Positions 1 through 64,000 of a DNA stretch of 64,000 nucleotides are shown piece by piece. This DNA comes from Phycisphaeraceae bacterium (lineage in GTDB: Bacteria; Planctomycetota; Phycisphaerae; Phycisphaerales; Phycisphaeraceae). The stretch is from NCBI GenBank assembly GCA_029260655.1, contig JAJDCU010000047.1:1-64000 (forward strand), given 5' to 3'. The notes below the pieces were generated by a model. That model was not told where the DNA came from. It worked only from the letters and a program-made list of their open reading frames with translations, and made no database searches. A program made the position numbers and the translations under genes. Numbering within the stretch: position 1 is the stretch's first letter; every line of letters starts with the position of its first letter.

Positions 1-111
1 GGGGTATGTGGGTTTGACCCCGGCTAAGGCCCTGTGGGCCATAACCGGGCTTGAAGGTTGGGGTTTGGGGGGTGATGGAGGGGGATGCGTGGGGTTGACG
101 GGGCGGGGGGC

Positions 112-137
112 ATTTATTATCATCAAGAGAAATAAAT
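112..137. promoter_or_regulatory. AT-rich inverted repeat, candidate ROK-regulator operator
   Basis: ATTTATT at 112-118 is mirrored exactly by AATAAAT at 131-137 with 12 bases between. It is an island of A/T in otherwise very G-rich DNA and lies 25 bases before the ROK regulator start. Operators of NagC/Mlc-type ROK repressors are AT-rich inverted repeats of about this size, so autoregulation of the downstream gene is a reasonable inference. I did not find a second clear copy before the two deaminase genes. Confidence 0.45.
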
Positions 138-162
138 CAGGAAAAGGTCTGTCAGGCCCCCG

Positions 163-1344
163 ATGATGCTGTTTGAACCCCGACAACGCGATATTTTGCG
201 GATGGTCTACCGTTACGGTCAGATCAGCCGGTCGGAGTTGCATGAACAGACGGGGGTTCGGCTGAACACGGTGGGGGCGGAGACGGCGGCACTGCTTGAG
301 CGGGGGGTGCTGCGTGAGTGCGTTGTGCAGGTTCAGGGCCGGGGTCGGCCGAGGGTCCCGATCGAGATCGATCCGCAGTCCATGCACGTGCTGGGCCTGG
401 CGATGAGCCGGGGGGGCGTTGAAGTCGGGCGGGTGAGTCTGACCGGCGAATTAATGGGGCAGCCGATCACGCAGACGACCCGTGGCGGGGCGGCGACACT
501 TAAAACCGCGGTCGCGCTGCTGCGTGAGCACTTGGATGAGAATACACTCGCGGTGGGTCTGACGGCCCCGGGGTTTATCGATCTATCGACGCATCAGATG
601 TTATTTAGCCCGACGGTTACGACGGGCCGGTCGGTGAGCTTGAAGCCGATCTACGACGCGGCCGGCCGTGTGCCCATCGCGTTGGAGAACGACTCGGTGG
701 CGCTGGCGGCGCGTTGGGCGCTGACACACCGCGCGGACGCGGAGACCGGCGGGGATGTGTTGATCGTCCGTCTGGATGACGGCCGGCTGGGCTCGACGCT
801 CCTGATCAACGGCCGGCCGAACCGGGGCAGCGTGACCGGCGCCAACGAATTGGGCCACACCCGTTTGCCCGTTGAGGCGCCCAAGTGCTTCTGCGGTCAG
901 GTCGGTTGCCTGGAGCGTATCTGCTCGACCGAGTTCCTCGCGATGCGCGACGGGGACGGGGCGACACTGGCGCAGCGGGCGGATTCATTTGACGGCACGG
1001 ATCCGGCGGTGAACCAGATGCTGGACCTGCTGGCGACGGGCCTGTCTAACGCGGTGAACTTCACCCGCGTCAGCCGGCTGGTGCTTGCCAGTGAGCTGAC
1101 GACCTGCCAGGCGTTTACCCGGGCGCTGACCGACCGTGTCCGGGCTTTGACGCTTGGTCAGTTGGAGCGGCGTTTGCGGATCGACCTGTGGGACCGGACC
1201 GAGGCGCAGCCGGCGCGTATCGCGGCGAGCCTGGTGCTTGCGCACATGTACACCAGCCGGTGGGCGTCCCTACTGGCGGTCGGCGGGGAGGTCCACGACA
1301 CGGAATCTGTTTTCGAGGGCAACGGCCTTCACTTGATCGGTTGA
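163..1344 (+). CDS. ROK-family transcriptional regulator (NagC-like)
   Basis: A 393-residue protein with an N-terminal winged helix-turn-helix (about residues 7-50) and a ROK sugar-binding domain (about 75-390). The ROK zinc motif is intact: CFCGQVGCLE at 242-251, preceded by ELGH about a dozen residues earlier. The ENDSVALA stretch matches the sugar-contact region. The N-terminal DxGGT phosphate loop of ROK kinases is missing, replaced by LAMSRGG, so this is a regulator rather than a kinase. It stands directly before two glucosamine-6-phosphate deaminase-type genes, suggesting N-acetylglucosamine/glucosamine-6-P as its signal. An AT-rich inverted repeat in its leader suggests autoregulation. 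Confidence 0.88.
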   Translation: MMLFEPRQRDILRMVYRYGQISRSELHEQTGVRLNTVGAETAALLERGVLRECVVQVQGRGRPRVPIEIDPQSMHVLGLAMSRGGVEVGRVSLTGELMGQPITQTTRGGAATLKTAVALLREHLDENTLAVGLTAPGFIDLSTHQMLFSPTVTTGRSVSLKPIYDAAGRVPIALENDSVALAARWALTHRADAETGGDVLIVRLDDGRLGSTLLINGRPNRGSVTGANELGHTRLPVEAPKCFCGQVGCLERICSTEFLAMRDGDGATLAQRADSFDGTDPAVNQMLDLLATGLSNAVNFTRVSRLVLASELTTCQAFTRALTDRVRALTLGQLERRLRIDLWDRTEAQPARIAASLVLAHMYTSRWASLLAVGGEVHDTESVFEGNGLHLIG

Positions 1345-1376
1345 TTTTTTTCGTATCACAGAGGAACCATTCAGAG

Positions 1377-3377
1377 ATGACAACGATTAGTAACGACCCG
1401 TCACGATGCACCTATGAGCGGATCCCCACGCGGGTGTTCCAGGGCTCATCGCAGGTCAGCCAAGAGGTGGCCGCGCAGATAGCGGAACTGATCCGCCAGC
1501 GCGCCGCCGAGGGCAAGACCGCCGTGCTGGGGCTGGCGACCGGGTCCACACCGACCGAGGTGTATGACGAGTTGATCCGGCTGCACAGGGAAGACGGGCT
1601 GTCGTTCAAAAACGTCGTCACGTTCAACCTCGACGAGTACTTCCCGATGCAGCCCAACGAGCTGCAGAGCTACGTTCGGTTCATGGAAGAGCACTTGTTC
1701 GATCACATCGACATCGACCCGGCAAACGTACACATCCCCGACGGCACGCTGTCGATCGAGGAGGTTCCGCATTACTGCAAGGCGTATGAGAAGGCGATCG
1801 AGGATGCTGGCGGGATCGACATTCAGCTCCTGGGCATCGGTCGCACCGGGCACATCGGATTCAACGAGCCGGGCTCGGGCAAGGCAAGCCCGACGCGGCT
1901 GATCTGGCTGGACCAGTTGACCCGGCAGGACGCTGCGAGCGATTTCTTTGGTGCCGAGCACGTGCCACACAAGGCGATCACGATGGGGGTGGGCACGATC
2001 CTTCACGCCGAGCGCGTGTTGATGCTGGCGTTTGGTGAGGGCAAGGCCCCGATCGTCCGCGAGGCGGTCGAAGGCGAGATCACCGATCACGTCGCCGCCA
2101 GTTTCTTGCAGGAACACCCCAATGCGCACCTCTACCTCGACGTCGCCGCCGCGGCGAAGCTGACCCGGGTGGAAACGCCCTGGAACTGCGGCCATGTCGA
2201 CTGGACGCCGAAGCTGATCCGCAACGCGGTGATCTGGCTTGCGCGTAAGACCGACAAGGCCATCCTCAAGCTGACCGACGAGGATTACAACGAAAACCAC
2301 CTGCAGGACCTGATCGCGGAGCACGGCCCGTCATATGACATCAACCTGACGGTGTTCCGGTCGATGCAGGTGACGGTCACCGGCTGGCCCGGCGGTAAGC
2401 CCGCCGGCGCGCCGCTGCAGGCCGCCGGTCCGCGTAACGTCGACGACGACGTGTTCCCCAAACGTGTGCTGGTCTTCTCGCCGCACCCGGACGACGATGT
2501 GATCTCGATGGGCGGGACGTTCATCCGCCTGGCGGACCAGGGCCACGAGGTCCATGTGGCGTATCAGGTTTCCGGGAGTATCGCGGTGTTCGACGAGGAC
2601 GCGATTAGGTTCGCCGACTTCGCTTCTGACTTTAATCACCTGTTCAACATCGACATCAAACAGACGGAGAAGATCGAGCAGCACCTGGACGAGTTCCTCA
2701 AGCATAAGCATCCGGGGCAGGTCGATTCGGACACCGTGCAGAAGGTCAAAGCGACGATCCGCCGGGGCGAGGCCCGTGCCGCGGCGCGGTACTGCGGTGT
2801 GCCCAGCGAGCGGGCGCACTTCATGGACATGCCGTTCTACGAGACCGGGACCGTGCGCAAGAAGCCCATCGGCGAAGATGACATCCGGATCACGGTTGAT
2901 CTATTGGAGAAGATCAAGCCGCACCAGGTGTACGCGGCGGGTGACCTGTCAGACCCGCACGGGACGCACCGGGTGTGTCTGGCGGCGATCTTCGAGGCGA
3001 TGCGTCGTGTGAAGGATCGCGACTGGGCCCGGGGCTGCGAGGTCTGGTTGTACCGCGGCGCATGGCAGGAGTGGGAGCCGCAGCAGATCGAGATGGCGGT
3101 GCCGTTGTCTCCGGAGGAGATGGACCGCAAGCGTCACGCGATTTTCAAGCACGAGTCGCAGAAGGACAGCGCGCTGTTCCCGGGGTTCGACTCGCGCGAG
3201 TTCTGGGAGCGTGCCGAGCAGCGTAACCGTGAGACGGCGAAGATCTACGACAAACTGGGCCTGGCCGAGTACGAGGCGATCGAAGCCTTTGTGCTTTGGG
3301 ACGGGCTCAACGAAGAACCCAGCGGATCGGATAGTGCGCAACAGACCGAGGCGGCGCCCGCGACGGCCGGGGCCTGA
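1377..3377 (+). CDS. NagB-like / PIG-L deacetylase fusion protein
   Basis: A 666-residue fusion. Residues about 20-270 form a NagB/6-phosphogluconolactonase-type isomerase-deaminase domain. Residues about 360-560 form a PIG-L (LmbE) zinc deacetylase domain with HPDDD at 370-374 and the distal HGTH at 528-531. In the NagB half the catalytic loop reads GIGRTGHIGFNEP (153-165). Thr157 stands where classical NagB has the triad aspartate, while His159 and Glu164 are kept. From memory, fusions of this kind occur in Bacteroidetes. It may deacetylate an N-acetylated amino sugar and act on the product, but the Asp-to-Thr change leaves true deaminase activity uncertain. The ATG at 1377 is preferred because upstream in-frame residues overlap the ROK gene. 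Confidence 0.85.
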   Translation: MTTISNDPSRCTYERIPTRVFQGSSQVSQEVAAQIAELIRQRAAEGKTAVLGLATGSTPTEVYDELIRLHREDGLSFKNVVTFNLDEYFPMQPNELQSYVRFMEEHLFDHIDIDPANVHIPDGTLSIEEVPHYCKAYEKAIEDAGGIDIQLLGIGRTGHIGFNEPGSGKASPTRLIWLDQLTRQDAASDFFGAEHVPHKAITMGVGTILHAERVLMLAFGEGKAPIVREAVEGEITDHVAASFLQEHPNAHLYLDVAAAAKLTRVETPWNCGHVDWTPKLIRNAVIWLARKTDKAILKLTDEDYNENHLQDLIAEHGPSYDINLTVFRSMQVTVTGWPGGKPAGAPLQAAGPRNVDDDVFPKRVLVFSPHPDDDVISMGGTFIRLADQGHEVHVAYQVSGSIAVFDEDAIRFADFASDFNHLFNIDIKQTEKIEQHLDEFLKHKHPGQVDSDTVQKVKATIRRGEARAAARYCGVPSERAHFMDMPFYETGTVRKKPIGEDDIRITVDLLEKIKPHQVYAAGDLSDPHGTHRVCLAAIFEAMRRVKDRDWARGCEVWLYRGAWQEWEPQQIEMAVPLSPEEMDRKRHAIFKHESQKDSALFPGFDSREFWERAEQRNRETAKIYDKLGLAEYEAIEAFVLWDGLNEEPSGSDSAQQTEAAPATAGA

Positions 3378-3389
3378 CAACATCCATCC

Positions 3390-3404
3390 GCCCTTCGGGG
3401 CTTT
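3390..3404 (+). terminator. short UUCG stem-loop between the two deaminase genes
   Basis: GCCC-TTCG-GGGC (3390-3401) followed by three T. The 4-bp stem with a stable UUCG loop is too short for a confident terminator. It could be an attenuator or processing point between the fusion gene and nagB. Confidence 0.25.
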
Positions 3405-3462
3405 AATACGTATCGCAAACCAATAACCACCAGTATCTACCAGAAAGCAGGAGTGAATACCC

Positions 3463-4245
3463 ATGGAAGTCATCATCAAACCCGGCTACGACCAGCTCAG
3501 CGCCGCTGCGGCGCAGCAGATCGCCGAGGTGCTCAACCGCAAGCCCAACGCTGTGCTGGGTCTGGCGACCGGATCGACACCGTTGGGTGTTTACAAAGAG
3601 CTGGTCCGCATGCACCGTGAGGAGAGCCTGGATTTCTCGCGTTGCACCACGTTCAACCTCGACGAGTACGTCGGGCTGCCCGTGACGCACGACCAGAGCT
3701 ACCACTACTTCATGCACGAGAACTTCTTCAAGCACGTCAACGTCCCCGAGCAGAATATCCACGTCCCCTCGGGAACGACCAGCAACTTCCCGGCGTTCTG
3801 TGACTGGTACGAGCAGCGGATCGAGGAGTGCGGCGGGATCGACGTCCAGATCCTTGGGATCGGGTCCGACGGCCACATCGCGTTCAACGAGCCGACCAGC
3901 TCGCTGAGCTCGCGCACCCGGCTTAAGACACTGGCCAAGGTGACGATCGATGACAACGCCCGGTTCTTTGATAAGGCCGAGGACGTCCCGATCTACGCGA
4001 TCACGATGGGCGTGGGTACGATCCTCGAGGCGGACGAGATCATCCTGTTGGCCAACGGCAAGGGCAAGGCCGACGCCATCGCCCAGGCGGTTGAGGGCCC
4101 GGTGTCGAGCATGATCACCGCCAGCGCATTGCAGATGCACCCGTACACCAAGTTCTACATCGATCAGGACGCGGCGAGTAACCTGAAGATGCGCGAATAC
4201 TACGAATGGATCCAGATGAAGAAACCCGGTGCGCCCGAGGCGTAA
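3463..4245 (+). CDS. nagB: glucosamine-6-phosphate deaminase
   Basis: A 260-residue single-domain enzyme of normal NagB length. It converts glucosamine-6-phosphate to fructose-6-phosphate and ammonia in the cytosol. The motif GIGSDGHIAFNEP (132-144) carries Asp136, His138 and Glu143, the expected catalytic triad, and the N-terminal GLATGSTP substrate loop is present. It lies 85 bases after the NagB/PIG-L fusion and has the canonical aspartate that the fusion lacks, so this copy is the likely real deaminase. The start is supported by an AGCAGGAG stretch about a dozen bases upstream. Confidence 0.93.
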   Translation: MEVIIKPGYDQLSAAAAQQIAEVLNRKPNAVLGLATGSTPLGVYKELVRMHREESLDFSRCTTFNLDEYVGLPVTHDQSYHYFMHENFFKHVNVPEQNIHVPSGTTSNFPAFCDWYEQRIEECGGIDVQILGIGSDGHIAFNEPTSSLSSRTRLKTLAKVTIDDNARFFDKAEDVPIYAITMGVGTILEADEIILLANGKGKADAIAQAVEGPVSSMITASALQMHPYTKFYIDQDAASNLKMREYYEWIQMKKPGAPEA

Positions 4246-4253
4246 TCCGGGGG

Positions 4254-4281
4254 TTGCCGGCCGAGCTGGACGCGCTAGTAT
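4254..4281 (+). promoter_or_regulatory. possible sigma-70-like promoter for pta-ackA
   Basis: TTGCCG (4254-4259) and TAGTAT (4276-4281) are separated by 16 bases in the gap between nagB and pta, about 55 bases before the pta start. The match is moderate and made by eye only. Confidence 0.3.
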
Positions 4282-4336
4282 CTTGAACCCTCTCGCACCC
4301 GGCAATTGTCGGCGGGCGGAAAGGACATGAGAAGCG

Positions 4337-5362
4337 ATGGGCATCGTTGACAAGTTCGTTGAACTGGCCAAGGCCAAGACCGGCTCGGTCGTGCTGCCCG
4401 AAGGCGGCGACGAGCGGATCGTTAAGGCCGCGCGTCAGATCAAGGACGATGGGATCGCCGACCCGATCCTGCTGGGCTCGGCCGAGCAGATCCAGGCCGC
4501 GGCGGACAAGGCGGGTGTTTCGTTAAGCGGTATCCAGACGCTCGACCCGGCCACCAGCGACAAGCTCGACGCCTACACCGACGCCTACGCGAAGAGCCGG
4601 GATATGAACCCGAAAGTCGCCAGGCGGATGGTCAAGCGTGCGCCCTTTTTCGGCGGGATGATGGTCGCGCAGGGCGACGCCGACACCATGGTTGCCGGCA
4701 TCGCGCACGCCACCGCGACGGTCATCCAGGCCGGGGCGTTGACGGTCGGTTACGCCCCGGGGATCCAGACGGCGTCGAGTTTCTTCCTGATGGTGATCCC
4801 CGATTTCCAAGGGCAATTGGATAAGCCGTTTATTTATGCAGACTGCGCCGTCAACATCGCGCCTACGCCTGCGCAGTTGGCGGACATCGCGTTGGCGTCG
4901 CATGCCAGCGGGGAGAAACTGCTGGGCGAGCCGGCCAAGACCGCGATGCTCTCATTCTCGACTAAGGGCAGCGCCGCGCACGACGACATCGACAAGGTTA
5001 CCCAGGCGCTTTCGATCATCAAGGAGCGTGCCGGGGATCTGATAATCGACGGCGAGTTCCAGGCCGATACCGCGATCATCCCGGCGGTCGCAGCGAAGAA
5101 AGTGAAGGAGCCCAGCGAGGTCGCCGGGCAGGCGAATGTGTTGATCTTCCCCGACCTGGATGCCGGGAACATGGCCTATAAGCTGACTCAATACATGGCC
5201 AACGCCCTGGCGATCGGGCCTTTCCTCCAGGGTTTTGCCAAGCCGATCAGCGACCTGTCGCGCGGCGCCAGCGTGCAAGACGTCGTCGCCACGACCGCCA
5301 TCTGCATGGCTATGATTGAAAACCGGTCGCCCGCGGGGCGGGGGAGGGTCGCCACGGTATGA
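4337..5362 (+). CDS. pta: phosphate acetyltransferase
   Basis: A 341-residue single-domain Pta of the PTA_PTB family, interconverting acetyl-CoA and acetyl phosphate. The N-terminal VVLPEGGDERIV and the C-terminal NVLIFPDLDAGNMAYKL stretch are characteristic. Length fits the short, non-regulatory class (about 330 residues). Its TGA stop overlaps the ackA ATG by four bases, so the two are translationally coupled and together make or consume acetate with ATP. Adjacency to nagB fits disposal of acetate released by amino-sugar deacetylation, an inference from context. Confidence 0.93.
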   Translation: MGIVDKFVELAKAKTGSVVLPEGGDERIVKAARQIKDDGIADPILLGSAEQIQAAADKAGVSLSGIQTLDPATSDKLDAYTDAYAKSRDMNPKVARRMVKRAPFFGGMMVAQGDADTMVAGIAHATATVIQAGALTVGYAPGIQTASSFFLMVIPDFQGQLDKPFIYADCAVNIAPTPAQLADIALASHASGEKLLGEPAKTAMLSFSTKGSAAHDDIDKVTQALSIIKERAGDLIIDGEFQADTAIIPAVAAKKVKEPSEVAGQANVLIFPDLDAGNMAYKLTQYMANALAIGPFLQGFAKPISDLSRGASVQDVVATTAICMAMIENRSPAGRGRVATV

Positions 5363-6627
5363 AGGTTCTCGTGATCAATTGTGGAAGCTCGTCGATCAAG
5401 TATCAGCTCTTTGATATGCCCGACAAGCGTGTGATTGCCAAGGGGCTTGTCGAGCGGATCGGGGATCAGGGATCGGCGCTGGTGTTCGAGCACGACGGAG
5501 AGAAAAACCGGGTCGAGCAGCCGATCTCCGACCACGACGCTGGGGTCGCGCTGATCCTCAAGGCCCTGGTCGATCCCAAGGACGGGGTGATCGGCGACAT
5601 CAAGGAGATCGTTGCGTGCGGGCACCGTGTCGTTCACGGCGGCGAGGCTTTCACCGGATCGGTCGTGATCAACGACAAGGTGATCGCGACGATCGAGAAG
5701 GTGGCGGACCTGGCGCCCTTGCACAACCCGCCGAACCTCACCGGTATCCGCGCAGCGCAGCACGCGCTGCCCGATGTGCCTCAGATCGCCTGCTTCGATA
5801 CCGCGTTCCACACGTCGATCCCGGAGGTCGCCTACATGTACGCCCTGCCGTACGAGCTGTATGAGAAGTACGGCATCCGGCGGTACGGGTTCCACGGCAC
5901 GAGCCATCGCTACGTCGCCCGGCGCGCCGCCAAGATCCTCGGCCGGCACAAGTACAACATCAACTGCATCACCTGCCACATGGGCAACGGCAGCTCGATC
6001 ACGGCGATGCGCGACGGCAAGAGCGTGGATACCTCGATGGGGCTGACCCCGCTGGAGGGCGTGGCCATGGGCACACGCTGTGGCGACATCGACCCGGCGC
6101 TCTTGTTTTATCTCGCCGACAAGGGCTACGACATCGACGCCCTGAACAAGCTCTGCAACAAGCAGAGCGGCGTGCTGGGCCTGTCGGGGGTGTCCAACGA
6201 CGTGCGCACCGTCAGCGAGAAGGCCCAGCAGGGGGACGAACGATGCCAGTTGGCGATCGACGTGTTCTGCTACAAGATCAAGAAATACATCGGGGCCTAC
6301 ACCGCCGTGCTCGGCCGGATCGATGCGGTGATCTTCACCGGCGGCATCGGGGAAAACGCGCCCGACATCCGCGCCGCCATCTGCGATGAGCTTTATCAGA
6401 TCGGCATCGTCATGGACACGGATCGCAACGAACAAGTCGTCGGCGTCGAAGGCGAGGTGACCCGGTCGGGAAGCCCTGTGAAGGTCCTGGTCATCCCCAC
6501 CGACGAGGAGATCGCGATCGCGGGCGACACCTACGATATGGCCCTTGAACTGGCCGGGGGATCGACGACGGACGCGCCGCGGGCCGACGCAGCGGTGGAT
6601 GACTTGGGCGCCGCTAAGGCCCGTTAG
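5359..6627 (+). CDS. ackA: acetate kinase
   Basis: A 422-residue acetate kinase (acetate + ATP to acetyl phosphate + ADP). The family signatures appear in order: NCGSSSIKYQLF at the N-terminus, GHRVVHGG, HNPPN, DTAFH, YGFHGTSHRYV, DTSMGLTPLEG, GTRCGDIDP and FTGGIGENA. It overlaps pta by four bases. The C-terminus has about 20 extra Ala/Asp-rich residues beyond the usual end. The 220-base gap after it contains an 11-base-loop inverted repeat (CGGGCC at 6730, GGCCCG at 6747) without a T tract. Confidence 0.95.
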   Translation: MKVLVINCGSSSIKYQLFDMPDKRVIAKGLVERIGDQGSALVFEHDGEKNRVEQPISDHDAGVALILKALVDPKDGVIGDIKEIVACGHRVVHGGEAFTGSVVINDKVIATIEKVADLAPLHNPPNLTGIRAAQHALPDVPQIACFDTAFHTSIPEVAYMYALPYELYEKYGIRRYGFHGTSHRYVARRAAKILGRHKYNINCITCHMGNGSSITAMRDGKSVDTSMGLTPLEGVAMGTRCGDIDPALLFYLADKGYDIDALNKLCNKQSGVLGLSGVSNDVRTVSEKAQQGDERCQLAIDVFCYKIKKYIGAYTAVLGRIDAVIFTGGIGENAPDIRAAICDELYQIGIVMDTDRNEQVVGVEGEVTRSGSPVKVLVIPTDEEIAIAGDTYDMALELAGGSTTDAPRADAAVDDLGAAKAR

Positions 6628-6847
6628 GAGATTGACTCAGTGCTGTGCCACAACTATAAATCAGGTCGGTTGAGCGTGTACGAGAGGGGACACAGCAAAC
6701 CAGTTATTGCCGGCAGGGATGCTGTCTGTCGGGCCCGATTTCTTTTGGCCCGTGCCGGGGCTGTCGCCGCGAATACGCCCAGCCATGACCCGTCTGTGCC
6801 TTCCCGTTTCGTTTTCAAATAACCCTTCATCACCAGGAGACACACAT

Positions 6848-7102
6848 ATGGCAACCGTAGAAGAGCGCGTTAAGCAAGTCACCGGTCGGCTTCTGAAGAT
6901 CGACCCCGCCTCGATCAAGACCGGGGACAACTTCGGCGCCGACCTCGGCGCCGAAAGCATCCAGTCCGTCGAGCTGGTCGCCAGTTTCGAGGAGGAGTTC
7001 GGGATCGAGATGGATGAGGACGCGGCGTTGGCCGTCACGACCGTCGGTTCCGCCGTCGAATTCATTACCCAGGTATGTAACGAACAGGGCGTTCAAATCT
7101 GA
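6848..7102 (+). CDS. acyl carrier protein with ESI instead of DSL at the carrier site
   Basis: An 84-residue acidic four-helix carrier protein. The ATG at 6848 is preceded by CCAGGAGA at good spacing. The phosphopantetheine serine is Ser37 within GAESIQSVEL. Classical fatty-acid ACPs read GADSLDTVEL, so the usual Asp before Ser is Glu and the following Leu is Ile. It is not next to fab genes but 33 bases before a Re-citrate-synthase-like gene, so it may be a second, specialised carrier. It could equally be the housekeeping ACP of this lineage. Confidence 0.85.
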   Translation: MATVEERVKQVTGRLLKIDPASIKTGDNFGADLGAESIQSVELVASFEEEFGIEMDEDAALAVTTVGSAVEFITQVCNEQGVQI

Positions 7103-7135
7103 ACCCGCTCACATCAATGAGCAAAGGAGCTAGTT

Positions 7136-8548
7136 TTGTCATCTCAAATAAAAAAACACCCACTGATCGACACCACCGAGCCGAACCACATTGAGGACAC
7201 GTTCGACTACGACCTGCCGCCTCTGATTAAGTTTGAGGACCACCCGGTCACGGAATACATCGACGGCAAGCCCGTCGAGTTTGACTTCAATTCCGTCAAG
7301 GAACGCGACATCGTGGTGACCGACACCACGTTCCGCGACGGCCAGCAGGCGCGCCCGCCGTATGAAATCGACCAGATGGTCAAGATCTACGACATGATGG
7401 CCCGGTTGGGCGGCCCCAACGGGGTGATCCGTCAGACCGAGTTCTTCCTGTACACCAAGAACGACCGGGAGACCCTGGATAAGTGCCGGGAGCTTGGGCA
7501 CAAGTACCCCGAGTGCACCGGCTGGATCCGCGCGGTCAAGGCCGACTTCCGCCTGGTCAAGGAGGCCGGGCTGAAAGAAACCGGGATGCTCACCAGCAGC
7601 AGCGATTATCACATCTTCGACAAGCTCAAGTTCAAGAGCCGTAAGGAGTGCATGGATAGCTATTGCGAGGTGGTCGATGCCGCGTTCGAGGCCGGGGTCC
7701 GTCCGCGCTGCCACCTGGAAGACCTGACCCGCGCCGATATCGACGGGTTCGTGCTGCCATTCGTGGATCGGTTGATGGAGATGAGCCGGCAGGTCCCCGA
7801 GGAATTGGCGGTGAAGGTCCGGCTGTGCGACACGATGGGCTTTGGCATCGGCAGCCCCAACGCCGAGCTGCCCCGGAGCATCCCCAAGCTGATCTACAAG
7901 CTCAACAAGGAGTGCGGTGTGCCCAGCGATCGGCTGGAGTGGCACGGGCACAACGATTTCCACAAGGTCCACACCAACGCCACCACCGCGTGGCTCTACG
8001 GCTGCGACGCCGCCAACGGCACGCTGTTCGGCATCGGCGAACGCACCGGCAACCCGCCGGTCGAAGGCTCGATCATGGAGTACATCGCGCTGAAGGGCGG
8101 GCTCTGCGGGATCGACACCACCGTCATCACCGAGATGGCGGAATACATGCGGTCTATTGACCTGCCCATCCCCGAGAACTACCCGTTCGTCGGCAAGCAC
8201 TTCAACACCACCCGCGCAGGCATCCACGCGGGCGGGCTGCGTCAGAACGAACGCATCTACAACATCTTTGACACCACGAAGCTGCTGGGCCGGCCGCCCA
8301 AGGTCGCCATCACCGACAAGACCGGTGCCGACGGGATCGCACTGTGGGTCAACGAGTTCTTCGGGCTCACGGGCGACGACCGCATCAGCAAGATCAAGAT
8401 CCACAAGCTGGCACGATGGGTCTTGGATCAATACGAGGTCGAGAGCCGGCTCACCTCGATCAGTGACCAGGAACTGGAGACCCAGACGCGCGAGTTGATG
8501 CCCGACCTCTGGGCGAAGTACAAGAGCCCGGCGACCGCCAACGCATGA
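7136..8548 (+). CDS. Re-citrate synthase-like HMGL/DRE-TIM enzyme
   Basis: A 470-residue enzyme of the isopropylmalate/homocitrate synthase superfamily. DTTFRDGQQ at 63-71 carries the catalytic Arg/Asp and metal ligand, and the HGHND metal motif is at 270-274. Several stretches (IRQTEFFLYTKNDRE, GIGERTGNPPVE, FNTTRAGIHAGG) agree, from memory, with the clostridial Re-citrate synthase group rather than LeuA, so acetyl-CoA + oxaloacetate to citrate is the favoured reaction. Isopropylmalate or citramalate synthesis remains possible. The start is TTG at 7136, set by AAAGGAG six bases upstream. The N-terminal ~55 residues are an extension. A terminator follows. Confidence 0.75.
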   Translation: MSSQIKKHPLIDTTEPNHIEDTFDYDLPPLIKFEDHPVTEYIDGKPVEFDFNSVKERDIVVTDTTFRDGQQARPPYEIDQMVKIYDMMARLGGPNGVIRQTEFFLYTKNDRETLDKCRELGHKYPECTGWIRAVKADFRLVKEAGLKETGMLTSSSDYHIFDKLKFKSRKECMDSYCEVVDAAFEAGVRPRCHLEDLTRADIDGFVLPFVDRLMEMSRQVPEELAVKVRLCDTMGFGIGSPNAELPRSIPKLIYKLNKECGVPSDRLEWHGHNDFHKVHTNATTAWLYGCDAANGTLFGIGERTGNPPVEGSIMEYIALKGGLCGIDTTVITEMAEYMRSIDLPIPENYPFVGKHFNTTRAGIHAGGLRQNERIYNIFDTTKLLGRPPKVAITDKTGADGIALWVNEFFGLTGDDRISKIKIHKLARWVLDQYEVESRLTSISDQELETQTRELMPDLWAKYKSPATANA

Positions 8549-8573
8549 TTTGAAACCATGCCCAGCCATCACA

Positions 8574-8608
8574 ACCCCCTCCGCCCCAACAGGCGGGGGG
8601 GTGTTTTT
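8574..8608 (+). terminator. intrinsic terminator
   Basis: A G/C hairpin (CCCCC-T-CCGCC at 8575-8585 against GGCGGGGGGG at 8592-8601, 6-base loop) is followed by TGTTTTT. It closes the acpP/Re-citrate-synthase-like unit. Confidence 0.85.
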
Positions 8609-8740
8609 AGACCTGTTTTCAAAGCGTCGTGACGGGCCGCCCGGCGAAGCGACGCGATTAGTTAACCAGTATGAAGCGGCGCGACTTGTCGCGTCACTCC
8701 CAAGCCACGACACGCCCTACGAGGATGAGGAGCCCACACG

Positions 8741-10744
8741 GTGTCTCAAGAAAACACGCATCGAGCGCTCAGCGCTGAAGAAGTCCAGGCACTGACCGCA
8801 CAAGGCTGCACCGCCGACGATTGGTCAGCCGTTCATGTCGCCGACCCCTTCGAGACTTCTCGCGTGCGAGATGTACGCTTCGAAGGAAGCGTCCGTGTCG
8901 GCTCGCTTGCCGGGACCGTCACCAGCGCGTCCGGGCTGGATCGGCCGTGTGGGATTGAAGAAGCCACTTTGATCAACTGCACGATCGGCGACGGCGTGCG
9001 GATCGCCAACGTCGGCTCGCACATCGCCAACTACGCTATCGGTAACAGCGCGTGCATCGAGGACGTCGGCGTGATTCAGACGAATGCCGGGTCGATGTTC
9101 GGTAATGGCGTTGAGGTCGAGGTCCTCAACGAGGGCGGCGGGCGTGAGGTCTCGCTGTTCAACGAGATATCCTCGCAATTCGCACACCTCTTATGCATGC
9201 ATCGCTACCGGCCGAAGTTTATCGCGAAGCTGGAAGCGATCGCAAAGCAGGCCATCGACAGCGCCAAGTCCGACACCGGTACGATCGGCGCGGGGGCTAA
9301 GATCGCCGGGGTGCCGCGCATCATAGATGTGAACATCGGTGAGGCGGCCACCGTCTGGGGCGCGTCGGCTCTGGTTAACGGGACCATCTTGTCCAGCGCT
9401 GATGCACCAACCCTCATCGGCGACGCCGTGCAGGCGCACGACTTCATCATCGGCGAAGCATCCAAGGTCACACAGGGCGCGATCGTCGCCAAGAGTTTCG
9501 TCGGGCAGGGCTGTCAGGTCGGCAAGCAGTTCTCGGCCGAGGGGTCGCTCTTTTTCGCTAACTGTGAGGCATTCCACGGCGAGGCGTGCAGCATCTTCGC
9601 CGGCCCCTATACCGTGACGCATCACAAGTCGACGCTGCTGATCGCGGGACTTTTCAGCTTCTACAACGCGGGCAGCGGCACGAACCAGTCCAACCACATG
9701 TACAAGCTCGGGCCCGTCCACGAGGGCAAGATGGAGCGCGGCTGCAAGACCGGCAGCTTCAGCTACATGATGTGGCCATGCCGGGTCGGGCCGTTCTCGG
9801 TCGTGCTGGGTAAGCACACGCGCACGTTCGACCTTTCGGACTTCCCGTTCAGCCACATCGAGGCGGCGCACGACGGGCGGTGCATGGTCGTACCGGGCCT
9901 GAACCTGTCGACCGTCGGCACCGTCCGAGATGGAGCGAAGTGGCCGACCCGCGACCGGCGCAAGGGCAGCGTCAAGCGAGACCGCCTCTCGTTCGACGTC
10001 TTCAGCCCGCTGACCGTCGGACGGATGATCAACGGGTCGGGCCGGCTCAAAGACCTGATGGACAACACCGACAAGTCGGTCGACACCGTCACGATCAGCG
10101 GCGCTCAGGTCAAGCGTGTGCTGCTGCGCGGCGGGATCAAGTACTACCGCTCGGGCATCCACACCTACCTGCTGGAAAAAGTCGTCTCCCGGATCGAGCA
10201 GGCCGCCGAGCAAGGCGCTGGCGGTCTGAGCAAGGCGCTGGCCGCTTCCTCGGATGCCGTTTACAGCGAACAGTGGGTGGACATCGGTGGGCAGATGATG
10301 CCGCGACAGCGGCTGGAAGACCTCTACGCCGCCGTTGAGTCGGGGAAGATCGGGGATCTTACAGCCTTCGAGTCGGCGCTCGATTCGATCCACGCCGCGT
10401 ATACCGAAGATGAGTGGGTGTGGGTCCGCCATGCGTACAAGAATGTCTTCGGCGCCGATCTGGACGCGATCCAGACTGCGGATGCCGCATCGATCGCGGA
10501 CCAGCTGCTCGCAGACCAGAGCAAGTTCCTGAATCTGATACTGATCGATGCCGGCAAGGAGTTCAGCGAGGCCACCCAGACCGGGTTCGGCCAGGACGGG
10601 TCAGATGCCGACCGAGTTGCCGATTTCCTGGCCGTCCGAGGTGCGTTCGACGGCAACAAGTTCATCAAGCAGATGAAGCAAGCGATCGAAGACCTGAACA
10701 CCCGGATCGAAAAGCTCAAGCAGACGTTGGCCGTCTGCACATGA
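8741..10744 (+). CDS. DUF4954-type protein, predicted left-handed beta-helix
   Basis: A 667-residue protein starting at GTG with AGGAG about nine bases upstream. Residues about 45-390 contain many short hexapeptide-like turns (for example IGDGVRIANVGSHIANYAIG, LIGDAVQAHDFIIGEASKV), as in acyltransferase/nucleotidyltransferase left-handed beta-helices. A Lys/His-rich central stretch (HHKSTLL, GTNQSNHMYKLGP) is highly characteristic of this family as I remember it. The C-terminal ~170 residues look alpha-helical and end in a coiled coil. No function is established to my knowledge. It sits before an unknown gene and gmhA, which hints at cell-envelope sugar chemistry. Confidence 0.75.
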   Translation: MSQENTHRALSAEEVQALTAQGCTADDWSAVHVADPFETSRVRDVRFEGSVRVGSLAGTVTSASGLDRPCGIEEATLINCTIGDGVRIANVGSHIANYAIGNSACIEDVGVIQTNAGSMFGNGVEVEVLNEGGGREVSLFNEISSQFAHLLCMHRYRPKFIAKLEAIAKQAIDSAKSDTGTIGAGAKIAGVPRIIDVNIGEAATVWGASALVNGTILSSADAPTLIGDAVQAHDFIIGEASKVTQGAIVAKSFVGQGCQVGKQFSAEGSLFFANCEAFHGEACSIFAGPYTVTHHKSTLLIAGLFSFYNAGSGTNQSNHMYKLGPVHEGKMERGCKTGSFSYMMWPCRVGPFSVVLGKHTRTFDLSDFPFSHIEAAHDGRCMVVPGLNLSTVGTVRDGAKWPTRDRRKGSVKRDRLSFDVFSPLTVGRMINGSGRLKDLMDNTDKSVDTVTISGAQVKRVLLRGGIKYYRSGIHTYLLEKVVSRIEQAAEQGAGGLSKALAASSDAVYSEQWVDIGGQMMPRQRLEDLYAAVESGKIGDLTAFESALDSIHAAYTEDEWVWVRHAYKNVFGADLDAIQTADAASIADQLLADQSKFLNLILIDAGKEFSEATQTGFGQDGSDADRVADFLAVRGAFDGNKFIKQMKQAIEDLNTRIEKLKQTLAVCT

Positions 10745-10815
10745 TCACCGGCCCGACATACTTCCGCCTCGACTTGACCGGCGCGGCGTTTGCGTAGACC
10801 GTGTTGCGGTCTCTT

Positions 10816-11949
10816 ATGCCCTACGACCAGATCAACCCCAACCAGATCCACGTCCTGCCGCTGGCAAAGCGCAAGAGCTTTATCCAGATCGAGCAGGCGA
10901 TGATCGACCCGTCCGGGCCCGCGCCCGACCCCGGGGCGATGGCCGGTCAGATCGACCGGCTGGCGCAGCGGATCACCGAGGCACGTCAGCGCGGCGCTTC
11001 GGTCATGCTGGTCTACGGGGCACACGTCATCAAGAACGGCTGCGGCCCGCTGGTCAACGCGCTGATAGAGTCGGGGCATGTGACCCACCTGGCGACTCAG
11101 GGCGCGGGGATCATTCACGACTGGGAGTTCGCTTACCTTGGTCGATCCAGCGAGTCGGTGCGGGACAACACCCCCGGTGGCCGGTTCGGGACCTGGGATG
11201 AGACCGGGCGCTGGCTGAATCTCGCAGCCCTGGTCGGCGCGGCCGAGGGGATCGGCTGGGGCGAGTCGGTGGGGCGGATGGTCGTCGAAGACGGCGTAAA
11301 TCTGCCGGACCCGGATGCTTTAGCGAAACAAATCTCGGACGACCCGGCACACGAGCTTGCCGGAGCGCGGGCCGACCTGCTCAATGCGGTGCGCCGTTTC
11401 GATCTCAAGCCCGGTGTGCATGAGGTCAAGCACCCGTACAAGAAACACACCGTGCTGGATGCGTCTTACCGTAACCGCGTGCCGTTGACGGTCCACCCGG
11501 GGATCGGCTACGACATTATCACCAACCACCCGATGTTCCACGGCGGCGCCATCGGCCGGACCAGCGCGACCGACACACGCATCTTCGCTCAGGGTGTCAA
11601 GAATTTGTCCGGCGGTGTCTACCTGACCGTCGGATCCGCGATCATGAGCCCGCAGGTCTTCGAGAAGGCGCTGAGTGTCGCCAACAATCTGCTACTGCCC
11701 GACGGCCAGCGCGTCGAGGGCCATCACATGGCGGTTGTTGACCTCCAGGACGGCGGGGGCTGGGACTGGACCCGCGGAGAGCCACCCAAGGAAAGCCCGG
11801 CGTATTACCTGCGGTTCTGCAAGACCTTCGCACGCATGGGCGGCACACTGGACTATATTTGTGGCGATAACCGGGTCGTGCTGGCCAATCTCGCTAAGCG
11901 CCTGGCCGCGGTCCCGCCATCGCCTGAAGGGACTAAAATAGACACATGA
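10816..11949 (+). CDS. conserved protein of unknown function, coupled to gmhA
   Basis: A 377-residue soluble protein that I do not recognise with confidence. It shows alternating alpha/beta segments, a GAHVIKNG motif near residue 70, GAGIIHDWEFAYLG near 100 and GGAIGRTSATDTR near 240. These look like nucleotide-binding or metal-dependent active-site loops. An in-frame GTG exists at 10801, but the ATG at 10816 begins the better-looking N-terminus; neither has a strong ribosome site. Its TGA overlaps the gmhA ATG by four bases, so the products are probably made in step. A role in heptose or related sugar metabolism is only an inference. Confidence 0.7.
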   Translation: MPYDQINPNQIHVLPLAKRKSFIQIEQAMIDPSGPAPDPGAMAGQIDRLAQRITEARQRGASVMLVYGAHVIKNGCGPLVNALIESGHVTHLATQGAGIIHDWEFAYLGRSSESVRDNTPGGRFGTWDETGRWLNLAALVGAAEGIGWGESVGRMVVEDGVNLPDPDALAKQISDDPAHELAGARADLLNAVRRFDLKPGVHEVKHPYKKHTVLDASYRNRVPLTVHPGIGYDIITNHPMFHGGAIGRTSATDTRIFAQGVKNLSGGVYLTVGSAIMSPQVFEKALSVANNLLLPDGQRVEGHHMAVVDLQDGGGWDWTRGEPPKESPAYYLRFCKTFARMGGTLDYICGDNRVVLANLAKRLAAVPPSPEGTKIDT

Positions 11950-12530
11950 CGCTTGACGACGCCAACAACATCCTAAATGCCAACATCACCGACGCCGTTC
12001 GGACGTTTACCAACCTTACCGCGCACGGCCCGGCGCTGGATCGGGCAGCCCGACTTGTCGCCGATTGTCTGTTGGGCGGGCACAAGCTGTTGGTCTGTGG
12101 CAACGGCGGCAGCTCGGCCGACGCGACGCACATCGTCACCGAGATCGTCGGCCGGTTCGTCCAGGAGCGCAAAGGCTATCCGGCGATCGCGCTGAGCGAT
12201 TCGGTCGGGGTGCTCACCGCGGTGAGTAATGACTACGGGTTCGATAATGTGTACGCACGCCAGGTCGAGGCGTTCGGTCAGGCGGGGGACGTCCTGCTTG
12301 TGATCACCACCAGCGGCAACTCGCCGAACATCCTGCGCGCCCTGGAGGTCGCAGGTGACTTAGACATCGCCAGCGTAGCCCTGCTCGGCCGAGACGGCGG
12401 CAAGGCCAAGGGGCAAGCCACGATCGAGTTGATCGTCGATGAACTGGTTACCGCACGGATCCAGGAAGCCCACCAATTGCTCTATCACAGCCTCTGCCAG
12501 ACGCTGGACAGCGTGCTTTGCCGGGATTGA
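11946..12530 (+). CDS. gmhA: phosphoheptose isomerase (SIS domain)
   Basis: A 194-residue SIS-domain protein of GmhA length. GmhA converts sedoheptulose-7-phosphate to heptose-7-phosphate, the first step of heptose synthesis for LPS or other glycans. The substrate loop GNGGSSADATH contains His62 and Glu66, and ARIQEAH near the C-terminus supplies the second histidine, matching the zinc ligands of the enzyme. ITTSGNSPN is the phosphate-binding loop. It overlaps the preceding unknown gene by four bases. No hldE or other heptose genes are nearby, so the end product cannot be read from context. Confidence 0.88.
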   Translation: MTLDDANNILNANITDAVRTFTNLTAHGPALDRAARLVADCLLGGHKLLVCGNGGSSADATHIVTEIVGRFVQERKGYPAIALSDSVGVLTAVSNDYGFDNVYARQVEAFGQAGDVLLVITTSGNSPNILRALEVAGDLDIASVALLGRDGGKAKGQATIELIVDELVTARIQEAHQLLYHSLCQTLDSVLCRD

Positions 12531-12899
12531 TACCCCTCTTCATCGTTTACACAGACGAGCCTTTCAGAATTTCCGTCCCCAAGCCCGCAGATGTACCGTC
12601 TGCCGTGCTTCTGCGGGTTATCCGGTAGGGTTTTCGAAGAGCTTAGACCGGTAAAACTGTTTAACATCACAGATCCATCGGCCTCGAGCACGGGCTCGGT
12701 GCTGTGTGGGCCGTATCTGCCGGGTCCGATCATGCGCCATTACTCCAACGGCAGGACGTCTGAGCCCTACGGTCGATGAATGTCACGGTTATTGGACGGG
12801 CCATCTCCCCCGTCTGGGCGAGGCTACCTCAGGTACCCCCCTCGCTTGCCGATATCCCATAGGAAGTAGTGATTGATATGACTAGCCCAGGAGTGGAGT
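12531..12899. other. 369-base non-coding stretch with three inverted repeats
   Basis: I see no convincing gene here. CCCGCAG (12584-12590) pairs with CTGCGGG (12611-12617) and may help end the gmhA transcript, though no T tract follows. A nested pair lies at 12679-12713 (CGGCC/GGCCG around AGCAC/GTGCT), and a second nested hairpin at 12818-12845 (GCGAGG/CCTCGC around ACCT/AGGT). The latter two are in the leader of the pilus/secretion locus. I could not match them to a known riboswitch class. Confidence 0.4.
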
Positions 12900-14747
12900 A
12901 TGACCGAGTCGGTCGATAAGACCATGGCCGCCCGCCGCAGGTGGCTAAGCCCAACCGAGGCCGCGATCGGTCCGATCATTGTGGCGCTGTTCGCCGCCGT
13001 GATGGTGGCGCTGCTGGTGATGGGCTGGTGGTCTGTTCGGACAGAGCGTACGACGACGGTCGCGGCGAGTACCGCGCGCGTGGTATCGACCGGGCAATTG
13101 CTGGCCGACGGTGTACACACGATGCTGGCATCGGACGATGTGGCTGCGGTGCGCCGCATGGTTGTCGAGGCCGGGAGGCAGGCCCAGTTACGAAGCTGCC
13201 GGGTCTTGCTGCCCGACGGTTCGGTGTTGGCCGACCAGGAGCCCAGCAGGATCAGCCTCGACACCCTGCCGAAGACTTGGGCCGACGGCACGGGCTCGTC
13301 TGCGGAGGCCACACAACAAATCAACGATGGCGTGTTGTCGCTGAGTTACCCGATCCAAGTGCCCGGCCGGGGTATGGTGACGCTACAACTCAGCGCCGCG
13401 ACGGGCGACCAAGGTATGGGTGCGGGCCAGACGATGGTGGTCGTGACCGCGGTCGCCGGGGTGACACTGATCGTTCTGGTCTTGCTTTACCGCCCGGCAA
13501 GGTCGCGTGTGGCGCCTTTTGCGTTGATCCGTGAGGCGCTACAGGCGGTCGAGCGAGGCGAGGCGGACCCGCAGGCGTTGAAGGTCAGCGACGGGCTGGG
13601 CCCCGAGGCGCAGACTTGGAACCGGCTCATCGATCGACGTGGGGAATCCGACCGCCGATCACTGCTGCGCCGTGCTGCGGATACCGCGGTCAGCGGGCAG
13701 GGCGGGGCAGGGTCGTTCGATTTGATCGGTGACGCCTTATGGCAGGGGATTGTCCTGGTCGGCCCGGACATGGGTATCAGCTATGCGAACGGCGCTGCGG
13801 CGGTTTTGCTCAAGTCGTCGCGTGAGGACCTGATCGGGGCAGATGCCGGTGAATTTCTGGGAGACGATGAAGTTGTATCGGCGGTGCGTGAGGTCGCCGC
13901 TGGCTCGGACCGCCGCCGGCGCACGGTGGAGGTTGAGCAGGTCGGGCATAGCCAGGGCGGGGTGCTGCGATTCAGCGTGAGGCCGGCCGGGCAGGGTTCG
14001 GCCAAGACCGCGCTGGTCGTGATCGAGGACATCACCCAGCAGCGTGTCGCGGAGGAGGCCAGGCGGAACTTCGTCGCGCAGGTAGCCCACGAGCTTCGGA
14101 CGCCCTTGACGAATATCAGCCTCAACGTCGAAGCGGCGATCGACGACGGCGAGGATGACCCCGAGATGCGAGGCCGGTGCCTGAACGTGATCAATCAGGA
14201 GACCCAGCGCCTGGGCCAACTGGTCAACGACATGCTCTCGGTCTCGGAGATCGAGGCCGGTTCGATGGCGCTGCACCACGATGATGTCAGGCTGGACGAG
14301 TTCTTCGAGGAGTTAAAGGCCGACTTTACCCGGCAGGCCGAAGAGAAGCAGGTCCACCTGCTGTTCGATTTACCGCCGAAGCTCCCGGTGATCCATGGCG
14401 ACCGAGACAAGCTGGCCGTCTCTATGCACAACCTCCTGGGCAACGCGGTCAAGTATTCCACGCCCGGCGGGGAGGTGACCGTGAGGGTGGAGGTCGACAA
14501 TGCCTCGCTCCGGGTCGTGTTCAAAGACAAGGGCATCGGGATCGAGCGCGAAGAATTGGAAATGGTCTTCGACCGCTTCTACCGGGCCAAGGACAGCCGG
14601 GTGTCACAGATCACGGGGACGGGCCTGGGTCTGCCGATCGCGCGAGAGATCGTCCGCAGGCACGGCGGAGATATCGAGGCGTCCTCAACGCTGAACCAGG
14701 GCAGCACGTTCACCATCAACCTGCCAATCAAGGCTGAGGCGGCCTGA
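12900..14747 (+). CDS. membrane sensor histidine kinase with PAS domain
   Basis: A 615-residue kinase. Membrane segments at about 24-43 and 178-198 frame a periplasmic sensor of about 130 residues. A PAS-like domain (about 275-385), HisKA with phospho-acceptor His397 (FVAQVAHELRTP) and an HATPase_c domain with GIGIEREELEMVF and TGTGLGLPIA follow. AGGAG lies about seven bases before the ATG. It is the first gene of the pilus/secretion locus, separated by six bases from a STAS protein. No response regulator is adjacent on this strand; the receiver protein near 27.3 kb is a possible partner. It could sense envelope state and control assembly, an inference. Confidence 0.87.
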   Translation: MTESVDKTMAARRRWLSPTEAAIGPIIVALFAAVMVALLVMGWWSVRTERTTTVAASTARVVSTGQLLADGVHTMLASDDVAAVRRMVVEAGRQAQLRSCRVLLPDGSVLADQEPSRISLDTLPKTWADGTGSSAEATQQINDGVLSLSYPIQVPGRGMVTLQLSAATGDQGMGAGQTMVVVTAVAGVTLIVLVLLYRPARSRVAPFALIREALQAVERGEADPQALKVSDGLGPEAQTWNRLIDRRGESDRRSLLRRAADTAVSGQGGAGSFDLIGDALWQGIVLVGPDMGISYANGAAAVLLKSSREDLIGADAGEFLGDDEVVSAVREVAAGSDRRRRTVEVEQVGHSQGGVLRFSVRPAGQGSAKTALVVIEDITQQRVAEEARRNFVAQVAHELRTPLTNISLNVEAAIDDGEDDPEMRGRCLNVINQETQRLGQLVNDMLSVSEIEAGSMALHHDDVRLDEFFEELKADFTRQAEEKQVHLLFDLPPKLPVIHGDRDKLAVSMHNLLGNAVKYSTPGGEVTVRVEVDNASLRVVFKDKGIGIEREELEMVFDRFYRAKDSRVSQITGTGLGLPIAREIVRRHGGDIEASSTLNQGSTFTINLPIKAEAA

Positions 14748-14753
14748 CGCAAG

Positions 14754-15089
14754 ATGCAGATCAAAGAACAGACCCATGGAGCGGTGATGGTGCTTGAGCC
14801 GGACGGCGCGTTGATTCAGGACGACGCCGACCAGTTTATGTCACGCCTTAAGGATGCGGTGTCAGAGAGCGCCGGCCGTGTGGTGGTGGACCTCTCCTTG
14901 GTGCCGTTCGTCGACAGCCGTGGCCTGGAGATTCTGGTCGAGGCCAACGATGCGCTATCCAGCGGTGGTCGGGCGCTGAAGATCTGCTGTGTGAACGAGA
15001 CGATCCGCGAGGTGCTGGACCTGACCGGTTTAGCGGTACGGTTCGATCACTTCGACGATACGAATTCGGCATTGAGGAGCTTTCATTGA
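14754..15089 (+). CDS. STAS-domain anti-anti-sigma-factor-like protein
   Basis: A 111-residue single STAS domain. The conserved DSRGLE loop puts the phosphorylatable serine at residue 55, as in SpoIIAA/RsbV-type antagonists. Such proteins switch partners by Ser phosphorylation, but no anti-sigma kinase is visible nearby. It lies between a histidine kinase and the assembly ATPase, and its TGA overlaps the TTG start of that ATPase gene. It may therefore regulate the machine or its expression directly. An MlaB-like role is less likely because no Mla genes are present. Confidence 0.85.
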   Translation: MQIKEQTHGAVMVLEPDGALIQDDADQFMSRLKDAVSESAGRVVVDLSLVPFVDSRGLEILVEANDALSSGGRALKICCVNETIREVLDLTGLAVRFDHFDDTNSALRSFH

Positions 15090-16828
15090 CCTCTCGGCCT
15101 CAAAGGCCACGCCTGGGCGAGGCGTTGATCGAGCAAGGCGCGCTGTCTCAAGAGCAGCTCGCCAGGGCGCTCGCTGCGCAGAAGAGCACCGGGGCGATGC
15201 TTGGCGAGGTCCTTGTCGAGCAGGGTGTGGTCAACGGCGCGACCCTGATCAACGCCCTTGGCCGGTGCCAGGGGATCCCCGGCTGCGTGCTCCGGCACGG
15301 GCTGATCGACCCGGCGCTACTGAAAGAGCTAGGCGATGACGAGGCACGCCGACTGAAAATCATCCCGATGTTCCGCGTGCACGACACGATGACCGTCGCG
15401 ATGGCCGAGCCCCAGTCCCTGCCGACGATCGACCGGCTTGGCAGGCTGACCCAGTGCAAGATCCGCCCGGTACTGGCGCTTGAATCGAACATCCTTGAGT
15501 TCATCAAGAAGTATGCCGGCGGGGACGTGGATGTAGACGCCTTCCTGACGTCGCTTGTCGAGTCGGACGTCGAGGTGATCGAACGCGAGACCGTCGACGA
15601 GGGCCCGGCGACGGACCTGGACCAGATGGTCGAGGGAAGCCCGATCATCAACCTTGTTAATGTGGCGCTGCTGACGGCGATCCGTGACAAGGCCAGCGAT
15701 ATCCACATCGAGCCGGACAAGAAGGGCACACGGATCCGCTACCGGATCGACGGGCTGTTGCGTGACCTGATGAAGCCCCCGCCCGGGATGCACGCGGCGG
15801 TGGTGTCGCGCGTGAAGGTGATCGGGAAGATGGACATCGCCGAGAAGCGTCTGCCACAGGAAGGCCGGGTCCGCCTGGTCGCCGAGGGACGGGAGATCGA
15901 CCTGCGCGTGTCGAGCATGCCGACGCTCCTGGGCGAGAAGCTGGTCGTGCGTATCCTGGACAAGGACAACCTCCACGTCCAGATGGAGGACCTGGGCATC
16001 CGCCACGACGGGCTGGAAGCGTTCAAGCGGATGCTTCGTCAGCCCCACGGGTTGGTCCTGGTCACCGGGCCGACCGGCAGCGGCAAGACCACCACGCTCT
16101 ACTCGGCGCTAGACCTTTTGCGCAGCCCCGAAAGCAACATCGTCACCGTCGAGGACCCGGTCGAATACCAGATGGACCTGATCAATCAGATCCATGTGCA
16201 GGAGTCGATCGGGCTGACGTTCGCCACGGCACTACGGAGCATCCTGCGGCAGGACCCGGACATCATCATGATCGGTGAGATCCGAGATGAGGTGACGGCC
16301 CGAGTCGCTGTGCAGGCGGCGTTGACCGGGCACCTGGTGCTGGCGACGCTGCACACCAACGACGCCCCCGGCGCTGTGGCGCGGTTGCTGGACATGAACG
16401 TCGAGCCGTACCTGCTATCCAGCGCGATCAACGGCGTGATCGCCCAGAGGCTGTGCCGGACGATCTGTTCGGGCTGCCAGACCAAGTATTATCCGGCTGA
16501 GCATGTCCTGATCGACGCCAACATCGAGCAATTCGCCGGCCGGGCCTTCCAGAAGGGCGGCGGGTGTCAGCGGTGCCACAACAGCGGCTTCGCCGGGCGG
16601 GTCGGCATCTACGAGGTGATGGAAGTCAGCCCCGAGCTGCGCCGGATGGTCCACAGAGCCGCACCCACGCACGAGTTGCGGGACAAGGTTCGAGATCATG
16701 GCGGTTTGTCGCTGCGTGAAGAGGGCGTTGCGATTGCACTACAGGGCAAGAGCTCGTTGGAGGAGGTCTTACGGGTGACGCAAAACGACCAGGAGGTCGT
16801 CGCACAGGACGTGGCCGACGCCGCGTAA
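15086..16828 (+). CDS. type IV pilus / type II secretion assembly ATPase (PilB/GspE)
   Basis: A 580-residue hexameric traffic ATPase that powers (pseudo)pilin assembly at the inner membrane. An N-terminal GspE-II domain (about 8-150) precedes the ATPase core with Walker [11 protein letters not shown] starting at 328, the Asp box, Walker B (ILRQDPDIIMIGEIRD) and the His box (TGHLVLATLHTNDA). A CxxC pair in CSGC and a second in CQRC form the GspE/PilB zinc site. The start is TTG at 15086, overlapping the STAS stop, with GAGGAG about seven bases upstream. The all-intact motifs argue for an active assembly motor. Confidence 0.93.
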   Translation: MTSRPQRPRLGEALIEQGALSQEQLARALAAQKSTGAMLGEVLVEQGVVNGATLINALGRCQGIPGCVLRHGLIDPALLKELGDDEARRLKIIPMFRVHDTMTVAMAEPQSLPTIDRLGRLTQCKIRPVLALESNILEFIKKYAGGDVDVDAFLTSLVESDVEVIERETVDEGPATDLDQMVEGSPIINLVNVALLTAIRDKASDIHIEPDKKGTRIRYRIDGLLRDLMKPPPGMHAAVVSRVKVIGKMDIAEKRLPQEGRVRLVAEGREIDLRVSSMPTLLGEKLVVRILDKDNLHVQMEDLGIRHDGLEAFKRMLRQPHGLVLVTGPTGSGKTTTLYSALDLLRSPESNIVTVEDPVEYQMDLINQIHVQESIGLTFATALRSILRQDPDIIMIGEIRDEVTARVAVQAALTGHLVLATLHTNDAPGAVARLLDMNVEPYLLSSAINGVIAQRLCRTICSGCQTKYYPAEHVLIDANIEQFAGRAFQKGGGCQRCHNSGFAGRVGIYEVMEVSPELRRMVHRAAPTHELRDKVRDHGGLSLREEGVAIALQGKSSLEEVLRVTQNDQEVVAQDVADAA

Positions 16829-16863
16829 CAGGGTTCAGGGTTTAGCATGCGTTGGGTGATCTG

Positions 16864-18096
16864 ATGAAGCTGGCATACCAGGGATACGACAGCAACGGGC
16901 AGGTGGTGAAGGACACCATCGATGCCCCAAGCGCCGGGGAGGCGACGTCGACGCTGCGCGGTCAGGGCCTGTTTGTGACCTCGATAGCCGCCGCCTCGGG
17001 TGGCGTCAGCCCGAGGAAAAGGCGTAAGGGCTTGCCCCGTTCGCGTGGGAGCGGCGGGATCAAGGGCCTGACCCTGTTCACACGTCAGCTCCAGGTCATG
17101 CTCACCACCGGCACGCCGATCATGCAGGCGCTCTCGGCACTGGAACGACAGGCCGACAACCCGGTGTGGCGCGACACGATCCACCACATGACCCAGCGGC
17201 TGGAGGAGGGCGTGTCCCTGTCCGAGGCGATGAAGGACCACCCCCAGCGGTTCGATCCGATCTACCGGAACCTGGTTGCCGCGGGAGAGACGTCGGGCAA
17301 GCTGCCGACCATGCTTCAGCGGTTGACGGACTTGACACGCAAGCAGCTACAGACCCGAAACACCATCGTCGGGGCGCTGGTCTACCCCAGCCTGCTGGTC
17401 GTCGTGGCTGTGTCCGTGCTGTGCCTGATGCTGACGATCGTGCTGCCGCGGTTCACCGACCTGTTCCACACACTGGACCTGCCCCTGCCACCGACAACCA
17501 AGGCGCTGATGTTCTTAAGCAGCGTGTTGACCAGCTACTGGTGGTTGATGCTCCTGCTGCTTGTGGGGACGGGCGTGGGCCTGAAATACTGGCTGGGCAC
17601 CCCCCAAGGCAGGCAGTCGGTTTTCACCGCGATGCTTCAGTTGCCGATGCTCAGCAAGGTCACCCGCAGCTTCGCCACCGCGCGGATCGCCAGACTGCTG
17701 GGCGTGTTGATGGACAGCCACCTGCCGCTGCTGGACGTGCTGGACCTGATCCGTCAAGGGACCGTCAATACACACTACGCCCGGCTGCTCGATCAAGCCA
17801 AGGACGCGGTGACCCGCGGCGAGCCGGTCAGCTCCGCGTTCGCCGAGTCGGACCTGATTACCCCGTCGGTCAGCGAGGCGATGCGCAGCGGTGAGGCTAC
17901 CGGGAGGGTCGCGCCATCGCTTCTGACAATGTCGGATATGCTCGACGAGGAGAACGAGGTGCTGATCAAGTCGCTGACCGGCATCCTCGAGCCGATGATC
18001 CTGCTGGTGATGGGCGTGTTGGTTGGTTTCATGGCGTTGAGTATTTTCCTGCCGCTATTCGACCTGACAGCGATGTCCGCGGGGGGCCCCCAATGA
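16864..18096 (+). CDS. inner-membrane platform protein (PilC/GspF)
   Basis: A 410-residue polytopic platform protein with the usual duplicated GspF domain. The first copy is around residues 65-190 and the second around 265-390. Membrane segments lie near 175-200, 217-237 and 375-400. LFTRQLQVMLTTGTPIMQAL is the typical start of the first repeat. It anchors the assembly ATPase and the pseudopilin fibre. The ATG at 16864 gives the usual MKLAYQGYD start; an in-frame TTG lies 12 bases upstream. The stop overlaps the next gene by four bases. Confidence 0.92.
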   Translation: MKLAYQGYDSNGQVVKDTIDAPSAGEATSTLRGQGLFVTSIAAASGGVSPRKRRKGLPRSRGSGGIKGLTLFTRQLQVMLTTGTPIMQALSALERQADNPVWRDTIHHMTQRLEEGVSLSEAMKDHPQRFDPIYRNLVAAGETSGKLPTMLQRLTDLTRKQLQTRNTIVGALVYPSLLVVVAVSVLCLMLTIVLPRFTDLFHTLDLPLPPTTKALMFLSSVLTSYWWLMLLLLVGTGVGLKYWLGTPQGRQSVFTAMLQLPMLSKVTRSFATARIARLLGVLMDSHLPLLDVLDLIRQGTVNTHYARLLDQAKDAVTRGEPVSSAFAESDLITPSVSEAMRSGEATGRVAPSLLTMSDMLDEENEVLIKSLTGILEPMILLVMGVLVGFMALSIFLPLFDLTAMSAGGPQ

Positions 18097-19157
18097 GCAT
18101 CTTCTCCCTGTCAGGCCGTTCGCCGATCGGGCTGGATATCGGTCGGCGCTGGATCAAGGCCGTGCAGCTTGGCCGGTCTCACGGCAAGCGCGCGGTTACG
18201 GCCGCGGCGAGCATCGCGCGGAGCCAGCCGGACACCCCGGTCGATCGGTCCGAACTGGATAGACTCGCACGGGTGCTGTCCCAGCAGGGGTTCCTCGGCC
18301 GTAAGGTTGTGTTGTCTGCCCCGGCCGATCATGTGATGTCCGGGGTGCTGGACATGCCGCCGCGTGAGTCGGGCGCACCCTATGACCTGATCGCCGCTCA
18401 AGAGTTTGCGAGGATGCACCGCCAAGAGCCCGGGGGGTTTGAGTCCAACTGGTGGGAGATCCCCCGCTCGGCGCGAGCCTCGACGGTGGGGGTGATGGCG
18501 GTCGGCTGTGCACACGTGGACACGCAGGCGATGTTGGAAGTTTTTGAGTCGTGTGGCTACGACGTGGCGGCGATGGACTTCGGTCTCTGCGCCGCTATCC
18601 GGGCATGCCGAGGCCAGATAGATCCATCGCAGTCGATCTCCGCCGTACTGGATATGGGCTGGGGCACCGCGAGGCTGGCGATGGTCCATCAGGGGACGAT
18701 CGTGTTTGACCGCACCCTCTCACGCTCGGGGCTTGGCGTGCTGCATCAGCATGTATGCGACGGATTGGGTGTCGATCCGACAGAGGCGGACTGCCTCTTG
18801 CAGCGCGTGGGGCTCCACAGCAACGACGGTAGTGTCTCAACGATCGACCCCGAATTCAAAGACGTGGCGTCCCTGCTTCGGCCACTGATCGTCGGGCATC
18901 TGGATGAGGTCGTACACGAATTAGAGGCGTCGTTTGAGTATGCGTCACACCAATACCCCGATGCGCATGCGCACCGGCTGATCCTGGTCGGCGGCGGCGG
19001 GGCGGTCCCGGGTCTGGCCCAGAGGTTGGACGCTTCGCTGGATCCGCAGACCCTACGTGCAGAAGACGCCGACTTATTGGGACTCGAAGGACTCGGCGGC
19101 ATGCCTTTAATGGCGGTTGCCTTGGGCTTGGCGGCATACGATCAGGATGAAGGCTAA
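18093..19157 (+). CDS. PilM-like actin-fold protein
   Basis: A 354-residue actin/FtsA-like ATPase-fold protein. IGLDIGRRWIKAVQL at the N-terminus is the phosphate-1 type loop, AVLDMGWGTARLAMV the second and LVGGGGAVPGL the adenosine loop. PilM is cytoplasmic and binds the N-terminal tail of PilN, linking the ATPase to the PilNO membrane complex. The order PilM-PilN-PilO-PilP-like is kept here, which gives the platform a type IV pilus rather than a classical GspL/M character. It overlaps the platform gene by four bases. Confidence 0.87.
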   Translation: MSIFSLSGRSPIGLDIGRRWIKAVQLGRSHGKRAVTAAASIARSQPDTPVDRSELDRLARVLSQQGFLGRKVVLSAPADHVMSGVLDMPPRESGAPYDLIAAQEFARMHRQEPGGFESNWWEIPRSARASTVGVMAVGCAHVDTQAMLEVFESCGYDVAAMDFGLCAAIRACRGQIDPSQSISAVLDMGWGTARLAMVHQGTIVFDRTLSRSGLGVLHQHVCDGLGVDPTEADCLLQRVGLHSNDGSVSTIDPEFKDVASLLRPLIVGHLDEVVHELEASFEYASHQYPDAHAHRLILVGGGGAVPGLAQRLDASLDPQTLRAEDADLLGLEGLGGMPLMAVALGLAAYDQDEG

Positions 19158-19161
19158 GGAT

Positions 19162-19764
19162 ATGGATCGGATCAACCTCATCCCGGCATCCCGTCAGCGG
19201 GCCAGGCACAAGCGGATACGCCGCCGCGCGTGGCTGATTATCTGCCTTGGTTACTCGGGCCTGCTCCTGATAGCGTGCCTCTCGCACCGGAGCATGGGCT
19301 ATATGAACGTCCATGAGCATGAGGATGAGATCACCCAGTTGCAGGGCGAATTGGCTGAGCTGCAAGCATCCCACGGAGCCCTTAGCCCGAAACTCGTCGA
19401 ACGCCGACTGGTGTTGTCTGCCAGCAGGTCGATCGCTGATCAGCCCGATTGGAGCATCCTGCTGGCGTTCCTCGCCAATGAGTTGCTTGACGAGCAGGTT
19501 GTTCTAAGCAGTTGCGCACTGGGCCCCGAACGGGGCGCGTCAGGAGTGGGCGATTTGCAGGACAGATCACTTGCCCTGGCGCTTTCGGGATACGCCAAGA
19601 CGACCCCGGCCGTATCCAGGTTCATCCTGCGTTTGGAGCAGGCGGGTCTGTTTGACAGCGTGTCACTGACCCGGACCAACCGTGAACCTTACCTGGACGG
19701 GCAGGCGATCGCGTTCGATATACTTTGTCTTATCGACGGTGGGGGGGAGGCCGACATTGAATAG
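19162..19764 (+). CDS. PilN-like membrane protein
   Basis: A 200-residue bitopic protein beginning MDRINLIPAS, the short cytoplasmic motif by which PilN binds PilM. One membrane segment (about 20-40) is followed by a coiled coil (about 50-80) and a periplasmic ferredoxin-like region. An in-frame ATG at 19147 overlaps pilM, but GAAGG at 19149-19153 is well spaced for the ATG at 19162. Fits the PilM-N-O order. Confidence 0.8.
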   Translation: MDRINLIPASRQRARHKRIRRRAWLIICLGYSGLLLIACLSHRSMGYMNVHEHEDEITQLQGELAELQASHGALSPKLVERRLVLSASRSIADQPDWSILLAFLANELLDEQVVLSSCALGPERGASGVGDLQDRSLALALSGYAKTTPAVSRFILRLEQAGLFDSVSLTRTNREPYLDGQAIAFDILCLIDGGGEADIE

Positions 19765-20329
19765 CAGGCTATCCTCCTTTTCCCTTGGTTGGCGGATCGA
19801 CGCGGTGGGCGTGTTGGTGTGTGTGGCTCTGACGTTTGCGGCGTATTTCGTTTTCGTCCGCCCAACGTATGAGGGCAAGGCCGAGCACGACCTCCTGCGG
19901 GCGCAATTCATAGAGCAGACCCAGTTGGTGCAGCATGCCCGGGTCTCGCTGTCGGCCTTGAAGCAGCAGTTGAGCGAGGCAGACTCCGCCTTGCGAGACC
20001 AGCCCCTGCGGTTGGAGCCGGCGACGCTTGTGAACCATCGGCTGGCGAAGCTCGCGGACCTTGCCGAGACGTGCGGACTTGAGCTTCATCAGATGAAACC
20101 CGACACCCCCCGTTCGGGCAAGCGGTACGACCTCGTCCCGATTGTCCTGACCGGGTCGGGCGATTACCGGCGTGTGACCTTGTTCATTCGGCGCGTCCAC
20201 GAGAGCTTCGCCGACATCGGGGTGACCCGGTTCGGCCTGAAGGCATCCAATGCGGGCAGCCACCAGGCACAGTTCAACCTGAGCCTGGCCTGGTACGCGA
20301 TGCCCGCCATGGGTTTTGTTCAAGAATAA
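19757..20329 (+). CDS. PilO-like membrane protein
   Basis: A 190-residue bitopic protein: one membrane segment (about 15-36), a coiled coil (about 45-85) and a periplasmic domain of about 100 residues, the PilO layout. The TTG at 19757 is chosen because GGGAGG lies six bases upstream and it overlaps the pilN stop by eight bases. Longer in-frame starts would lie deep within pilN. PilO pairs with PilN in the alignment complex. Confidence 0.78.
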   Translation: MNSRLSSFSLGWRIDAVGVLVCVALTFAAYFVFVRPTYEGKAEHDLLRAQFIEQTQLVQHARVSLSALKQQLSEADSALRDQPLRLEPATLVNHRLAKLADLAETCGLELHQMKPDTPRSGKRYDLVPIVLTGSGDYRRVTLFIRRVHESFADIGVTRFGLKASNAGSHQAQFNLSLAWYAMPAMGFVQE

Positions 20330-20376
20330 TCGTGTTTGCGCTTGACCGGGCCGGCGTTATATCGTTGGCTTGAGTT

Positions 20377-20952
20377 ATGAAGATTTCCAGGGAACGTCTC
20401 ATCTTGGCGGGGGTGCTGGGCCTGGCGGGTGTGGCGCTGCTCGCGGACCGTCTGGTTATCGGATCGGACGTGACCGGGCCCGCCGAATCATCCGCCAGTG
20501 TTCTGGATGCGGCGCCAACGCAAGCCAGCCTCCCGGGCGCCGGCACGGCCCCGACGGGGACCGATCTCCCAGCCGATCCTCAGGCCCAAGCCGTGACGCT
20601 CTCCCAGCGTCTGCGCGATCTGGGCAACCAGTCACCGTCTACCGATATGCCGCCGCTCCGCGACGCCTTCGCCCCGGACGCGGCCTGGACCGCTGACCCA
20701 CACGACCCGGCTGGCTCGGCCGATAACAAAGCCAAACAGCGAGCAGCCGAGCTGTTCCAGAATCAGCACCAGCTCGACGCGGTGATGGTCTCCGTTGACA
20801 GCCGTTTCGCCGTGGTTGGTGGGCAGATGATCTATATCGGCCAGACGCTGGACGATTACCGCCTGGTGGAGGTCCACGAGCGATCCGCCGTGTTCCAGTC
20901 CGCCGGCCTGCGCGTCGAGCTGGGGCTCAAGTCCGCCGGCCAGTCCCCCTGA
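20377..20952 (+). CDS. PilP/GspC-like periplasmic linker protein
   Basis: A 191-residue protein with one N-terminal membrane anchor (about 7-27) and a Pro/Ala-rich, probably unstructured linker (30-120). The compact C-terminal beta domain (about 128-185) reads LDAVMVSVDSRFAVVGGQMI then YIGQTL. That resembles the HR/PilP domain, which contacts the outer-membrane secretin. Position after PilO supports this. Sequence similarity is modest, so it is a structural and contextual call. The secretin partner is not in the window. Confidence 0.6.
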   Translation: MKISRERLILAGVLGLAGVALLADRLVIGSDVTGPAESSASVLDAAPTQASLPGAGTAPTGTDLPADPQAQAVTLSQRLRDLGNQSPSTDMPPLRDAFAPDAAWTADPHDPAGSADNKAKQRAAELFQNQHQLDAVMVSVDSRFAVVGGQMIYIGQTLDDYRLVEVHERSAVFQSAGLRVELGLKSAGQSP

Positions 20953-21092
20953 CCGGAACAGGCGATCCATATTCCATATTTGTTCTAACGCCGGCGCTTA
21001 GGCCGGTTGTTTTCTGTGCCGATGAGGTGGAGGTGACAACAGGCCGGACCCGTGCGTCGGCAGAACGGTTTTCTCTCCAGGAGTCTCTTCTA

Positions 21093-21596
21093 ATGGACAT
21101 GTTACGCAAAACAAGTAAGCCTATCCCCCGCGGCTTCAGCCTGATCGAATTGGTGATCGTGGTGGTGATTATCGGGATCATCGGGGCGATCGCGGTCCCG
21201 CGGATGAGCCGTGGAGCCAAGGGCGCATCCGATTCGGCGGTGACCGCCAACCTGGCCGTGCTCCGCAGCGCGCTGGACCTTTACGCCACCGAGCACGGCG
21301 GGGCCTACCCGACCATCGCGAACATGCCCAACGCACTGCTGCAATATACCGACAATACCGCGGCCGCCACACCGGTCGCCACCAAGGCCGCGCCCGATAT
21401 CTACGGACCTTACGTCCGCGCGATCCCCACACTCCCGGTAGGTGCAGCAAAGGGCAAGACCGGTTTTATTGGGACCGGCATTATTGGTGCAGACGCCACG
21501 AAAGGGTGGTACTACACCGCTGGAACCGGGCAGGTCCGTGCGAACACGGCCGACGCCGAGAAAGACGACGCCGGTATTGCATACAACACCTATTGA
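21093..21596 (+). CDS. type II pseudopilin, GspG-like paralogue 1
   Basis: A 167-residue prepilin. The leader is MDMLRKTSKPIPRG, cut before Phe15, and the mature helix FSLIELVIVVVIIGIIGAIAVP carries the conserved Glu5. The C-terminal domain ends in EKDDAGIAYNTY. The ATG at 21093 has CCAGGAG at good spacing. It is the first of three tandem paralogues and shares an almost identical DNA segment (21131-21240) with them. The usual GspG calcium-site residues are not obvious, so the head group may be lineage-specific. Confidence 0.87.
   Translation: MDMLRKTSKPIPRGFSLIELVIVVVIIGIIGAIAVPRMSRGAKGASDSAVTANLAVLRSALDLYATEHGGAYPTIANMPNALLQYTDNTAAATPVATKAAPDIYGPYVRAIPTLPVGAAKGKTGFIGTGIIGADATKGWYYTAGTGQVRANTADAEKDDAGIAYNTY
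21131..21240 (+). repeat. pseudopilin N-helix repeat, copy 1
   Basis: A segment coding for the cleavage site, N-terminal helix and SRGAKGAS turn. It is nearly identical in sequence to 21701-21810 and 22341-22450. The central part, from ATCGGGATCATCGG through CGCGGTCCCGCGGATGAGCC, is the same in all three, including third codon positions. Confidence 0.85.
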
Positions 21597-21659
21597 TACG
21601 GGGCGGAGGGGGTCCCGGGGCAGCCGTTGTTGCTCGTGGGGTTGGAGATAGGGCGATTC

Positions 21660-22163
21660 ATGAATGGACTCAATGGCAGATATTCCGCCGCCCGGGGAGG
21701 CGGCTTCAGCCTGATCGAGTTGGTGATCGTCGTGGTCATCATCGGGATCATCGGGGCGATCGCGGTCCCGCGGATGAGCCGGGGCGCCAAGGGCGCTTCC
21801 GATTCGGCGCTGCGCGGCGACCTTCGGGTGCTTCGCGATGCGTTTGAGTTCTTCGCCACCGAGCACGGGGGGGATTACCCAGACGGCGCGGACCTGCCGA
21901 ATGCCCTGACAGCCTACTCCAGCGCGCGCTTCGATGACCTAAGCGCCACCAAGACTACGACCCATATATACGGCCCGTACCTCCGGGCGGTCCCCAAGCT
22001 CCCGGTCGGGGCGAACAAAGGCAAGAATACGTTCGCCAGTTCGGCCCCTGGCGCTTCGGTCGTATCGGCGGGCTGGTACTACAACCCGGCGAACGGTGAG
22101 GTCCGGGCAAACTGCGCGGACAGCGAAAAAGATGACGCCGGCGTGGCCTATAACACCTACTGA
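21660..22163 (+). CDS. type II pseudopilin, GspG-like paralogue 2
   Basis: A 167-residue prepilin cut after Gly15 before FSLIE, with the same mature N-terminal helix as its neighbours. The C-terminal domain resembles paralogue 1 throughout (ATEHGG, IYGP followed by the RAVPKLPVG stretch, GWYYNPANGEVRAN) and ends DDAGVAYNTY. An in-frame ATG at 21627 would give an unusually long leader; the one at 21660 is preferred. Which of the two is the major pseudopilin cannot be told from sequence. Confidence 0.86.
   Translation: MNGLNGRYSAARGGGFSLIELVIVVVIIGIIGAIAVPRMSRGAKGASDSALRGDLRVLRDAFEFFATEHGGDYPDGADLPNALTAYSSARFDDLSATKTTTHIYGPYLRAVPKLPVGANKGKNTFASSAPGASVVSAGWYYNPANGEVRANCADSEKDDAGVAYNTY
21701..21810 (+). 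repeat. pseudopilin N-helix repeat, copy 2
   Basis: Second copy of the near-identical N-helix segment. It agrees with copy 3 base for base from TGGTGATCGTCGTGG (21721) through GAGCCGGGGCG (21786). Confidence 0.87.
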
Positions 22164-22275
22164 TCGGGTACGGGAGGCGTATGCCAACACGCCTGACAAG
22201 ATGGTTTACGACGACCCGCTCGGTCACCCGGATCACGGGTCACGCCGAGCGGTTTGTCCATTTGATGAGAAACCT

Positions 22276-22830
22276 ATGACGGATCGTAGACTCAACCGGA
22301 TCGTAATCGGTCACCCCGATTCAGGGTCCCCGCGGGGCCGGGCCTTCAGCCTGATCGAGCTGGTGATCGTCGTGGTCATCATCGGGATCATCGGGGCGAT
22401 CGCGGTCCCGCGGATGAGCCGGGGCGCGGAGGGCGCGTCGATCTCGGCGCTGGCAGGCGACGTCGTCGCGCTCAACAGGGCGGTCGACCTCTACGCCGCG
22501 GAGCACAACGGCGACTTCCCACGCGCAGCGAACATCAACGAGCAGCTCACAGCCAAGACCAATCTCAACGGGGCCGTACCGACCGGCGCCCCCGGTGAAA
22601 TCGCGTTCGGCCCGTACATCCGTGTGATCCCACCGTTGCCGATTGGGAAGAAAAAGGGCAACACCCTGATCGCCGCTGCCGACGGCGCGGGGGTCGGATG
22701 GATCTACTACCCGGTAAGGGGGATCATCCGTCCCAATCTCACCAAGGCAGGGGGGACCGTCGACGAGCCGCTGGTGACGATTGTGATCAACGGCAGCACC
22801 CTCATTCGGGACGACTTGGTCGGGCCGTAA
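22276..22830 (+). CDS. type II pseudopilin, GspG-like paralogue 3 with Ala before the cleavage site
   Basis: A 184-residue prepilin with a longer leader (23 residues). The residue before the mature Phe24 is Ala, where almost all type IV prepilins have Gly (the other two paralogues do). The mature helix is the same, but the C-terminal domain diverges more and ends in VINGSTLIRDDLVGP rather than the DDAG-AYNTY tail. It may be processed less well or serve as a minor pseudopilin. The ATG at 22276 has only a weak ribosome site. A further in-frame start at 22096 would lie inside paralogue 2 and is rejected. Confidence 0.84.
   Translation: MTDRRLNRIVIGHPDSGSPRGRAFSLIELVIVVVIIGIIGAIAVPRMSRGAEGASISALAGDVVALNRAVDLYAAEHNGDFPRAANINEQLTAKTNLNGAVPTGAPGEIAFGPYIRVIPPLPIGKKKGNTLIAAADGAGVGWIYYPVRGIIRPNLTKAGGTVDEPLVTIVINGSTLIRDDLVGP
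22341..22450 (+). repeat. pseudopilin N-helix repeat, copy 3
   Basis: Third copy of the N-helix segment. It matches copy 2 almost exactly until the GCGGAGGGCGCG codons, after which the genes diverge. Confidence 0.87.
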
Positions 22831-22832
22831 CC

Positions 22833-23327
22833 ATGCATGCAACTCCACCCATCACGCTTGGGGAACTCGGCCGGCCCGCCAGACGGGGTTTTAGCCTGCT
22901 GGAGCTGATGATGGTGCTGACGATCATCTCGGTCCTCGCCGCGATCGGTGTGCCGAGGTACGCCAATTCCTTGGCGCGCTACCGCGCCGACGCCGCGGCG
23001 CGAAGGGTCGTCGTCGATCTCGACTACGCCAGGCAACGCGCACGGTCGTCCAGCGCCGAAGTGTCCGTGCATTTTATGTTCATCAGTAACATCGTGCATC
23101 TACAGGGGGTGCCGAGCCAGGACGACCCGGCGGTCGATTGGATGACACAACTCGGGGTCGAGCCGTACCACGCGGACCTGGTGTCGGCTAATTTCGCCGG
23201 GAGGAGTAAAGTGGTATTCAACGGCTACGGCGACCCGGACTCGGGCGGATCGGCCGTGTTGACCGTCGGTTCGGAGACCCGGACCATCGTGCTGGATCCG
23301 GACACCGGTAAGGCGGTGGTGCAGTGA
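22833..23327 (+). CDS. minor pseudopilin, GspH-like
   Basis: A 164-residue prepilin starting at ATG 22833. The leader ends RPARRG and the mature sequence begins FSLLELMMVLTIISVLAAIGVP with Glu5. AARRVVVDLDYARQRARSSSAEV after the helix is the typical GspH/FimT continuation, and a beta-rich C-terminal domain follows. GspH-like proteins form the tip or core of the pseudopilus. The stop overlaps the next gene (GTGA). Confidence 0.83.
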   Translation: MHATPPITLGELGRPARRGFSLLELMMVLTIISVLAAIGVPRYANSLARYRADAAARRVVVDLDYARQRARSSSAEVSVHFMFISNIVHLQGVPSQDDPAVDWMTQLGVEPYHADLVSANFAGRSKVVFNGYGDPDSGGSAVLTVGSETRTIVLDPDTGKAVVQ

Positions 23328-24403
23328 CGACGATGACACCTCATCGGCTTAGGTACGGCCGACGCGCCAAGGCCCGACGTGGATTCACGCTCATCGAGAT
23401 GGTCGTAAGCCTGTCGATCCTGTCGATCGTGTTCCTGGCGATGGGCTCGGTCATGCTGTTGTCAACCAAGGCGATCCCCGATCCCGATGCCCCGGCGAAC
23501 CTGAATCTTGACGCCGCCGACGCACTGCAGCAGATGGCCTCGGAGTTGGAAACCGCCAACTCGGTCATTTTTACTTTCGGCAATAATGGGATCGCCTTCA
23601 CCGTCCCCGACCGAAACGGAGACGATGTCGATGAATCGATCGTCTACCGCTGGAACGGCGTGCCGGGCAGCCCGCTGTTACGACGGTACAACGGCGGTAC
23701 ATGGGTCATGGTCCTGCCCAGCGTCTACGAGTTCAATCTGACGTACGACCTCAAGTCAGTCCCCCAGCCGGATGCACTGGTCGAGAGTGCCGAAGTCGAG
23801 CTGAGCAGCCATATCGATGTGGGCAATTTCAACGATTACTCTGTAAAGCAGAACGATTGGATCGGACAGTATTTCGTGCCGTCTAATCTGCCAGCAGATG
23901 CCGTCGGGTGGAGCGTAACCCGGGTGCTGTTTGAAGCCAAGAACGTAGGGGCTATCAAAGGTCAGACGCTGGTCCAACTCCGCCCGGCACTGGCGGGAAA
24001 CCTGCCCGACGTTACTGTGTTGGAAGAGCATGTGATGCTTGAATCCGCTTTAAGTAGTGGATACACGTGGCAGCCGTTCACGTTCTCATCGATCCGTGAC
24101 CGGGCCCCCAATGAGGGACTGTGTCTGGTTTTGCAGTGGGTTACAGACGCCGACGCGGCTGAGATCCGTGTCGATAGCATTGCCGGATCTGGGTTTCTTA
24201 CCACTAATGACAGTGGCACGACGTGGTCATATGACCCAGCACAATCGATGAATTTCTATGTCTACGGCACATACTCCACCTCTGTACCCCAGCCACCGAT
24301 CAGTCTGTTGCGGTCCGTGACGATCACGCTTAACCCAGGCCAAGACCCGGCGTCTCGGGTGCGCACCGCTGTCATCACACTCAACCAACCTCAGATGCCA
24401 TGA
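23324..24403 (+). CDS. minor pseudopilin, PilW/GspJ-like
   Basis: A 359-residue prepilin, long for this class. The leader ends ARRG and the mature sequence begins FTLIEMVVSLSILSIVFLAMGSVML. The large extracytoplasmic region (from about residue 55) is beta-rich, with a stretch at about 195-310 that looks like an inserted carbohydrate-binding or jelly-roll type domain. The start is GTG at 23324, overlapping the previous stop; an ATG nine bases later is an alternative. The inserted domain suggests a tip protein that touches substrate, an inference. Confidence 0.78.
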   Translation: MTTMTPHRLRYGRRAKARRGFTLIEMVVSLSILSIVFLAMGSVMLLSTKAIPDPDAPANLNLDAADALQQMASELETANSVIFTFGNNGIAFTVPDRNGDDVDESIVYRWNGVPGSPLLRRYNGGTWVMVLPSVYEFNLTYDLKSVPQPDALVESAEVELSSHIDVGNFNDYSVKQNDWIGQYFVPSNLPADAVGWSVTRVLFEAKNVGAIKGQTLVQLRPALAGNLPDVTVLEEHVMLESALSSGYTWQPFTFSSIRDRAPNEGLCLVLQWVTDADAAEIRVDSIAGSGFLTTNDSGTTWSYDPAQSMNFYVYGTYSTSVPQPPISLLRSVTITLNPGQDPASRVRTAVITLNQPQMP

Positions 24404-24987
24404 ACATGAAGCGACACATGGGAAACAGTCGAAAGATCGCCGAACCCGCTTTGCGGAGGTCTGTCCTCGGCGGTGCATGTTGTGGCGTTCGCGATGGCCG
24501 CGGCCTCAGGGGCTTCACGCTGATCGAGGCGGTGATGTCGATGCTGATCGTCGGGCTGATGCTGGTCGCGGCGCTGAACACGATCGGGGCTTCGAAACTT
24601 GCACAGAGCCGCAACGCCGAGCAGGCCGTTGGGCCGATGCTTGCCGAGGACCTGATGACTGAGATCCTTAGCCAGCATTACCAGGAGCCGGTCGACACAC
24701 CCGGGTTTGGCCGGGAGAGCGAGCCGGGCGGCAACCGGGCCGACTGGGACGACGTCGACGACTACGACGGCTGGTCCGCCAGCCCGCCACAAGCAAAGGA
24801 CGGGACCGACTTGCCCGATCTCGAAGGCTGGGGCCGGGCGGTGACGGTGTATTGGGTCAAGCCAACCAAGCTCAACGAGGTCGGCGCCAACACCGGCGTC
24901 AAGCGGATCATTATCACGATGACACACCAGGGCCGCGTGGTGACGGAGCTATTTTCGGTGCGGACCATGGGTTGGCCGGAGCCCTAA
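24400..24987 (+). CDS. minor pseudopilin, PilV/GspI-like
   Basis: A 195-residue prepilin overlapping the previous gene by four bases (ATGA). A long leader of 38 residues ends GLRG, then FTLIEAVMSMLIVGLMLVAALNTIGASK, the pattern of GspI/PilV. An acidic stretch (DWDDVDDYDGWSA) lies near residue 110. The minor-pilin order H, J, I matches the set of tip components seen in type II systems. Confidence 0.8.
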   Translation: MNMKRHMGNSRKIAEPALRRSVLGGACCGVRDGRGLRGFTLIEAVMSMLIVGLMLVAALNTIGASKLAQSRNAEQAVGPMLAEDLMTEILSQHYQEPVDTPGFGRESEPGGNRADWDDVDDYDGWSASPPQAKDGTDLPDLEGWGRAVTVYWVKPTKLNEVGANTGVKRIIITMTHQGRVVTELFSVRTMGWPEP

Positions 24988-25010
24988 GTTGAACCGATGA
25001 GGCAGGGATC

Positions 25011-25472
25011 ATGATGCTTACGAACGACACAATAAGAGCGGGGGACATCCGACAGCGGGGCTCGGTCTACGTGCTGGTGCTGGGCGCGTCGATCCTGGTG
25101 GCGGTGATCGGGGTGTCGGCGTTGATGGCGGCGCGGGTCCAGCACGGGGCCATCAGCCGCTCCGCCGATGCCGCCCAGACCCGGCTGCTCGCCCGCTCGG
25201 CGATCGACCTGGGCCTGTGCTCCATTCGGCAGAATCCCACGTGGCGCACGCTGTTCGCCGCCGGCACCCTGCCGACCGGCTTGGAACTGGGGTCCGGCAC
25301 GCTCACACTCACCGCCACAGATCCCGTCGACGGCAACCTGACAAACAACAACACCGACCCCGTTGTCCTGATCGGGATCGGCAACGTCGGGCAGGCGACC
25401 TACAGGCTCGAAGTCACGCTCAACGGTGACGGGATGATCGAATCCGGTTCATGGAGGCGGGTAGTCAACTGA
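25011..25472 (+). CDS. PilX/GspK-like minor pilin without Glu5
   Basis: A 153-residue protein whose N-terminus reads RQRGSVYVLVLGASILVAVIGVSALMAAR. The cleavage-site Gly is present, but the mature helix has no Glu5, as in GspK/PilX tip proteins. It is shorter than GspK (about 300 residues), so the large GspK head domain is missing. It is the last gene of the locus and faces an oppositely oriented HD-GYP gene. Confidence 0.7.
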   Translation: MMLTNDTIRAGDIRQRGSVYVLVLGASILVAVIGVSALMAARVQHGAISRSADAAQTRLLARSAIDLGLCSIRQNPTWRTLFAAGTLPTGLELGSGTLTLTATDPVDGNLTNNNTDPVVLIGIGNVGQATYRLEVTLNGDGMIESGSWRRVVN

Positions 25473-25523
25473 TCATTTCTCTTGTTGACTGTTGCGTGGT
25501 GGCAGTGTGCCGATCAGACCGCC

Positions 25524-27155
25524 TCACGCCGCGAAGCCGCTGAGCGCCTGGTGCTCTTGGACCATCTGGTCGTACCCGTCGAAGTTCAAAGTAACAAACA
25601 GCGGCGCCAACCTCGGGTCGAACTGCGTCCCGGCACAGCGGGTGATCTCATCCAGCACCGCCTGATGCGGCAGCGCCGGGCGGTACGACCGTGTCGAACT
25701 CATCGCATCAAACGTATCCGCACACGCCAGGATACGCCCGATCAACGGGATGCCTTCGCCCTTGAGTTTTTCGGGATAGCCGTTGCCGTCCCACCGTTCG
25801 TGGTGGTACAACACGCCCGGCAGCATCGGCTTCATCGCCGGGATGCCCTTGAGTATCTCGTACCCGATCCCGGGGTGGCGCTTGATCTGGCCGAACTCCT
25901 CGTCGGTCAGCCGGCCCGTCTTGCGGAGCACATCCTCGGGGATGCCGATCTTGCCCACGTCGTGAACCAGACCCGCGGTGTGGACCTGCTCAACGATCTG
26001 CGCGTCTAGCCCCAAAGCCTGGGCCAGCCTCGCGCCTAAATATGCGACCCGCTCGGAGTGGCCGCGCGTGTACTCGTCCTTCGCGTCGATCGAAGACGTC
26101 AATGCTCGAACCGTCCCGGTGAACAGCTCCCGCTGCTCGGTGAATCGCGCGATATTCTCATGGAACACGCCCATCAGGTTCGATGTCGCCTCCAGGAACA
26201 GCATCTCCCCGCTGGAGACGTCGCTCTCCATCGGTGAATTCCCGACCTTGTTCCCCGCCAGCAGCACGCCCACCACCTCATCGTCATGGATGATCTGATC
26301 GACAACGACCTCCGACCCGACCAGCTCCGGTACGCCGCCCGATGACGGGTCCAGCAGACGAGTCCAATCCTGTTGACGCCGTCCACCGAACTGCTCAGTC
26401 ACAGCCCCGTGGAATGTCTCGGTTGTGCAGGGAAGATCGCCCGCGACCACCAGCCGGTTGGTCAGGCCTTTCAGATCCCGGGCGTTGTCCCAGAACTTCA
26501 CCGCGATCCATTTAAACGGCAGCACCGGGAGCATCTGGTTGCAGCAGGTCGGGATCAGGTCCTCCGGATTATCAAGCCCATTCATCGCACGAGCCAGGCG
26601 GAACAACAGGTTCGTCTGCTCGTAGCTGTCAAGCAACTGCTCACTGAATTGATCGATCGCCACGGCATCCAGGTCGGTCTGGGCGTGGTCTCGTTCGATT
26701 TGGCGCAGCGCCGCCGACAGCAGAGGCACGTCCGCTTTGCCCGGGCCTGTGTAAGTCGCCAAACCGCTGCGGGCAGAAGCCGGATCAACCCCCGCCTCCC
26801 GGCAGGACGCGCCGAACCAGGGCTGATCAAACGCCGAAGCCTCCAGTGTCACACCCACGATCACCGCGGTCACGCGACGGTTGCGGAGCGCCAGCGCCGG
26901 GAATGCCCAGCAGCCCGGCTGGATCTGACAAGGCTTGGGCTGGGCCTCGCTCAGCCAACCCTTGGCATGATGCTCGATCTGATCTCTTTGGCTCGCCGAC
27001 CGAAGCCACTGACCCCCGGGCCCGACGTCCGCCGGCTCGATCACACCGCTGGTCTGTGCATCTACATACCAAAGCGCCAGCCGTAGCTCGCGGCAGTCGT
27101 CGGCCATGGCCGGGAAGTGGCCGGCCCCGGGTTGTTCAGTGTGTGCCTGGTTCAC
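25524..27155 (-). CDS. HD-GYP domain protein, probable cyclic-di-GMP phosphodiesterase
   Basis: A 543-residue cytosolic protein. An N-terminal region of about 150 residues is of unknown type. A GAF-like domain spans about 185-345 and the HD-GYP domain about 355-530. The catalytic motifs are complete: HDVGK at 398-402, HPGIGYEIL, HHERWDGNGYP and ADTFDAM. It should hydrolyse cyclic-di-GMP. The start is GTG, overlapping the stop of the receiver-protein gene by four bases, so the two form a pair: receiver input and second-messenger output. Proximity to the pilus/secretion locus suggests control of surface behaviour. Confidence 0.88.
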   Translation of the reverse strand: MNQAHTEQPGAGHFPAMADDCRELRLALWYVDAQTSGVIEPADVGPGGQWLRSASQRDQIEHHAKGWLSEAQPKPCQIQPGCWAFPALALRNRRVTAVIVGVTLEASAFDQPWFGASCREAGVDPASARSGLATYTGPGKADVPLLSAALRQIERDHAQTDLDAVAIDQFSEQLLDSYEQTNLLFRLARAMNGLDNPEDLIPTCCNQMLPVLPFKWIAVKFWDNARDLKGLTNRLVVAGDLPCTTETFHGAVTEQFGGRRQQDWTRLLDPSSGGVPELVGSEVVVDQIIHDDEVVGVLLAGNKVGNSPMESDVSSGEMLFLEATSNLMGVFHENIARFTEQRELFTGTVRALTSSIDAKDEYTRGHSERVAYLGARLAQALGLDAQIVEQVHTAGLVHDVGKIGIPEDVLRKTGRLTDEEFGQIKRHPGIGYEILKGIPAMKPMLPGVLYHHERWDGNGYPEKLKGEGIPLIGRILACADTFDAMSSTRSYRPALPHQAVLDEITRCAGTQFDPRLAPLFVTLNFDGYDQMVQEHQALSGFAA

Positions 27156-27568
27156 GCTGCCGATAGGCCTCCACCCGGCTCGTCTGGTTCCACCTCACGT
27201 AGCAACTCGCCCACCACCTCCAATAGCTCACGGGCGCTGAACGGCTTGCACATCAACTGACGGATGTTCGTCTTCGACATCTCGCTCGGAGATAACTTGT
27301 GTCCGCGGGCGGTCACCATCACCACCGGGATATTGGACGTCTCCCCGGACTCGCTGAGCTTCACACACATATCGAAACCCGAGAGCACCGGCATCTGAAA
27401 GTCCGTCACGATCAGGTCAGGCCGAAGCTCACCCGCCAGCTCAAACGCTTCCTGCCCGTCCCCGGCTGTCTCCACTTCATAACCCGCACGCTCCAGCTTG
27501 TACCGGATAATGTGCACGATATGCGCCTCGTCATCGACGATCAAGATGGTCTTCTTACGTTCAGACAA
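27152..27568 (-). CDS. single-domain response regulator
   Basis: A 138-residue receiver domain with the phospho-acceptor Asp56 (TDFQMP), the acidic pair Asp12-Asp13, the conserved Thr in MVTARG and Lys in CKPF. The TTG at 27568 is chosen because GAGGAGG lies six bases upstream; a longer reading of 32 extra residues to 27664 has no support. It is coupled to the HD-GYP gene by a four-base overlap. It may deliver phosphorylation signals to that phosphodiesterase. Confidence 0.87.
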   Translation of the reverse strand: MSERKKTILIVDDEAHIVHIIRYKLERAGYEVETAGDGQEAFELAGELRPDLIVTDFQMPVLSGFDMCVKLSESGETSNIPVVMVTARGHKLSPSEMSKTNIRQLMCKPFSARELLEVVGELLREVEPDEPGGGLSAA

Positions 27569-27741
27569 GCTCCGCCTCCTCGATAGCCCCACAGTACCGC
27601 CCCCGCATCCCAGCCAGGACACAGGCCATATTATTTCATCGGCGAATAAACAGCCCCCCTCCATACCCCTCCGGGACAGGCTTCAACGCCCCTCATGAAC
27701 CGCCGTGACCTCCCCCACGAAGCCCCGATAACCCCCAACCC

Positions 27742-28188
27742 CTAATCCCCGCTATCCAACATCAGCGTCACCGGCCCCTCGTTACAGATCTCAACCCGCA
27801 TAGCCGCGCCAAATCGCCCAGTCGTTACAACCGCTACACCCAGACCCCTAAGCCTCTGAGCAAAATAATCACACAACGGCTCCGCGACCTCCGGCCCAGC
27901 CGCCCGAACAAAGCTCGGCCGACGCCCCTTGCGTGCATCCCCATACAACGTGAACTGCGACACCACCAGCGCCCCGCCCTGAACATCCAGCAACGACCGA
28001 TCAAACTTCCCCGCCTCATCCGGGAACAGCCGAAGGCCCACCACCTTCTTGGCCATCTTGTCCGCTTCGGATTCTGTGTCCCCCTCGCCCACCCCCACTA
28101 GCAGCACATACCCAACCCCCACCTCGCCGACGACTTCGTTGTCGACAGTGACCGATCCTTTGCTGACACGCTGAAGGAGTATGCGCAT
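27742..28188 (-). CDS. dtd: D-aminoacyl-tRNA deacylase
   Basis: A 148-residue Dtd that hydrolyses D-aminoacyl-tRNA and also proofreads glycine on tRNA-Ala. MRILLQRVSKGSV is the canonical N-terminus and fixes the start at 28188. The catalytic SQFTLYGD and the cross-subunit Gly-Pro motif (NEGPVTL) are both present. It is a housekeeping gene unrelated in function to its neighbours. Confidence 0.95.
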   Translation of the reverse strand: MRILLQRVSKGSVTVDNEVVGEVGVGYVLLVGVGEGDTESEADKMAKKVVGLRLFPDEAGKFDRSLLDVQGGALVVSQFTLYGDARKGRRPSFVRAAGPEVAEPLCDYFAQRLRGLGVAVVTTGRFGAAMRVEICNEGPVTLMLDSGD

Positions 28189-28265
28189 AAGCACAAGATA
28201 GACGATCCGCCCACGCGCGTGTAATCAAGCGACCCATCGAGATGTGTCTGTCCCATGTTTAGCCA

Positions 28266-28279
28266 GGCCGCTTGCGGCC
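28266..28279 (-). terminator. hairpin after the PEP-CTERM gene
   Basis: GGCCG (28266-28270) pairs with CGGCC (28275-28279), giving a tight stem about 30 bases beyond the stop of the surface-protein gene. No T tract follows on the minus strand, so factor-independent termination is doubtful. Confidence 0.25.
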
Positions 28280-28305
28280 GGTCACCATGCCCAAGCGATC
28301 AGACC

Positions 28306-31300
28306 TCACGCCACGGTTCTCTTTCGCCTGTGTGAGCCAACGATCAACCCGATCAGCAGCACCGTCATACTCGCCGGCTCCGGCACCACAACCGGCGGCG
28401 GTGTGCCCAGGTTCCAGTTGCCCAGCACCGCGTTGAGATCTTCGATGCCTACGAACCCATCGCCGGTCACATCGCCAGCAGATAGATTCCCGGGCGTGAC
28501 ATTTTGATTCCACGCCGGCAGGAGGATGTTCAGATCTGCGATCCCGACAAAGCCGTCGCCGTTGAGGTCGCCCAGCAACCCGACATTCAGTGTGATTGTG
28601 TTTGATCCGTAGCTGACGCTCAGCCCAATGCCGGGCAGGTCGGGCAACCGGATTTCGCGGAACCAGCCTGCATACCCGCCGCTAAGTGTCATGATGTCGA
28701 ATTCGTCACCGATGACGGGGGAGAACCCGTCTGCGAGCTGTAAATCAAGGATGCCATTAAGTGTCGCGAGCCCGGTTGTTTCTACATGGTCGTAATCGGT
28801 GCCGGGCACACCACTTCCCCGCAATGTGATAGAGAGCGTGGCGTCGGCGTGTTGGGTGTAGCTACCATGGATGGTCAACTCGCTGTTACTGTAGCCCGGC
28901 ACGAGTGTGCCGCCGATCTGGTCCAGTGATCCCCAGTAGTCGTCCGTCTTGAGCGTTCCGCTGAAGAACTCGATGGACGTGTTATGAGGTTTGATTTGTT
29001 TGGCGAACAACTCGCCACCGTCCAGGACGAGTCGCCCATACCGGTAGAGATGCAATTCATTTCCGACATCAACCCGGCCGCCATCGGACAGCGCAAGCAG
29101 GGCGGTCCCCTCAGCGGAAAAAACAAGACCACTTAAGTGCAAGTCGCTGTCGATTATCCATTCCGAACCGGGGCCGGTGACGTATACTTCACCGATAGTG
29201 TTTCTGGCACCGGCCACGGTCGCGGATGAACTTTGTACGGTGCCGCCGGACTCAACATAGAGCGTCGCGACATTAGTGCCACCAATGGATAGCCGTCCCG
29301 TATTGATCCACTGTGAATCCGTACCCCTTACCGTCGCCGATGCGGAATCGGCGTACAAGTCCCCAAGCCCCGCACCAAAACTCCTGTTAATTACTGTTCC
29401 ACCATTCTCGACGATAAGGTTGCTGGATCCACCACTGCCGATAGTTTGAGTACTACTTCCCCGATTGCCTATAACGAGGCTACCGGTTCCCTCTAATAGA
29501 TCGATCGTCCACAATGACCCCGGTCCGGACACGACGACGGTTCCGGATGATCCCGCTTTGACGCCGATGTGGCTGGTATGACTCGCCACATGCGCACCGG
29601 CCTCGATTCGGAGTGTGCCCGTTCCTGCGTCCCCCACGAGCAATTCCTCGGTCATGGTCCACGAGGATCCGGCACCGGTCACCACGACATCACCTATTGC
29701 GTCCACTTCGATCCCGATGTGGCCGTAAGTGTTTGAAACGGTGCCGCCGTTCTCGATCCTCAGTGTGCCGGCGCCCTTATCTCCGACTTTTAAACCAGAA
29801 GCGTTTGTCCAAATGGAATTGCTTCCGGTCACGGTGACGATGCCGGAACTCGTATTATCGTATCCGATCGCGCTTCCCCCGCTTGACACCGTGCCACCCG
29901 CTTCGATCCGTAACTGCCCATACTGGGTAAACCCAACTCTAAGCCCACCCGTGTTCCATGATGAATCCTGTCCCGTTACCGTCACACGTGTATCATGTGT
30001 CGGTCCATTGATATCAGCGCCCGAACTGGAAACTGTCCCGCCATACTCGATCAGTAAACTCGCCTGATTATAGCTCCCGCCTATCCACAAACCGTCCGTG
30101 ATGTCCCATGTCGATCCACTACCGCTGACGGTTACCGAGTTGGATCCATTGGAATAGCGGCCGATGCCGGCAGATGAACAGGTTACCTGGCCGCCGTCTT
30201 CGATGGTCAGTTCGCCGGTACCAAAGTTGCCGACTTGAAGGGTGTAGGTGCTGATCCATCGCGACCCCGCGCCAGTCACAATGGCGGTGCCATGTGACCC
30301 CTCGTGGTAGCCGAGATAGCCATAATGCCCTGACACAGTCTCACCGTCCGCAATCCTGAGGCTTCCCTGCCCCCTCAAGCCCGCTCCCGTTATATGGTGG
30401 GCGGAGGCAAGCGGGATCGACTGTCCCAGATTGATCGTGATGTTCTGCCCGGGAAGTCCATTGAGCACTATCTGCTGTTGTGGGCCATGTGTTGCATCAA
30501 AGACGATATCAAGGTCCGTCAGAATCGAATAGGTGTCGATGGTGCCGGTGCCAAGTAGATCGTTAGGAGTAGCGACAAGTGAGCTGGTCTGCAGTGAGCC
30601 ACCGTCAAACACGATCGCGCCATCACCCGCATCGGTTGTGACCCATGTCCGGCCCTTGACAAGCACATGGCCGCTGTCCTGCAGGTGTAAAACACCGGTC
30701 CCGTTGTCGCCGACGGTCAGGTCTCCGTTGATGGTCCACAGCGTCCCGGCGTCCTTAACGGTGGCTGTGCCCGAGGAGCCTATGAGCGATCCGAATGTCC
30801 CGCCGCGTGAATACACCGTTAGGCCGTCTGCAATGGTCAAGGAGCCCGTAGCGTGGTGCCCCACCCCTAAAGTGCCGTAACCTGTCGGATCGGTTGCATC
30901 GATATTGATGGTGACATTCTGTCCGGGCAGATTGCTGAGGACGATCTGCTGCTGCGGGCCGGTTGCCGCATCCATGACAATGTCAATATCGCTGAAGATG
31001 GTGTTGGTGTTGATGGTCCCTGTGCCGTGAAGCGTGTTGGGTGACGCTACTAATCCGCCGGTCTCGAGTGTTCCGTTGTCAAAGTGGATGGACCCGTTGC
31101 CCGCGCCCAGCGTTCCCACTTGCGTTTCTTCGCCGACGGAAACGACACCCTCATCATCGATATCCAGCCGACCCGTTCCGTCTATGCCGATCAGCAAGTC
31201 GCGCGTGGTCGTCCAGATCGAACCGACGCCGGTGACCGTGGCTTCGCCACTCGAACCAAACGTAGAGCCGAGGTACCCCTTTGCATTTGATACCGATCCA

Positions 31301-31665
31301 CCGGCCTCAACCATCAGGGTGCCGTGGCCGCTGTATCCGATGTCCAGCGTGGCATCGAACCATCCACTATGGTTCACCCAGACCGAGCCGGGTCCGCTGA
31401 CCACAACGACGCCATCGTCATGGTAGCCGACGTAACCTTTGTTACTTTCTACGAGACTCCCGTTGTCAATCGTGAGAGCACCCGGAATATCGTCGCCCAC
31501 GTATAAACCGTTGCCGGCGTCCCACGGATCGTCAGTGCTGTTGTACGCGGGGCTGACATCCCCGGTGGGGGTGATAGCCCCGTACACATTGCCTGCTACG
31601 GACGTTGTCCAAACGTACACTATCAGCATTGTGATACGACGACCCGCTTTAACGGAATATGACAT
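28306..31665 (-). CDS. large repetitive surface protein with dockerin-like repeats and PEP-CTERM tail
   Basis: An 1119-residue exported protein. A signal peptide (to about residue 30, VYGA) is followed by some 15 imperfect repeats of 40-60 residues (motif VTGxGSxW then LxVGxxGxGxLxIExGGxV), typical of autotransporter-type beta-helices. Two longer, more similar blocks containing GPQQQIVL and LPGQN are at about 215-270 and 375-430. Two Ca-binding dockerin-like repeats (DLNGDGFVGIADL, DVTGDGFVGIEDL) are at about 1030-1090. The C-terminus is VPEPAS, a hydrophobic helix and HRRKR, a PEP-CTERM sorting signal. It is therefore exported and probably cleaved by an exosortase not present here. An AT-rich upstream stretch (about 31718-31755) may hold its promoter. 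Confidence 0.88.
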   Translation of the reverse strand: MSYSVKAGRRITMLIVYVWTTSVAGNVYGAITPTGDVSPAYNSTDDPWDAGNGLYVGDDIPGALTIDNGSLVESNKGYVGYHDDGVVVVSGPGSVWVNHSGWFDATLDIGYSGHGTLMVEAGGSVSNAKGYLGSTFGSSGEATVTGVGSIWTTTRDLLIGIDGTGRLDIDDEGVVSVGEETQVGTLGAGNGSIHFDNGTLETGGLVASPNTLHGTGTINTNTIFSDIDIVMDAATGPQQQIVLSNLPGQNVTINIDATDPTGYGTLGVGHHATGSLTIADGLTVYSRGGTFGSLIGSSGTATVKDAGTLWTINGDLTVGDNGTGVLHLQDSGHVLVKGRTWVTTDAGDGAIVFDGGSLQTSSLVATPNDLLGTGTIDTYSILTDLDIVFDATHGPQQQIVLNGLPGQNITINLGQSIPLASAHHITGAGLRGQGSLRIADGETVSGHYGYLGYHEGSHGTAIVTGAGSRWISTYTLQVGNFGTGELTIEDGGQVTCSSAGIGRYSNGSNSVTVSGSGSTWDITDGLWIGGSYNQASLLIEYGGTVSSSGADINGPTHDTRVTVTGQDSSWNTGGLRVGFTQYGQLRIEAGGTVSSGGSAIGYDNTSSGIVTVTGSNSIWTNASGLKVGDKGAGTLRIENGGTVSNTYGHIGIEVDAIGDVVVTGAGSSWTMTEELLVGDAGTGTLRIEAGAHVASHTSHIGVKAGSSGTVVVSGPGSLWTIDLLEGTGSLVIGNRGSSTQTIGSGGSSNLIVENGGTVINRSFGAGLGDLYADSASATVRGTDSQWINTGRLSIGGTNVATLYVESGGTVQSSSATVAGARNTIGEVYVTGPGSEWIIDSDLHLSGLVFSAEGTALLALSDGGRVDVGNELHLYRYGRLVLDGGELFAKQIKPHNTSIEFFSGTLKTDDYWGSLDQIGGTLVPGYSNSELTIHGSYTQHADATLSITLRGSGVPGTDYDHVETTGLATLNGILDLQLADGFSPVIGDEFDIMTLSGGYAGWFREIRLPDLPGIGLSVSYGSNTITLNVGLLGDLNGDGFVGIADLNILLPAWNQNVTPGNLSAGDVTGDGFVGIEDLNAVLGNWNLGTPPPVVVPEPASMTVLLIGLIVGSHRRKRTVA

Positions 31666-31763
31666 GGCGTGATCCCTGGAGGAAGAGCCCATTGAGTCCC
31701 CAGATTACCACGGGTCAATGAAAAATCAATACCTATTTAACTTTTGATGTTGGCCCGCGACGC

Positions 31764-32858
31764 TCAAGCGTTCCTACACTGCGCCCGTTGCCGGAGCATG
31801 TGGTCGGCGAGGGTGATGGCGGTCATGGCTTCGGCCATGGGGATGAAGCGGGGGAGCAGGCAGGGGTCGTGTCGGCCTTGGGTGGCGATGGTGGTGGGCT
31901 CGCCTTTAGTCGTGACGGTTTGCTGGTCCTGCGGGAGGCTGCTGGTGGGTTTGATGGCGCAGCGGAGGGTGATGGGCAGGCCCGAGGAGATGCCGCCGAG
32001 CATGCCGCCGTGGCGATTCGTTGTGGTGGTGACCTTGCCGGCGTCGTCGGTGGTGAAGAGGTCGTTGTTTTCGGTGCCGCGCAGGGTGCCGACAGCGAAG
32101 CCGCAGCCGTATTCGACGCCGAGGACGGCGGGGAGGCTGAACAGCGCTTTGCCGAGGTCCGCTTTGAGCTTGTCGAAGACGGGTTCGCCCAGGCCGGGGG
32201 GGACGTTGGTGGCGACGACTTGTGCAACGCCGCCGATCGAGTCGCGTTCGGAGCGGACCTTTTCGATGAGGTCGATCATCTTCATGGCGGCGCCCTGGTC
32301 TGGGCAGCGGACGATGTTCGCCTCGACCTCAGCGAGCGTGACCTTTTCCGGATGGGGGATGTCGGCATGAACGTCACCCACTTGTGTGACAAACCCAACG
32401 ATCTGGATGCCGTGGGCTTGCGACAACAGTTTCTTGGCGACGGCGCCGGCGGCGACGCGGACTGTGGTCTCGCGGGCGCTGGATCGTCCGCCGCCACGGT
32501 AGTCTCGCCTGCCGTACTTGGCGTCGAAGGTGTAGTCGGCGTGGCCGGGTCGGTACTTGTGCTGGATGTCGCCGTAGTCCCGTGAGCGCTGGTCCTGGTT
32601 CTCGATGAGGATGGCGATGGACGTGCCGGTGGTTTTGCCCTCGAACACGCCGGAGAGGATCTGCGGGTGGTCGGGCTCGTCACGTTGGGTCGTGATCTTG
32701 GACTGGCCCGGGCGGCGTCGTGCGAGGTCCGGTGTGAGGTCGTCCTCGGAGAGTTCGATGCCGGGCGGGACGCCGTCGATGATGCAGACGTTCGCTGGGC
32801 CGTGGCTCTCGCCGGCGGTGGTGACGCGGAAGAGTTGTCCGAAGCTGTTGCCTGGCAT
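31764..32858 (-). CDS. aroC: chorismate synthase
   Basis: A 364-residue enzyme converting EPSP to chorismate with reduced FMN, the last step of the shikimate pathway. The signatures GESHG near the N-terminus, RRPGQS, GRSSARETT and the C-terminal region are present and length is normal. The start ATG at 32858 gives MPGNSFGQLFRVTT, typical of AroC. No ribosome-binding sequence precedes it; instead an extended -10 box lies six bases upstream, suggesting a leaderless mRNA. Confidence 0.95.
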   Translation of the reverse strand: MPGNSFGQLFRVTTAGESHGPANVCIIDGVPPGIELSEDDLTPDLARRRPGQSKITTQRDEPDHPQILSGVFEGKTTGTSIAILIENQDQRSRDYGDIQHKYRPGHADYTFDAKYGRRDYRGGGRSSARETTVRVAAGAVAKKLLSQAHGIQIVGFVTQVGDVHADIPHPEKVTLAEVEANIVRCPDQGAAMKMIDLIEKVRSERDSIGGVAQVVATNVPPGLGEPVFDKLKADLGKALFSLPAVLGVEYGCGFAVGTLRGTENNDLFTTDDAGKVTTTTNRHGGMLGGISSGLPITLRCAIKPTSSLPQDQQTVTTKGEPTTIATQGRHDPCLLPRFIPMAEAMTAITLADHMLRQRAQCRNA

Positions 32859-32864
32859 GGTGAG

Positions 32865-32873
32865 ATTGTATCA
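32865..32873 (-). promoter_or_regulatory. extended -10 element placing aroC as a leaderless transcript
   Basis: Read on the minus strand, TGATACAAT ends six bases before the A of the aroC ATG, the usual distance to a transcription start. No good -35 box is visible, which an extended -10 can compensate. The call is by eye. Confidence 0.35.
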
Positions 32874-33029
32874 GGAAGGGGGAGGGTGGATTGCGGATGG
32901 GGGATAGCGGAAGGCGGGGGGAAACGAGGGCGCGTGAGCCGGCGCTTAATGGCAAGCGGGACGTGGGATTATTCGATCCCCTGCGTCTGTGGTTACAGCG
33001 GTCTTGAGGTGGTTGCGATGATCACCCGA

Positions 33030-35321
33030 TCACGGATTGGCGGGCTGGGCTTGATCGGCTTGGGCCATCTGGAAATGAGGCGACGCCAGGCGCGTCTTGA
33101 GCACCAGCAAAGCGGTTTCCAGTTGAGAGTCCAGGCCCAGGTCCAGCAGCCATTGGGGCTTGGGCGGCTGGATCTCCACGACCACCCGCTCCGTGCCGTC
33201 GCGGTTGTGGCCTTCGACCCGTGTCTCGCCGCCGGGGATGCGGAAGCGTTGGTCGGCCCAGGGCTTGGTCTGATCGGCGACAACCGGCTCGTCGTCGTCG
33301 CGGAGGATGTCGACGGCCTGGCGGAGTTCCAACGCTTCGGCGACCTGCTTGTTGGTCATCCGCACGGGGAGGTCGGGCTCGATGCCCCATTCGGTTGCGC
33401 CGGGCTGGCGGTGGATGATGCGTTTGAGCGGTAGCATGTAGTACTGCGTGGTGAGCTTGAGGTAGGCGGCGCCACTGGACAGCGGGAACAGGTCCTGCAC
33501 GGAGCCCTTGCCGAAGCTGCGCGTGCCGATGATCACGGCCCTGTGGTAGTCCTGCAGTGCGCCGGAGACGATTTCCGAAGCGCTGGCGGAACCCTGGTTG
33601 ATGAGCACGGCCATGGGGAAGTTGGAGTAGGTCCGCAGGCGGTGGGCCTTGTTCGGGGGCGCGTATTTACCTTCGCCGTCCACGGTCGAGACGATCGGCC
33701 CCTCGATAATGAAGCGGTCGCAGATGTCGATCGCGGAGCTGAGCAGCCCGCCTGGGTTAAACCGCAGGTCGAGGATCAGGCCGTTGATCTCGCCGTCCTC
33801 CTGCATCTGGCTGATGGCGGCATCCATGTCCTTGGCGGTCTGGGGGATGAACTGGGAGAGGCGGATGTACCCGATGCGGTTGTCCTTGTCGATCCAGTAG
33901 TCCCAGCCGCCCTGGGGCTTGTGCGTCCATCCGCGGATCGATTCGATCTCGATCTTGTCACGGGTGATGACGTGCTCGAGCATCTCCGGCTCACCCGGGC
34001 GTTCGATCCCGATCGTGACCTGCGTACCCCTTGGGCCGGTGATCTCCTGGACCGCGCGGTTGAGGCTCCAGGTGTCGGTGCTTCGGCCGTCGACCTGCGC
34101 GATGATGTCGCCCGCCTTGAGCCCGGCGCGCATCGCGGGCGTGTTTTCCAGCGGGCTGACCACCATCAGCCGGCCGTCACGGCGCGAGATCTGCACGCCG
34201 ATGCCCGTGAAGTTGCCTTGTGTGCTGCGGCTGAACGAGTCGAGCTCCTTGGGCCAGATCACCGACGAGAAGTCGTCCAGCGACCCGGTGAGTCCCTCGG
34301 TCATCTCGTAGATGATCACCTCGTCCGGGAGGTTAACCGTCTGTTTGTTGGTATTCATCACCCGCTCGATGATGGTGCCGGCCTCGATGATGTTGATCTG
34401 CTTGCCAGGCTCCTTGAGCGAGGCGCTGCGCCTGGCGAGGTAGTCGCGGAACTGCTTGACATTGTCCTGGTCCTGGAAAGACGGGAAAGATTCTTCCAGG
34501 CCATTGGTTTCGAGCAGGACGATCAGCGCATCGATCGCGCCGCGGATAAGCGGGGTGTAGTTCTGCCTGCCGACGTGCTTACGTTTGGCGTGGCTGAGTG
34601 TCTGCCGGAGCATGGACGGCTTCACGCCCTTGAGCCGAGATTGCCAGTCTTCGGTTTCAAGCTCAACGGTGTCGTCCTCGGGCTGATCGGGGTCTGCGTT
34701 ACGCTGGGCGCGCAGCTTGTAGAGCTGCTCAAGCTTCTTGGGCGCATAGAGCTGCAAGACGCGCACGTGCCGACCGGCTTGGTCGACGCGGTCCTGGTAG
34801 GTGTTCTTGGCTTCGAACAGCAGGTCCAGTGCCCGAAATAACGCCAGGGTTTCGAGCCAGTCATCCTGCTGCTGGGCCTGCTGCGCCTTGGTGAGGGTGT
34901 CGTTGACGAGTTGAACGATCAGCGGGTCGCCCAGCATGGTGTCGGGGTCATCGGCCAGCCCGTGTGACTTGACCGCCGCGATCAGGGCCTTTTCCAGCTC
35001 GCCCTTCTCGGCATGCTCTTTGAGCTGGTCGATCGTTTCATCGAAGGCCTCGCGCCTCTGGCTGGTCCGCTGCGCGTCGTTTCTTTCGAACCGCTCGAGG
35101 TCGCTGATCAGGCTTTGGACGGTGTTGTGCGGGGTGCTGGGATAGGAGGTCCGCAGCAGGGTGAGCAGTTGCTCGAACCGTCCGGCCTCGGCGAGCCCAT
35201 CGAGGTCGGTTGTGGTGGCGCGGGCGTGGGCGGGCGGCTGAGCGGGGGCCAGGAAAATCCCAGCGGTCGCAACCAATCCCACGAGCAGCAGGCCTAAGCG
35301 GATTGAGGATGTGCGGTTCAT
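33030..35321 (-). CDS. S41-family carboxy-terminal processing protease with PDZ domain
   Basis: A 763-residue exported protease. A signal peptide (about 1-33, ending AHA) leads to a helical N-terminal region (about 35-320). A PDZ domain follows (about 360-450; GIGVQISRRDGRLMV, LKAGDIIAQVDG), then the S41 core (about 480-660). The catalytic Ser lies in GSASASEI and the Lys in SFGKGSVQ. It cleaves the C-terminal tails of exported proteins. It is about 300 residues longer than bacterial CtpA and closer in size to Prc. An unrelated large open frame on the other strand here is a coding shadow. Confidence 0.88.
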   Translation of the reverse strand: MNRTSSIRLGLLLVGLVATAGIFLAPAQPPAHARATTTDLDGLAEAGRFEQLLTLLRTSYPSTPHNTVQSLISDLERFERNDAQRTSQRREAFDETIDQLKEHAEKGELEKALIAAVKSHGLADDPDTMLGDPLIVQLVNDTLTKAQQAQQQDDWLETLALFRALDLLFEAKNTYQDRVDQAGRHVRVLQLYAPKKLEQLYKLRAQRNADPDQPEDDTVELETEDWQSRLKGVKPSMLRQTLSHAKRKHVGRQNYTPLIRGAIDALIVLLETNGLEESFPSFQDQDNVKQFRDYLARRSASLKEPGKQINIIEAGTIIERVMNTNKQTVNLPDEVIIYEMTEGLTGSLDDFSSVIWPKELDSFSRSTQGNFTGIGVQISRRDGRLMVVSPLENTPAMRAGLKAGDIIAQVDGRSTDTWSLNRAVQEITGPRGTQVTIGIERPGEPEMLEHVITRDKIEIESIRGWTHKPQGGWDYWIDKDNRIGYIRLSQFIPQTAKDMDAAISQMQEDGEINGLILDLRFNPGGLLSSAIDICDRFIIEGPIVSTVDGEGKYAPPNKAHRLRTYSNFPMAVLINQGSASASEIVSGALQDYHRAVIIGTRSFGKGSVQDLFPLSSGAAYLKLTTQYYMLPLKRIIHRQPGATEWGIEPDLPVRMTNKQVAEALELRQAVDILRDDDEPVVADQTKPWADQRFRIPGGETRVEGHNRDGTERVVVEIQPPKPQWLLDLGLDSQLETALLVLKTRLASPHFQMAQADQAQPANP

Positions 35322-35467
35322 ACGGCTTGGTATCCCCTGTCGGGCCGAGGTATTGGTTTATGAGATCGCGGCGTACCACCGCCGAGGCTTGGCACAAATG
35401 CGGTGCCTTGGGTTGGGTCCAACGCCTGAGCCCTGCGCGGTGAAAAGGATATGCCCGCCGGATCGGC

Positions 35468-36790
35468 TCAGGCCGATTCCTTCTGGGGGACCCGCATCTC
35501 CGCCAACCGCTTGTGGCCATCTACCGCAGCCGCATCTAATACGTACTTCGCGCCGTCGTTGTTCAGGTCCGGCAGCTCGTACATCAACTCGATCATCATC
35601 TCTTCCATCACGCTCCGCAGGGCGCGTGCCCCGGTCTTGCGGGCGATCGCCTTCTCCGCGATCCGTTCCAGGGCCGAGTCGGTGAACTCCAACTCCGCGT
35701 TCTCCATCGAGAAGAAGAACTGGTACTGACGGACCATCGCGTTCTTCGGCTCGGTGAGGATCTGCACCAGGGCACTGACGTCTAGCGGCATCAGCGGCGT
35801 GAGCACCGGGAGCCGGCCGATCAGTTCGGGGATCATCCCGTACTCCAGGACGTCCTCGGCGGTGACCTGCGCCAGCAACGCGGATTTGTCATGGTCCTCA
35901 TTATCTGCCGATTGCTCGGAGGCGAACCCGATCGCCTTGCTGCCCAGACGCTTGCGTATGGAGTCTTCCAGACCCACGAACGTGCCGGCGCAGATGAACA
36001 GGATATTGCTGGTGTCGATCTGGATGTACTGTTGCTCGGGGTGCTTGCGTCCGCCCTGCGGCGGGACGTTGGCGACCGTGCCCTCGAGCATTTTCAGCAG
36101 CGCCTGCTGCACGCCCTCGCCCGAGACGTCACGGGTAATCGAGACGTTCTGGCTGGTCTTGCCGATCTTGTCGATCTCGTCGATGTAGATGATCCCGCGC
36201 TGCGCCGCTTCGAGGTCGTACTCGGCGGTCTGCAGGAGCTTAAGCAGCAGGTTCTCGACGTCCTCGCCGACGTACCCGGCCTCGGTGAGCGTGGTGGCGT
36301 CGCCGATGGCGAACGGGACGTTCAGCGTCCGCGCCAGTGTCCGCGCCAGCAGCGTCTTGCCCGACCCGGTCGGGCCGATCAGCAGGACGTTGGATTTATC
36401 GATCTCGACGGGGGTTTCTTTTTCGCTGGCGGTCAGCCGCTTGTAGTGGTTGTGGACGGCGACGCTGAGGGAGCGCTTGGCCATGTCCTGGCCGATCACG
36501 TACTGATCCAGGAACTCCTTGAGCTGCCTGGGCGTGGGGATCGACCCGATGCTGGGCCGGCCGGACTGAACGCGCTTGCGCTCCTGCTTGAAGATGTTCT
36601 GGCACAGGTCGGTGCAGTTGGCGCAGATGTAGACATCGCTGGGCCCCTCGACCATGGGGCCGACCTCGCGGGAACTCTTACCGCAGAACGAGCAGGTGGT
36701 GACGCGTCGACCCTTGAAGCCGCTGCCGTCGCCGCCGTCGCCGTCCCCAGGTCCCTGCCCCTTCGGTCCACCATTTTTACTGTTGGCCAT
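35468..36790 (-). CDS. clpX: ATP-dependent Clp protease ATP-binding subunit ClpX
   Basis: A 440-residue AAA+ unfoldase. The N-terminal zinc domain has four cysteines (CSFCGK and ICANCTDLC). Walker A is GPTGSGKT, Walker [11 protein letters not shown], and the sensor region ELIGRLPVL is present. A Gly/Asp-rich N-terminal extension of about 30 residues precedes the zinc domain. ClpX feeds substrates to ClpP, but no clpP gene is adjacent: between this gene and tig lies only a small membrane protein gene. Confidence 0.95.
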
Positions 36791-37179
36791 AGTCTAAAAT
36801 CTCTAGAATCATGTGGCGGTGAGGCAGCGGGTGAATCTGCGCCTGGTCGCTTGTGCGTGCCTATAAGGCCGCCGGTATGGGTTGGATCGTCCAGATGCGA
36901 TAGCACCCTTAGTCCGACCTTGTACTAGGCTTGCGCCACGTCCGGATCAATCCCATACCCGCTGATCCAATCAGCACATCATAGCCTATCAAATGCCCGA
37001 TGGGGAGGTCCGTTTGTAGTTATAAACCGCTTATTTTTCAGGTCGAATCGTCCAGAGTCTCGTCTGGCGGATCGTCGGTCGAGTTATCGGGCTCGTTCGG
37101 GCTGTTGGGCGTTTGGGGGGGCTTGCGGCGGCTCGGTGGGGAACCCCTGAGTTAAACCTGGGGTAACTCAATACCGCGA
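36791..37179. other. 389-base intergenic stretch upstream of clpX
   Basis: I find no supported gene. An AT-rich patch at about 37016-37042 may carry a promoter, but I cannot assign hexamers. TGAGTTA (37148-37154) and TAACTCA (37164-37170) form a 7-bp inverted repeat just after the stop of the small membrane protein gene, possibly the end of its transcript; no T tract follows. Confidence 0.35.
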
Positions 37180-37608
37180 TCATTCCGGGGACTGGTCGGG
37201 ATCGTCCAATAGCTCGGGGCCCAGGGACGCGTTGTCATCCTCGATGGGTATTTCGTCGGCAGCGGTTGGCTGCTCGGGCGTTTCTTTCGGGAGGAACGCG
37301 GCTGTTCCGTCTAAGATTGCGGCCGCCTTGGCTGCCTGGAACTCCTCGTCCGACAACTGGCCCTCGCGATGGAGCCGGCGCAGTTCCGACAGGTCAAACA
37401 CCGCGCCGGCGTCCGATGATTCGATCGGGTCGCCCAGCTTTTTCCACACGACCAAGCCGATGATCACGATAGCCGCCGCCGCCGCTGTCAGCAGGCCAAG
37501 GGCGAACAAGATGTCATGGGACGTCTGCACGGTCTGTGTGCTTTGTCCGAGCACCAGCCCCGCCGCGGGCCAGACCCCCATCGCGTGGTTTAGCGCAGTA
37601 GCAGCCAT
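37180..37608 (-). CDS. small membrane protein with SHOCT-like motif
   Basis: A 142-residue protein: one membrane helix (about 32-54), then a SHOCT-like helical hairpin at about 70-98 (FDLSELRRLHREGQLSDEEFQ and following), and an acidic C-terminal tail. SHOCT modules occur at the ends of many unrelated membrane proteins and have no fixed function. It stands alone in the place between tig and clpX where clpP is usual. Function unknown. Confidence 0.7.
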   Translation of the reverse strand: MAATALNHAMGVWPAAGLVLGQSTQTVQTSHDILFALGLLTAAAAAIVIIGLVVWKKLGDPIESSDAGAVFDLSELRRLHREGQLSDEEFQAAKAAAILDGTAAFLPKETPEQPTAADEIPIEDDNASLGPELLDDPDQSPE

Positions 37609-37797
37609 CGTCTGTCGTCCGTCGCATCAACACCCGGTCGGGCGCTCGCCCTGACCCGTAAACGTTCAAGGTGATCGGCTGATGGCCGGCCGCACAACCC
37701 AAGCAACGCGGTTTGCCGTGTTGGCCGATTCCGGTGCCAGGGCAACCACGCCGCGCGATAACAGTGCACCGCCAGCCCAGGCAGCTTCAAACCGTCG

Positions 37798-39288
37798 CTA
37801 GGCGTCTTTCTTCTTGGCCGATGTTTTCTTGGTTGTCTTCTTTGTCGTCTTCTTCGTGGTCTTCTTGGCCGGGCTCTTTTTCTTCGCAGCGGGCTTGGCC
37901 TCTGCGTCGTCGCCCGCCTCGACCTCGGTAATGTCGGCCTTCTCCAGCACCTGGTCCATCACCTTCTGCTCGCGAAGCTGGAGGTAGAGCTGCTCGATCT
38001 GGCCCTGGCGGTGCATCTCCTGGCGCAGCTTCTCGGGCCGTCGGCCCTGCTGCATCGCCAGCGTCGCGATCCGGCCGTTGATCTCGTTCTCGTTCACCTG
38101 CACGTCCAGGTCCTTCGCCGCCTGGTCCAGGATGAAGAACAGCTTCAACTGTCGGATCGCCTCTTCCTCAGTGCCTTCACGACTCTCGGCGATCTGCTGG
38201 GCGATCTCGTCTTCGGGCACGCCCCGATACGCCAGGTCCATCTGCTTGCGCTGAAGCACACGCGCTGTCTGACGCCCGGTTACACCCTTGGGAAGCTCCA
38301 GTTCTACGTTTTCACGCAGGTAATCGCTGACCTGTTTGTACATGTCCGCAAGCTGGTTCGACTCGTTGCGGTCACCGATCATCTCACGGATACGAGTCTT
38401 CAAATCGTCTTCCGACTCGACGCCCATCTTCTGCACCAGCTCATCGATCTCGGCCGGCTCCACCCGTTCGATACGCTTGATCGCGATCTTGATCGTGATC
38501 GGCTGGCCTTTGATCTTCTCGTCTTCGTGGCCCGCCGGGCCGGTCATCGAGATCGATTCGGTGTCTCCGGCCTGCTTGCCCTTGAGCCGCTTGCCAAGGT
38601 CATCGACCACGATCCCCGCGACATGGCCCTTGTTGTCACGGCTCTTGCCCGGCAGCAGCACGTAGGTATCCGGGGCGTCGGCGAGCTTTTCGGCGTCGTC
38701 GCCGGCGTCCTTACCGGCAAACACCTGGACATCCGCGAACAGGTAGTCGCCTTCCTCGGACTTGCCGTCCTCGACCGTTGTCGGCTTGCCGAACCGCTCG
38801 CGGTACTGGTCGACCTGTTCTTGCACGTCCTTGTCCGTGATCTTCTTCACCTGCTTGGTGATCTTGATCTTGTCAAACGCCGGTAGCTTCACCATCGGCG
38901 CGATCTCGACCTCGATCGAGAACTTCAGCGCGCCCTTCTCGGGCACCTCGATCTTGTCCACGTCTTTCACATCCGGCTCACCGATCACCTCAAGGCCTTC
39001 GTCCTCGATCGCCTGGGTGTAGCTTTCGCTGATGAGTTGGCCCTTGATGTCCTTGCCGATCGACGAGGCGAACCGCCTCTCCAGAAGCCGCCTGGGGGCC
39101 CGGCCGCGCCGAAACCCGGGGAGCACCGCGTCGTCGCTCAGTTGCGTGTACGTCGATTCGATCTTTTCCTTGATCCGCGACTCGGGCAGTTCGATCGTCA
39201 GACGCTTGAGCGCAGGCCCGGCGTCCTCGACGGTCACGGTCTGCTCCGGTTTCTTCTCATCTGCCACGGCGGTTTGATTCTCAGCCAT
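37798..39288 (-). CDS. tig: trigger factor with lysine-rich C-terminal tail
   Basis: A 496-residue ribosome-associated chaperone. The ribosome-binding signature GFRRGRAPRRLLERRF lies at about 57-72. A PPIase-like middle domain (about 165-270) and a helical C-terminal domain (to about 450) follow. The last ~40 residues are an added basic tail with KKTTKK repeats. E. coli TF is 432 residues, so this tail explains the extra length. The tail resembles histone-H1-like bacterial tails and might bind rRNA or DNA, an inference. AGGAG lies eight bases before the ATG. Confidence 0.92.
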   Translation of the reverse strand: MAENQTAVADEKKPEQTVTVEDAGPALKRLTIELPESRIKEKIESTYTQLSDDAVLPGFRRGRAPRRLLERRFASSIGKDIKGQLISESYTQAIEDEGLEVIGEPDVKDVDKIEVPEKGALKFSIEVEIAPMVKLPAFDKIKITKQVKKITDKDVQEQVDQYRERFGKPTTVEDGKSEEGDYLFADVQVFAGKDAGDDAEKLADAPDTYVLLPGKSRDNKGHVAGIVVDDLGKRLKGKQAGDTESISMTGPAGHEDEKIKGQPITIKIAIKRIERVEPAEIDELVQKMGVESEDDLKTRIREMIGDRNESNQLADMYKQVSDYLRENVELELPKGVTGRQTARVLQRKQMDLAYRGVPEDEIAQQIAESREGTEEEAIRQLKLFFILDQAAKDLDVQVNENEINGRIATLAMQQGRRPEKLRQEMHRQGQIEQLYLQLREQKVMDQVLEKADITEVEAGDDAEAKPAAKKKSPAKKTTKKTTKKTTKKTSAKKKDA

Positions 39289-39448
39289 AACCCCAACTCC
39301 TGTCTTTAAAAGGGGTGCTCGTCGGTCTGGGATGGGTCGGGGCGGGGGGTTTGAACGGTGGTCCCTGCCGACCCACGCCTGGCATCGTTCCCATACGACG
39401 CCGGTATCTCGACAGGAGCGGGGATTATCGTCTCAAAAGGGGATGGCG

Positions 39449-40480
39449 TCAATGCCCGCTTCCGGTCGGCCTTTCCTGGGTCGAGGTCCTGGGCTGGGCT
39501 GAGGACATGCTTTCTCCAGTCGACACGCCATGGCCCGCCATCGATTTCAATGACTTGTAAATCTCTCTCAACCCCGGCACGTCACACCCCGCCGCCTCGG
39601 CGGCGCGCAGCGGGGCGCCGAAGATGGCTTCGACTTCAAGCGGTCGGCCGGCGTCGTGGTCGAGTTTCATGCTGGGAAGGTAAGGCTCCATCTTTTCCGT
39701 CCAGTCGAGCATCATCTGGATGAAATCGTCTTCGATCTCCCGGCCGGCGCTTGCACGGGCGGCGGCCTGGACTTCGAGCATCAAGCCGTGGGCCCGGGCG
39801 CGTGTGGCGGGGTCGGCCATGATCGTGGCGGTGTCGGTATCCAGCACGACGGTCAGCCCGTTGAACGGGATGTTCCAGACGAGCTTCTTCCAGCGTGCGA
39901 GGACGAGGTCTTCGTTGAGCACGACCGGATTGCCGGCCAACTCAAAGTCTCGGCCGATCGTGCGGACGCGCGGCGTGATCCCGGCGGGCGCGCCGTCGGG
40001 CGTGTAGTCGGCGAACTCGACCCGGCCGTAGTCCGTGTGGTGGACGTGACCCGGCCCGAGCCTGTTCGAGCAGATGAAACATAGCCCGCTCATCACGCGG
40101 TTGTGTCCGACGATGTCTGCGACCTGTCGCTCGATTTCCAGGCCGTTCTGTAATACGAGCACGACCCCATCATCCTTAACAACCGGCGGGAGCAGGGCGG
40201 GAAGCAAGTGGTTGTGCGTGGTCTTGAGCGCCACGATCACAACGTCGCATCGCGGCATGTGTTTGACGTTGTCGTAAGCGTTGACATCCGGCAGGGCGAA
40301 GTCGCCGTTTACGGAGTCGACCTGTAAGCCGTACTGTTTGACGTGCTCGTAGTCGCTTCGAAAAAGGGAATGCACCTCCCTGTCGAGCCGCTGCAGGCAT
40401 CCGCCGTAGTACCCGCCGACAGCGCCGGCGCCGATCACGGCATACGTCCTGGGCTGTGCGGTGTCAGGTGTGGCGGGCAT
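39449..40480 (-). CDS. 2-dehydropantoate 2-reductase family protein
   Basis: A ketopantoate-reductase-family (PanE/ApbA) enzyme of about 343 residues. The N-terminal Rossmann motif is VIGAGAVGGYYGG, KTTHNH holds the catalytic lysine region, NGLEIE follows, and a helical C-terminal domain contains the conserved LVWNIPFNGLTVV. It would reduce 2-dehydropantoate to pantoate with NADPH for CoA synthesis, although many family members have other substrates. The start is uncertain: ATG codons lie at 40480, 40510 and 40531, none with a strong ribosome site. The shortest gives the usual distance to the Rossmann motif. Confidence 0.82.
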   Translation of the reverse strand: MPATPDTAQPRTYAVIGAGAVGGYYGGCLQRLDREVHSLFRSDYEHVKQYGLQVDSVNGDFALPDVNAYDNVKHMPRCDVVIVALKTTHNHLLPALLPPVVKDDGVVLVLQNGLEIERQVADIVGHNRVMSGLCFICSNRLGPGHVHHTDYGRVEFADYTPDGAPAGITPRVRTIGRDFELAGNPVVLNEDLVLARWKKLVWNIPFNGLTVVLDTDTATIMADPATRARAHGLMLEVQAAARASAGREIEDDFIQMMLDWTEKMEPYLPSMKLDHDAGRPLEVEAIFGAPLRAAEAAGCDVPGLREIYKSLKSMAGHGVSTGESMSSAQPRTSTQERPTGSGH

Positions 40481-40874
40481 TTTGTCTTGTGTGGGTCGGC
40501 CGCATTTCATCAGGCATCCCATCCGGCGCATGCCGGGTGATCGCGGACTGATTATACGGACGCCGGCCGCCTGGCGACACGACCCGGCAGGTCCCGGACC
40601 GGGTTGGTCGTGATCGGTGTCTGGGGTCAGGCTATGCGGGTCCTGCCGATTGGGAAGGTGTGATTGCCGGGTTGGTGAGGTTTAGCGGCTCTGTGCGGTT
40701 GCTTCATGACCAGGCTAAGCCGATCAATAGATAAGCGGCTGCAGTGATTTGACGGCGCCGGGGCGTAGTCCAGGGCAATGACGGGGTTTGTCGGCATTCG
40801 GCATAGGCGAGATGGCCTGTGCAGGCCAGGGCGCGAGTGCTTGTTGAGCGCAAGACGCGGAGGCGTAATCGAGG
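40481..40874. other. 394-base divergent intergenic region
   Basis: It lies between the reductase (minus) and the histidine kinase (plus) genes, so promoters for both should be here. A perfect TATAAT on the minus strand is at 40551-40556. For the plus strand I see TTGACG near 40749 but no convincing -10. No gene or RNA was recognised. Confidence 0.4.
40551..40556 (-). promoter_or_regulatory. -10 box (TATAAT) of the reductase gene
   Basis: A perfect TATAAT on the minus strand in GC-rich surroundings, about 70 bases before the favoured start. The -35 region is weak (GTGTCG at 18 bases). Confidence 0.35.
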
Positions 40875-42644
40875 ATGTTCAAGTCCTACCCGCTTAGGAT
40901 CAGACTGACGATCGGCTATCTGTCGGTCGCGATGGTGGTGGCTCTGGCCGCGGTCGTGGGTTCGCACATGATGACCCACGTCACCGATCAGTACCAGGCG
41001 GCAGTGGAGGAGAAGGGCCCGCAGCTCGAAGCGCTGACCCACATCAACCTATATGCAACGCGCATGCAGCAAGACGCCACCAGCTACGCCTTCAGCAAGG
41101 CGGCCATGACCGCGGAGCGGTGGTCTGTAGACGCCGCCTCCGGGGAGATGGCGGAATATGAGGAAGCCTACAAGGAAGCAGTGCAGTGGGTGGACCGCTA
41201 CCACGGCCTGTGTGAGGACGACGAGGAAAGCCAGTTCTCGCATCAGATGAGAACGCTGATCAATCAGCTTGCTGATGAATGCCAACAGATGATGCAGTTG
41301 GGGGAGGCTGGGAGCTCAGACTTCACGGCCGTGCTTGACAGCTACAACCGGATGGAAGACACCTCGAACGATCTGGTCAAGGTTCTGATCGCGGGCATTG
41401 ATGAGGAGCTTTCTGAGCTCCGCGGGGACCAGGCCCACGCCGAGTCACTGGATCAGGCGGTGTCGAGATACAACATCCTGTTGGTGCTTGTAGCGTTTGC
41501 GCTTGCGGTCGGGCTTGGCGCCCTGATCTCCAGGAACCTGACGCATTCTGTAGATGCGTTGAACCGGGCGGTTCGGGCGTTCGGTGACGGTGACCTTCAC
41601 AGCCGATCCGATCTTGACGCCGGCCCCGAATTAAACGCTCTCTCCTCGGCTTTCAACACGATGGCCGACGACCTGCGGGACTCTCAGAAGGAGCTTGTGG
41701 AGCAGGTCGAGAAGGTGAACGCCGCCAACAGCAGTCTCGAGCTGGAGATCGTCGAACGCCAAAAGGCCCAGTCCGAGCGTGAGCAGATGCACCGCAAGCT
41801 CGTCGAGTCGTCGCGTCAGGCCGGGATGGCCGAGGTCGCCACGGGGGTGCTGCATAACGTCGGCAACGTCTTGAACAGCGTGAACATCTCGGCCAGCCGG
41901 GTCAAGCGTAATGTCCATGAAGCACGTGTCCAGGAGCTCGACGCCGTCGCCAAGCTGATCGCACAGCACGCCGACGACCTGGCCGGGTTTGTCAGCAGCG
42001 ACGAGCGCGGCAAAGCACTGCCTGGGTTCCTCGCAGAGATGGGCAGTCACCTGATGGGCTCAAGGGACGACACCCTGGTGGAGATCGACTCACTGATGCA
42101 CCACGTTGAGCACATCAAGAGCGTGGTCACGACTCAGCAGTCCTACGCCATGACTTCGGAGGCCTTCGAAGAGATCGATCTGAAAGACTTGATTGAAGAT
42201 GCGCTTCGGCTCGAGGCCATCAGCTTCAAGTCTCACGGGATCAAGGTCCTCAGTGAGATCGAGGGTGGCGCCCCGGCGGTGGCCTCCGACAGGCACGCGC
42301 TGATCCAGGTCCTTGTCAACCTCTTCACCAACGCCAGGCACGCGATGGTCGCCCACCCAGACAGCAACAGGTGTCTGAGGGTCAAGGCCCAGGGCACGTC
42401 TGCCGGAGGGGTGCGGATCGAGGTCGCCGACACGGGCAAGGGGATCCACGGTGACGATATGACACGGATATTCCAGTATGGGTTTACGACCCGTAAGGAT
42501 GGGCACGGGTTCGGCTTGCACTCGAGCGCTTTAAGCATCAAGAGTTTGGGGGGATCGCTGACGGTTCATTCCGACGGCCCCGGCCGGGGCGCAACGTTTG
42601 CGATGGAGCTGCCCTTATCGGCTCCAATGAAGGAGGCCGCTTGA
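40875..42644 (+). CDS. membrane sensor histidine kinase with LHNVGNVLNS H-box
   Basis: A 589-residue kinase. Two membrane segments (about 13-33 and 195-215) flank a helical four-helix-bundle-type periplasmic sensor. HAMP (about 215-268), a coiled coil, the phospho-acceptor His327 in GVLHNVGNVLNSV, and HATPase_c (with NLFTNARHAM, GIHGDDMTRIF, GFGLH) follow. The H-box has Asn after His instead of the usual Glu of HisKA, a variant class I associate with cyanobacterial and planctomycete kinases. It overlaps the next gene (TGATG) and so pairs with its receiver domain. Confidence 0.87.
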   Translation: MFKSYPLRIRLTIGYLSVAMVVALAAVVGSHMMTHVTDQYQAAVEEKGPQLEALTHINLYATRMQQDATSYAFSKAAMTAERWSVDAASGEMAEYEEAYKEAVQWVDRYHGLCEDDEESQFSHQMRTLINQLADECQQMMQLGEAGSSDFTAVLDSYNRMEDTSNDLVKVLIAGIDEELSELRGDQAHAESLDQAVSRYNILLVLVAFALAVGLGALISRNLTHSVDALNRAVRAFGDGDLHSRSDLDAGPELNALSSAFNTMADDLRDSQKELVEQVEKVNAANSSLELEIVERQKAQSEREQMHRKLVESSRQAGMAEVATGVLHNVGNVLNSVNISASRVKRNVHEARVQELDAVAKLIAQHADDLAGFVSSDERGKALPGFLAEMGSHLMGSRDDTLVEIDSLMHHVEHIKSVVTTQQSYAMTSEAFEEIDLKDLIEDALRLEAISFKSHGIKVLSEIEGGAPAVASDRHALIQVLVNLFTNARHAMVAHPDSNRCLRVKAQGTSAGGVRIEVADTGKGIHGDDMTRIFQYGFTTRKDGHGFGLHSSALSIKSLGGSLTVHSDGPGRGATFAMELPLSAPMKEAA

Positions 42645-44584
42645 TGACTAAGGAACCCGCCAACATTTCCCGCCGTGTGCTTGTGATCGACGATAACGAA
42701 TCGATCCACGGTGACATCCGGAAGGTCCTTTGCGCGGATGGCGGCTCCGAGGTGTTGGACAGTGTGACCGATCTCATGCTCGGTAAGCGCCTCGGCGAGC
42801 AGCCGACTAAGTCTCGGCCTCACTACGAGATCGACTCGGCGCTCCAGGGAGAGCAAGGGCTTAAGGCGGTAAAAAAAGCGTGCGATGATGACCGGCCGTA
42901 CATGCTGGCCTTCGTCGACATGCGGATGCCGCCGGGGTGGGACGGCGTCGAAACCATCGAGCGGATATGGGAAGTGGACCAGCACATCCAGATCGTGATC
43001 TGCACCGCGTACTCCGACTACGACTGGCAGGGCATCGCCTCGAGGCTCGGCTGCACCGACCGACTGCTGATCATCAAGAAGCCATTCGACAGCATCGAGC
43101 TCGAGCAGGCCGCCTACGCCATGACGGAGAAGTGGGTGCTGGCCAAGCGGGCCCGGGTCTGGGGCGCGGAGCTGACACGCACGGTCGATAAGCTGAAGGT
43201 CGAGGTCGCCCAACGCCGATCGGTCCAGGAGCGTCTCCGGCACGACTCATTGCACGACGCCTTGACCAAGCTCCCGAATCGCTCGCTGCTGATGGACCGT
43301 ATCGATTACTGCATCGAGCGCTCCACCCGGCAAAGCGGCTATGTGTTCGCCTTGTTGTTTATGGACCTGGACAACTTCAAGATAGTCAACGACAGCCTTG
43401 GGCACCGCACGGGCGATGCGCTATTGTGTGAGCTTGCTAACCGGTTGGTGTCGTGCATGCGGTCGATCGATGCGTCTTCTTCCCCGGGCCACGACACCAT
43501 CGCCAGGATCGGGGGGGACGAGTTCGTCGTCCTGCTGGATGGGGTCCGTGACAACGCCGACCCTGCCCGTATCGCCGAGAAGATCCAGCAGGCGATCGCC
43601 GAGCCCTTTCATCTGGGCGGTCACCGGTTGGTCGTCAGCGCCAGTGTCGGGATCGCCATCAGCCAGGGCGGCAGCTACGACTGCCCCGACGCCATCCTCC
43701 GCGACGCCGACACGGCCCTTTATCAGGCCAAGGACCGCGGCAAGGGCCAGTGTGCGCTGTTCGACGAAGAGATGCGCGCCCACGTGGTCCTGCGGCTCCG
43801 CATGGAAGAAGACCTACGCAAGGCCATCGAGCAACAGCAACTGCGGCTTCAGTACCAGCCGCTGGTATCGCTGACGACCGGGCGTATCGAGGGTTTCGAG
43901 GCGCTGGCGCGCTGGCATCACCATGAGTTCGGTCAGGTCCCGGCCTGCGACTTCATCCCGATCGCCGAGGAGACCGGCCTGATCATCCCCATCGGGATGT
44001 GGGTCATCGAAGAGGCGTGTCACCAGATCAAGCTGTGGGCCGATCGGTATCCCCAATACCCCGACCTGTATGTCAGCGTCAACCTGTCGAGCAAGCAATT
44101 CATGCCCGGCGACCTGGTTGAGGAGATTGACACGTGCGTCCGGTCCAAGGGGCTTGAGCCTCATCGTATCAAGCTCGAGATCACCGAGAGCGTGGTCATG
44201 GAGAACAGCGACCAGATGCTCAATATGCTCGGCTCGTTTAGGACGCTCGGCTACGAAATGTATATGGACGACTTCGGCACGGGCTATTCCTCGCTGAGCT
44301 ACCTGCACGACCTGCCAATCTCAGCGATCAAGGTGGACCGGTCCTTCATCTCCAGGATGGACCAGACCGGCGAGCACGCGAACACGATCCAGGCGATCGT
44401 GACCATGGCGCACAACCGGGACATGACCGTCATCGCCGAGGGGGTGGAGACGGTCGAGCACCTGGCGCAGCTCCAGTCTCTCGAGTGCGACATGGCCCAG
44501 GGGTATTACTTCTCAAGGCCCGTCAACGGGGAGGATGTTGATGCGCTGTTCAACTCCATCGGACGATGGTCGAATATTGCCTGA
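42644..44584 (+). CDS. response regulator with GGDEF and EAL domains
   Basis: A 646-residue protein. A receiver domain (about 8-155, phospho-acceptor Asp92, TAYSDYDW, KKPF) has an unusually long insert between the first acidic residues and the Asp. A coiled coil precedes GGDEF (about 200-370, intact GGDEF at 290-294) and EAL (about 385-635). EALAR (419-423), LEITES, DDFGTGYSSL, IKVDRSF and AEGVE are all intact. Both cyclic-di-GMP synthesis and breakdown are possible. AAGGAGG lies seven bases before the ATG. Translationally coupled to the histidine kinase, making a two-component/cyclic-di-GMP module. Confidence 0.9.
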   Translation: MTKEPANISRRVLVIDDNESIHGDIRKVLCADGGSEVLDSVTDLMLGKRLGEQPTKSRPHYEIDSALQGEQGLKAVKKACDDDRPYMLAFVDMRMPPGWDGVETIERIWEVDQHIQIVICTAYSDYDWQGIASRLGCTDRLLIIKKPFDSIELEQAAYAMTEKWVLAKRARVWGAELTRTVDKLKVEVAQRRSVQERLRHDSLHDALTKLPNRSLLMDRIDYCIERSTRQSGYVFALLFMDLDNFKIVNDSLGHRTGDALLCELANRLVSCMRSIDASSSPGHDTIARIGGDEFVVLLDGVRDNADPARIAEKIQQAIAEPFHLGGHRLVVSASVGIAISQGGSYDCPDAILRDADTALYQAKDRGKGQCALFDEEMRAHVVLRLRMEEDLRKAIEQQQLRLQYQPLVSLTTGRIEGFEALARWHHHEFGQVPACDFIPIAEETGLIIPIGMWVIEEACHQIKLWADRYPQYPDLYVSVNLSSKQFMPGDLVEEIDTCVRSKGLEPHRIKLEITESVVMENSDQMLNMLGSFRTLGYEMYMDDFGTGYSSLSYLHDLPISAIKVDRSFISRMDQTGEHANTIQAIVTMAHNRDMTVIAEGVETVEHLAQLQSLECDMAQGYYFSRPVNGEDVDALFNSIGRWSNIA

Positions 44585-44647
44585 GTTGGCTGCACCGGGT
44601 TGGGCCCTGTGACAGATCAGCGGTCGGGCTAGCTCAAACGGCTGCGG

Positions 44648-45817
44648 TCAGCACGCGGTGTCTCTGGCCGAATCGGCCGGGTTGTCGTTGGCGTCTTCGA
44701 CGGCGGGCTCGGGGGCGATCCCGTAATCCCTGTGCGCTGTGCCCGGGCTGTCCGAGGCCTCGCCCCCAAAAAGCACCGCGGCGCGTGAGCGGGGGCAAAC
44801 GATGTCGGCCCGGCGCGTGCGCTCAAGCCGTAGGGTGATCTTGTCTCCGCCATCCAGCCCGAAGTCGACCGACGAACCCCGGACCAGCGCGACCTGTGGC
44901 TCGGCGTAGCGCGACCCGGTGCGCAGCGACTTGACGATCAGCAACTCCGGGCCGGTGCAGGTGATCGTCGCCCGGTCATCCTTAAGATCGACCGTGTACC
45001 CCAATCGTTCGATGGATTCGGTCACGTCCAGCGTCTCGTCGCTGATCGGCTCGTGCTCGACATTGAACACGGCGATGTACTTGTCGGAGTAGTCGGCGAG
45101 GTACCCGGGCAGGTCGATCACACACGGGTCGGGGTCGCCGGGGCAGGCCAGTTGCAGCACGACCGGCTGGCCGATGTGACGTTCGAGGATCGGTTCGTAT
45201 GCGTTGGCGGCGGCGCCCAGCAGGGTCTGGCCGATCTGGTCGACCGCGGACTTTTGCCCGGCAAGCGATGGGCCGGCGACGCGCTTGCTGAGCTGACCGA
45301 TCACGGCGCTAAGCGCCTTGCCGAAAGCGTCGCGGAGGGTATTGATCAGGTTACGCAAAGAGCGCGCCGCACGCCGAGGGATGCCCGGCCGGAAGCTACG
45401 GCTGATCTGCTTATGACGCCGGTCCTTCTCCCGGTAGGAAAGCGCATCGATCGGACGGCAGATCGCCAGGCAGTTCTCCGACTCATTCTCATAGATCAAC
45501 GTGCTGGTCTTGACGATCCCCTGGCGCGTCCGGTAGGGGGCGTCAAACACCAGCTCAAGCCCCTGGCTGTAAACGATCAGGTCGCCCCAGACGACTTTGC
45601 CCGCGGTGTCGGTGTAGCTGATGTGGTAGTCGTGCATCAGCTTAAGACACTTATCCTTGCGCCGCTGCTGGACGATGACGGTGATGATCGCCGTGAGGAA
45701 GATGAAGACGATAAGGATCGACAGGCTGTGCGTCAGCAGTATCCGCCACAGCGGCTCTTGCGCGGTCACAAGGGTCTGGGCGGCGTCGGCGGTCTGGGCG
45801 AGCAGGGCGGTGAGCAT
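44648..45817 (-). CDS. single-pass membrane protein of unknown function
   Basis: A 389-residue protein I do not recognise. One membrane helix (about 28-50) is followed by a basic, soluble region. Residues 60-120 hold a compact beta segment (VVWGDLIVYSQGLELVFDAP) and 250-345 a second beta-rich region (KYIAVFNVEHEPISDETLDV, GYTVDLKDDRATITCTG). Probably an N-out anchor with a cytosolic PH- or SHOCT-like scaffold, which is a guess. It lies 64 bases after cusA on the same strand and may belong to that transcript, but nothing in it suggests metal binding. Confidence 0.6.
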   Translation of the reverse strand: MLTALLAQTADAAQTLVTAQEPLWRILLTHSLSILIVFIFLTAIITVIVQQRRKDKCLKLMHDYHISYTDTAGKVVWGDLIVYSQGLELVFDAPYRTRQGIVKTSTLIYENESENCLAICRPIDALSYREKDRRHKQISRSFRPGIPRRAARSLRNLINTLRDAFGKALSAVIGQLSKRVAGPSLAGQKSAVDQIGQTLLGAAANAYEPILERHIGQPVVLQLACPGDPDPCVIDLPGYLADYSDKYIAVFNVEHEPISDETLDVTESIERLGYTVDLKDDRATITCTGPELLIVKSLRTGSRYAEPQVALVRGSSVDFGLDGGDKITLRLERTRRADIVCPRSRAAVLFGGEASDSPGTAHRDYGIAPEPAVEDANDNPADSARDTAC

Positions 45818-45881
45818 GATGGGCGTTGTACCCGGTGTCGGCTAAGGGCTCAAGCACGGTCTCCCTTGGCCAGCGACATTC

Positions 45882-48800
45882 TCAAGCCGACCGAACGGAC
45901 GCAGCTTCGTTTGCACTGAATGTATGACGCATCGCAAACCGCTTGACGAGGTAGAAGATCACCGGGTACAGCAGCAGTTCCAGCAGGAACGCGGTCGCCA
46001 GCCCGCCGATCATCGGCGCCGCCAGACGCCGCATCGTGTCCGCCCCCGCGCCGCTGGCCCACAACAGCGGGACCAGCCCGATAAACGTCGTCATCACCGT
46101 CATGGTCTTAGGCCTGATACGCTTCACCGCCCCCTCGTGGACCGCGTGCCAGAGGTCGTCGGTGTTGCGCATCCGTCCTTCTTCCGCGAATCGGTCGAAG
46201 CTGTTTTCCAGGTACAAGAGCATCACCAGCCCGGTCTCGACCGCCAGCCCCGCCAGCGCGATCACCCCGACCCACACCGCAAGCGACAGGTTGTAATCCA
46301 GCACATACAACAGCCAGACCGCGCCGACCAGGCCAAAAGGCAGGCTCAGCACGAGGATCGCCACACGCAGCCAGTCGCGGGTCGCCATGTACAGCAAAAG
46401 CAGGATCAGCACCCCCGCCAACGGCACGATGACGGTCAGCCTTTGCCGCGCCGCCTGCATGTACTCGTATTGTCCGGACCAGACGATGCTGTAACCGTTA
46501 GGCAGTTTGACCGATTCATCCACAGCCTGCCTCGCCCGCGTAACGTAGGTGCCCACGTCCAGATCCTTGATGTCCACGTACACCCACGAAGTCGGCCGTG
46601 CGTTTTCGCTCTTGATCATCGGCGGGCCCTTGTGGACCTCGATCGATGCTAACTGTCCGATCGGGACCTGTGCGCCCGACGGGGTGGCGACCAGCGTCTG
46701 CCTCAGGGAATCGAGGTTGTCGCGCAGCTCGTGGGGGTAGCGGAGGTTCACCGGGTATCGCTCGAGCCCCTCGATGGTCTGGGTCACGTTCATCCCGCCC
46801 ATCGCGCTCATCACCACGTCCTGCACGTCCGCGACGTTCAGCCCGTAGCGGGCGATCTGTTTACGATCGATACGGATGTCGAAGTAGTTGCCCCCGACGC
46901 TCTTGTCGGCAAACGCGCTGGTCGTGAAGGCGGCGACCCGGCTGTCGGTCTTCACCACCGAAGCGGTCTGCTCGGCCAGCTGCGATAGTGTTTCCAGGTC
47001 CGGGCCCATCAGCTTGATCCCGATCGGGGTCTTGATCCCGGTCGAGAGCATGTCGATCCGTGTCTTGATCGGCATGGTCCAGGCGTTGGTCAGCCCGGGG
47101 ATGTTGATCACGTTGTGAAGCCCCGGCACGCGAGCGCCCTCTTCCGAGCCCGGCAACTCGTAGCCGTAGATCAACTCCTGCACCGTGATCGTTCTGACAT
47201 CCGGCCAGACCGCCCGCGGGGCCCACGTGAGCCAACCCGGCCAGCCCGAGTAGAACCTTTCAACTGCGCGGGTCCGCCAAAGATGTTTGTCTCTGCGCAG
47301 GGTGATCGTCGTCTCGAACATGCTTGGGGGCGCGGGGTCGGTTGCGGTCTCGGCCCGGCCGGCCTTGCCGAAGACCGACTCGACCTCCGGGAACTGCATG
47401 ATCAACTTGTCGGTCTGCTGCAACAGCTCACGGGCCTTGGTCATGCTGATCCCCGGGTCGGTCGTCGGCATGTACAAAAGGTCGCCTTCCTCCAGCGGCG
47501 GCATGAACTCGCTGCCGAGTTGGCTAAACGGCCAGAGCGTCGCCGCCATCAGAAGCGCTGCGCATAGGAGCGTGGACTTGCGGTAATGCATGACCAGCAC
47601 AAACATCGGGTTGTACAGCCGCTGCAAGATCAGACTGACCGGGTTACGTTGTTCGGAGTGGATCTTCTGAGGCAGCAGCGCCAGGCAGGCGAGCACGACC
47701 CACCCCAGCACGAGCCATCCGCGGTATCCATCGAGCCCAGACATCGGCATCAGCGCAAGGACAAGCGCCGGGCCAACGACCGTTACAGCATAAACCAGCA
47801 ACCGCCGTCTCCGTGACCAGATGCTGGGCACGATGCGTTCGCGGATGAGGTAGACCATCATCACGGGGATGATCGTGATCGCCAGCACCGCCGCCGATGC
47901 CATCGCGAACGTCTTGGTGTACGCAAGCGGTTTGAACAGCCTGCCCGACTGCTCGCCGAGTACGAAAATCGGCAGGAAGCTGACCGTGATAATCAGCAGG
48001 CTGAAGAAAAGCGTCGGCCCGACCTCCGCCGCGGCCTCGGCGATGACCTGGGCACGCGCACGCGGCTCACCGCCTCCGGCGACGCGCTGCTTCTCCCGTT
48101 CCAGGTGTTTGTGCGCGTTCTCCACCATCACGATCGAGCTGTCGACCATCACCCCGATCGAGATCGCGATCCCGCCCAGGCTCATGATGTTTGCGTTGAT
48201 CCCCAATAGGTGCATCACCGACAACGTCGACAACACACCGGTCGGCAGGACAAACGCCGCGACCAGGGCGCTGCGCGCGTGTAGCAGGAACAGCAGGATC
48301 ACCAGCGAGACGACCACGACCTCCTCGATCAGCGTCGAGGCGACGGTGTGGATCGCCCGCTCGATCAGGTCGGACCGGTCGTAGGCGACCTGAACCGCCA
48401 CCCCTGGCGGCAGGGCGGCTTCCAACTCCGCAAGCCGGTCGCGCACCCGGGTGATCGTCGCTTGCGCGTTCTCGCCGAACCGCATGACCACGACCCCGCC
48501 GACCGCCTCTCCCCGGCCGTTCCATTCGCCGATCCCCCGGCGGATCTCCGGGCCGACACGTACCTCGGCGACGTCATCTATATAGATCGGTGTGCCGTCC
48601 TCGGTCGCGCCCAGGGACGCCTGACGCAGTTCGGCGAGCGCCTTGTCTGAGCGCGCGTTCTCGATCGACCGCCCCGACGCACGCGCCTCGGCGATCTCGG
48701 CGTCGGTCAGCCCGCCTAAGTAACCAAGCCCCCGGACCATGTACTCGGTCTCGCTCATCTCGATCAACCGCCCGCCGACGTCGACGTTCGACCGCTGGAT

Positions 48801-49703
48801 CGCCGTCTTGACTTTGCTCAGCGGCATGCCGTACGCCAGAAGCCTCACCGGGTCGACCACGACCTGGTACTGCTTGACGAACCCGCCGACCGGCGCGACT
48901 TCGCTGACACCTTCCACAGCCGTAAGTTCGTAGCGCAGGAACCAGTCCTGCAAACCGCGCAGATCAGACAGGTCCTGATCGCTTGGTGTCAGAGGCTTGC
49001 CGTCCAACGGACAGCGGTCGTAGCCACGGGTGAGTTGGATGGATTCGAGCCTGCCGCGCGCATCCGGCGGCGCGGCGTCGGGCGAGTCGTAACGTTTGTT
49101 ATCCTGTATGTCTGCGTAGATGACGCGCCCAGCGGTGAAGACGCGGTGGCGGACCAGCCGTTGCTTCATCGCCGGGTCGTCCGGCGCCTCGCCGAGGTTT
49201 GGGTACCAGGCATCGGTATCGGGATCGTGCCACAGGCCGTTGGGATGGTCTACGCAGTACGGGCCTGTGGTCAGGACATACTGGTAGACCCACCCCACGC
49301 CGGTCGCGTCGGGCCCGAGCTGGGGGCTGACACTTGCCGGAAGGCTGCTGGCGACGGCGTTGAGCTGTTCGAGCACCCGGCTGCGCGCCCAATAAAGGTC
49401 GGTCCCGTCCTCGAAGATAACGTAGACAAAGCTCGTCCCGAACATGCTGTACCCGCGGACGGTCTTGGCGTAGGGCACGGCCAGCATCGAGGTGGTCAGC
49501 GGGTAGGTGACCTGGTCCTCGATGATCTTGGGCGCCTGCCCGGGGTACTCGGTGCGCACCACGACTTGCACGTCCGAGAGGTCGGGGATCGCGTCGATCG
49601 TGATGTGCTGGGTAGACCACACCCCGGCGGTGATCACGAAAGCGGTCAACAGCAATACGACCGCCCGGTTGTCGATGCACCCGTGGATGAGTTTGGCGAT
49701 CAT
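45882..49703 (-). CDS. cusA: CusA-type copper/silver RND efflux pump with long insertion
   Basis: A 1273-residue heavy-metal-efflux RND permease (E. coli CusA is 1047). Twelve core membrane helices frame two periplasmic porter domains. GVMVDSSIVMVENAH carries the proton-relay Asp. The YMPTTDPG and PPSMFETT methionines align from memory with the Cu(I)/Ag(I)-binding methionines of CusA. Extra length comes from about 95 residues at 147-242 (containing CPLDGKPL), a ~25-residue insert near 335, and two added hydrophobic segments near 645-690. It overlaps cusB by four bases. GAGGGGAC precedes the ATG. Confidence 0.88.
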   Translation of the reverse strand: MIAKLIHGCIDNRAVVLLLTAFVITAGVWSTQHITIDAIPDLSDVQVVVRTEYPGQAPKIIEDQVTYPLTTSMLAVPYAKTVRGYSMFGTSFVYVIFEDGTDLYWARSRVLEQLNAVASSLPASVSPQLGPDATGVGWVYQYVLTTGPYCVDHPNGLWHDPDTDAWYPNLGEAPDDPAMKQRLVRHRVFTAGRVIYADIQDNKRYDSPDAAPPDARGRLESIQLTRGYDRCPLDGKPLTPSDQDLSDLRGLQDWFLRYELTAVEGVSEVAPVGGFVKQYQVVVDPVRLLAYGMPLSKVKTAIQRSNVDVGGRLIEMSETEYMVRGLGYLGGLTDAEIAEARASGRSIENARSDKALAELRQASLGATEDGTPIYIDDVAEVRVGPEIRRGIGEWNGRGEAVGGVVVMRFGENAQATITRVRDRLAELEAALPPGVAVQVAYDRSDLIERAIHTVASTLIEEVVVVSLVILLFLLHARSALVAAFVLPTGVLSTLSVMHLLGINANIMSLGGIAISIGVMVDSSIVMVENAHKHLEREKQRVAGGGEPRARAQVIAEAAAEVGPTLFFSLLIITVSFLPIFVLGEQSGRLFKPLAYTKTFAMASAAVLAITIIPVMMVYLIRERIVPSIWSRRRRLLVYAVTVVGPALVLALMPMSGLDGYRGWLVLGWVVLACLALLPQKIHSEQRNPVSLILQRLYNPMFVLVMHYRKSTLLCAALLMAATLWPFSQLGSEFMPPLEEGDLLYMPTTDPGISMTKARELLQQTDKLIMQFPEVESVFGKAGRAETATDPAPPSMFETTITLRRDKHLWRTRAVERFYSGWPGWLTWAPRAVWPDVRTITVQELIYGYELPGSEEGARVPGLHNVINIPGLTNAWTMPIKTRIDMLSTGIKTPIGIKLMGPDLETLSQLAEQTASVVKTDSRVAAFTTSAFADKSVGGNYFDIRIDRKQIARYGLNVADVQDVVMSAMGGMNVTQTIEGLERYPVNLRYPHELRDNLDSLRQTLVATPSGAQVPIGQLASIEVHKGPPMIKSENARPTSWVYVDIKDLDVGTYVTRARQAVDESVKLPNGYSIVWSGQYEYMQAARQRLTVIVPLAGVLILLLLYMATRDWLRVAILVLSLPFGLVGAVWLLYVLDYNLSLAVWVGVIALAGLAVETGLVMLLYLENSFDRFAEEGRMRNTDDLWHAVHEGAVKRIRPKTMTVMTTFIGLVPLLWASGAGADTMRRLAAPMIGGLATAFLLELLLYPVIFYLVKRFAMRHTFSANEAASVRSA

Positions 49704-51652
49704 CGCGTTGTCCCCTCTGGCGCATCGGCGGGCTCAACAGGCTGTGTAGCGGGTGAGTTCGTCTGGGTTGTCTGCGCATCGGGCTGTGTCGCGGCGGCCC
49801 CGGTAACAGGCAGGGTCTTACGGGCGTCGAAGCAACGGAGCATGACCTCGCCGAAGTAGGGGTTTTGAACCTCGCCGGCGGTCTGGAGCCAAAACCCACC
49901 GCCCTGATCGGCTTGGTACATCGGGCAGTGTAGTTCCTGGACCTCCTGGCCAAAGGACCGGGGTACGCCGGTGGCTCGTAGCAGTGTGCTCAGGGCCACA
50001 CTGAGGTCGGCGAAACGCAGCCTTGCCTCAGCCAGGTCATTTGCCTGCCCTAGTTCTTTGGCATGCCCAATCGCCTCCTTGATTTCGGGGTGCTTGCGCC
50101 CAAAGTGCGGGTCGCCGGTGACCGGGGATGCTTCCAGCCGGCGCAGCGCCTTCACGATCCGCTCGGCGGGCGGGGCAGTCCCCTCGGCGGTGTCTTGCGC
50201 AAGTAGATCGGCGACCGAGAAGTAATCGGTGAGCAATCCCGATAGCAGCTCGTCCGCCTCGCCGGTCAGCGATGCGGGGCCGTCCTCGGCGTCGCTCTTG
50301 TCGGTGTCCGGCCTATCGATCGCCGACTCGCCCATGACCATCTTCGCCAGCGCCTCACGCATCTTCGCCTCGCTGTCGATCAGAAACTGGCCGCTGGTCA
50401 CGACCTTCTCGCCCGGCTCCAGCCCTTGCAGAATCTCAACCATCCCGTCGCCGGCCTCGATCCCGACCCGCACATCACGCGGCTCGAACCGCCCGTCACC
50501 AAGACTCACGAACGCCACACTGCGCTCGCCGGTGTCGATAATCGCTTCGCGCGGCGCCAGTGTCCGCTCCCGTGCCAACGTGCTCTGGAGCTCAACGTTG
50601 GTGAACATCCCGGGCTTGAGCAGCCCGCTGGGGTTGTCGAACTCGAGGCGGACCTGAACCTCCCGCGTCTTCTTATCGAGGTACGGGTACACGAAGATCA
50701 CCTCGCCGCTGAACGACTGCCCGGGGATATACGGCAGGGTCATCACCGCGCGCTGGCCGGCTTGGACATAAGGCAGCTGGTACTCGTACAACGTCACCAA
50801 TACCCACACCTTGGACAGGTCGGCGATCCGGTAGACGCGCATCCCCGGGTCGACGTTCATCCCCTCGTTGGCGTGCTTGTCGATCACCACGCCGGTGTGC
50901 GGGCTCAGCACGCTGATCGTCTTGGTCGGCTCGCCGGTCTGTTCCAGTTGCTCGATCTGCTCGGGCGTGACGTCGTAATAAAGAAGCCGGGTGCGCGCCG
51001 CGTCGAGCAGGTTCGTTGCGCCCTGCACGGCCGTTCCACGGTTGCGGTAGGCCAGCAGGTATTCCTGTAGCGCTGAATACACCTCGGGCGAGTACACGTC
51101 GAAAAGCGGTTGCCCTTGCTCGACCTGGGCGCCCAGGAAGTCGACGTGCATCTTTTCGATCCACCCCGAGACCTTGATGTTCACGTCTCTAATCGACGGC
51201 TCGGCGTAATCGACCGTCCCGACCGTGCGGATCGTCTTGACCAGCGGGCCCTTGACGACTTCGCTGACCCGCACGCCGATGTTCTGCACGATCAACGGGT
51301 CGATCGCAACCTCGCCGGTGAACTTCGTCGGGTCGATCGGGGTCAGGTCCATGTGGCAGATCGGGCAGAGACCGGGCTTGGGCAGCACGATCCAGGGGTG
51401 CATCCCGCAGGTGTAGAGCATCTGGCCGTGCTCGTCAGTGGTTGCGGCGGGGTCGTCCGTGTGATCGTGCCCGATGCCGACGAACTGCAGCGCGGGCCGA
51501 ACCACATTCGGGATGACCCAGCCAAAGGCGGCGCCCAACAGGACCGCGGCGAAGATCAGCAATACCAATCCGATCAACACAGCGGGCTTTGGTCCGCGCG
51601 GCGGTGGGGGGCTGGGCGGGGGCGTGGGGTTGTCTATCGCCTTATTTGTCAT
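49700..51652 (-). CDS. cusB: CusB-type periplasmic adaptor with heavy-metal-binding N-terminus and DUF3347-like tail
   Basis: A 650-residue membrane-fusion protein. A membrane anchor (about 24-48) precedes a heavy-metal-binding domain with YTCGMHP and CPICHMDL (about 79-107). The lipoyl/hairpin/beta-barrel core follows (about 120-440). The C-terminal ~190 residues resemble DUF3347 and contain HCPMY, a further metal-site candidate. It links the inner-membrane pump to the outer-membrane channel and hands copper or silver to the pump. It overlaps cusA by four bases and the cusC-like gene by 11 bases. Confidence 0.87.
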   Translation of the reverse strand: MTNKAIDNPTPPPSPPPPRGPKPAVLIGLVLLIFAAVLLGAAFGWVIPNVVRPALQFVGIGHDHTDDPAATTDEHGQMLYTCGMHPWIVLPKPGLCPICHMDLTPIDPTKFTGEVAIDPLIVQNIGVRVSEVVKGPLVKTIRTVGTVDYAEPSIRDVNIKVSGWIEKMHVDFLGAQVEQGQPLFDVYSPEVYSALQEYLLAYRNRGTAVQGATNLLDAARTRLLYYDVTPEQIEQLEQTGEPTKTISVLSPHTGVVIDKHANEGMNVDPGMRVYRIADLSKVWVLVTLYEYQLPYVQAGQRAVMTLPYIPGQSFSGEVIFVYPYLDKKTREVQVRLEFDNPSGLLKPGMFTNVELQSTLARERTLAPREAIIDTGERSVAFVSLGDGRFEPRDVRVGIEAGDGMVEILQGLEPGEKVVTSGQFLIDSEAKMREALAKMVMGESAIDRPDTDKSDAEDGPASLTGEADELLSGLLTDYFSVADLLAQDTAEGTAPPAERIVKALRRLEASPVTGDPHFGRKHPEIKEAIGHAKELGQANDLAEARLRFADLSVALSTLLRATGVPRSFGQEVQELHCPMYQADQGGGFWLQTAGEVQNPYFGEVMLRCFDARKTLPVTGAAATQPDAQTTQTNSPATQPVEPADAPEGTTR

Positions 51653-53153
51653 GGGTCTTATCCCTGTCTTGATTGGGCTGGGTTGCCGGCTGGGTTAGCG
51701 CGGGCTGAGTCGATGGGTGGTCGTCAGGCATGGGCGTGCGGGTGACGCTTGCCGGGTCGTGTCCGATCACGCGGTCAAGCTCGGCCAGGTCCTGGTGCAG
51801 TTGGGCGACGCTCCTGTGGTACGCCAACTCGAAATCCAATTGTTTACGCCAGTTGTCGACCACGGTGAGGAACTCGACCCGCCCGGCGCGGTAGCCCGAC
51901 TCTGCGGCCGCCACCGCCTGCTTCGCTTGGGGGATGATCACGTCTCGGAACATCACCGCCAGTTTCTGTTGGGTCTGGACACGGGTCAGCGCATCTTGAA
52001 CGAGAAACGCCACGCGGTTGTGCCGGGCGGTCAGCTCGGCGATGTTTTCGAACAAACCGCGCAGGGCCTGGCGCTCCGCGGCGTCGAGTTTTGCATGCCA
52101 CAGCGGGAGGTTGATGCCGAAACCAAGCCACCACTGGTCCTGGCCGGTCGCGGACATGGCGTGCCCGTCGGCGCTGACCGCGTTGTAGTTGACGCTGACC
52201 GTCAGGTCCGGGCTGCGCTGGAGGCGGGCGAGCTTGAGTTTTTCACGGGACGCCTGGATGCGTTGGTGGATCGCGGCGAGTTGGGGGTTGTTGGCCGCCG
52301 CCTGGGCAAGCAGCGAGTCCAGATGTTCGGGTGCCGGCGGCAGGTCGGCGCGCGGGGGGGCGGGCAGCGCCGCGTCGACCCGGCGATCGAGCAGGCTGTT
52401 GAGCATCCCCGCAGAGGAGGTTCGTTGCTGCTCAAGCAGCAGTTGCTTGTTTTCCAGGTCGCTTAGCTCGACCGAGGCGCGCAGCACGTCCTGCTGCGCC
52501 GCGGTCCCGGCCTTGTAACGGGCTTCGGCCGAGGCGTGGAATTGACGCATCAGGTCGCGGTCACGCTGGACGACCTCGATCCCGCGCGTGGCGTCGTAGT
52601 AGCTCCAATACGCCCGGCGGGTGTCGGCCGCCACGCCCAGCCTGACCTGCTCCAGCTCCCGCACCGCGACCTCGGCCTCCTGCTGGGCGACCCGGCCACG
52701 CGCCGCGAGTTTGCCCGGGGCGGGCAACGTCTGGCTGATACCGGTCATCACCTCGACCTGACCTTCGGCGGTCTCCGCCATCTGGCCGATCGGAGCAACC
52801 GTGAACTCCGGGTCGTCCAGGCTCGTTACCTGCGGGACCTGCGCCCGAAGACGCGCGACTTTCTGACGGGCCGCCTCGATCGCCGGGCTACGCTCAAGCG
52901 CCAGGCGGACGTAGTCCTGTGGCCCGGCGTCAGGCGGCAGGTCGCCTGCTTGTTCCCCGGATGCCGATCTGTCCGATGACGATGCGGTGAGTGTGTCTCG
53001 GCTGTGGACCGCGCCGCTTCCGGTCAAGCGCCACGTCTGCGGATCGCGCTCGATCCAGTCCGAGTATTGATCGTCATCAAACGGCGACGCACACCCCGCC
53101 AACACGACCGCCGTGGTTGCCGAATACATGATTATGTTTATCTGATGTCGCAT
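51642..53153 (-). CDS. cusC: TolC/CusC-type outer-membrane efflux lipoprotein
   Basis: A 503-residue outer-membrane channel. The signal peptide ends in a lipobox (VVLAGCAS, lipidated Cys21). Two OEP repeats are visible in the long helical regions (about 95-290 and 300-490), with the typical alternating coiled-coil and strand pattern. The ATG at 53153 is preferred to a longer frame because it starts the signal peptide and AAAGGAAA lies upstream. Together with CusA and CusB it forms a complete tripartite metal efflux system. Confidence 0.87.
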   Translation of the reverse strand: MRHQINIIMYSATTAVVLAGCASPFDDDQYSDWIERDPQTWRLTGSGAVHSRDTLTASSSDRSASGEQAGDLPPDAGPQDYVRLALERSPAIEAARQKVARLRAQVPQVTSLDDPEFTVAPIGQMAETAEGQVEVMTGISQTLPAPGKLAARGRVAQQEAEVAVRELEQVRLGVAADTRRAYWSYYDATRGIEVVQRDRDLMRQFHASAEARYKAGTAAQQDVLRASVELSDLENKQLLLEQQRTSSAGMLNSLLDRRVDAALPAPPRADLPPAPEHLDSLLAQAAANNPQLAAIHQRIQASREKLKLARLQRSPDLTVSVNYNAVSADGHAMSATGQDQWWLGFGINLPLWHAKLDAAERQALRGLFENIAELTARHNRVAFLVQDALTRVQTQQKLAVMFRDVIIPQAKQAVAAAESGYRAGRVEFLTVVDNWRKQLDFELAYHRSVAQLHQDLAELDRVIGHDPASVTRTPMPDDHPSTQPALTQPATQPNQDRDKTHDK

Positions 53154-53170
53154 GACATTTCCTTTGGCAC

Positions 53171-53794
53171 TTACCATGCCAGGTGATCGATTCCGTAGAT
53201 CAGTGCGCCGCCGAAGAACCCCGCTGCCGCGACAAGCGAGGCCCCGATACCCAGGGACATCAGGTACCACCGGCGCAGCCCCCGTCCACCCTCGCGGTAG
53301 CTTGCCAGACACAGCCAGGCTACCGCGATCGACCAGACTGCTGTGCCAGTCCCGACCCATCGGTGCGTGGTGGTGACCCAGTCGTCATCCACCCAGTGCA
53401 GCCCGCCGTTGAGCCAGCCCAGCCCGGCGGCCACCACCGCGCTGATAGCTGCCAGCACGACGCAGAACCGACCGGCGCGTGATCCGATCACCTCGGCGAG
53501 CAGCCCGGCGATCAGCAGAGCGATTGGGAAGTGAACCACCGTCGGGTGCAAGCCGCCAAGCCAGCCAAGCAGTCGGTCAGTTGAGAATCCCCCGGCCGCG
53601 TCGGTGTTTTCGTCACCGTGGCCGTGGTCGTGCTGGTGGTCGTGTGTGATGTCCGTGGCCGCCGGCGCTGGCGCAGGGTGCCCGTCCTGGCTGGCGTATA
53701 CCCCGCTTGAAGTAAGCAGGGCCACGGCAACGGCCAAAGCCGTGAACCACGCCGGTCGCAGGGAGGTCTTCAGTAACGTGCGGTTGCTTGGCAT
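53171..53794 (-). CDS. DUF2231 membrane protein with His-rich segment
   Basis: A 207-residue membrane protein. A signal-like first helix (about 14-34) is followed by a histidine-rich stretch (THDHQHDHGHGDEN, about 47-60), suited to binding Cu, Zn or Ni. A DUF2231-type four-helix membrane region follows, starting LHPTVVHFPIALL with two conserved histidines. The ATG at 53794 has GGAG seven bases upstream. It is the first gene of the Cus operon (17 bases before cusC), so a periplasmic metal-sensing or buffering role is likely by context. Confidence 0.78.
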   Translation of the reverse strand: MPSNRTLLKTSLRPAWFTALAVAVALLTSSGVYASQDGHPAPAPAATDITHDHQHDHGHGDENTDAAGGFSTDRLLGWLGGLHPTVVHFPIALLIAGLLAEVIGSRAGRFCVVLAAISAVVAAGLGWLNGGLHWVDDDWVTTTHRWVGTGTAVWSIAVAWLCLASYREGGRGLRRWYLMSLGIGASLVAAAGFFGGALIYGIDHLAW

Positions 53795-53829
53795 CACGGT
53801 GCTCCGGTCGGTGCGGGTGTATGTGTCAG

Positions 53830-53859
53830 TTATGTCCGCATGCGTGTGGGTTGGGTCAA
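53830..53859 (-). promoter_or_regulatory. possible promoter of the Cus operon
   Basis: On the minus strand TTGACC (53859-53854) and ACATAA (53835-53830) are 18 bases apart, about 35 bases before the DUF2231 gene. The palindrome ACATATGT overlaps the -35 and could be an operator. By eye only. Confidence 0.3.
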
Positions 53860-53956
53860 CATATGTCTGTTAAGCATCCCACCGCACAGCGCATCACGCA
53901 ACGCGCCTAGGGCGCAGCGAAAGCCTGAGTGCGGGATAGAGATTCGGTGGGGGGGG

Positions 53957-54418
53957 TCAGGTGGTGGACAGGCAAGTCAGTGCGCGCAGGGTGTCCCCGG
54001 TGAATGTCGATAGCGGCTTCTGGCAAGGGGCTAACGCGGCGGGCGACAGGGCAAACATCGGCAGGCTGACCGAGGTCGGCGGTGTCAGACCCGGCACGTG
54101 GTTGTCCACAACCGTGTTGGGCAGTTCCAGGCGGTCGCCGCAGGTGGCGGTCAGCAGGTCCCCTGCGCAGTGCGGGCAGGCGTCCCGGTCATGGCCGCTG
54201 CGGTCGGTCGGGCAGTGGCTCGCAGGCGTTTGTTCGGTGGGGGTCTTGGCGATGCAGCAACTGTGCCCATCGGACTCGCCCATGGTCATCGACATCGCTG
54301 GGCTGGTTTCCTGTAGCGCGTCCGACTGACTGGTCCCGCATGGGCAGACCCCTAGCGGCAACGCACCCAAGGCGGCAACAAGCACGATCCGAAATGTCCA
54401 AGTCAGCTTCGTGAACAT
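53957..54418 (-). CDS. Cys/His-rich secreted protein of unknown function
   Basis: A 153-residue protein with an N-terminal signal peptide or anchor (about 7-25) and many potential metal ligands. CPCG follows the signal, then HSCCIAK, HCPTDRSGHDRDACPHCAGD and a Met-rich MSMTMGES. The C-terminal half is plain. I do not recognise the family; a CPHC motif is also found in thiol-redox and metal-binding proteins. Its position upstream of the Cus operon on the same strand suggests a periplasmic copper-binding role, an inference. Confidence 0.65.
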   Translation of the reverse strand: MFTKLTWTFRIVLVAALGALPLGVCPCGTSQSDALQETSPAMSMTMGESDGHSCCIAKTPTEQTPASHCPTDRSGHDRDACPHCAGDLLTATCGDRLELPNTVVDNHVPGLTPPTSVSLPMFALSPAALAPCQKPLSTFTGDTLRALTCLSTT

Positions 54419-54667
54419 AGGCTATCCATCATAACGACCAATCACGCCGGCGGGTTCAGATTTTTCTTATTCAGCACAGGAAACAGACCCATTATCAGCC
54501 CGTTGGTCCTCACTAGCCCGGCCCTGCACGACCTGACCTTAGGCGTCCGATAGAACCCGCTCGCATTCAGAACCCGCCTTGCCACCGGCTTTAAACATGG
54601 ACCCGCGACCCTCCGCCTCCGCCCTGTTTTTTTCAGGCTCCCATGTAACACAGCACCCCGGCCTAGC

Positions 54668-56554
54668 TCAGGCCGTGACGTCTGTCGAACGCTCCATCAG
54701 GGCGACGGCCGCCGGAAGCAGGAGCATGTCTCCGGCCAGCGCCGCGGTGACGGCCAGCGCCATCAGCACCCCGAACTCGGCGGTTGGGCCGAACGGCGAC
54801 AGCATGAACATCGCCATGCACGCCGCCGTGATAAGCGAGCTACCCACACACGGACGCCAGCACACCAGAAGCACTCGGCGTATACCCCGACCTCGCCGCA
54901 TTTCGGCGGCGAGGTGCAGCGTGTCGTCGACCGCCGCGCCGACCGCGATCGCGCCGATCATCAGTGACGGCAGGCTCAGGGGTATGCCCAGCAGGCCGAC
55001 GATGACGATCAGCACCGCGACGGGGAACAGGTTGACCCAGGCGGCGATCAGCGCGAGCCTCAGGCTCCGACCGGCGACGAACCAGACGGCGACAGCGGCT
55101 ATCAGGACCATCGCGGGGAACGCCGTCAGCGCGACCCGGACCACGCCGACCGATACGCCGTGCAGTTGCGCCGCGATGCCGGACCACGTCAACTCGACAC
55201 CCTCCCGGGCCGCCCAGTCCTGCCAGTGCGTCTGCGCCTGAATGAGCGATCCCAGGGCGTCGGCGTCTGCGAACCCCAGATACAACGCGCCCTGACTTGG
55301 GTCCAGCAAGCTCACATCGACGACCAGGCGCACGCCCGGCGTTACGGTCAGCAATTCGGTGGCGTCCGTGTTGCCGTGTACAGCGACCTCAAACGGCAGC
55401 ATCCCGATGAGCCGCTTATCAAGTTGTACGTGGTCGCGGGTGACCCGTGAGGCGTTGGGGAAGTACGCGATGGGGTCGCTGTGTAATTGTAGCAGGGGCA
55501 GGCACAGGACCGCGGCGGCGGTCAGCATGGCCGCGGCGGTGATGACGGTTCTCGGTCGGCCGATCGCACAGGTGGCGGCCAAGTGCTTAGCCCGGCGAAG
55601 CCGGCTCCGGCGGTGTCCCGTGGTCACCCGGCATCGCGCATTTTGCGGTGGTCTGACCAGCAGCATCACCGACGCCCAGGTCATGACCACGCCCAGGGCG
55701 CCCCAGACCGCGAACGACCGGATCGGGGGGAACGGGCTAAACGCGAACCCGATGATCCCGGCGGCGGTGGTCAACGCGCACAGCGCCAGCGTCCCACCGA
55801 TGCCCCGGCGCTGCGCCCGGTGGGCGGCGAACGAGAACCCAAGGGCCATCATCAAAGGCCAGACCATCGACAGCACCATGTCCATCGGCACGCCCAGCCA
55901 GGAGATGACGCCGACCAGCGCGATTTGGCTCCCGACGATCGCCGCCGTCGCCGACGCGACGACACGGGCGCTGCCGATGACCCACCACAGCAGCAGCGCA
56001 CCGGCCAGGATGATGGCCGACGCGATCAGCGGGAGCCTGCGCTGGCTCCAGTCATTGAGCGCCCCGGTGAACACAGCCGGACCTCCCAGGGCCAATCGGT
56101 CGGCGTCGTCGCCCAACTCGCTGCGCAGCAGACCCTGGACCGCGCCAAGAAAATCGCGGTCTCCCACGCCGGCGCGGGCGAAGCAGAACAGGCCGGTGTA
56201 GGTCGGGTCGTCAAACAAGATCCCGCCGCGTGGTGGTGCATGTGCTGCAAGCGCGAACCGGCCCGTGGAATTAGGCGAGACACAGGCGGCGACTTCCGCG
56301 AGCGATTCCAGCTTCTTCGCCAGCAGATCCGGGTCGAGGAGTTGCTTCTCACCGCCTATGACGACGAAGGTCGCGATCGCGTCGTGTCCTGCTAACTCGG
56401 GCATCCAACCGCGCAGTGAATTCTCGATCCTGTACCGGCTTAGCCCCGCCGCCGCGATGCAGATGACCGCCAGCCAGACCGCCCAGATGGCAAGCCGTCG
56501 GCTTCCCGGGTGGTCCGTGACGGTGAGACCAGATGTGTCTTTAGCTTTACTCAA
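54668..56554 (-). CDS. small RND/MMPL-family exporter
   Basis: A 628-residue membrane protein with about 12 helices in two halves (first helix 22-42, then five near 174-320; seventh near 340, then five near 465-620), each with a periplasmic loop of 100-130 residues. GAIAVGAAVDDTLHLAAEM is the typical MMPL/RND helix-4 signature with acidic pair. It is shorter than HpnN or mycobacterial MmpL exporters. Such proteins usually move lipids or hydrophobic products across the envelope. The start is TTG (56554), overlapping the glycosyltransferase stop by eight bases, last gene of a seven-gene operon. Confidence 0.8.
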   Translation of the reverse strand: MSKAKDTSGLTVTDHPGSRRLAIWAVWLAVICIAAAGLSRYRIENSLRGWMPELAGHDAIATFVVIGGEKQLLDPDLLAKKLESLAEVAACVSPNSTGRFALAAHAPPRGGILFDDPTYTGLFCFARAGVGDRDFLGAVQGLLRSELGDDADRLALGGPAVFTGALNDWSQRRLPLIASAIILAGALLLWWVIGSARVVASATAAIVGSQIALVGVISWLGVPMDMVLSMVWPLMMALGFSFAAHRAQRRGIGGTLALCALTTAAGIIGFAFSPFPPIRSFAVWGALGVVMTWASVMLLVRPPQNARCRVTTGHRRSRLRRAKHLAATCAIGRPRTVITAAAMLTAAAVLCLPLLQLHSDPIAYFPNASRVTRDHVQLDKRLIGMLPFEVAVHGNTDATELLTVTPGVRLVVDVSLLDPSQGALYLGFADADALGSLIQAQTHWQDWAAREGVELTWSGIAAQLHGVSVGVVRVALTAFPAMVLIAAVAVWFVAGRSLRLALIAAWVNLFPVAVLIVIVGLLGIPLSLPSLMIGAIAVGAAVDDTLHLAAEMRRGRGIRRVLLVCWRPCVGSSLITAACMAMFMLSPFGPTAEFGVLMALAVTAALAGDMLLLPAAVALMERSTDVTA

Positions 56555-57770
56555 CGATCATCGCCCGACGGTTGAGTTTGTAGTACGTGCTGCGCCAGCC
56601 GACGATCCGTCTGATCGACAGCCACCAGATCGCACGGGCCAGTAGCGCCATCACAACCAGGACCGACACGGGGTACGCCAGCAGGTACCGCCGGTCGCAG
56701 TAGCCCAGCTTCCAGAACCGCCAACTCACCGCGTATATCAACACCAGGTGTGCGGCGCATGTCCCGGCCGCCGCCCATAGCAGCGGGTCGGTCGTCTGTT
56801 TCGTGGCCAGTTGGTAGCCGAGGTACGGCCCGGCGACGAAGGGGAGCAGCGACCCGGCCACCAGCCACGCGATGCTCAACGCCAGCTTGGTCCGGCTGCG
56901 TAAGGCGCCGACGAAGATCCGGGTCCATCCGTCACAGATGCCTGAGAAGCTCTTGTACATCCGTACGCCGACCAGGTCGCGCCCCCCGGCGGTCCAGGAC
57001 CGCACGCCCTTGCGCGCGGCGAGTTCGGCCAGGGGCACGTCCTCGATCAGCGCACGCCGCACCGCGCGGTGCCCGCCGATCCTTTCGTAGGCGTCCCGGC
57101 GGATCAGGATGAACTGCCCGTTGGCGAACGCCGAACCCGCCCGGCGCCCCGGCGCGTTGGATCGGCCGAACCACAGCGCCATCACCGTGCCGCAAAGGGG
57201 GATCAGCATGTGCTCCCAGAAGCTCTCAGCCAGGTGACCCGGCCACAGCGACAACATCGCCACGTCTCGACGCTGCGCCTCGTCCAGCGCCGAGCGGACG
57301 GCCCCGGGGTACAGCGTGCAGTCGGCGTCGACGAACAGCAGCCAGTCGTCCGTGACTTCGCGCGTCGCGGTCCATAGCGCATGTGACTTGCCCAGCCAAC
57401 CCGTGGGCAGGCGGTCGATCCGCAGGACGCGCAGACGCTTGTCATTGGCGGCGCAGGCATCGGCTACGGAGGCGGTCGCGTCTTCGCTGCGGTCATCGAC
57501 GACCACGACGCGCAGCCGTGGGTAGTCCTGCGCCAACGCGCCCGACAGCGAAGCGCCCAGCGATTCCGCCTCGTTGCGCGCCGGGATCACGATACAGACG
57601 CTGGGCAGTTCGCCGGCATCAACCCCGCCTGGTGTGTCGGTCCCGATGTGCTCGCGCGGCTTGAGCATGATCCCTTGGCGCAGCGCCACGCCCTGGGCGT
57701 ACAGCAGCACAGCCCAGACGTTGCAAACCACGCCCCACCCGGCCAGCAGTGTTAGGGATGTCCAGTCCAT
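56547..57770 (-). CDS. membrane glycosyltransferase family 2 (HpnB/CruC-like)
   Basis: A 407-residue enzyme. A first membrane helix (about 5-27), a GT-A domain (about 55-290) with VCIVIPARNEAESL and FVDADCTLYP (DxD), and three to four C-terminal membrane helices (about 300-390). The layout and the GWLGKSHA motif resemble hopene-associated HpnB and carotenoid glycosyltransferases, from memory. It would transfer sugar to a lipid in the membrane. It overlaps both neighbours (19 bases before, 8 after). No hopanoid or carotenoid genes are visible, so the acceptor is open. Confidence 0.83.
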   Translation of the reverse strand: MDWTSLTLLAGWGVVCNVWAVLLYAQGVALRQGIMLKPREHIGTDTPGGVDAGELPSVCIVIPARNEAESLGASLSGALAQDYPRLRVVVVDDRSEDATASVADACAANDKRLRVLRIDRLPTGWLGKSHALWTATREVTDDWLLFVDADCTLYPGAVRSALDEAQRRDVAMLSLWPGHLAESFWEHMLIPLCGTVMALWFGRSNAPGRRAGSAFANGQFILIRRDAYERIGGHRAVRRALIEDVPLAELAARKGVRSWTAGGRDLVGVRMYKSFSGICDGWTRIFVGALRSRTKLALSIAWLVAGSLLPFVAGPYLGYQLATKQTTDPLLWAAAGTCAAHLVLIYAVSWRFWKLGYCDRRYLLAYPVSVLVVMALLARAIWWLSIRRIVGWRSTYYKLNRRAMIVE

Positions 57771-59362
57771 GTCGCGACACTTTGTGGGTTAGAGGTATCG
57801 GGCAGCCGCAAGACGAGCTGTAAAAGCTCGGGGTCGTCGAAGTCGTAGTGGTCCCAGTGGATCATCTGTGTGCCGCGCTGCCTTGGCTGGCCTGAGCTGA
57901 GAAGGCCGGCGGGTGTAAAGAACACGCCCTCGGGCCGCTGCGCGCCCTTGACCAGGCCGTTGTCATAGAACATGCTCACGACCCTGCCGTCGGGGGTTGT
58001 CAGCCGCTCCAGCTCGTCGTAGGGCCTAAGCGTGTAGTGGTTGTCATCGATGACTTCCGCTTCGTGCCCGGCCTCGTCCATGGCGATATTGATGATCCCG
58101 TGCCAGCCTGCGCGGGCGCGGACGACGGGGCGTTCGCCTCGGCCTTGCACCTGGACAACCTTCGGAACGATCGTGTCGAACTTCCACGGGACTTTCCGCT
58201 CGATGACGAAGCGCTTGCCCTTCTCGGGCTTGCCAAACGCCTGCGCCGCGGCCGCTTCCAGCCTGGCCGAGGGGTACAGCCGGTGGTAGCAGCCACAGTT
58301 GTAAAGCGTCTCGAAAGCGATCGGCTCATTCTGTTCGTCCAGAGTCAGGCGCAGGGTCAGGCCCTCGGTGTGCCCGGCCTCGGGGTCGTTGGGCTTAAGC
58401 TCGGGGTGCCTGGGGTACCAGTAGGTGTAGGTCAGTTGGGTGCGCGGCCTGCCGGCTATCCGGATGTGGCGGGTGTAGGCGTATACCGTCGGGTCGGATG
58501 GGTCGATCCCGATCGCGTTTTCGTCGCGCGCGACAACCCGGCCGATGCGATCGACCGAACGGTCGTAAGCGACTTCATCGGGCCGCTCCTGCACAATCAC
58601 CGGGGCGAAAGTTTCAAGCAGATCCCAAGCATGCTCAGACACCCCTTCCGGTGTTGAGAGCGTAGGGTTCGGCAGGTAGCGCACCGCCGTGTCGAAGGGG
58701 GCGTCCAGGTCGCCGCGATACTCGTGGGACTGGATATCCAGGATCGCGAGCGTCGAAGGGATCGTGAACAGCGCCCAGGACAACGACCGTGTCAGCCGGC
58801 CCTGGATCTTGACCGGCTTCTCGATTGCCTTGGCCACAGGCTCGAGCACCTCGCGGACCTCGTCGGCGGTCTTAGCCGACTCGACCCCGCTGCGAAGAAA
58901 CAAGTACCGCTCTTCGGTGTCGGTGACGAACAGGTCTTTGAGTCTCTGGCGGACCGGATCGTCCACCTCGACCGGCGGGTCCAGGTAGGCGGTTGACAAT
59001 TCATCCCACCCGCCGGGATCGAGCCTGTCCAGTTCGTTCATCGTGCTCTTTATCGCCAAGGCGTGCGCCTCGTCGAGGAAGGCCAATGCTTCGGATCGGG
59101 CACAGGCAAGGTCGTCACTTGTCAGCGCGTCGTCCAGGTGCTGGCGTATGGCGGCGTCGACCCTCAGGCAGGGCCAATCGTCGATGCGCTGGGCCCTTGC
59201 ATCCCGGTATTTGTGTCTCAACGTGACGTCGTTGACGCCGTCGATAAACCTTTCCGGGCGCTGAGCGGCGCAGCCTGAAATAACGCCGGCCAGAGCCACC
59301 GCCAGGAAGCCGACCCACACCGCGCGGTAGACGGTGTCAGGCTGTTGCTGTTTGTACTGCAT
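57752..59362 (-). CDS. lipoprotein of unknown function
   Basis: A 536-residue protein with a lipobox at VISGCAAQ (Cys31), so probably outer-membrane anchored and periplasmic. A helical N-terminal part (about 40-210) precedes a beta-rich C-terminal part with motifs TYTYWYPRHPELKPND, ETLYNCGCYHRLYPS and QMIHWDHYDFDD. I do not recognise the family. The ATG at 59362 is preferred over a TTG one codon upstream. It overlaps the aminotransferase gene by 26 bases and the glycosyltransferase by 19. An acceptor or chaperone for the exporter's product is possible. Confidence 0.7.
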   Translation of the reverse strand: MQYKQQQPDTVYRAVWVGFLAVALAGVISGCAAQRPERFIDGVNDVTLRHKYRDARAQRIDDWPCLRVDAAIRQHLDDALTSDDLACARSEALAFLDEAHALAIKSTMNELDRLDPGGWDELSTAYLDPPVEVDDPVRQRLKDLFVTDTEERYLFLRSGVESAKTADEVREVLEPVAKAIEKPVKIQGRLTRSLSWALFTIPSTLAILDIQSHEYRGDLDAPFDTAVRYLPNPTLSTPEGVSEHAWDLLETFAPVIVQERPDEVAYDRSVDRIGRVVARDENAIGIDPSDPTVYAYTRHIRIAGRPRTQLTYTYWYPRHPELKPNDPEAGHTEGLTLRLTLDEQNEPIAFETLYNCGCYHRLYPSARLEAAAAQAFGKPEKGKRFVIERKVPWKFDTIVPKVVQVQGRGERPVVRARAGWHGIINIAMDEAGHEAEVIDDNHYTLRPYDELERLTTPDGRVVSMFYDNGLVKGAQRPEGVFFTPAGLLSSGQPRQRGTQMIHWDHYDFDDPELLQLVLRLPDTSNPQSVATWTGHP

Positions 59363-60575
59363 CAATTAACACTCCAATCTCCAGCCTCCCGATGGTCAAA
59401 GGCGGCATGAACGCAAGGACGTTGCGGTCCGGCCCGGACTTCCCCGCCAGGACGCGCAGGTCCTTGAGATACTCCAGGATCAGGTCACAGCGCTCGGCGT
59501 CGGGGACGCCTTCCGTGTCGATCACGGGCATCCCAATCATCAGCCCCATGCCACGCGGCGGCCCGAGGTGAGGGCGCTTTGCCGACAGTTTGGTCAGGCC
59601 CTCAAGCAGATATTCTCCGGACGCTTGGGCGCGCTCGCCCAGTTGGTGTTGTCTGTGGTACTCGATCACCGCCAGCGCAGCGACTGCGTTGACCGGGTTG
59701 CCGCCGTGGGTCGACGCGCCGGGGCGGGTGTAGCTTTCAGCGATTTTTTCCGTGGTGATGAAGGCAGCGATCGGGAAGCCGTTGCCCATCGCCTTGCTGA
59801 CCGTCATGACGTCGGGGACCACGCCGAAATGCTCACAGGCGAACCACCGGCCTGTGCGGTTGAACCCGGTCTGCACCTCATCGATCACCAGCAGCACCTT
59901 GTGGTCATCGCAGAGCCTGCGTACCGCCTGCCAGTACCCGTCCGGGGCGACGTTGACCCCGCCGTTACTTTGGATAGGCTCGGCGATGAAAGCCGCGGTC
60001 TGGTCGCCGTGCTTGGCAAACTCGTCCGCCAGCGCGTCGGCGTCGCCGAACGGGACATGGCTCACATCTTCGGGAGGGAACGGATCGGTGCGCCACATCG
60101 GCAGGCCGGTGGCGTTCATCGCCCAGCGTGTCCGCCCGTGCAGGCTGTTGGTGGTTGCGATCACACGGGGTTTGCCGGTGTGCAGCATACTCGTTAGCAG
60201 TGCGCCCTCGACGGTTTCGCTGCCGCTTGCGCAGAAGAAGCTGCGCTTTAACTCGCCGGGCGCGATCTGCGCCAGCGCTTCGGCCAGCCGGAGGATCGGT
60301 TCGGTCAGGTAGATCGTCGTCGTGTGCTGAAGGGTCTGGATCTGCCCGATCGCCGGGTTGATGATGTCCGGGTTGCAGTGTCCGGCGTTCATCACCGCCA
60401 CGCCGCTTAGGCAGTCCAGGTAGCGTCTGCCCAGGTCGTCGAACAGATAACAGCCCTCGCCGCGAATAATCACGGGCGGGTCCTTGTAGAAGTGATAGAC
60501 GCAGGGCAACAGGTACTCGCCCTTGAGCGAGAGTAGCTCCTGTGCTCGGCCGACTTTGGTGGCGGTGTTATCCAT
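59337..60575 (-). CDS. class III aminotransferase (acetylornithine/omega-aminotransferase family)
   Basis: A 412-residue PLP enzyme. The cofactor Lys lies in TVSKAMGNGFP, the PLP-binding Asp in LLVIDEVQTGFNRTG, and the phosphate loop in CASGSETVEGA. It moves an amino group between an amine donor and a 2-oxo acid or aldehyde; the exact substrate cannot be read from sequence. GAGGTGATC precedes the ATG. It overlaps the MqnD-family gene by eight bases. HpnO of hopanoid synthesis is of this class, but the neighbourhood does not otherwise fit that pathway. Confidence 0.88.
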   Translation of the reverse strand: MDNTATKVGRAQELLSLKGEYLLPCVYHFYKDPPVIIRGEGCYLFDDLGRRYLDCLSGVAVMNAGHCNPDIINPAIGQIQTLQHTTTIYLTEPILRLAEALAQIAPGELKRSFFCASGSETVEGALLTSMLHTGKPRVIATTNSLHGRTRWAMNATGLPMWRTDPFPPEDVSHVPFGDADALADEFAKHGDQTAAFIAEPIQSNGGVNVAPDGYWQAVRRLCDDHKVLLVIDEVQTGFNRTGRWFACEHFGVVPDVMTVSKAMGNGFPIAAFITTEKIAESYTRPGASTHGGNPVNAVAALAVIEYHRQHQLGERAQASGEYLLEGLTKLSAKRPHLGPPRGMGLMIGMPVIDTEGVPDAERCDLILEYLKDLRVLAGKSGPDRNVLAFMPPLTIGRLEIGVLIDAVQTATA

Positions 60576-61446
60576 CGATCACCTCGATCCGGTCTATCTT
60601 CGGCCCGATCCCTAGCGCCGCAACGCGGTCGAACATGACACGCATCGCTTGGCGCACATCCTGTGGCAGATTCAGGGTGTCCTCGTTGCTGAACATCTGA
60701 ACGTGCTGTGCGGCGCAGCCCCGGCCGAACCTGCTGGCGAACTCAAACGCCTCGTCGAAGTGGTCCTTGCTCCACCGAAGCGACCGCCGACAGGTGTTCG
60801 CGATATCGTTGCAGAGGTCTTGGCCGAGCGCCTTGCGGACGATGTTCAACCCCACCGGCAGCGGCAGCCCGGTGTCGTCGCACCATGAGGCGCCCAGGTC
60901 GGTGACTTTACGCAAGCCCTTTTCGCCGAAGAATAGAAGCTCCTCGTGGATCATCACCCCGGCGTCGAACTCCCCGGCGACGATCGCGTCGGCGATCTCG
61001 TTGTACCGGTGCTCGATGAATTGCGCCCCGGGGCAGAACATCATCGCCAGCGCCCCGCCGGTCGTGGGGATGCCGGCGACCGCGACGCGCTTGCCGCGCA
61101 GATCGCCGGTGGCGCTGTAGTGTTTGGATACCAGCACCGGGCCGTACCCGCGTCCGACACTGTTGCCGACCGACAACACCGCGTACCGGTCCGCCAGCGC
61201 CGGGTAGGCAACCGACGACACGCCGACCACATCAAACGCTTCCTGCGCCGCGGCGCGATTCAGTGCGATGATGTGATCGCGCTGGAATCGCGCGGTGTAG
61301 TCAGGGGTTTCCAGCCCGACCCGGTCGAACTCCCAGCCGTAATAATTAAACGCATCATCGCTGTCGGGTGTGTAGGCGATGCTCAATGTGCGCGGGACGA
61401 CCCCAGGCAAGCGTTTGCCGGTGAGGTTGTCGGAAAGAACGGTCAT
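60568..61446 (-). CDS. MqnD-family protein (1,4-dihydroxy-6-naphthoate synthase-like)
   Basis: A 292-residue protein of the VitK2_biosynth family, with the two-lobed periplasmic-binding-protein fold acting as an enzyme. GVMIHEELLF contains the catalytic His of MqnD, and TDLGASWCDDTGLPLPVGLN and AYTPDSDDAF are family signatures. MqnD makes 1,4-dihydroxy-6-naphthoate in the futalosine menaquinone route. No other mqn genes are in the window, so it could be the real MqnD or a relative with another substrate. The ATG at 61446 overlaps the U32 stop by four bases; longer readings run into the U32 gene. Confidence 0.8.
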   Translation of the reverse strand: MTVLSDNLTGKRLPGVVPRTLSIAYTPDSDDAFNYYGWEFDRVGLETPDYTARFQRDHIIALNRAAAQEAFDVVGVSSVAYPALADRYAVLSVGNSVGRGYGPVLVSKHYSATGDLRGKRVAVAGIPTTGGALAMMFCPGAQFIEHRYNEIADAIVAGEFDAGVMIHEELLFFGEKGLRKVTDLGASWCDDTGLPLPVGLNIVRKALGQDLCNDIANTCRRSLRWSKDHFDEAFEFASRFGRGCAAQHVQMFSNEDTLNLPQDVRQAMRVMFDRVAALGIGPKIDRIEVIDG

Positions 61447-63497
61447 ATAAGGGTCTCTCGTTGATTGTGAAGCTGTCGCATGACGTGCGCTGTCGTGGCC
61501 GTATGTACGACCGAGCGGGGATACGGCCCCAAGTTGACGGGCCTTGGGCTCAAGTCCTCGACGACGCCCCAGTGTGTCCGCCATGAGCCATCGTCGAGGA
61601 GGCGTCCGGCGAGTTGATCGAGGCGGTGCCGATAGGTGCTTGTCACACGCGCGACGTGATCTGTCTGGTCAAACTGGCCGTCGATACGGATGGACGCGAT
61701 ACCCGGTCGGCAGAATCGATCGAGGATCGGCATCGCCCCGAGGTCGCATCCGGTCAGCAGGTGGTTGCGGCAGTGCTGGTCGGCGACGACAGGGCGGACC
61801 TGACCGTGCTTGTCTCGCAAACCAAAATCAACATGTCGGCAAGGCCCGCGGCAGACGTCTTTGCGGCCCACGGATGATCCGTGCAGCGCGATCACGCAAT
61901 GATCGATCAGCATCCCCAGCAGCGGGCCATGAACCTGTGCCTCGATGGGAAGCGATGCGCCGCCGGTCAGCTCGGCAAGGTCGGCAAGCCCCGCCTCGGT
62001 CGAGGCGCAGCATGCGTCGGCTCCCAGTTCGGCGAGTAACGCCACGGCCGCGCTGTTCATCAGGTTGAATCCGACATCGGCCACGATCGACGACGCCGGG
62101 CACAGCCGAGCCGCCAGCGCCAGCGTGCCGAGGTGATGAACCAGGACAAAGTCAAGCTCGGCCCCCGTCAGTTGACCGAGGACCCACCGCGTCTCTGCCC
62201 ATTCACGATCGGTCGTGATCCGCGGCGTGCGCAGCCCGACCTTCGCGCCGGCGCGGTGAGCCAGATCGATCACATCCGTCACGGCCTGAAGTTTCCAATG
62301 TTCCCCGCTGCGCTGAGACAGCTCGGCGGCGAGATAGATGCGATCTGCGCCGGCTTCAAGTGCGGCGGCGGCGGCTTCCGTACCGGATACACACACCGCT
62401 AACTCGATCATCTCGGCGCTCGCTGCCACCGTCTCCCGGTCTTGAGGGGGCAGTACGACGGCTTCGTCGGCGTCAGTCGGCTCGGCATGCCCGTTACTTA
62501 ACAGCAGGGGCTCACGACGACCGTCGGTATCCACCACGTCCCGGTGAGACGCGCCGCCTAGAATCGTCAGCGTGGACAGACGGCGGACCTGGCTGCGATA
62601 AACATCCTCGATCTGATCGACCGCCAGAGTAAACGAGGGGGGGCATTCGTAGTAGGCGTCGATGGCCTGCCGGTAGCTGTGGACGATCCCGCCAAGGTAG
62701 GCCGCGTCGCGCATACGGCCTTCAAGTTTCATGCAGTGGATGCCCGCCTGGACGATCTGCGGGATGTGCCGGATCAGGCACAGGTCCTTCAGCGCCAGCA
62801 GGTGCCCGCCCCCGACACGGCCGACGGCCTGCCCGTCGTCAAGGCGGACCAAGTCGTAATCCCAACGGCAAGGCTTCATGCACTCGCCGCGGTTGGCGCT
62901 CTTGCCGAACAGCACACCCGAGGTGTTGCAGTGCCCGCCGTGCGCCACGCACATGTCGCCGTGAACAAAGCACTCGACCTCGATGTCGGCGAGCCGTCCG
63001 ATCTCGCCGATCTGTGACAGGCTGATGTCTCGCGAAGTGATGATACGGCTCACGCCCAGACGCTTAAGCACGGCGGCGTGCTCATAATGATGCACGTTCA
63101 TCATCGTGCTGGCGTGAAGCGGCGTGTTGATCCCAAGCTCCCGCGCCAGGCGGAGCGTGGCCAGGTCGTGCACGATGATCGCATCGGCGCCTACCTCTTC
63201 GATCGAAGCGAGCAGGTCGGTCGCCTGCCCCAGTTCGGACTCGCCGATCAAGGCGTTGACGGTTACATAGATGCGCCGGCCTGCATCATGCACAAACTCC
63301 ACGGCCTGGCGGAGCTGCGTTTCATCGAAGTGGAAGTCCTTGCGGTGCTGCCGCATGTTCAACGTCTTGGCGCCGAGATAGACGGCATCGGCCCCCGCGT
63401 TGATGACGGCCTCGAGCGCATCGCGGCGACCTGCGGGCGCCAACAGTTCGATGCGGCGGGTCAGGCCCGTAATGCTCTCGTTGGTAGGCATGATCAT
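61443..63497 (-). CDS. large U32-family protein with two U32-like barrels
   Basis: A 684-residue U32 (collagenase-like) protein. The first barrel (about 12-300) carries CVAHGGHCNTSG and RGECMKPCRW, the cysteine pattern of U32 proteins that hold a 4Fe-4S cluster. The second (about 360-660) has DHC, CRGPC and a later HCRNHLL cysteine set. Members include UbiU/UbiV (oxygen-independent hydroxylation), TrhP and RlhA (RNA modification) and putative proteases. GGAG lies eight bases before the ATG at 63497. It overlaps the MqnD-family gene by four bases. A hydroxylase role in the operon's pathway is an inference. Confidence 0.82.
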   Translation of the reverse strand: MIMPTNESITGLTRRIELLAPAGRRDALEAVINAGADAVYLGAKTLNMRQHRKDFHFDETQLRQAVEFVHDAGRRIYVTVNALIGESELGQATDLLASIEEVGADAIIVHDLATLRLARELGINTPLHASTMMNVHHYEHAAVLKRLGVSRIITSRDISLSQIGEIGRLADIEVECFVHGDMCVAHGGHCNTSGVLFGKSANRGECMKPCRWDYDLVRLDDGQAVGRVGGGHLLALKDLCLIRHIPQIVQAGIHCMKLEGRMRDAAYLGGIVHSYRQAIDAYYECPPSFTLAVDQIEDVYRSQVRRLSTLTILGGASHRDVVDTDGRREPLLLSNGHAEPTDADEAVVLPPQDRETVAASAEMIELAVCVSGTEAAAAALEAGADRIYLAAELSQRSGEHWKLQAVTDVIDLAHRAGAKVGLRTPRITTDREWAETRWVLGQLTGAELDFVLVHHLGTLALAARLCPASSIVADVGFNLMNSAAVALLAELGADACCASTEAGLADLAELTGGASLPIEAQVHGPLLGMLIDHCVIALHGSSVGRKDVCRGPCRHVDFGLRDKHGQVRPVVADQHCRNHLLTGCDLGAMPILDRFCRPGIASIRIDGQFDQTDHVARVTSTYRHRLDQLAGRLLDDGSWRTHWGVVEDLSPRPVNLGPYPRSVVHTATTAHVMRQLHNQRETLI

Positions 63498-63516
63498 GGT
63501 GCGTGCTCCGGCTAAA

Positions 63517-64000
63517 TCAGTAAAGCCCGGCAACCGGGGGGGTGCCCGCCTTGGATAGCGGTCGGGGGTTGTCCACACCGGGCATCACGAACCTGGCGGG
63601 GGCGTCGATGGGTGGGGTGACGAGCCGGGCTTCGTCGCGCTCACACAGCCGGACGATCAGCATTGTCTCGTCGAGTCGTGTGACGCGCAGCCGTCCGGGT
63701 TCGCCGAACGGTGTAGGCTCGCCTTTTACGTCGGTCGTCTCGAAGATAAGCCGGTCGCCCAGCGGGAAGTAGGCGGGCGTTTTCCCTGCGTCGGCGCTCA
63801 ACTCCAGGCAGCAGCCCAGCAGCGTGTTGCCGTACCCGGACAGATGCACGGCATTGGGGAACGATTCGGTCTGGAGCTTGCGCAGCAGGTCCACATTAAG
63901 GGCCATGCCGCCGTAGTGGACGCCGCGGATGCGCAGCCGCTGCGGCTCGGTCATCACCTGCGCCAGGCGGGTCAGCACCGGCGGGGTTGCGAACAGTACG
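63517..64000 (-). CDS. adenylate-forming ligase (PaaK/LuxE-like), partial
   Basis: The last ~160 residues of a protein whose start lies beyond the right edge. HLSGYGNTLLGCC is in the position of the A5 motif (usually YGxTE), here with Leu for Glu. GEPGRLRVTRLDETMLIVRLCERDEARLV matches the following A7/A8-like region of phenylacetate-CoA ligase and LuxE-type enzymes. It would activate a carboxylate as adenylate. It ends 19 bases before the U32 gene and is the first visible gene of the operon. The missing N-terminus prevents a firmer call. Confidence 0.65.
   Translation of the reverse strand, partial: VLFATPPVLTRLAQVMTEPQRLRIRGVHYGGMALNVDLLRKLQTESFPNAVHLSGYGNTLLGCCLELSADAGKTPAYFPLGDRLIFETTDVKGEPTPFGEPGRLRVTRLDETMLIVRLCERDEARLVTPPIDAPARFVMPGVDNPRPLSKAGTPPVAGLY

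Follow-up and report, generated by a model that had tools for sequence, protein, structure and literature searches.

What would an adenylating enzyme, an MqnD-family protein, a class III aminotransferase and an MMPL transporter make together? The question is raised by a run of minus-strand genes at the end of the 64,000-nucleotide stretch of Phycisphaeraceae bacterium DNA analysed here as a whole (the window). A sequence-only reading had described seven overlapping genes at 54668-64000 as one biosynthesis-and-export operon. The ORF coordinates confirm all seven on this strand, with the gap and overlaps it had given, and the assignment to a single operon of this type stands. Its length does not: beyond the window edge the operon continues with an alpha/beta hydrolase, an SDR-SCP2 fusion and a cytochrome c, ten tightly packed genes in total. 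We read the cluster as serving the biosynthesis and handling of an aromatic redox compound that branches off the futalosine (menaquinone) pathway, a reading which we hold tentatively, at slightly less than an even chance.

Read from the contig end at 67118, which cuts the cytochrome c gene, the next genes past the window encode the SDR-SCP2 fusion (65297-66883, contig coordinates) and the alpha/beta hydrolase (64605-65300, contig coordinates). The ligase gene spans 63517..64608 on the contig, of which 63517..64000 falls in the window; its end at 63517 is separated by a 19-base gap from the start at 63497 of the gene for the tandem U32 protein (61443..63497). This gene shares 4 bases (61443-61446) with the MqnD-like gene (60568..61446), which overlaps the aminotransferase gene (59337..60575) by 8 bases. 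The overlap of the aminotransferase gene with the lipoprotein gene (57752..59365) is 26 bases with the ATG at 59362, or 29 if the TTG at 59365 is the start. The lipoprotein and glycosyltransferase (56547..57770) genes overlap by 19 bases, and the latter and the final gene of the operon, encoding the MMPL protein (54668..56554), by 8.

The same genes are found together in many genomes, which places their association far beyond chance. The SDR, the hydrolase, the ligase, the class III aminotransferase and the MMPL transporter form a core that recurs in Planctomycetota, anammox Brocadiales, deltaproteobacteria, Gammaproteobacteria, Lentisphaerae, Sumerlaeota and Hydrogenedentota; in these distant genomes the gene set is kept and its order partly kept. 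Among 37 cluster loci with long flanks, the SDR is present in 37, the MMPL protein in 34, the aminotransferase in 32 and the hydrolase in 30, followed by the U32 protein (15), the third MqnD-family paralogue, MQND3 (10), the lipoprotein (9) and the glycosyltransferase (6). Of 31 loci that surround distant ligase paralogues and served as controls, two have the aminotransferase (2/31) and none the SDR, MMPL protein, hydrolase, U32 protein, MQND3 or lipoprotein (0/31). Many of the genomes compared are incomplete metagenome assemblies. Some clusters (L107-L109) lack the aminotransferase and MQND3, and the glycosyltransferase, lipoprotein and U32 genes, which vary in presence even inside one family or genus, are accessory. 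At least 12 sampled genomes of family f47 carry the cluster; because this family resembles named loci of Brocadia and Scalindua, we presume it to be anammox Brocadiales. No description of a matching cluster was found in the open-licence papers searched, in agreement with the earlier remark that no described pathway with this combination was known to its author.

That a carboxylate is activated and transaminated, as had been proposed, fits the enzyme families. The profile of the ligase (363 aa) matches the EhpF structures 3hgu and 3l2k with an E value of 6e-49, positions 7-363 aligning to 15-366 of 3l2k; this is a full-length similarity, and the C-terminal domain of adenylating enzymes is absent. 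The protein belongs to the EhpF family and is predicted to be an adenylating enzyme. EhpF is part of the D-alanylgriseoluteic acid (phenazine) pathway (PMC3175449). In this cluster as in that system of EhpF (with EhpG), the ligase is small for an adenylating enzyme, with the customary C-terminal domain missing. A thioester-reductase-type SDR is the presumed reductase here, however, and phenazine genes were not seen. The closest solved structures of the SDR are MxaA and NRPS/PKS reductase domains. It carries an NAD_binding_4 (male-sterility/fatty acyl reductase) domain, scores 106 bits against the thioester reductase domain TIGR01746, under the cut-off of 213, and in the window's operon is joined to an SCP2 domain (PF02036) of 25.7 bits, above the cut-off of 21.3. 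The aminotransferase (412 aa; PF00202, 308 bits, above the Pfam cut-off) is 45-52% identical to its counterparts in distant clusters, and its PLP lysine is aligned (TVSKAMG versus TLAKALG of 1vef). A thioester-reductase-like SDR and a class III aminotransferase are also combined in the reductive release of myxochelin and myxalamid by an NRPS reductase domain; the cluster, however, has no carrier protein or NRPS, and its ligase is free-standing.

The source genome has three PF02621 genes, among them MQND3 (292 aa), which scores 176 bits against this family (cut-off 26); among solved structures, MQND3 has relatives only in the MqnD proteins TTHA1568 and AF1704. In the tree, drawn with a root for display only (a single, very long MqnA outgroup, a second, incomplete MqnA row being left out), MQND3 and its cluster homologues form one clade (100/100) separate from the true MqnD proteins, which the same genomes keep as well. 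Such a separation was among the outcomes that the sequence-only reading had named as support for its view. This cluster-linked clade spans three phyla. MQND3 retains D14, N43, S57, T106, H145 and E146 (TTHA1568 numbering), of which D14, S57, T106 and His145 are invariant, while clade-wide changes lie beside the catalytic residues (A108G, 147-148 to EL, L176V, Y234F, 238 to D). Exactly three PF02621 genes were counted in 14 of 16 MQND3-bearing genomes, the exceptions being G318 (76% complete) with two and G346 with four matches, one of them a fragment; six genomes with an MQND3-less cluster have two. We considered a genuine MqnD, converting cyclic dehypoxanthinylfutalosine to 1,4-dihydroxy-6-naphthoate: the domain and catalytic residues fit, but the protein groups apart.

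In five lineages the cluster adjoins genuine futalosine genes. Its neighbours are MqnE, an MqnA-MqnC fusion, MqnB and MqnD in G071 and MqnC, MqnE and MqnD in G178 (locus L139); in the gammaproteobacterium G344 the order is lipoprotein-hydrolase-MqnD-MqnE-MqnA/C, and futalosine genes also adjoin the cluster at L146 and L112. The cluster is linked to this menaquinone route (MqnA-MqnE) both by shared PF02621 and by position; the route itself, however, includes no adenylating enzyme, thioester reductase, aminotransferase, U32 or MMPL protein, and its MqnD differs from MQND3 in clade and in residues beside the catalytic ones. Most genomes with the cluster, the source genome included, have UbiD. The usual decarboxylation in menaquinone synthesis is therefore probably still at work, and the point at which a branch would leave the pathway is a guess. 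UbiD was not found in the cluster genomes G344, G346, G349, G350, G071 and G314; a model in which the carboxylate is kept because UbiD is lost is therefore not general. We saw no prenyltransferase gene within the cluster, and the UbiA matches of cluster genomes lie elsewhere; what suggests a lipid product is therefore SCP2, MMPL and YceI.

The tandem U32 protein (684 aa; PF01136, 312 bits, above the Pfam cut-off) is UbiU/UbiV/TrhP-like, with four invariant cysteines in the alignment of each half, CX6CX15CX3C in the first and C535, C550, C554 and C577 in the second. UbiU and UbiV are likewise four-cysteine U32 domains (PMC6747719). NCBIfam scores stay below their cut-offs (UbiU 178.5 versus 440 bits, UbiV 75 versus 275, TrhP 205 versus 534), and a search by sequence found no solved relative. 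UbiT is the best NCBIfam match of the SCP2 domain, hitting 9 of 10 members (best E 1.7e-8); two members score 25.3 and 16.4 bits, below the equivalog cut-off of 46.9. These likenesses recall the UbiT-UbiU-UbiV system of O2-independent ubiquinone synthesis, from which the cluster differs in that both U32 domains lie in one chain, scores are under the equivalog cut-offs, U32 is optional and SCP2 is often fused to the SDR. The U32 protein is the only one found in the source genome, was not found in the close relatives G314, G317 and G310, and in Brocadiales is an extra copy beside other U32 proteins. A housekeeping tRNA or rRNA hydroxylase is therefore unlikely, and since no U32 protein was found in the close relatives, hydroxylation cannot belong to the core chemistry.

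The small MMPL/RND-type (HAE3/HpnN-like) membrane protein (628 aa) gives weak HAE3/HpnN NCBIfam matches alone; its Brocadiales counterpart matches PF03176 and TIGR00921. The glycosyltransferase, called HpnB-like before, is indeed of the GT2 family (PF00535 above the Pfam cut-off), but the HpnB assignment fails at 155.8 bits versus a cut-off of 379, and its HpnB/CruG likeness lies far below both cut-offs. The resemblance to the hopanoid-associated hpnB/hpnN/hpnO genes is hence faint; HpnN too scores far under its cut-off, and no genuine squalene-hopene cyclase was seen in the source genome, where one cyclase-like match reached 20-36 bits. We rejected a hopanoid link on these grounds. The lipoprotein has an SGC lipobox, an invariant CGC motif and homologues in G071, G173, G344 and other clusters. 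It matches no Pfam or NCBIfam family; its AlphaFold model (pLDDT 78) has no PDB match at E<=0.001, the best being a weak NLP-like match (E 0.01). Multihaem cytochromes are recurrent neighbours, Brocadiales clusters have cytochrome b and multihaem c nearby, and YceI genes adjoin two clusters.

From these families we infer the following scheme. MQND3, or ordinary MqnD where it is missing, would supply an aromatic bicyclic carboxylate, 1,4-dihydroxy-6-naphthoate or a close variant. The ligase would adenylate it, the SDR reduce the activated carboxylate to an aldehyde and the aminotransferase convert this to an amine, with the hydrolase as a putative editing or releasing thioesterase. SCP2 may hold the hydrophobic intermediate, as UbiT and UbiJ do, and the U32 protein, where present, may add a hydroxyl without O2 like UbiU-UbiV; glycosylation would occur in some clusters only. 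Moving a lipid-like product to the envelope or through it could fall to the MMPL protein and the lipoprotein, joined by YceI proteins in some genomes, and cytochrome b and c partners could make use of the product there. Our best guess for the product is a modified naphthoquinone-type lipid.

Instead of a membrane quinone, the same activation, reduction and amination of an aromatic acid, followed by MMPL export, could yield a redox mediator or antibiotic of phenazine- or ACNQ-like type that diffuses or is exported. The phenazine role of EhpF (PMC3175449), the nearly universal MMPL protein, the frequent multihaem cytochromes and a stand-alone MQND3 beside an adenylation-carrier-thioesterase NRPS-like gene (G135) agree with this; SCP2 and YceI, on the other side, indicate that an intermediate is hydrophobic, and presence in so many f47 genomes suggests a physiological, not a strain-variable, product, which leaves it unlikely, if worth weighing. 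Still less probable is an amino(glyco)lipid, made by activating a fatty acid, reducing it to the aldehyde and aminating, glycosylating and exporting the result, with the MqnD-like gene as a passenger: NAD_binding_4, SCP2, the HpnN-like transporter, the GT2 enzyme and the lipoprotein suit it, but the ligase is of the EhpF type rather than one for fatty acids, the MQND3 clade is tied to the cluster across phyla, futalosine genes lie beside it and the glycosyltransferase is rare. That the MqnD-like gene and its neighbours offer another or a reserve way of making ordinary menaquinone, without a new product, is improbable; it would explain the mqn linkage and the retained catalytic residues, yet nearly all MQND3 genomes examined carry two more PF02621 genes, and to our knowledge no known menaquinone step requires an adenylating enzyme, carboxylate reductase or aminotransferase. 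Accidentally overlapping housekeeping genes, which every gene's common superfamily relatives might suggest, are already contradicted by the recurrence across phyla with almost no background at control loci and by the separate MQND3 clade, and deserve hardly any credence.

If this reading is true, a second branch leaves the futalosine pathway in several phyla, with anammox bacteria (Scalindua, Brocadia, Loosdrechtia) among those that have it. Quinone surveys built on known genes would then miss a compound, as would the 2026 survey covering four major quinones (PMC13386864). The cluster provides a short gene list for direct testing. It is possible, though we lean against it, that anammox and other bacteria have in this compound a redox lipid of a new class, serving respiration or the envelope: a naphthoquinone derived from the futalosine pathway that keeps its carboxyl, to be aminated or reduced without O2, and that would have dedicated cytochrome b and multihaem c partners.

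The operon on the minus strand belongs to a conserved gene cluster which carries its own MqnD paralogue and is repeatedly linked to futalosine genes. Its seven overlapping genes at 54668-64000, taken by the sequence-only reading for a biosynthesis-and-export operon, are present and overlap as described, according to the ORF coordinates. The contig extends 3.1 kb beyond the window edge and there reveals the entire ligase (363 aa) and three more genes upstream of it. These encode an alpha/beta hydrolase, a NAD_binding_4-type SDR with an SCP2 domain at its C-terminal end, and a cytochrome c of which only the end is present; in relatives whose contigs reach further (L098, L101), the cytochrome c is confirmed as the next upstream gene. 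In two genomes of the same genus, G314 (locus L099) and G317 (L101), the otherwise collinear operon lacks the U32 gene, and genome search found none elsewhere in them either. A separate minus-strand group at 49700-53797 is, to judge by its ORF sequences, probably a metal efflux system: it encodes an efflux subunit of the membrane-fusion type (650 aa), an outer membrane factor resembling TolC (572 aa) and one small membrane protein.

Matches to the ligase profile fall into a close set (at least about 185 bits) and a distant set (mostly about 120-170 bits). The conservation across genomes that the sequence-only reading had named as a test was found around the close matches, in several phyla. A scan of named genomes located the cluster in Scalindua, Brocadia, Loosdrechtia and other Planctomycetota, and also in Desulfobulbaceae, other deltaproteobacteria, Gammaproteobacteria, Lentisphaerae, Sumerlaeia and Hydrogenedentota. 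The deep planctomycete relative G071 holds homologues of the SDR-SCP2, ligase, hydrolase, aminotransferase and lipoprotein within one stretch, at 25-37% identity to the window proteins (aminotransferase, 45%). Neighbours within 11 kb were counted at 37 cluster loci and, as controls, at 31 loci with distant ligase paralogues, each locus spanning at least 15 kb. The counts are in part dependent, because the same or related genomes recur (L094 and L139 are apparently one record). The SDR was present at 37/37 versus 0/31 loci, MMPL at 34 versus 0, aminotransferase at 32 versus 2, hydrolase at 30 versus 0, a c554-like multihaem cytochrome at 21 versus 0 and U32 at 15 versus 0. The SCP2 protein has its own gene in Brocadiales (L086-L088, L113, L118); in G071 (L045) and the window lineage it and the SDR form a single fusion protein. 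Anammox loci (L087 694-19948, L118, L125 and other Brocadiales) often show a sigma-54-type response regulator and histidine kinase before the cluster, and cytochrome b with three multihaem c-type cytochromes after it.

Three genes of the window genome belong to PF02621, among them the cluster-type paralogue MQND3 (60568-61446). Exactly three occur in 14 of the 16 genomes with MQND3, the others being G318 (76% complete), with two, and G346, with four matches, one a fragment; each of the six genomes whose cluster lacks MQND3 has two. The separation from true MqnD that the sequence-only reading had asked for as support is seen: in a maximum-likelihood tree MQND3 of Planctomycetota, Gammaproteobacteria and Sumerlaeota forms a single group (support 100/100), separate from the MqnD of those very genomes. 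Conserved MqnD residues are retained with fixed substitutions adjacent to them, a pattern compatible with a changed, though related, reaction or substrate. G135 has MQND3 with the rest of the cluster not found in the genome; there the gene immediately upstream of it is NRPS-like and encodes an adenylation-carrier-thioesterase protein of 879 aa (L036 7167-10891). Futalosine genes recur nearby. In G071, MqnE, an MqnA-MqnC fusion and MQND3 share one strand, opposite MqnD, MqnB and the cluster; in G178 (L139) MqnC, MqnE and MqnD surround the cluster; and mqn genes adjoin it in L146 and L112. In the gammaproteobacterium G344, MqnD, MqnE, MqnA and MqnC homologues immediately follow the lipoprotein and hydrolase homologues, with MQND3-SDR-MMPL-ligase-aminotransferase about 25 kb away on the same contig.

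The likeness to the griseoluteic acid pathway is a full-length match of the ligase profile to EhpF (E 6e-49), far above every other solved protein. EhpF is said, in its structure paper, to activate a carboxylate for reduction. It is one of the enzymes turning phenazine-1,6-dicarboxylate into D-alanylgriseoluteic acid (PMC3175449). Nearest relatives of the SDR are thioester-reductase domains, and its glycine motif and Y/K pair are retained; the aminotransferase belongs to class III, and its PLP lysine aligns with that of 1vef. Distant EhpF-like ligases are common across Planctomycetota (e.g. L104 9028-11501, L103 9922-11004), and EhpF-like ligases outside the cluster in Streptomyces, Frankia, Poribacteria, Acidobacteria and others (L147-L184) served as controls. 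In L104 the gene after the ligase is of the aldehyde dehydrogenase family, which suggests a second carboxylate-reducing pair. YceI-domain proteins, a family that binds isoprenoids, lie beside two clusters. UbiT is the top family for the SCP2 domain in 9 of 10 members, with scores under the cut-off. The U32 protein has two domains with four invariant cysteines apiece. In the UbiU-UbiV heterodimer, each subunit holds a 4Fe-4S cluster via four cysteines (PMC6747719).

We propose, at close to even confidence, that the futalosine branch would supply an aromatic carboxylate which would be adenylated, reduced and then aminated, hydroxylation and glycosylation being optional tailoring, to give a redox compound, probably lipid-like, moved by the MMPL protein. 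Against a universal scheme stand the missing U32 in close relatives, clusters without MQND3 and aminotransferase, the retention of UbiD in most cluster genomes and the absence of a prenyltransferase from the cluster. That the product is instead an exported mediator or antibiotic seems unlikely, though it is the strongest competitor; an aminolipid is still less probable, and a backup menaquinone route is very improbable.

The open-licence papers searched contain no description of this gene combination. Every family is already known; what appears new is their assembly into one cluster, and there is a real chance that its product is a new redox lipid.
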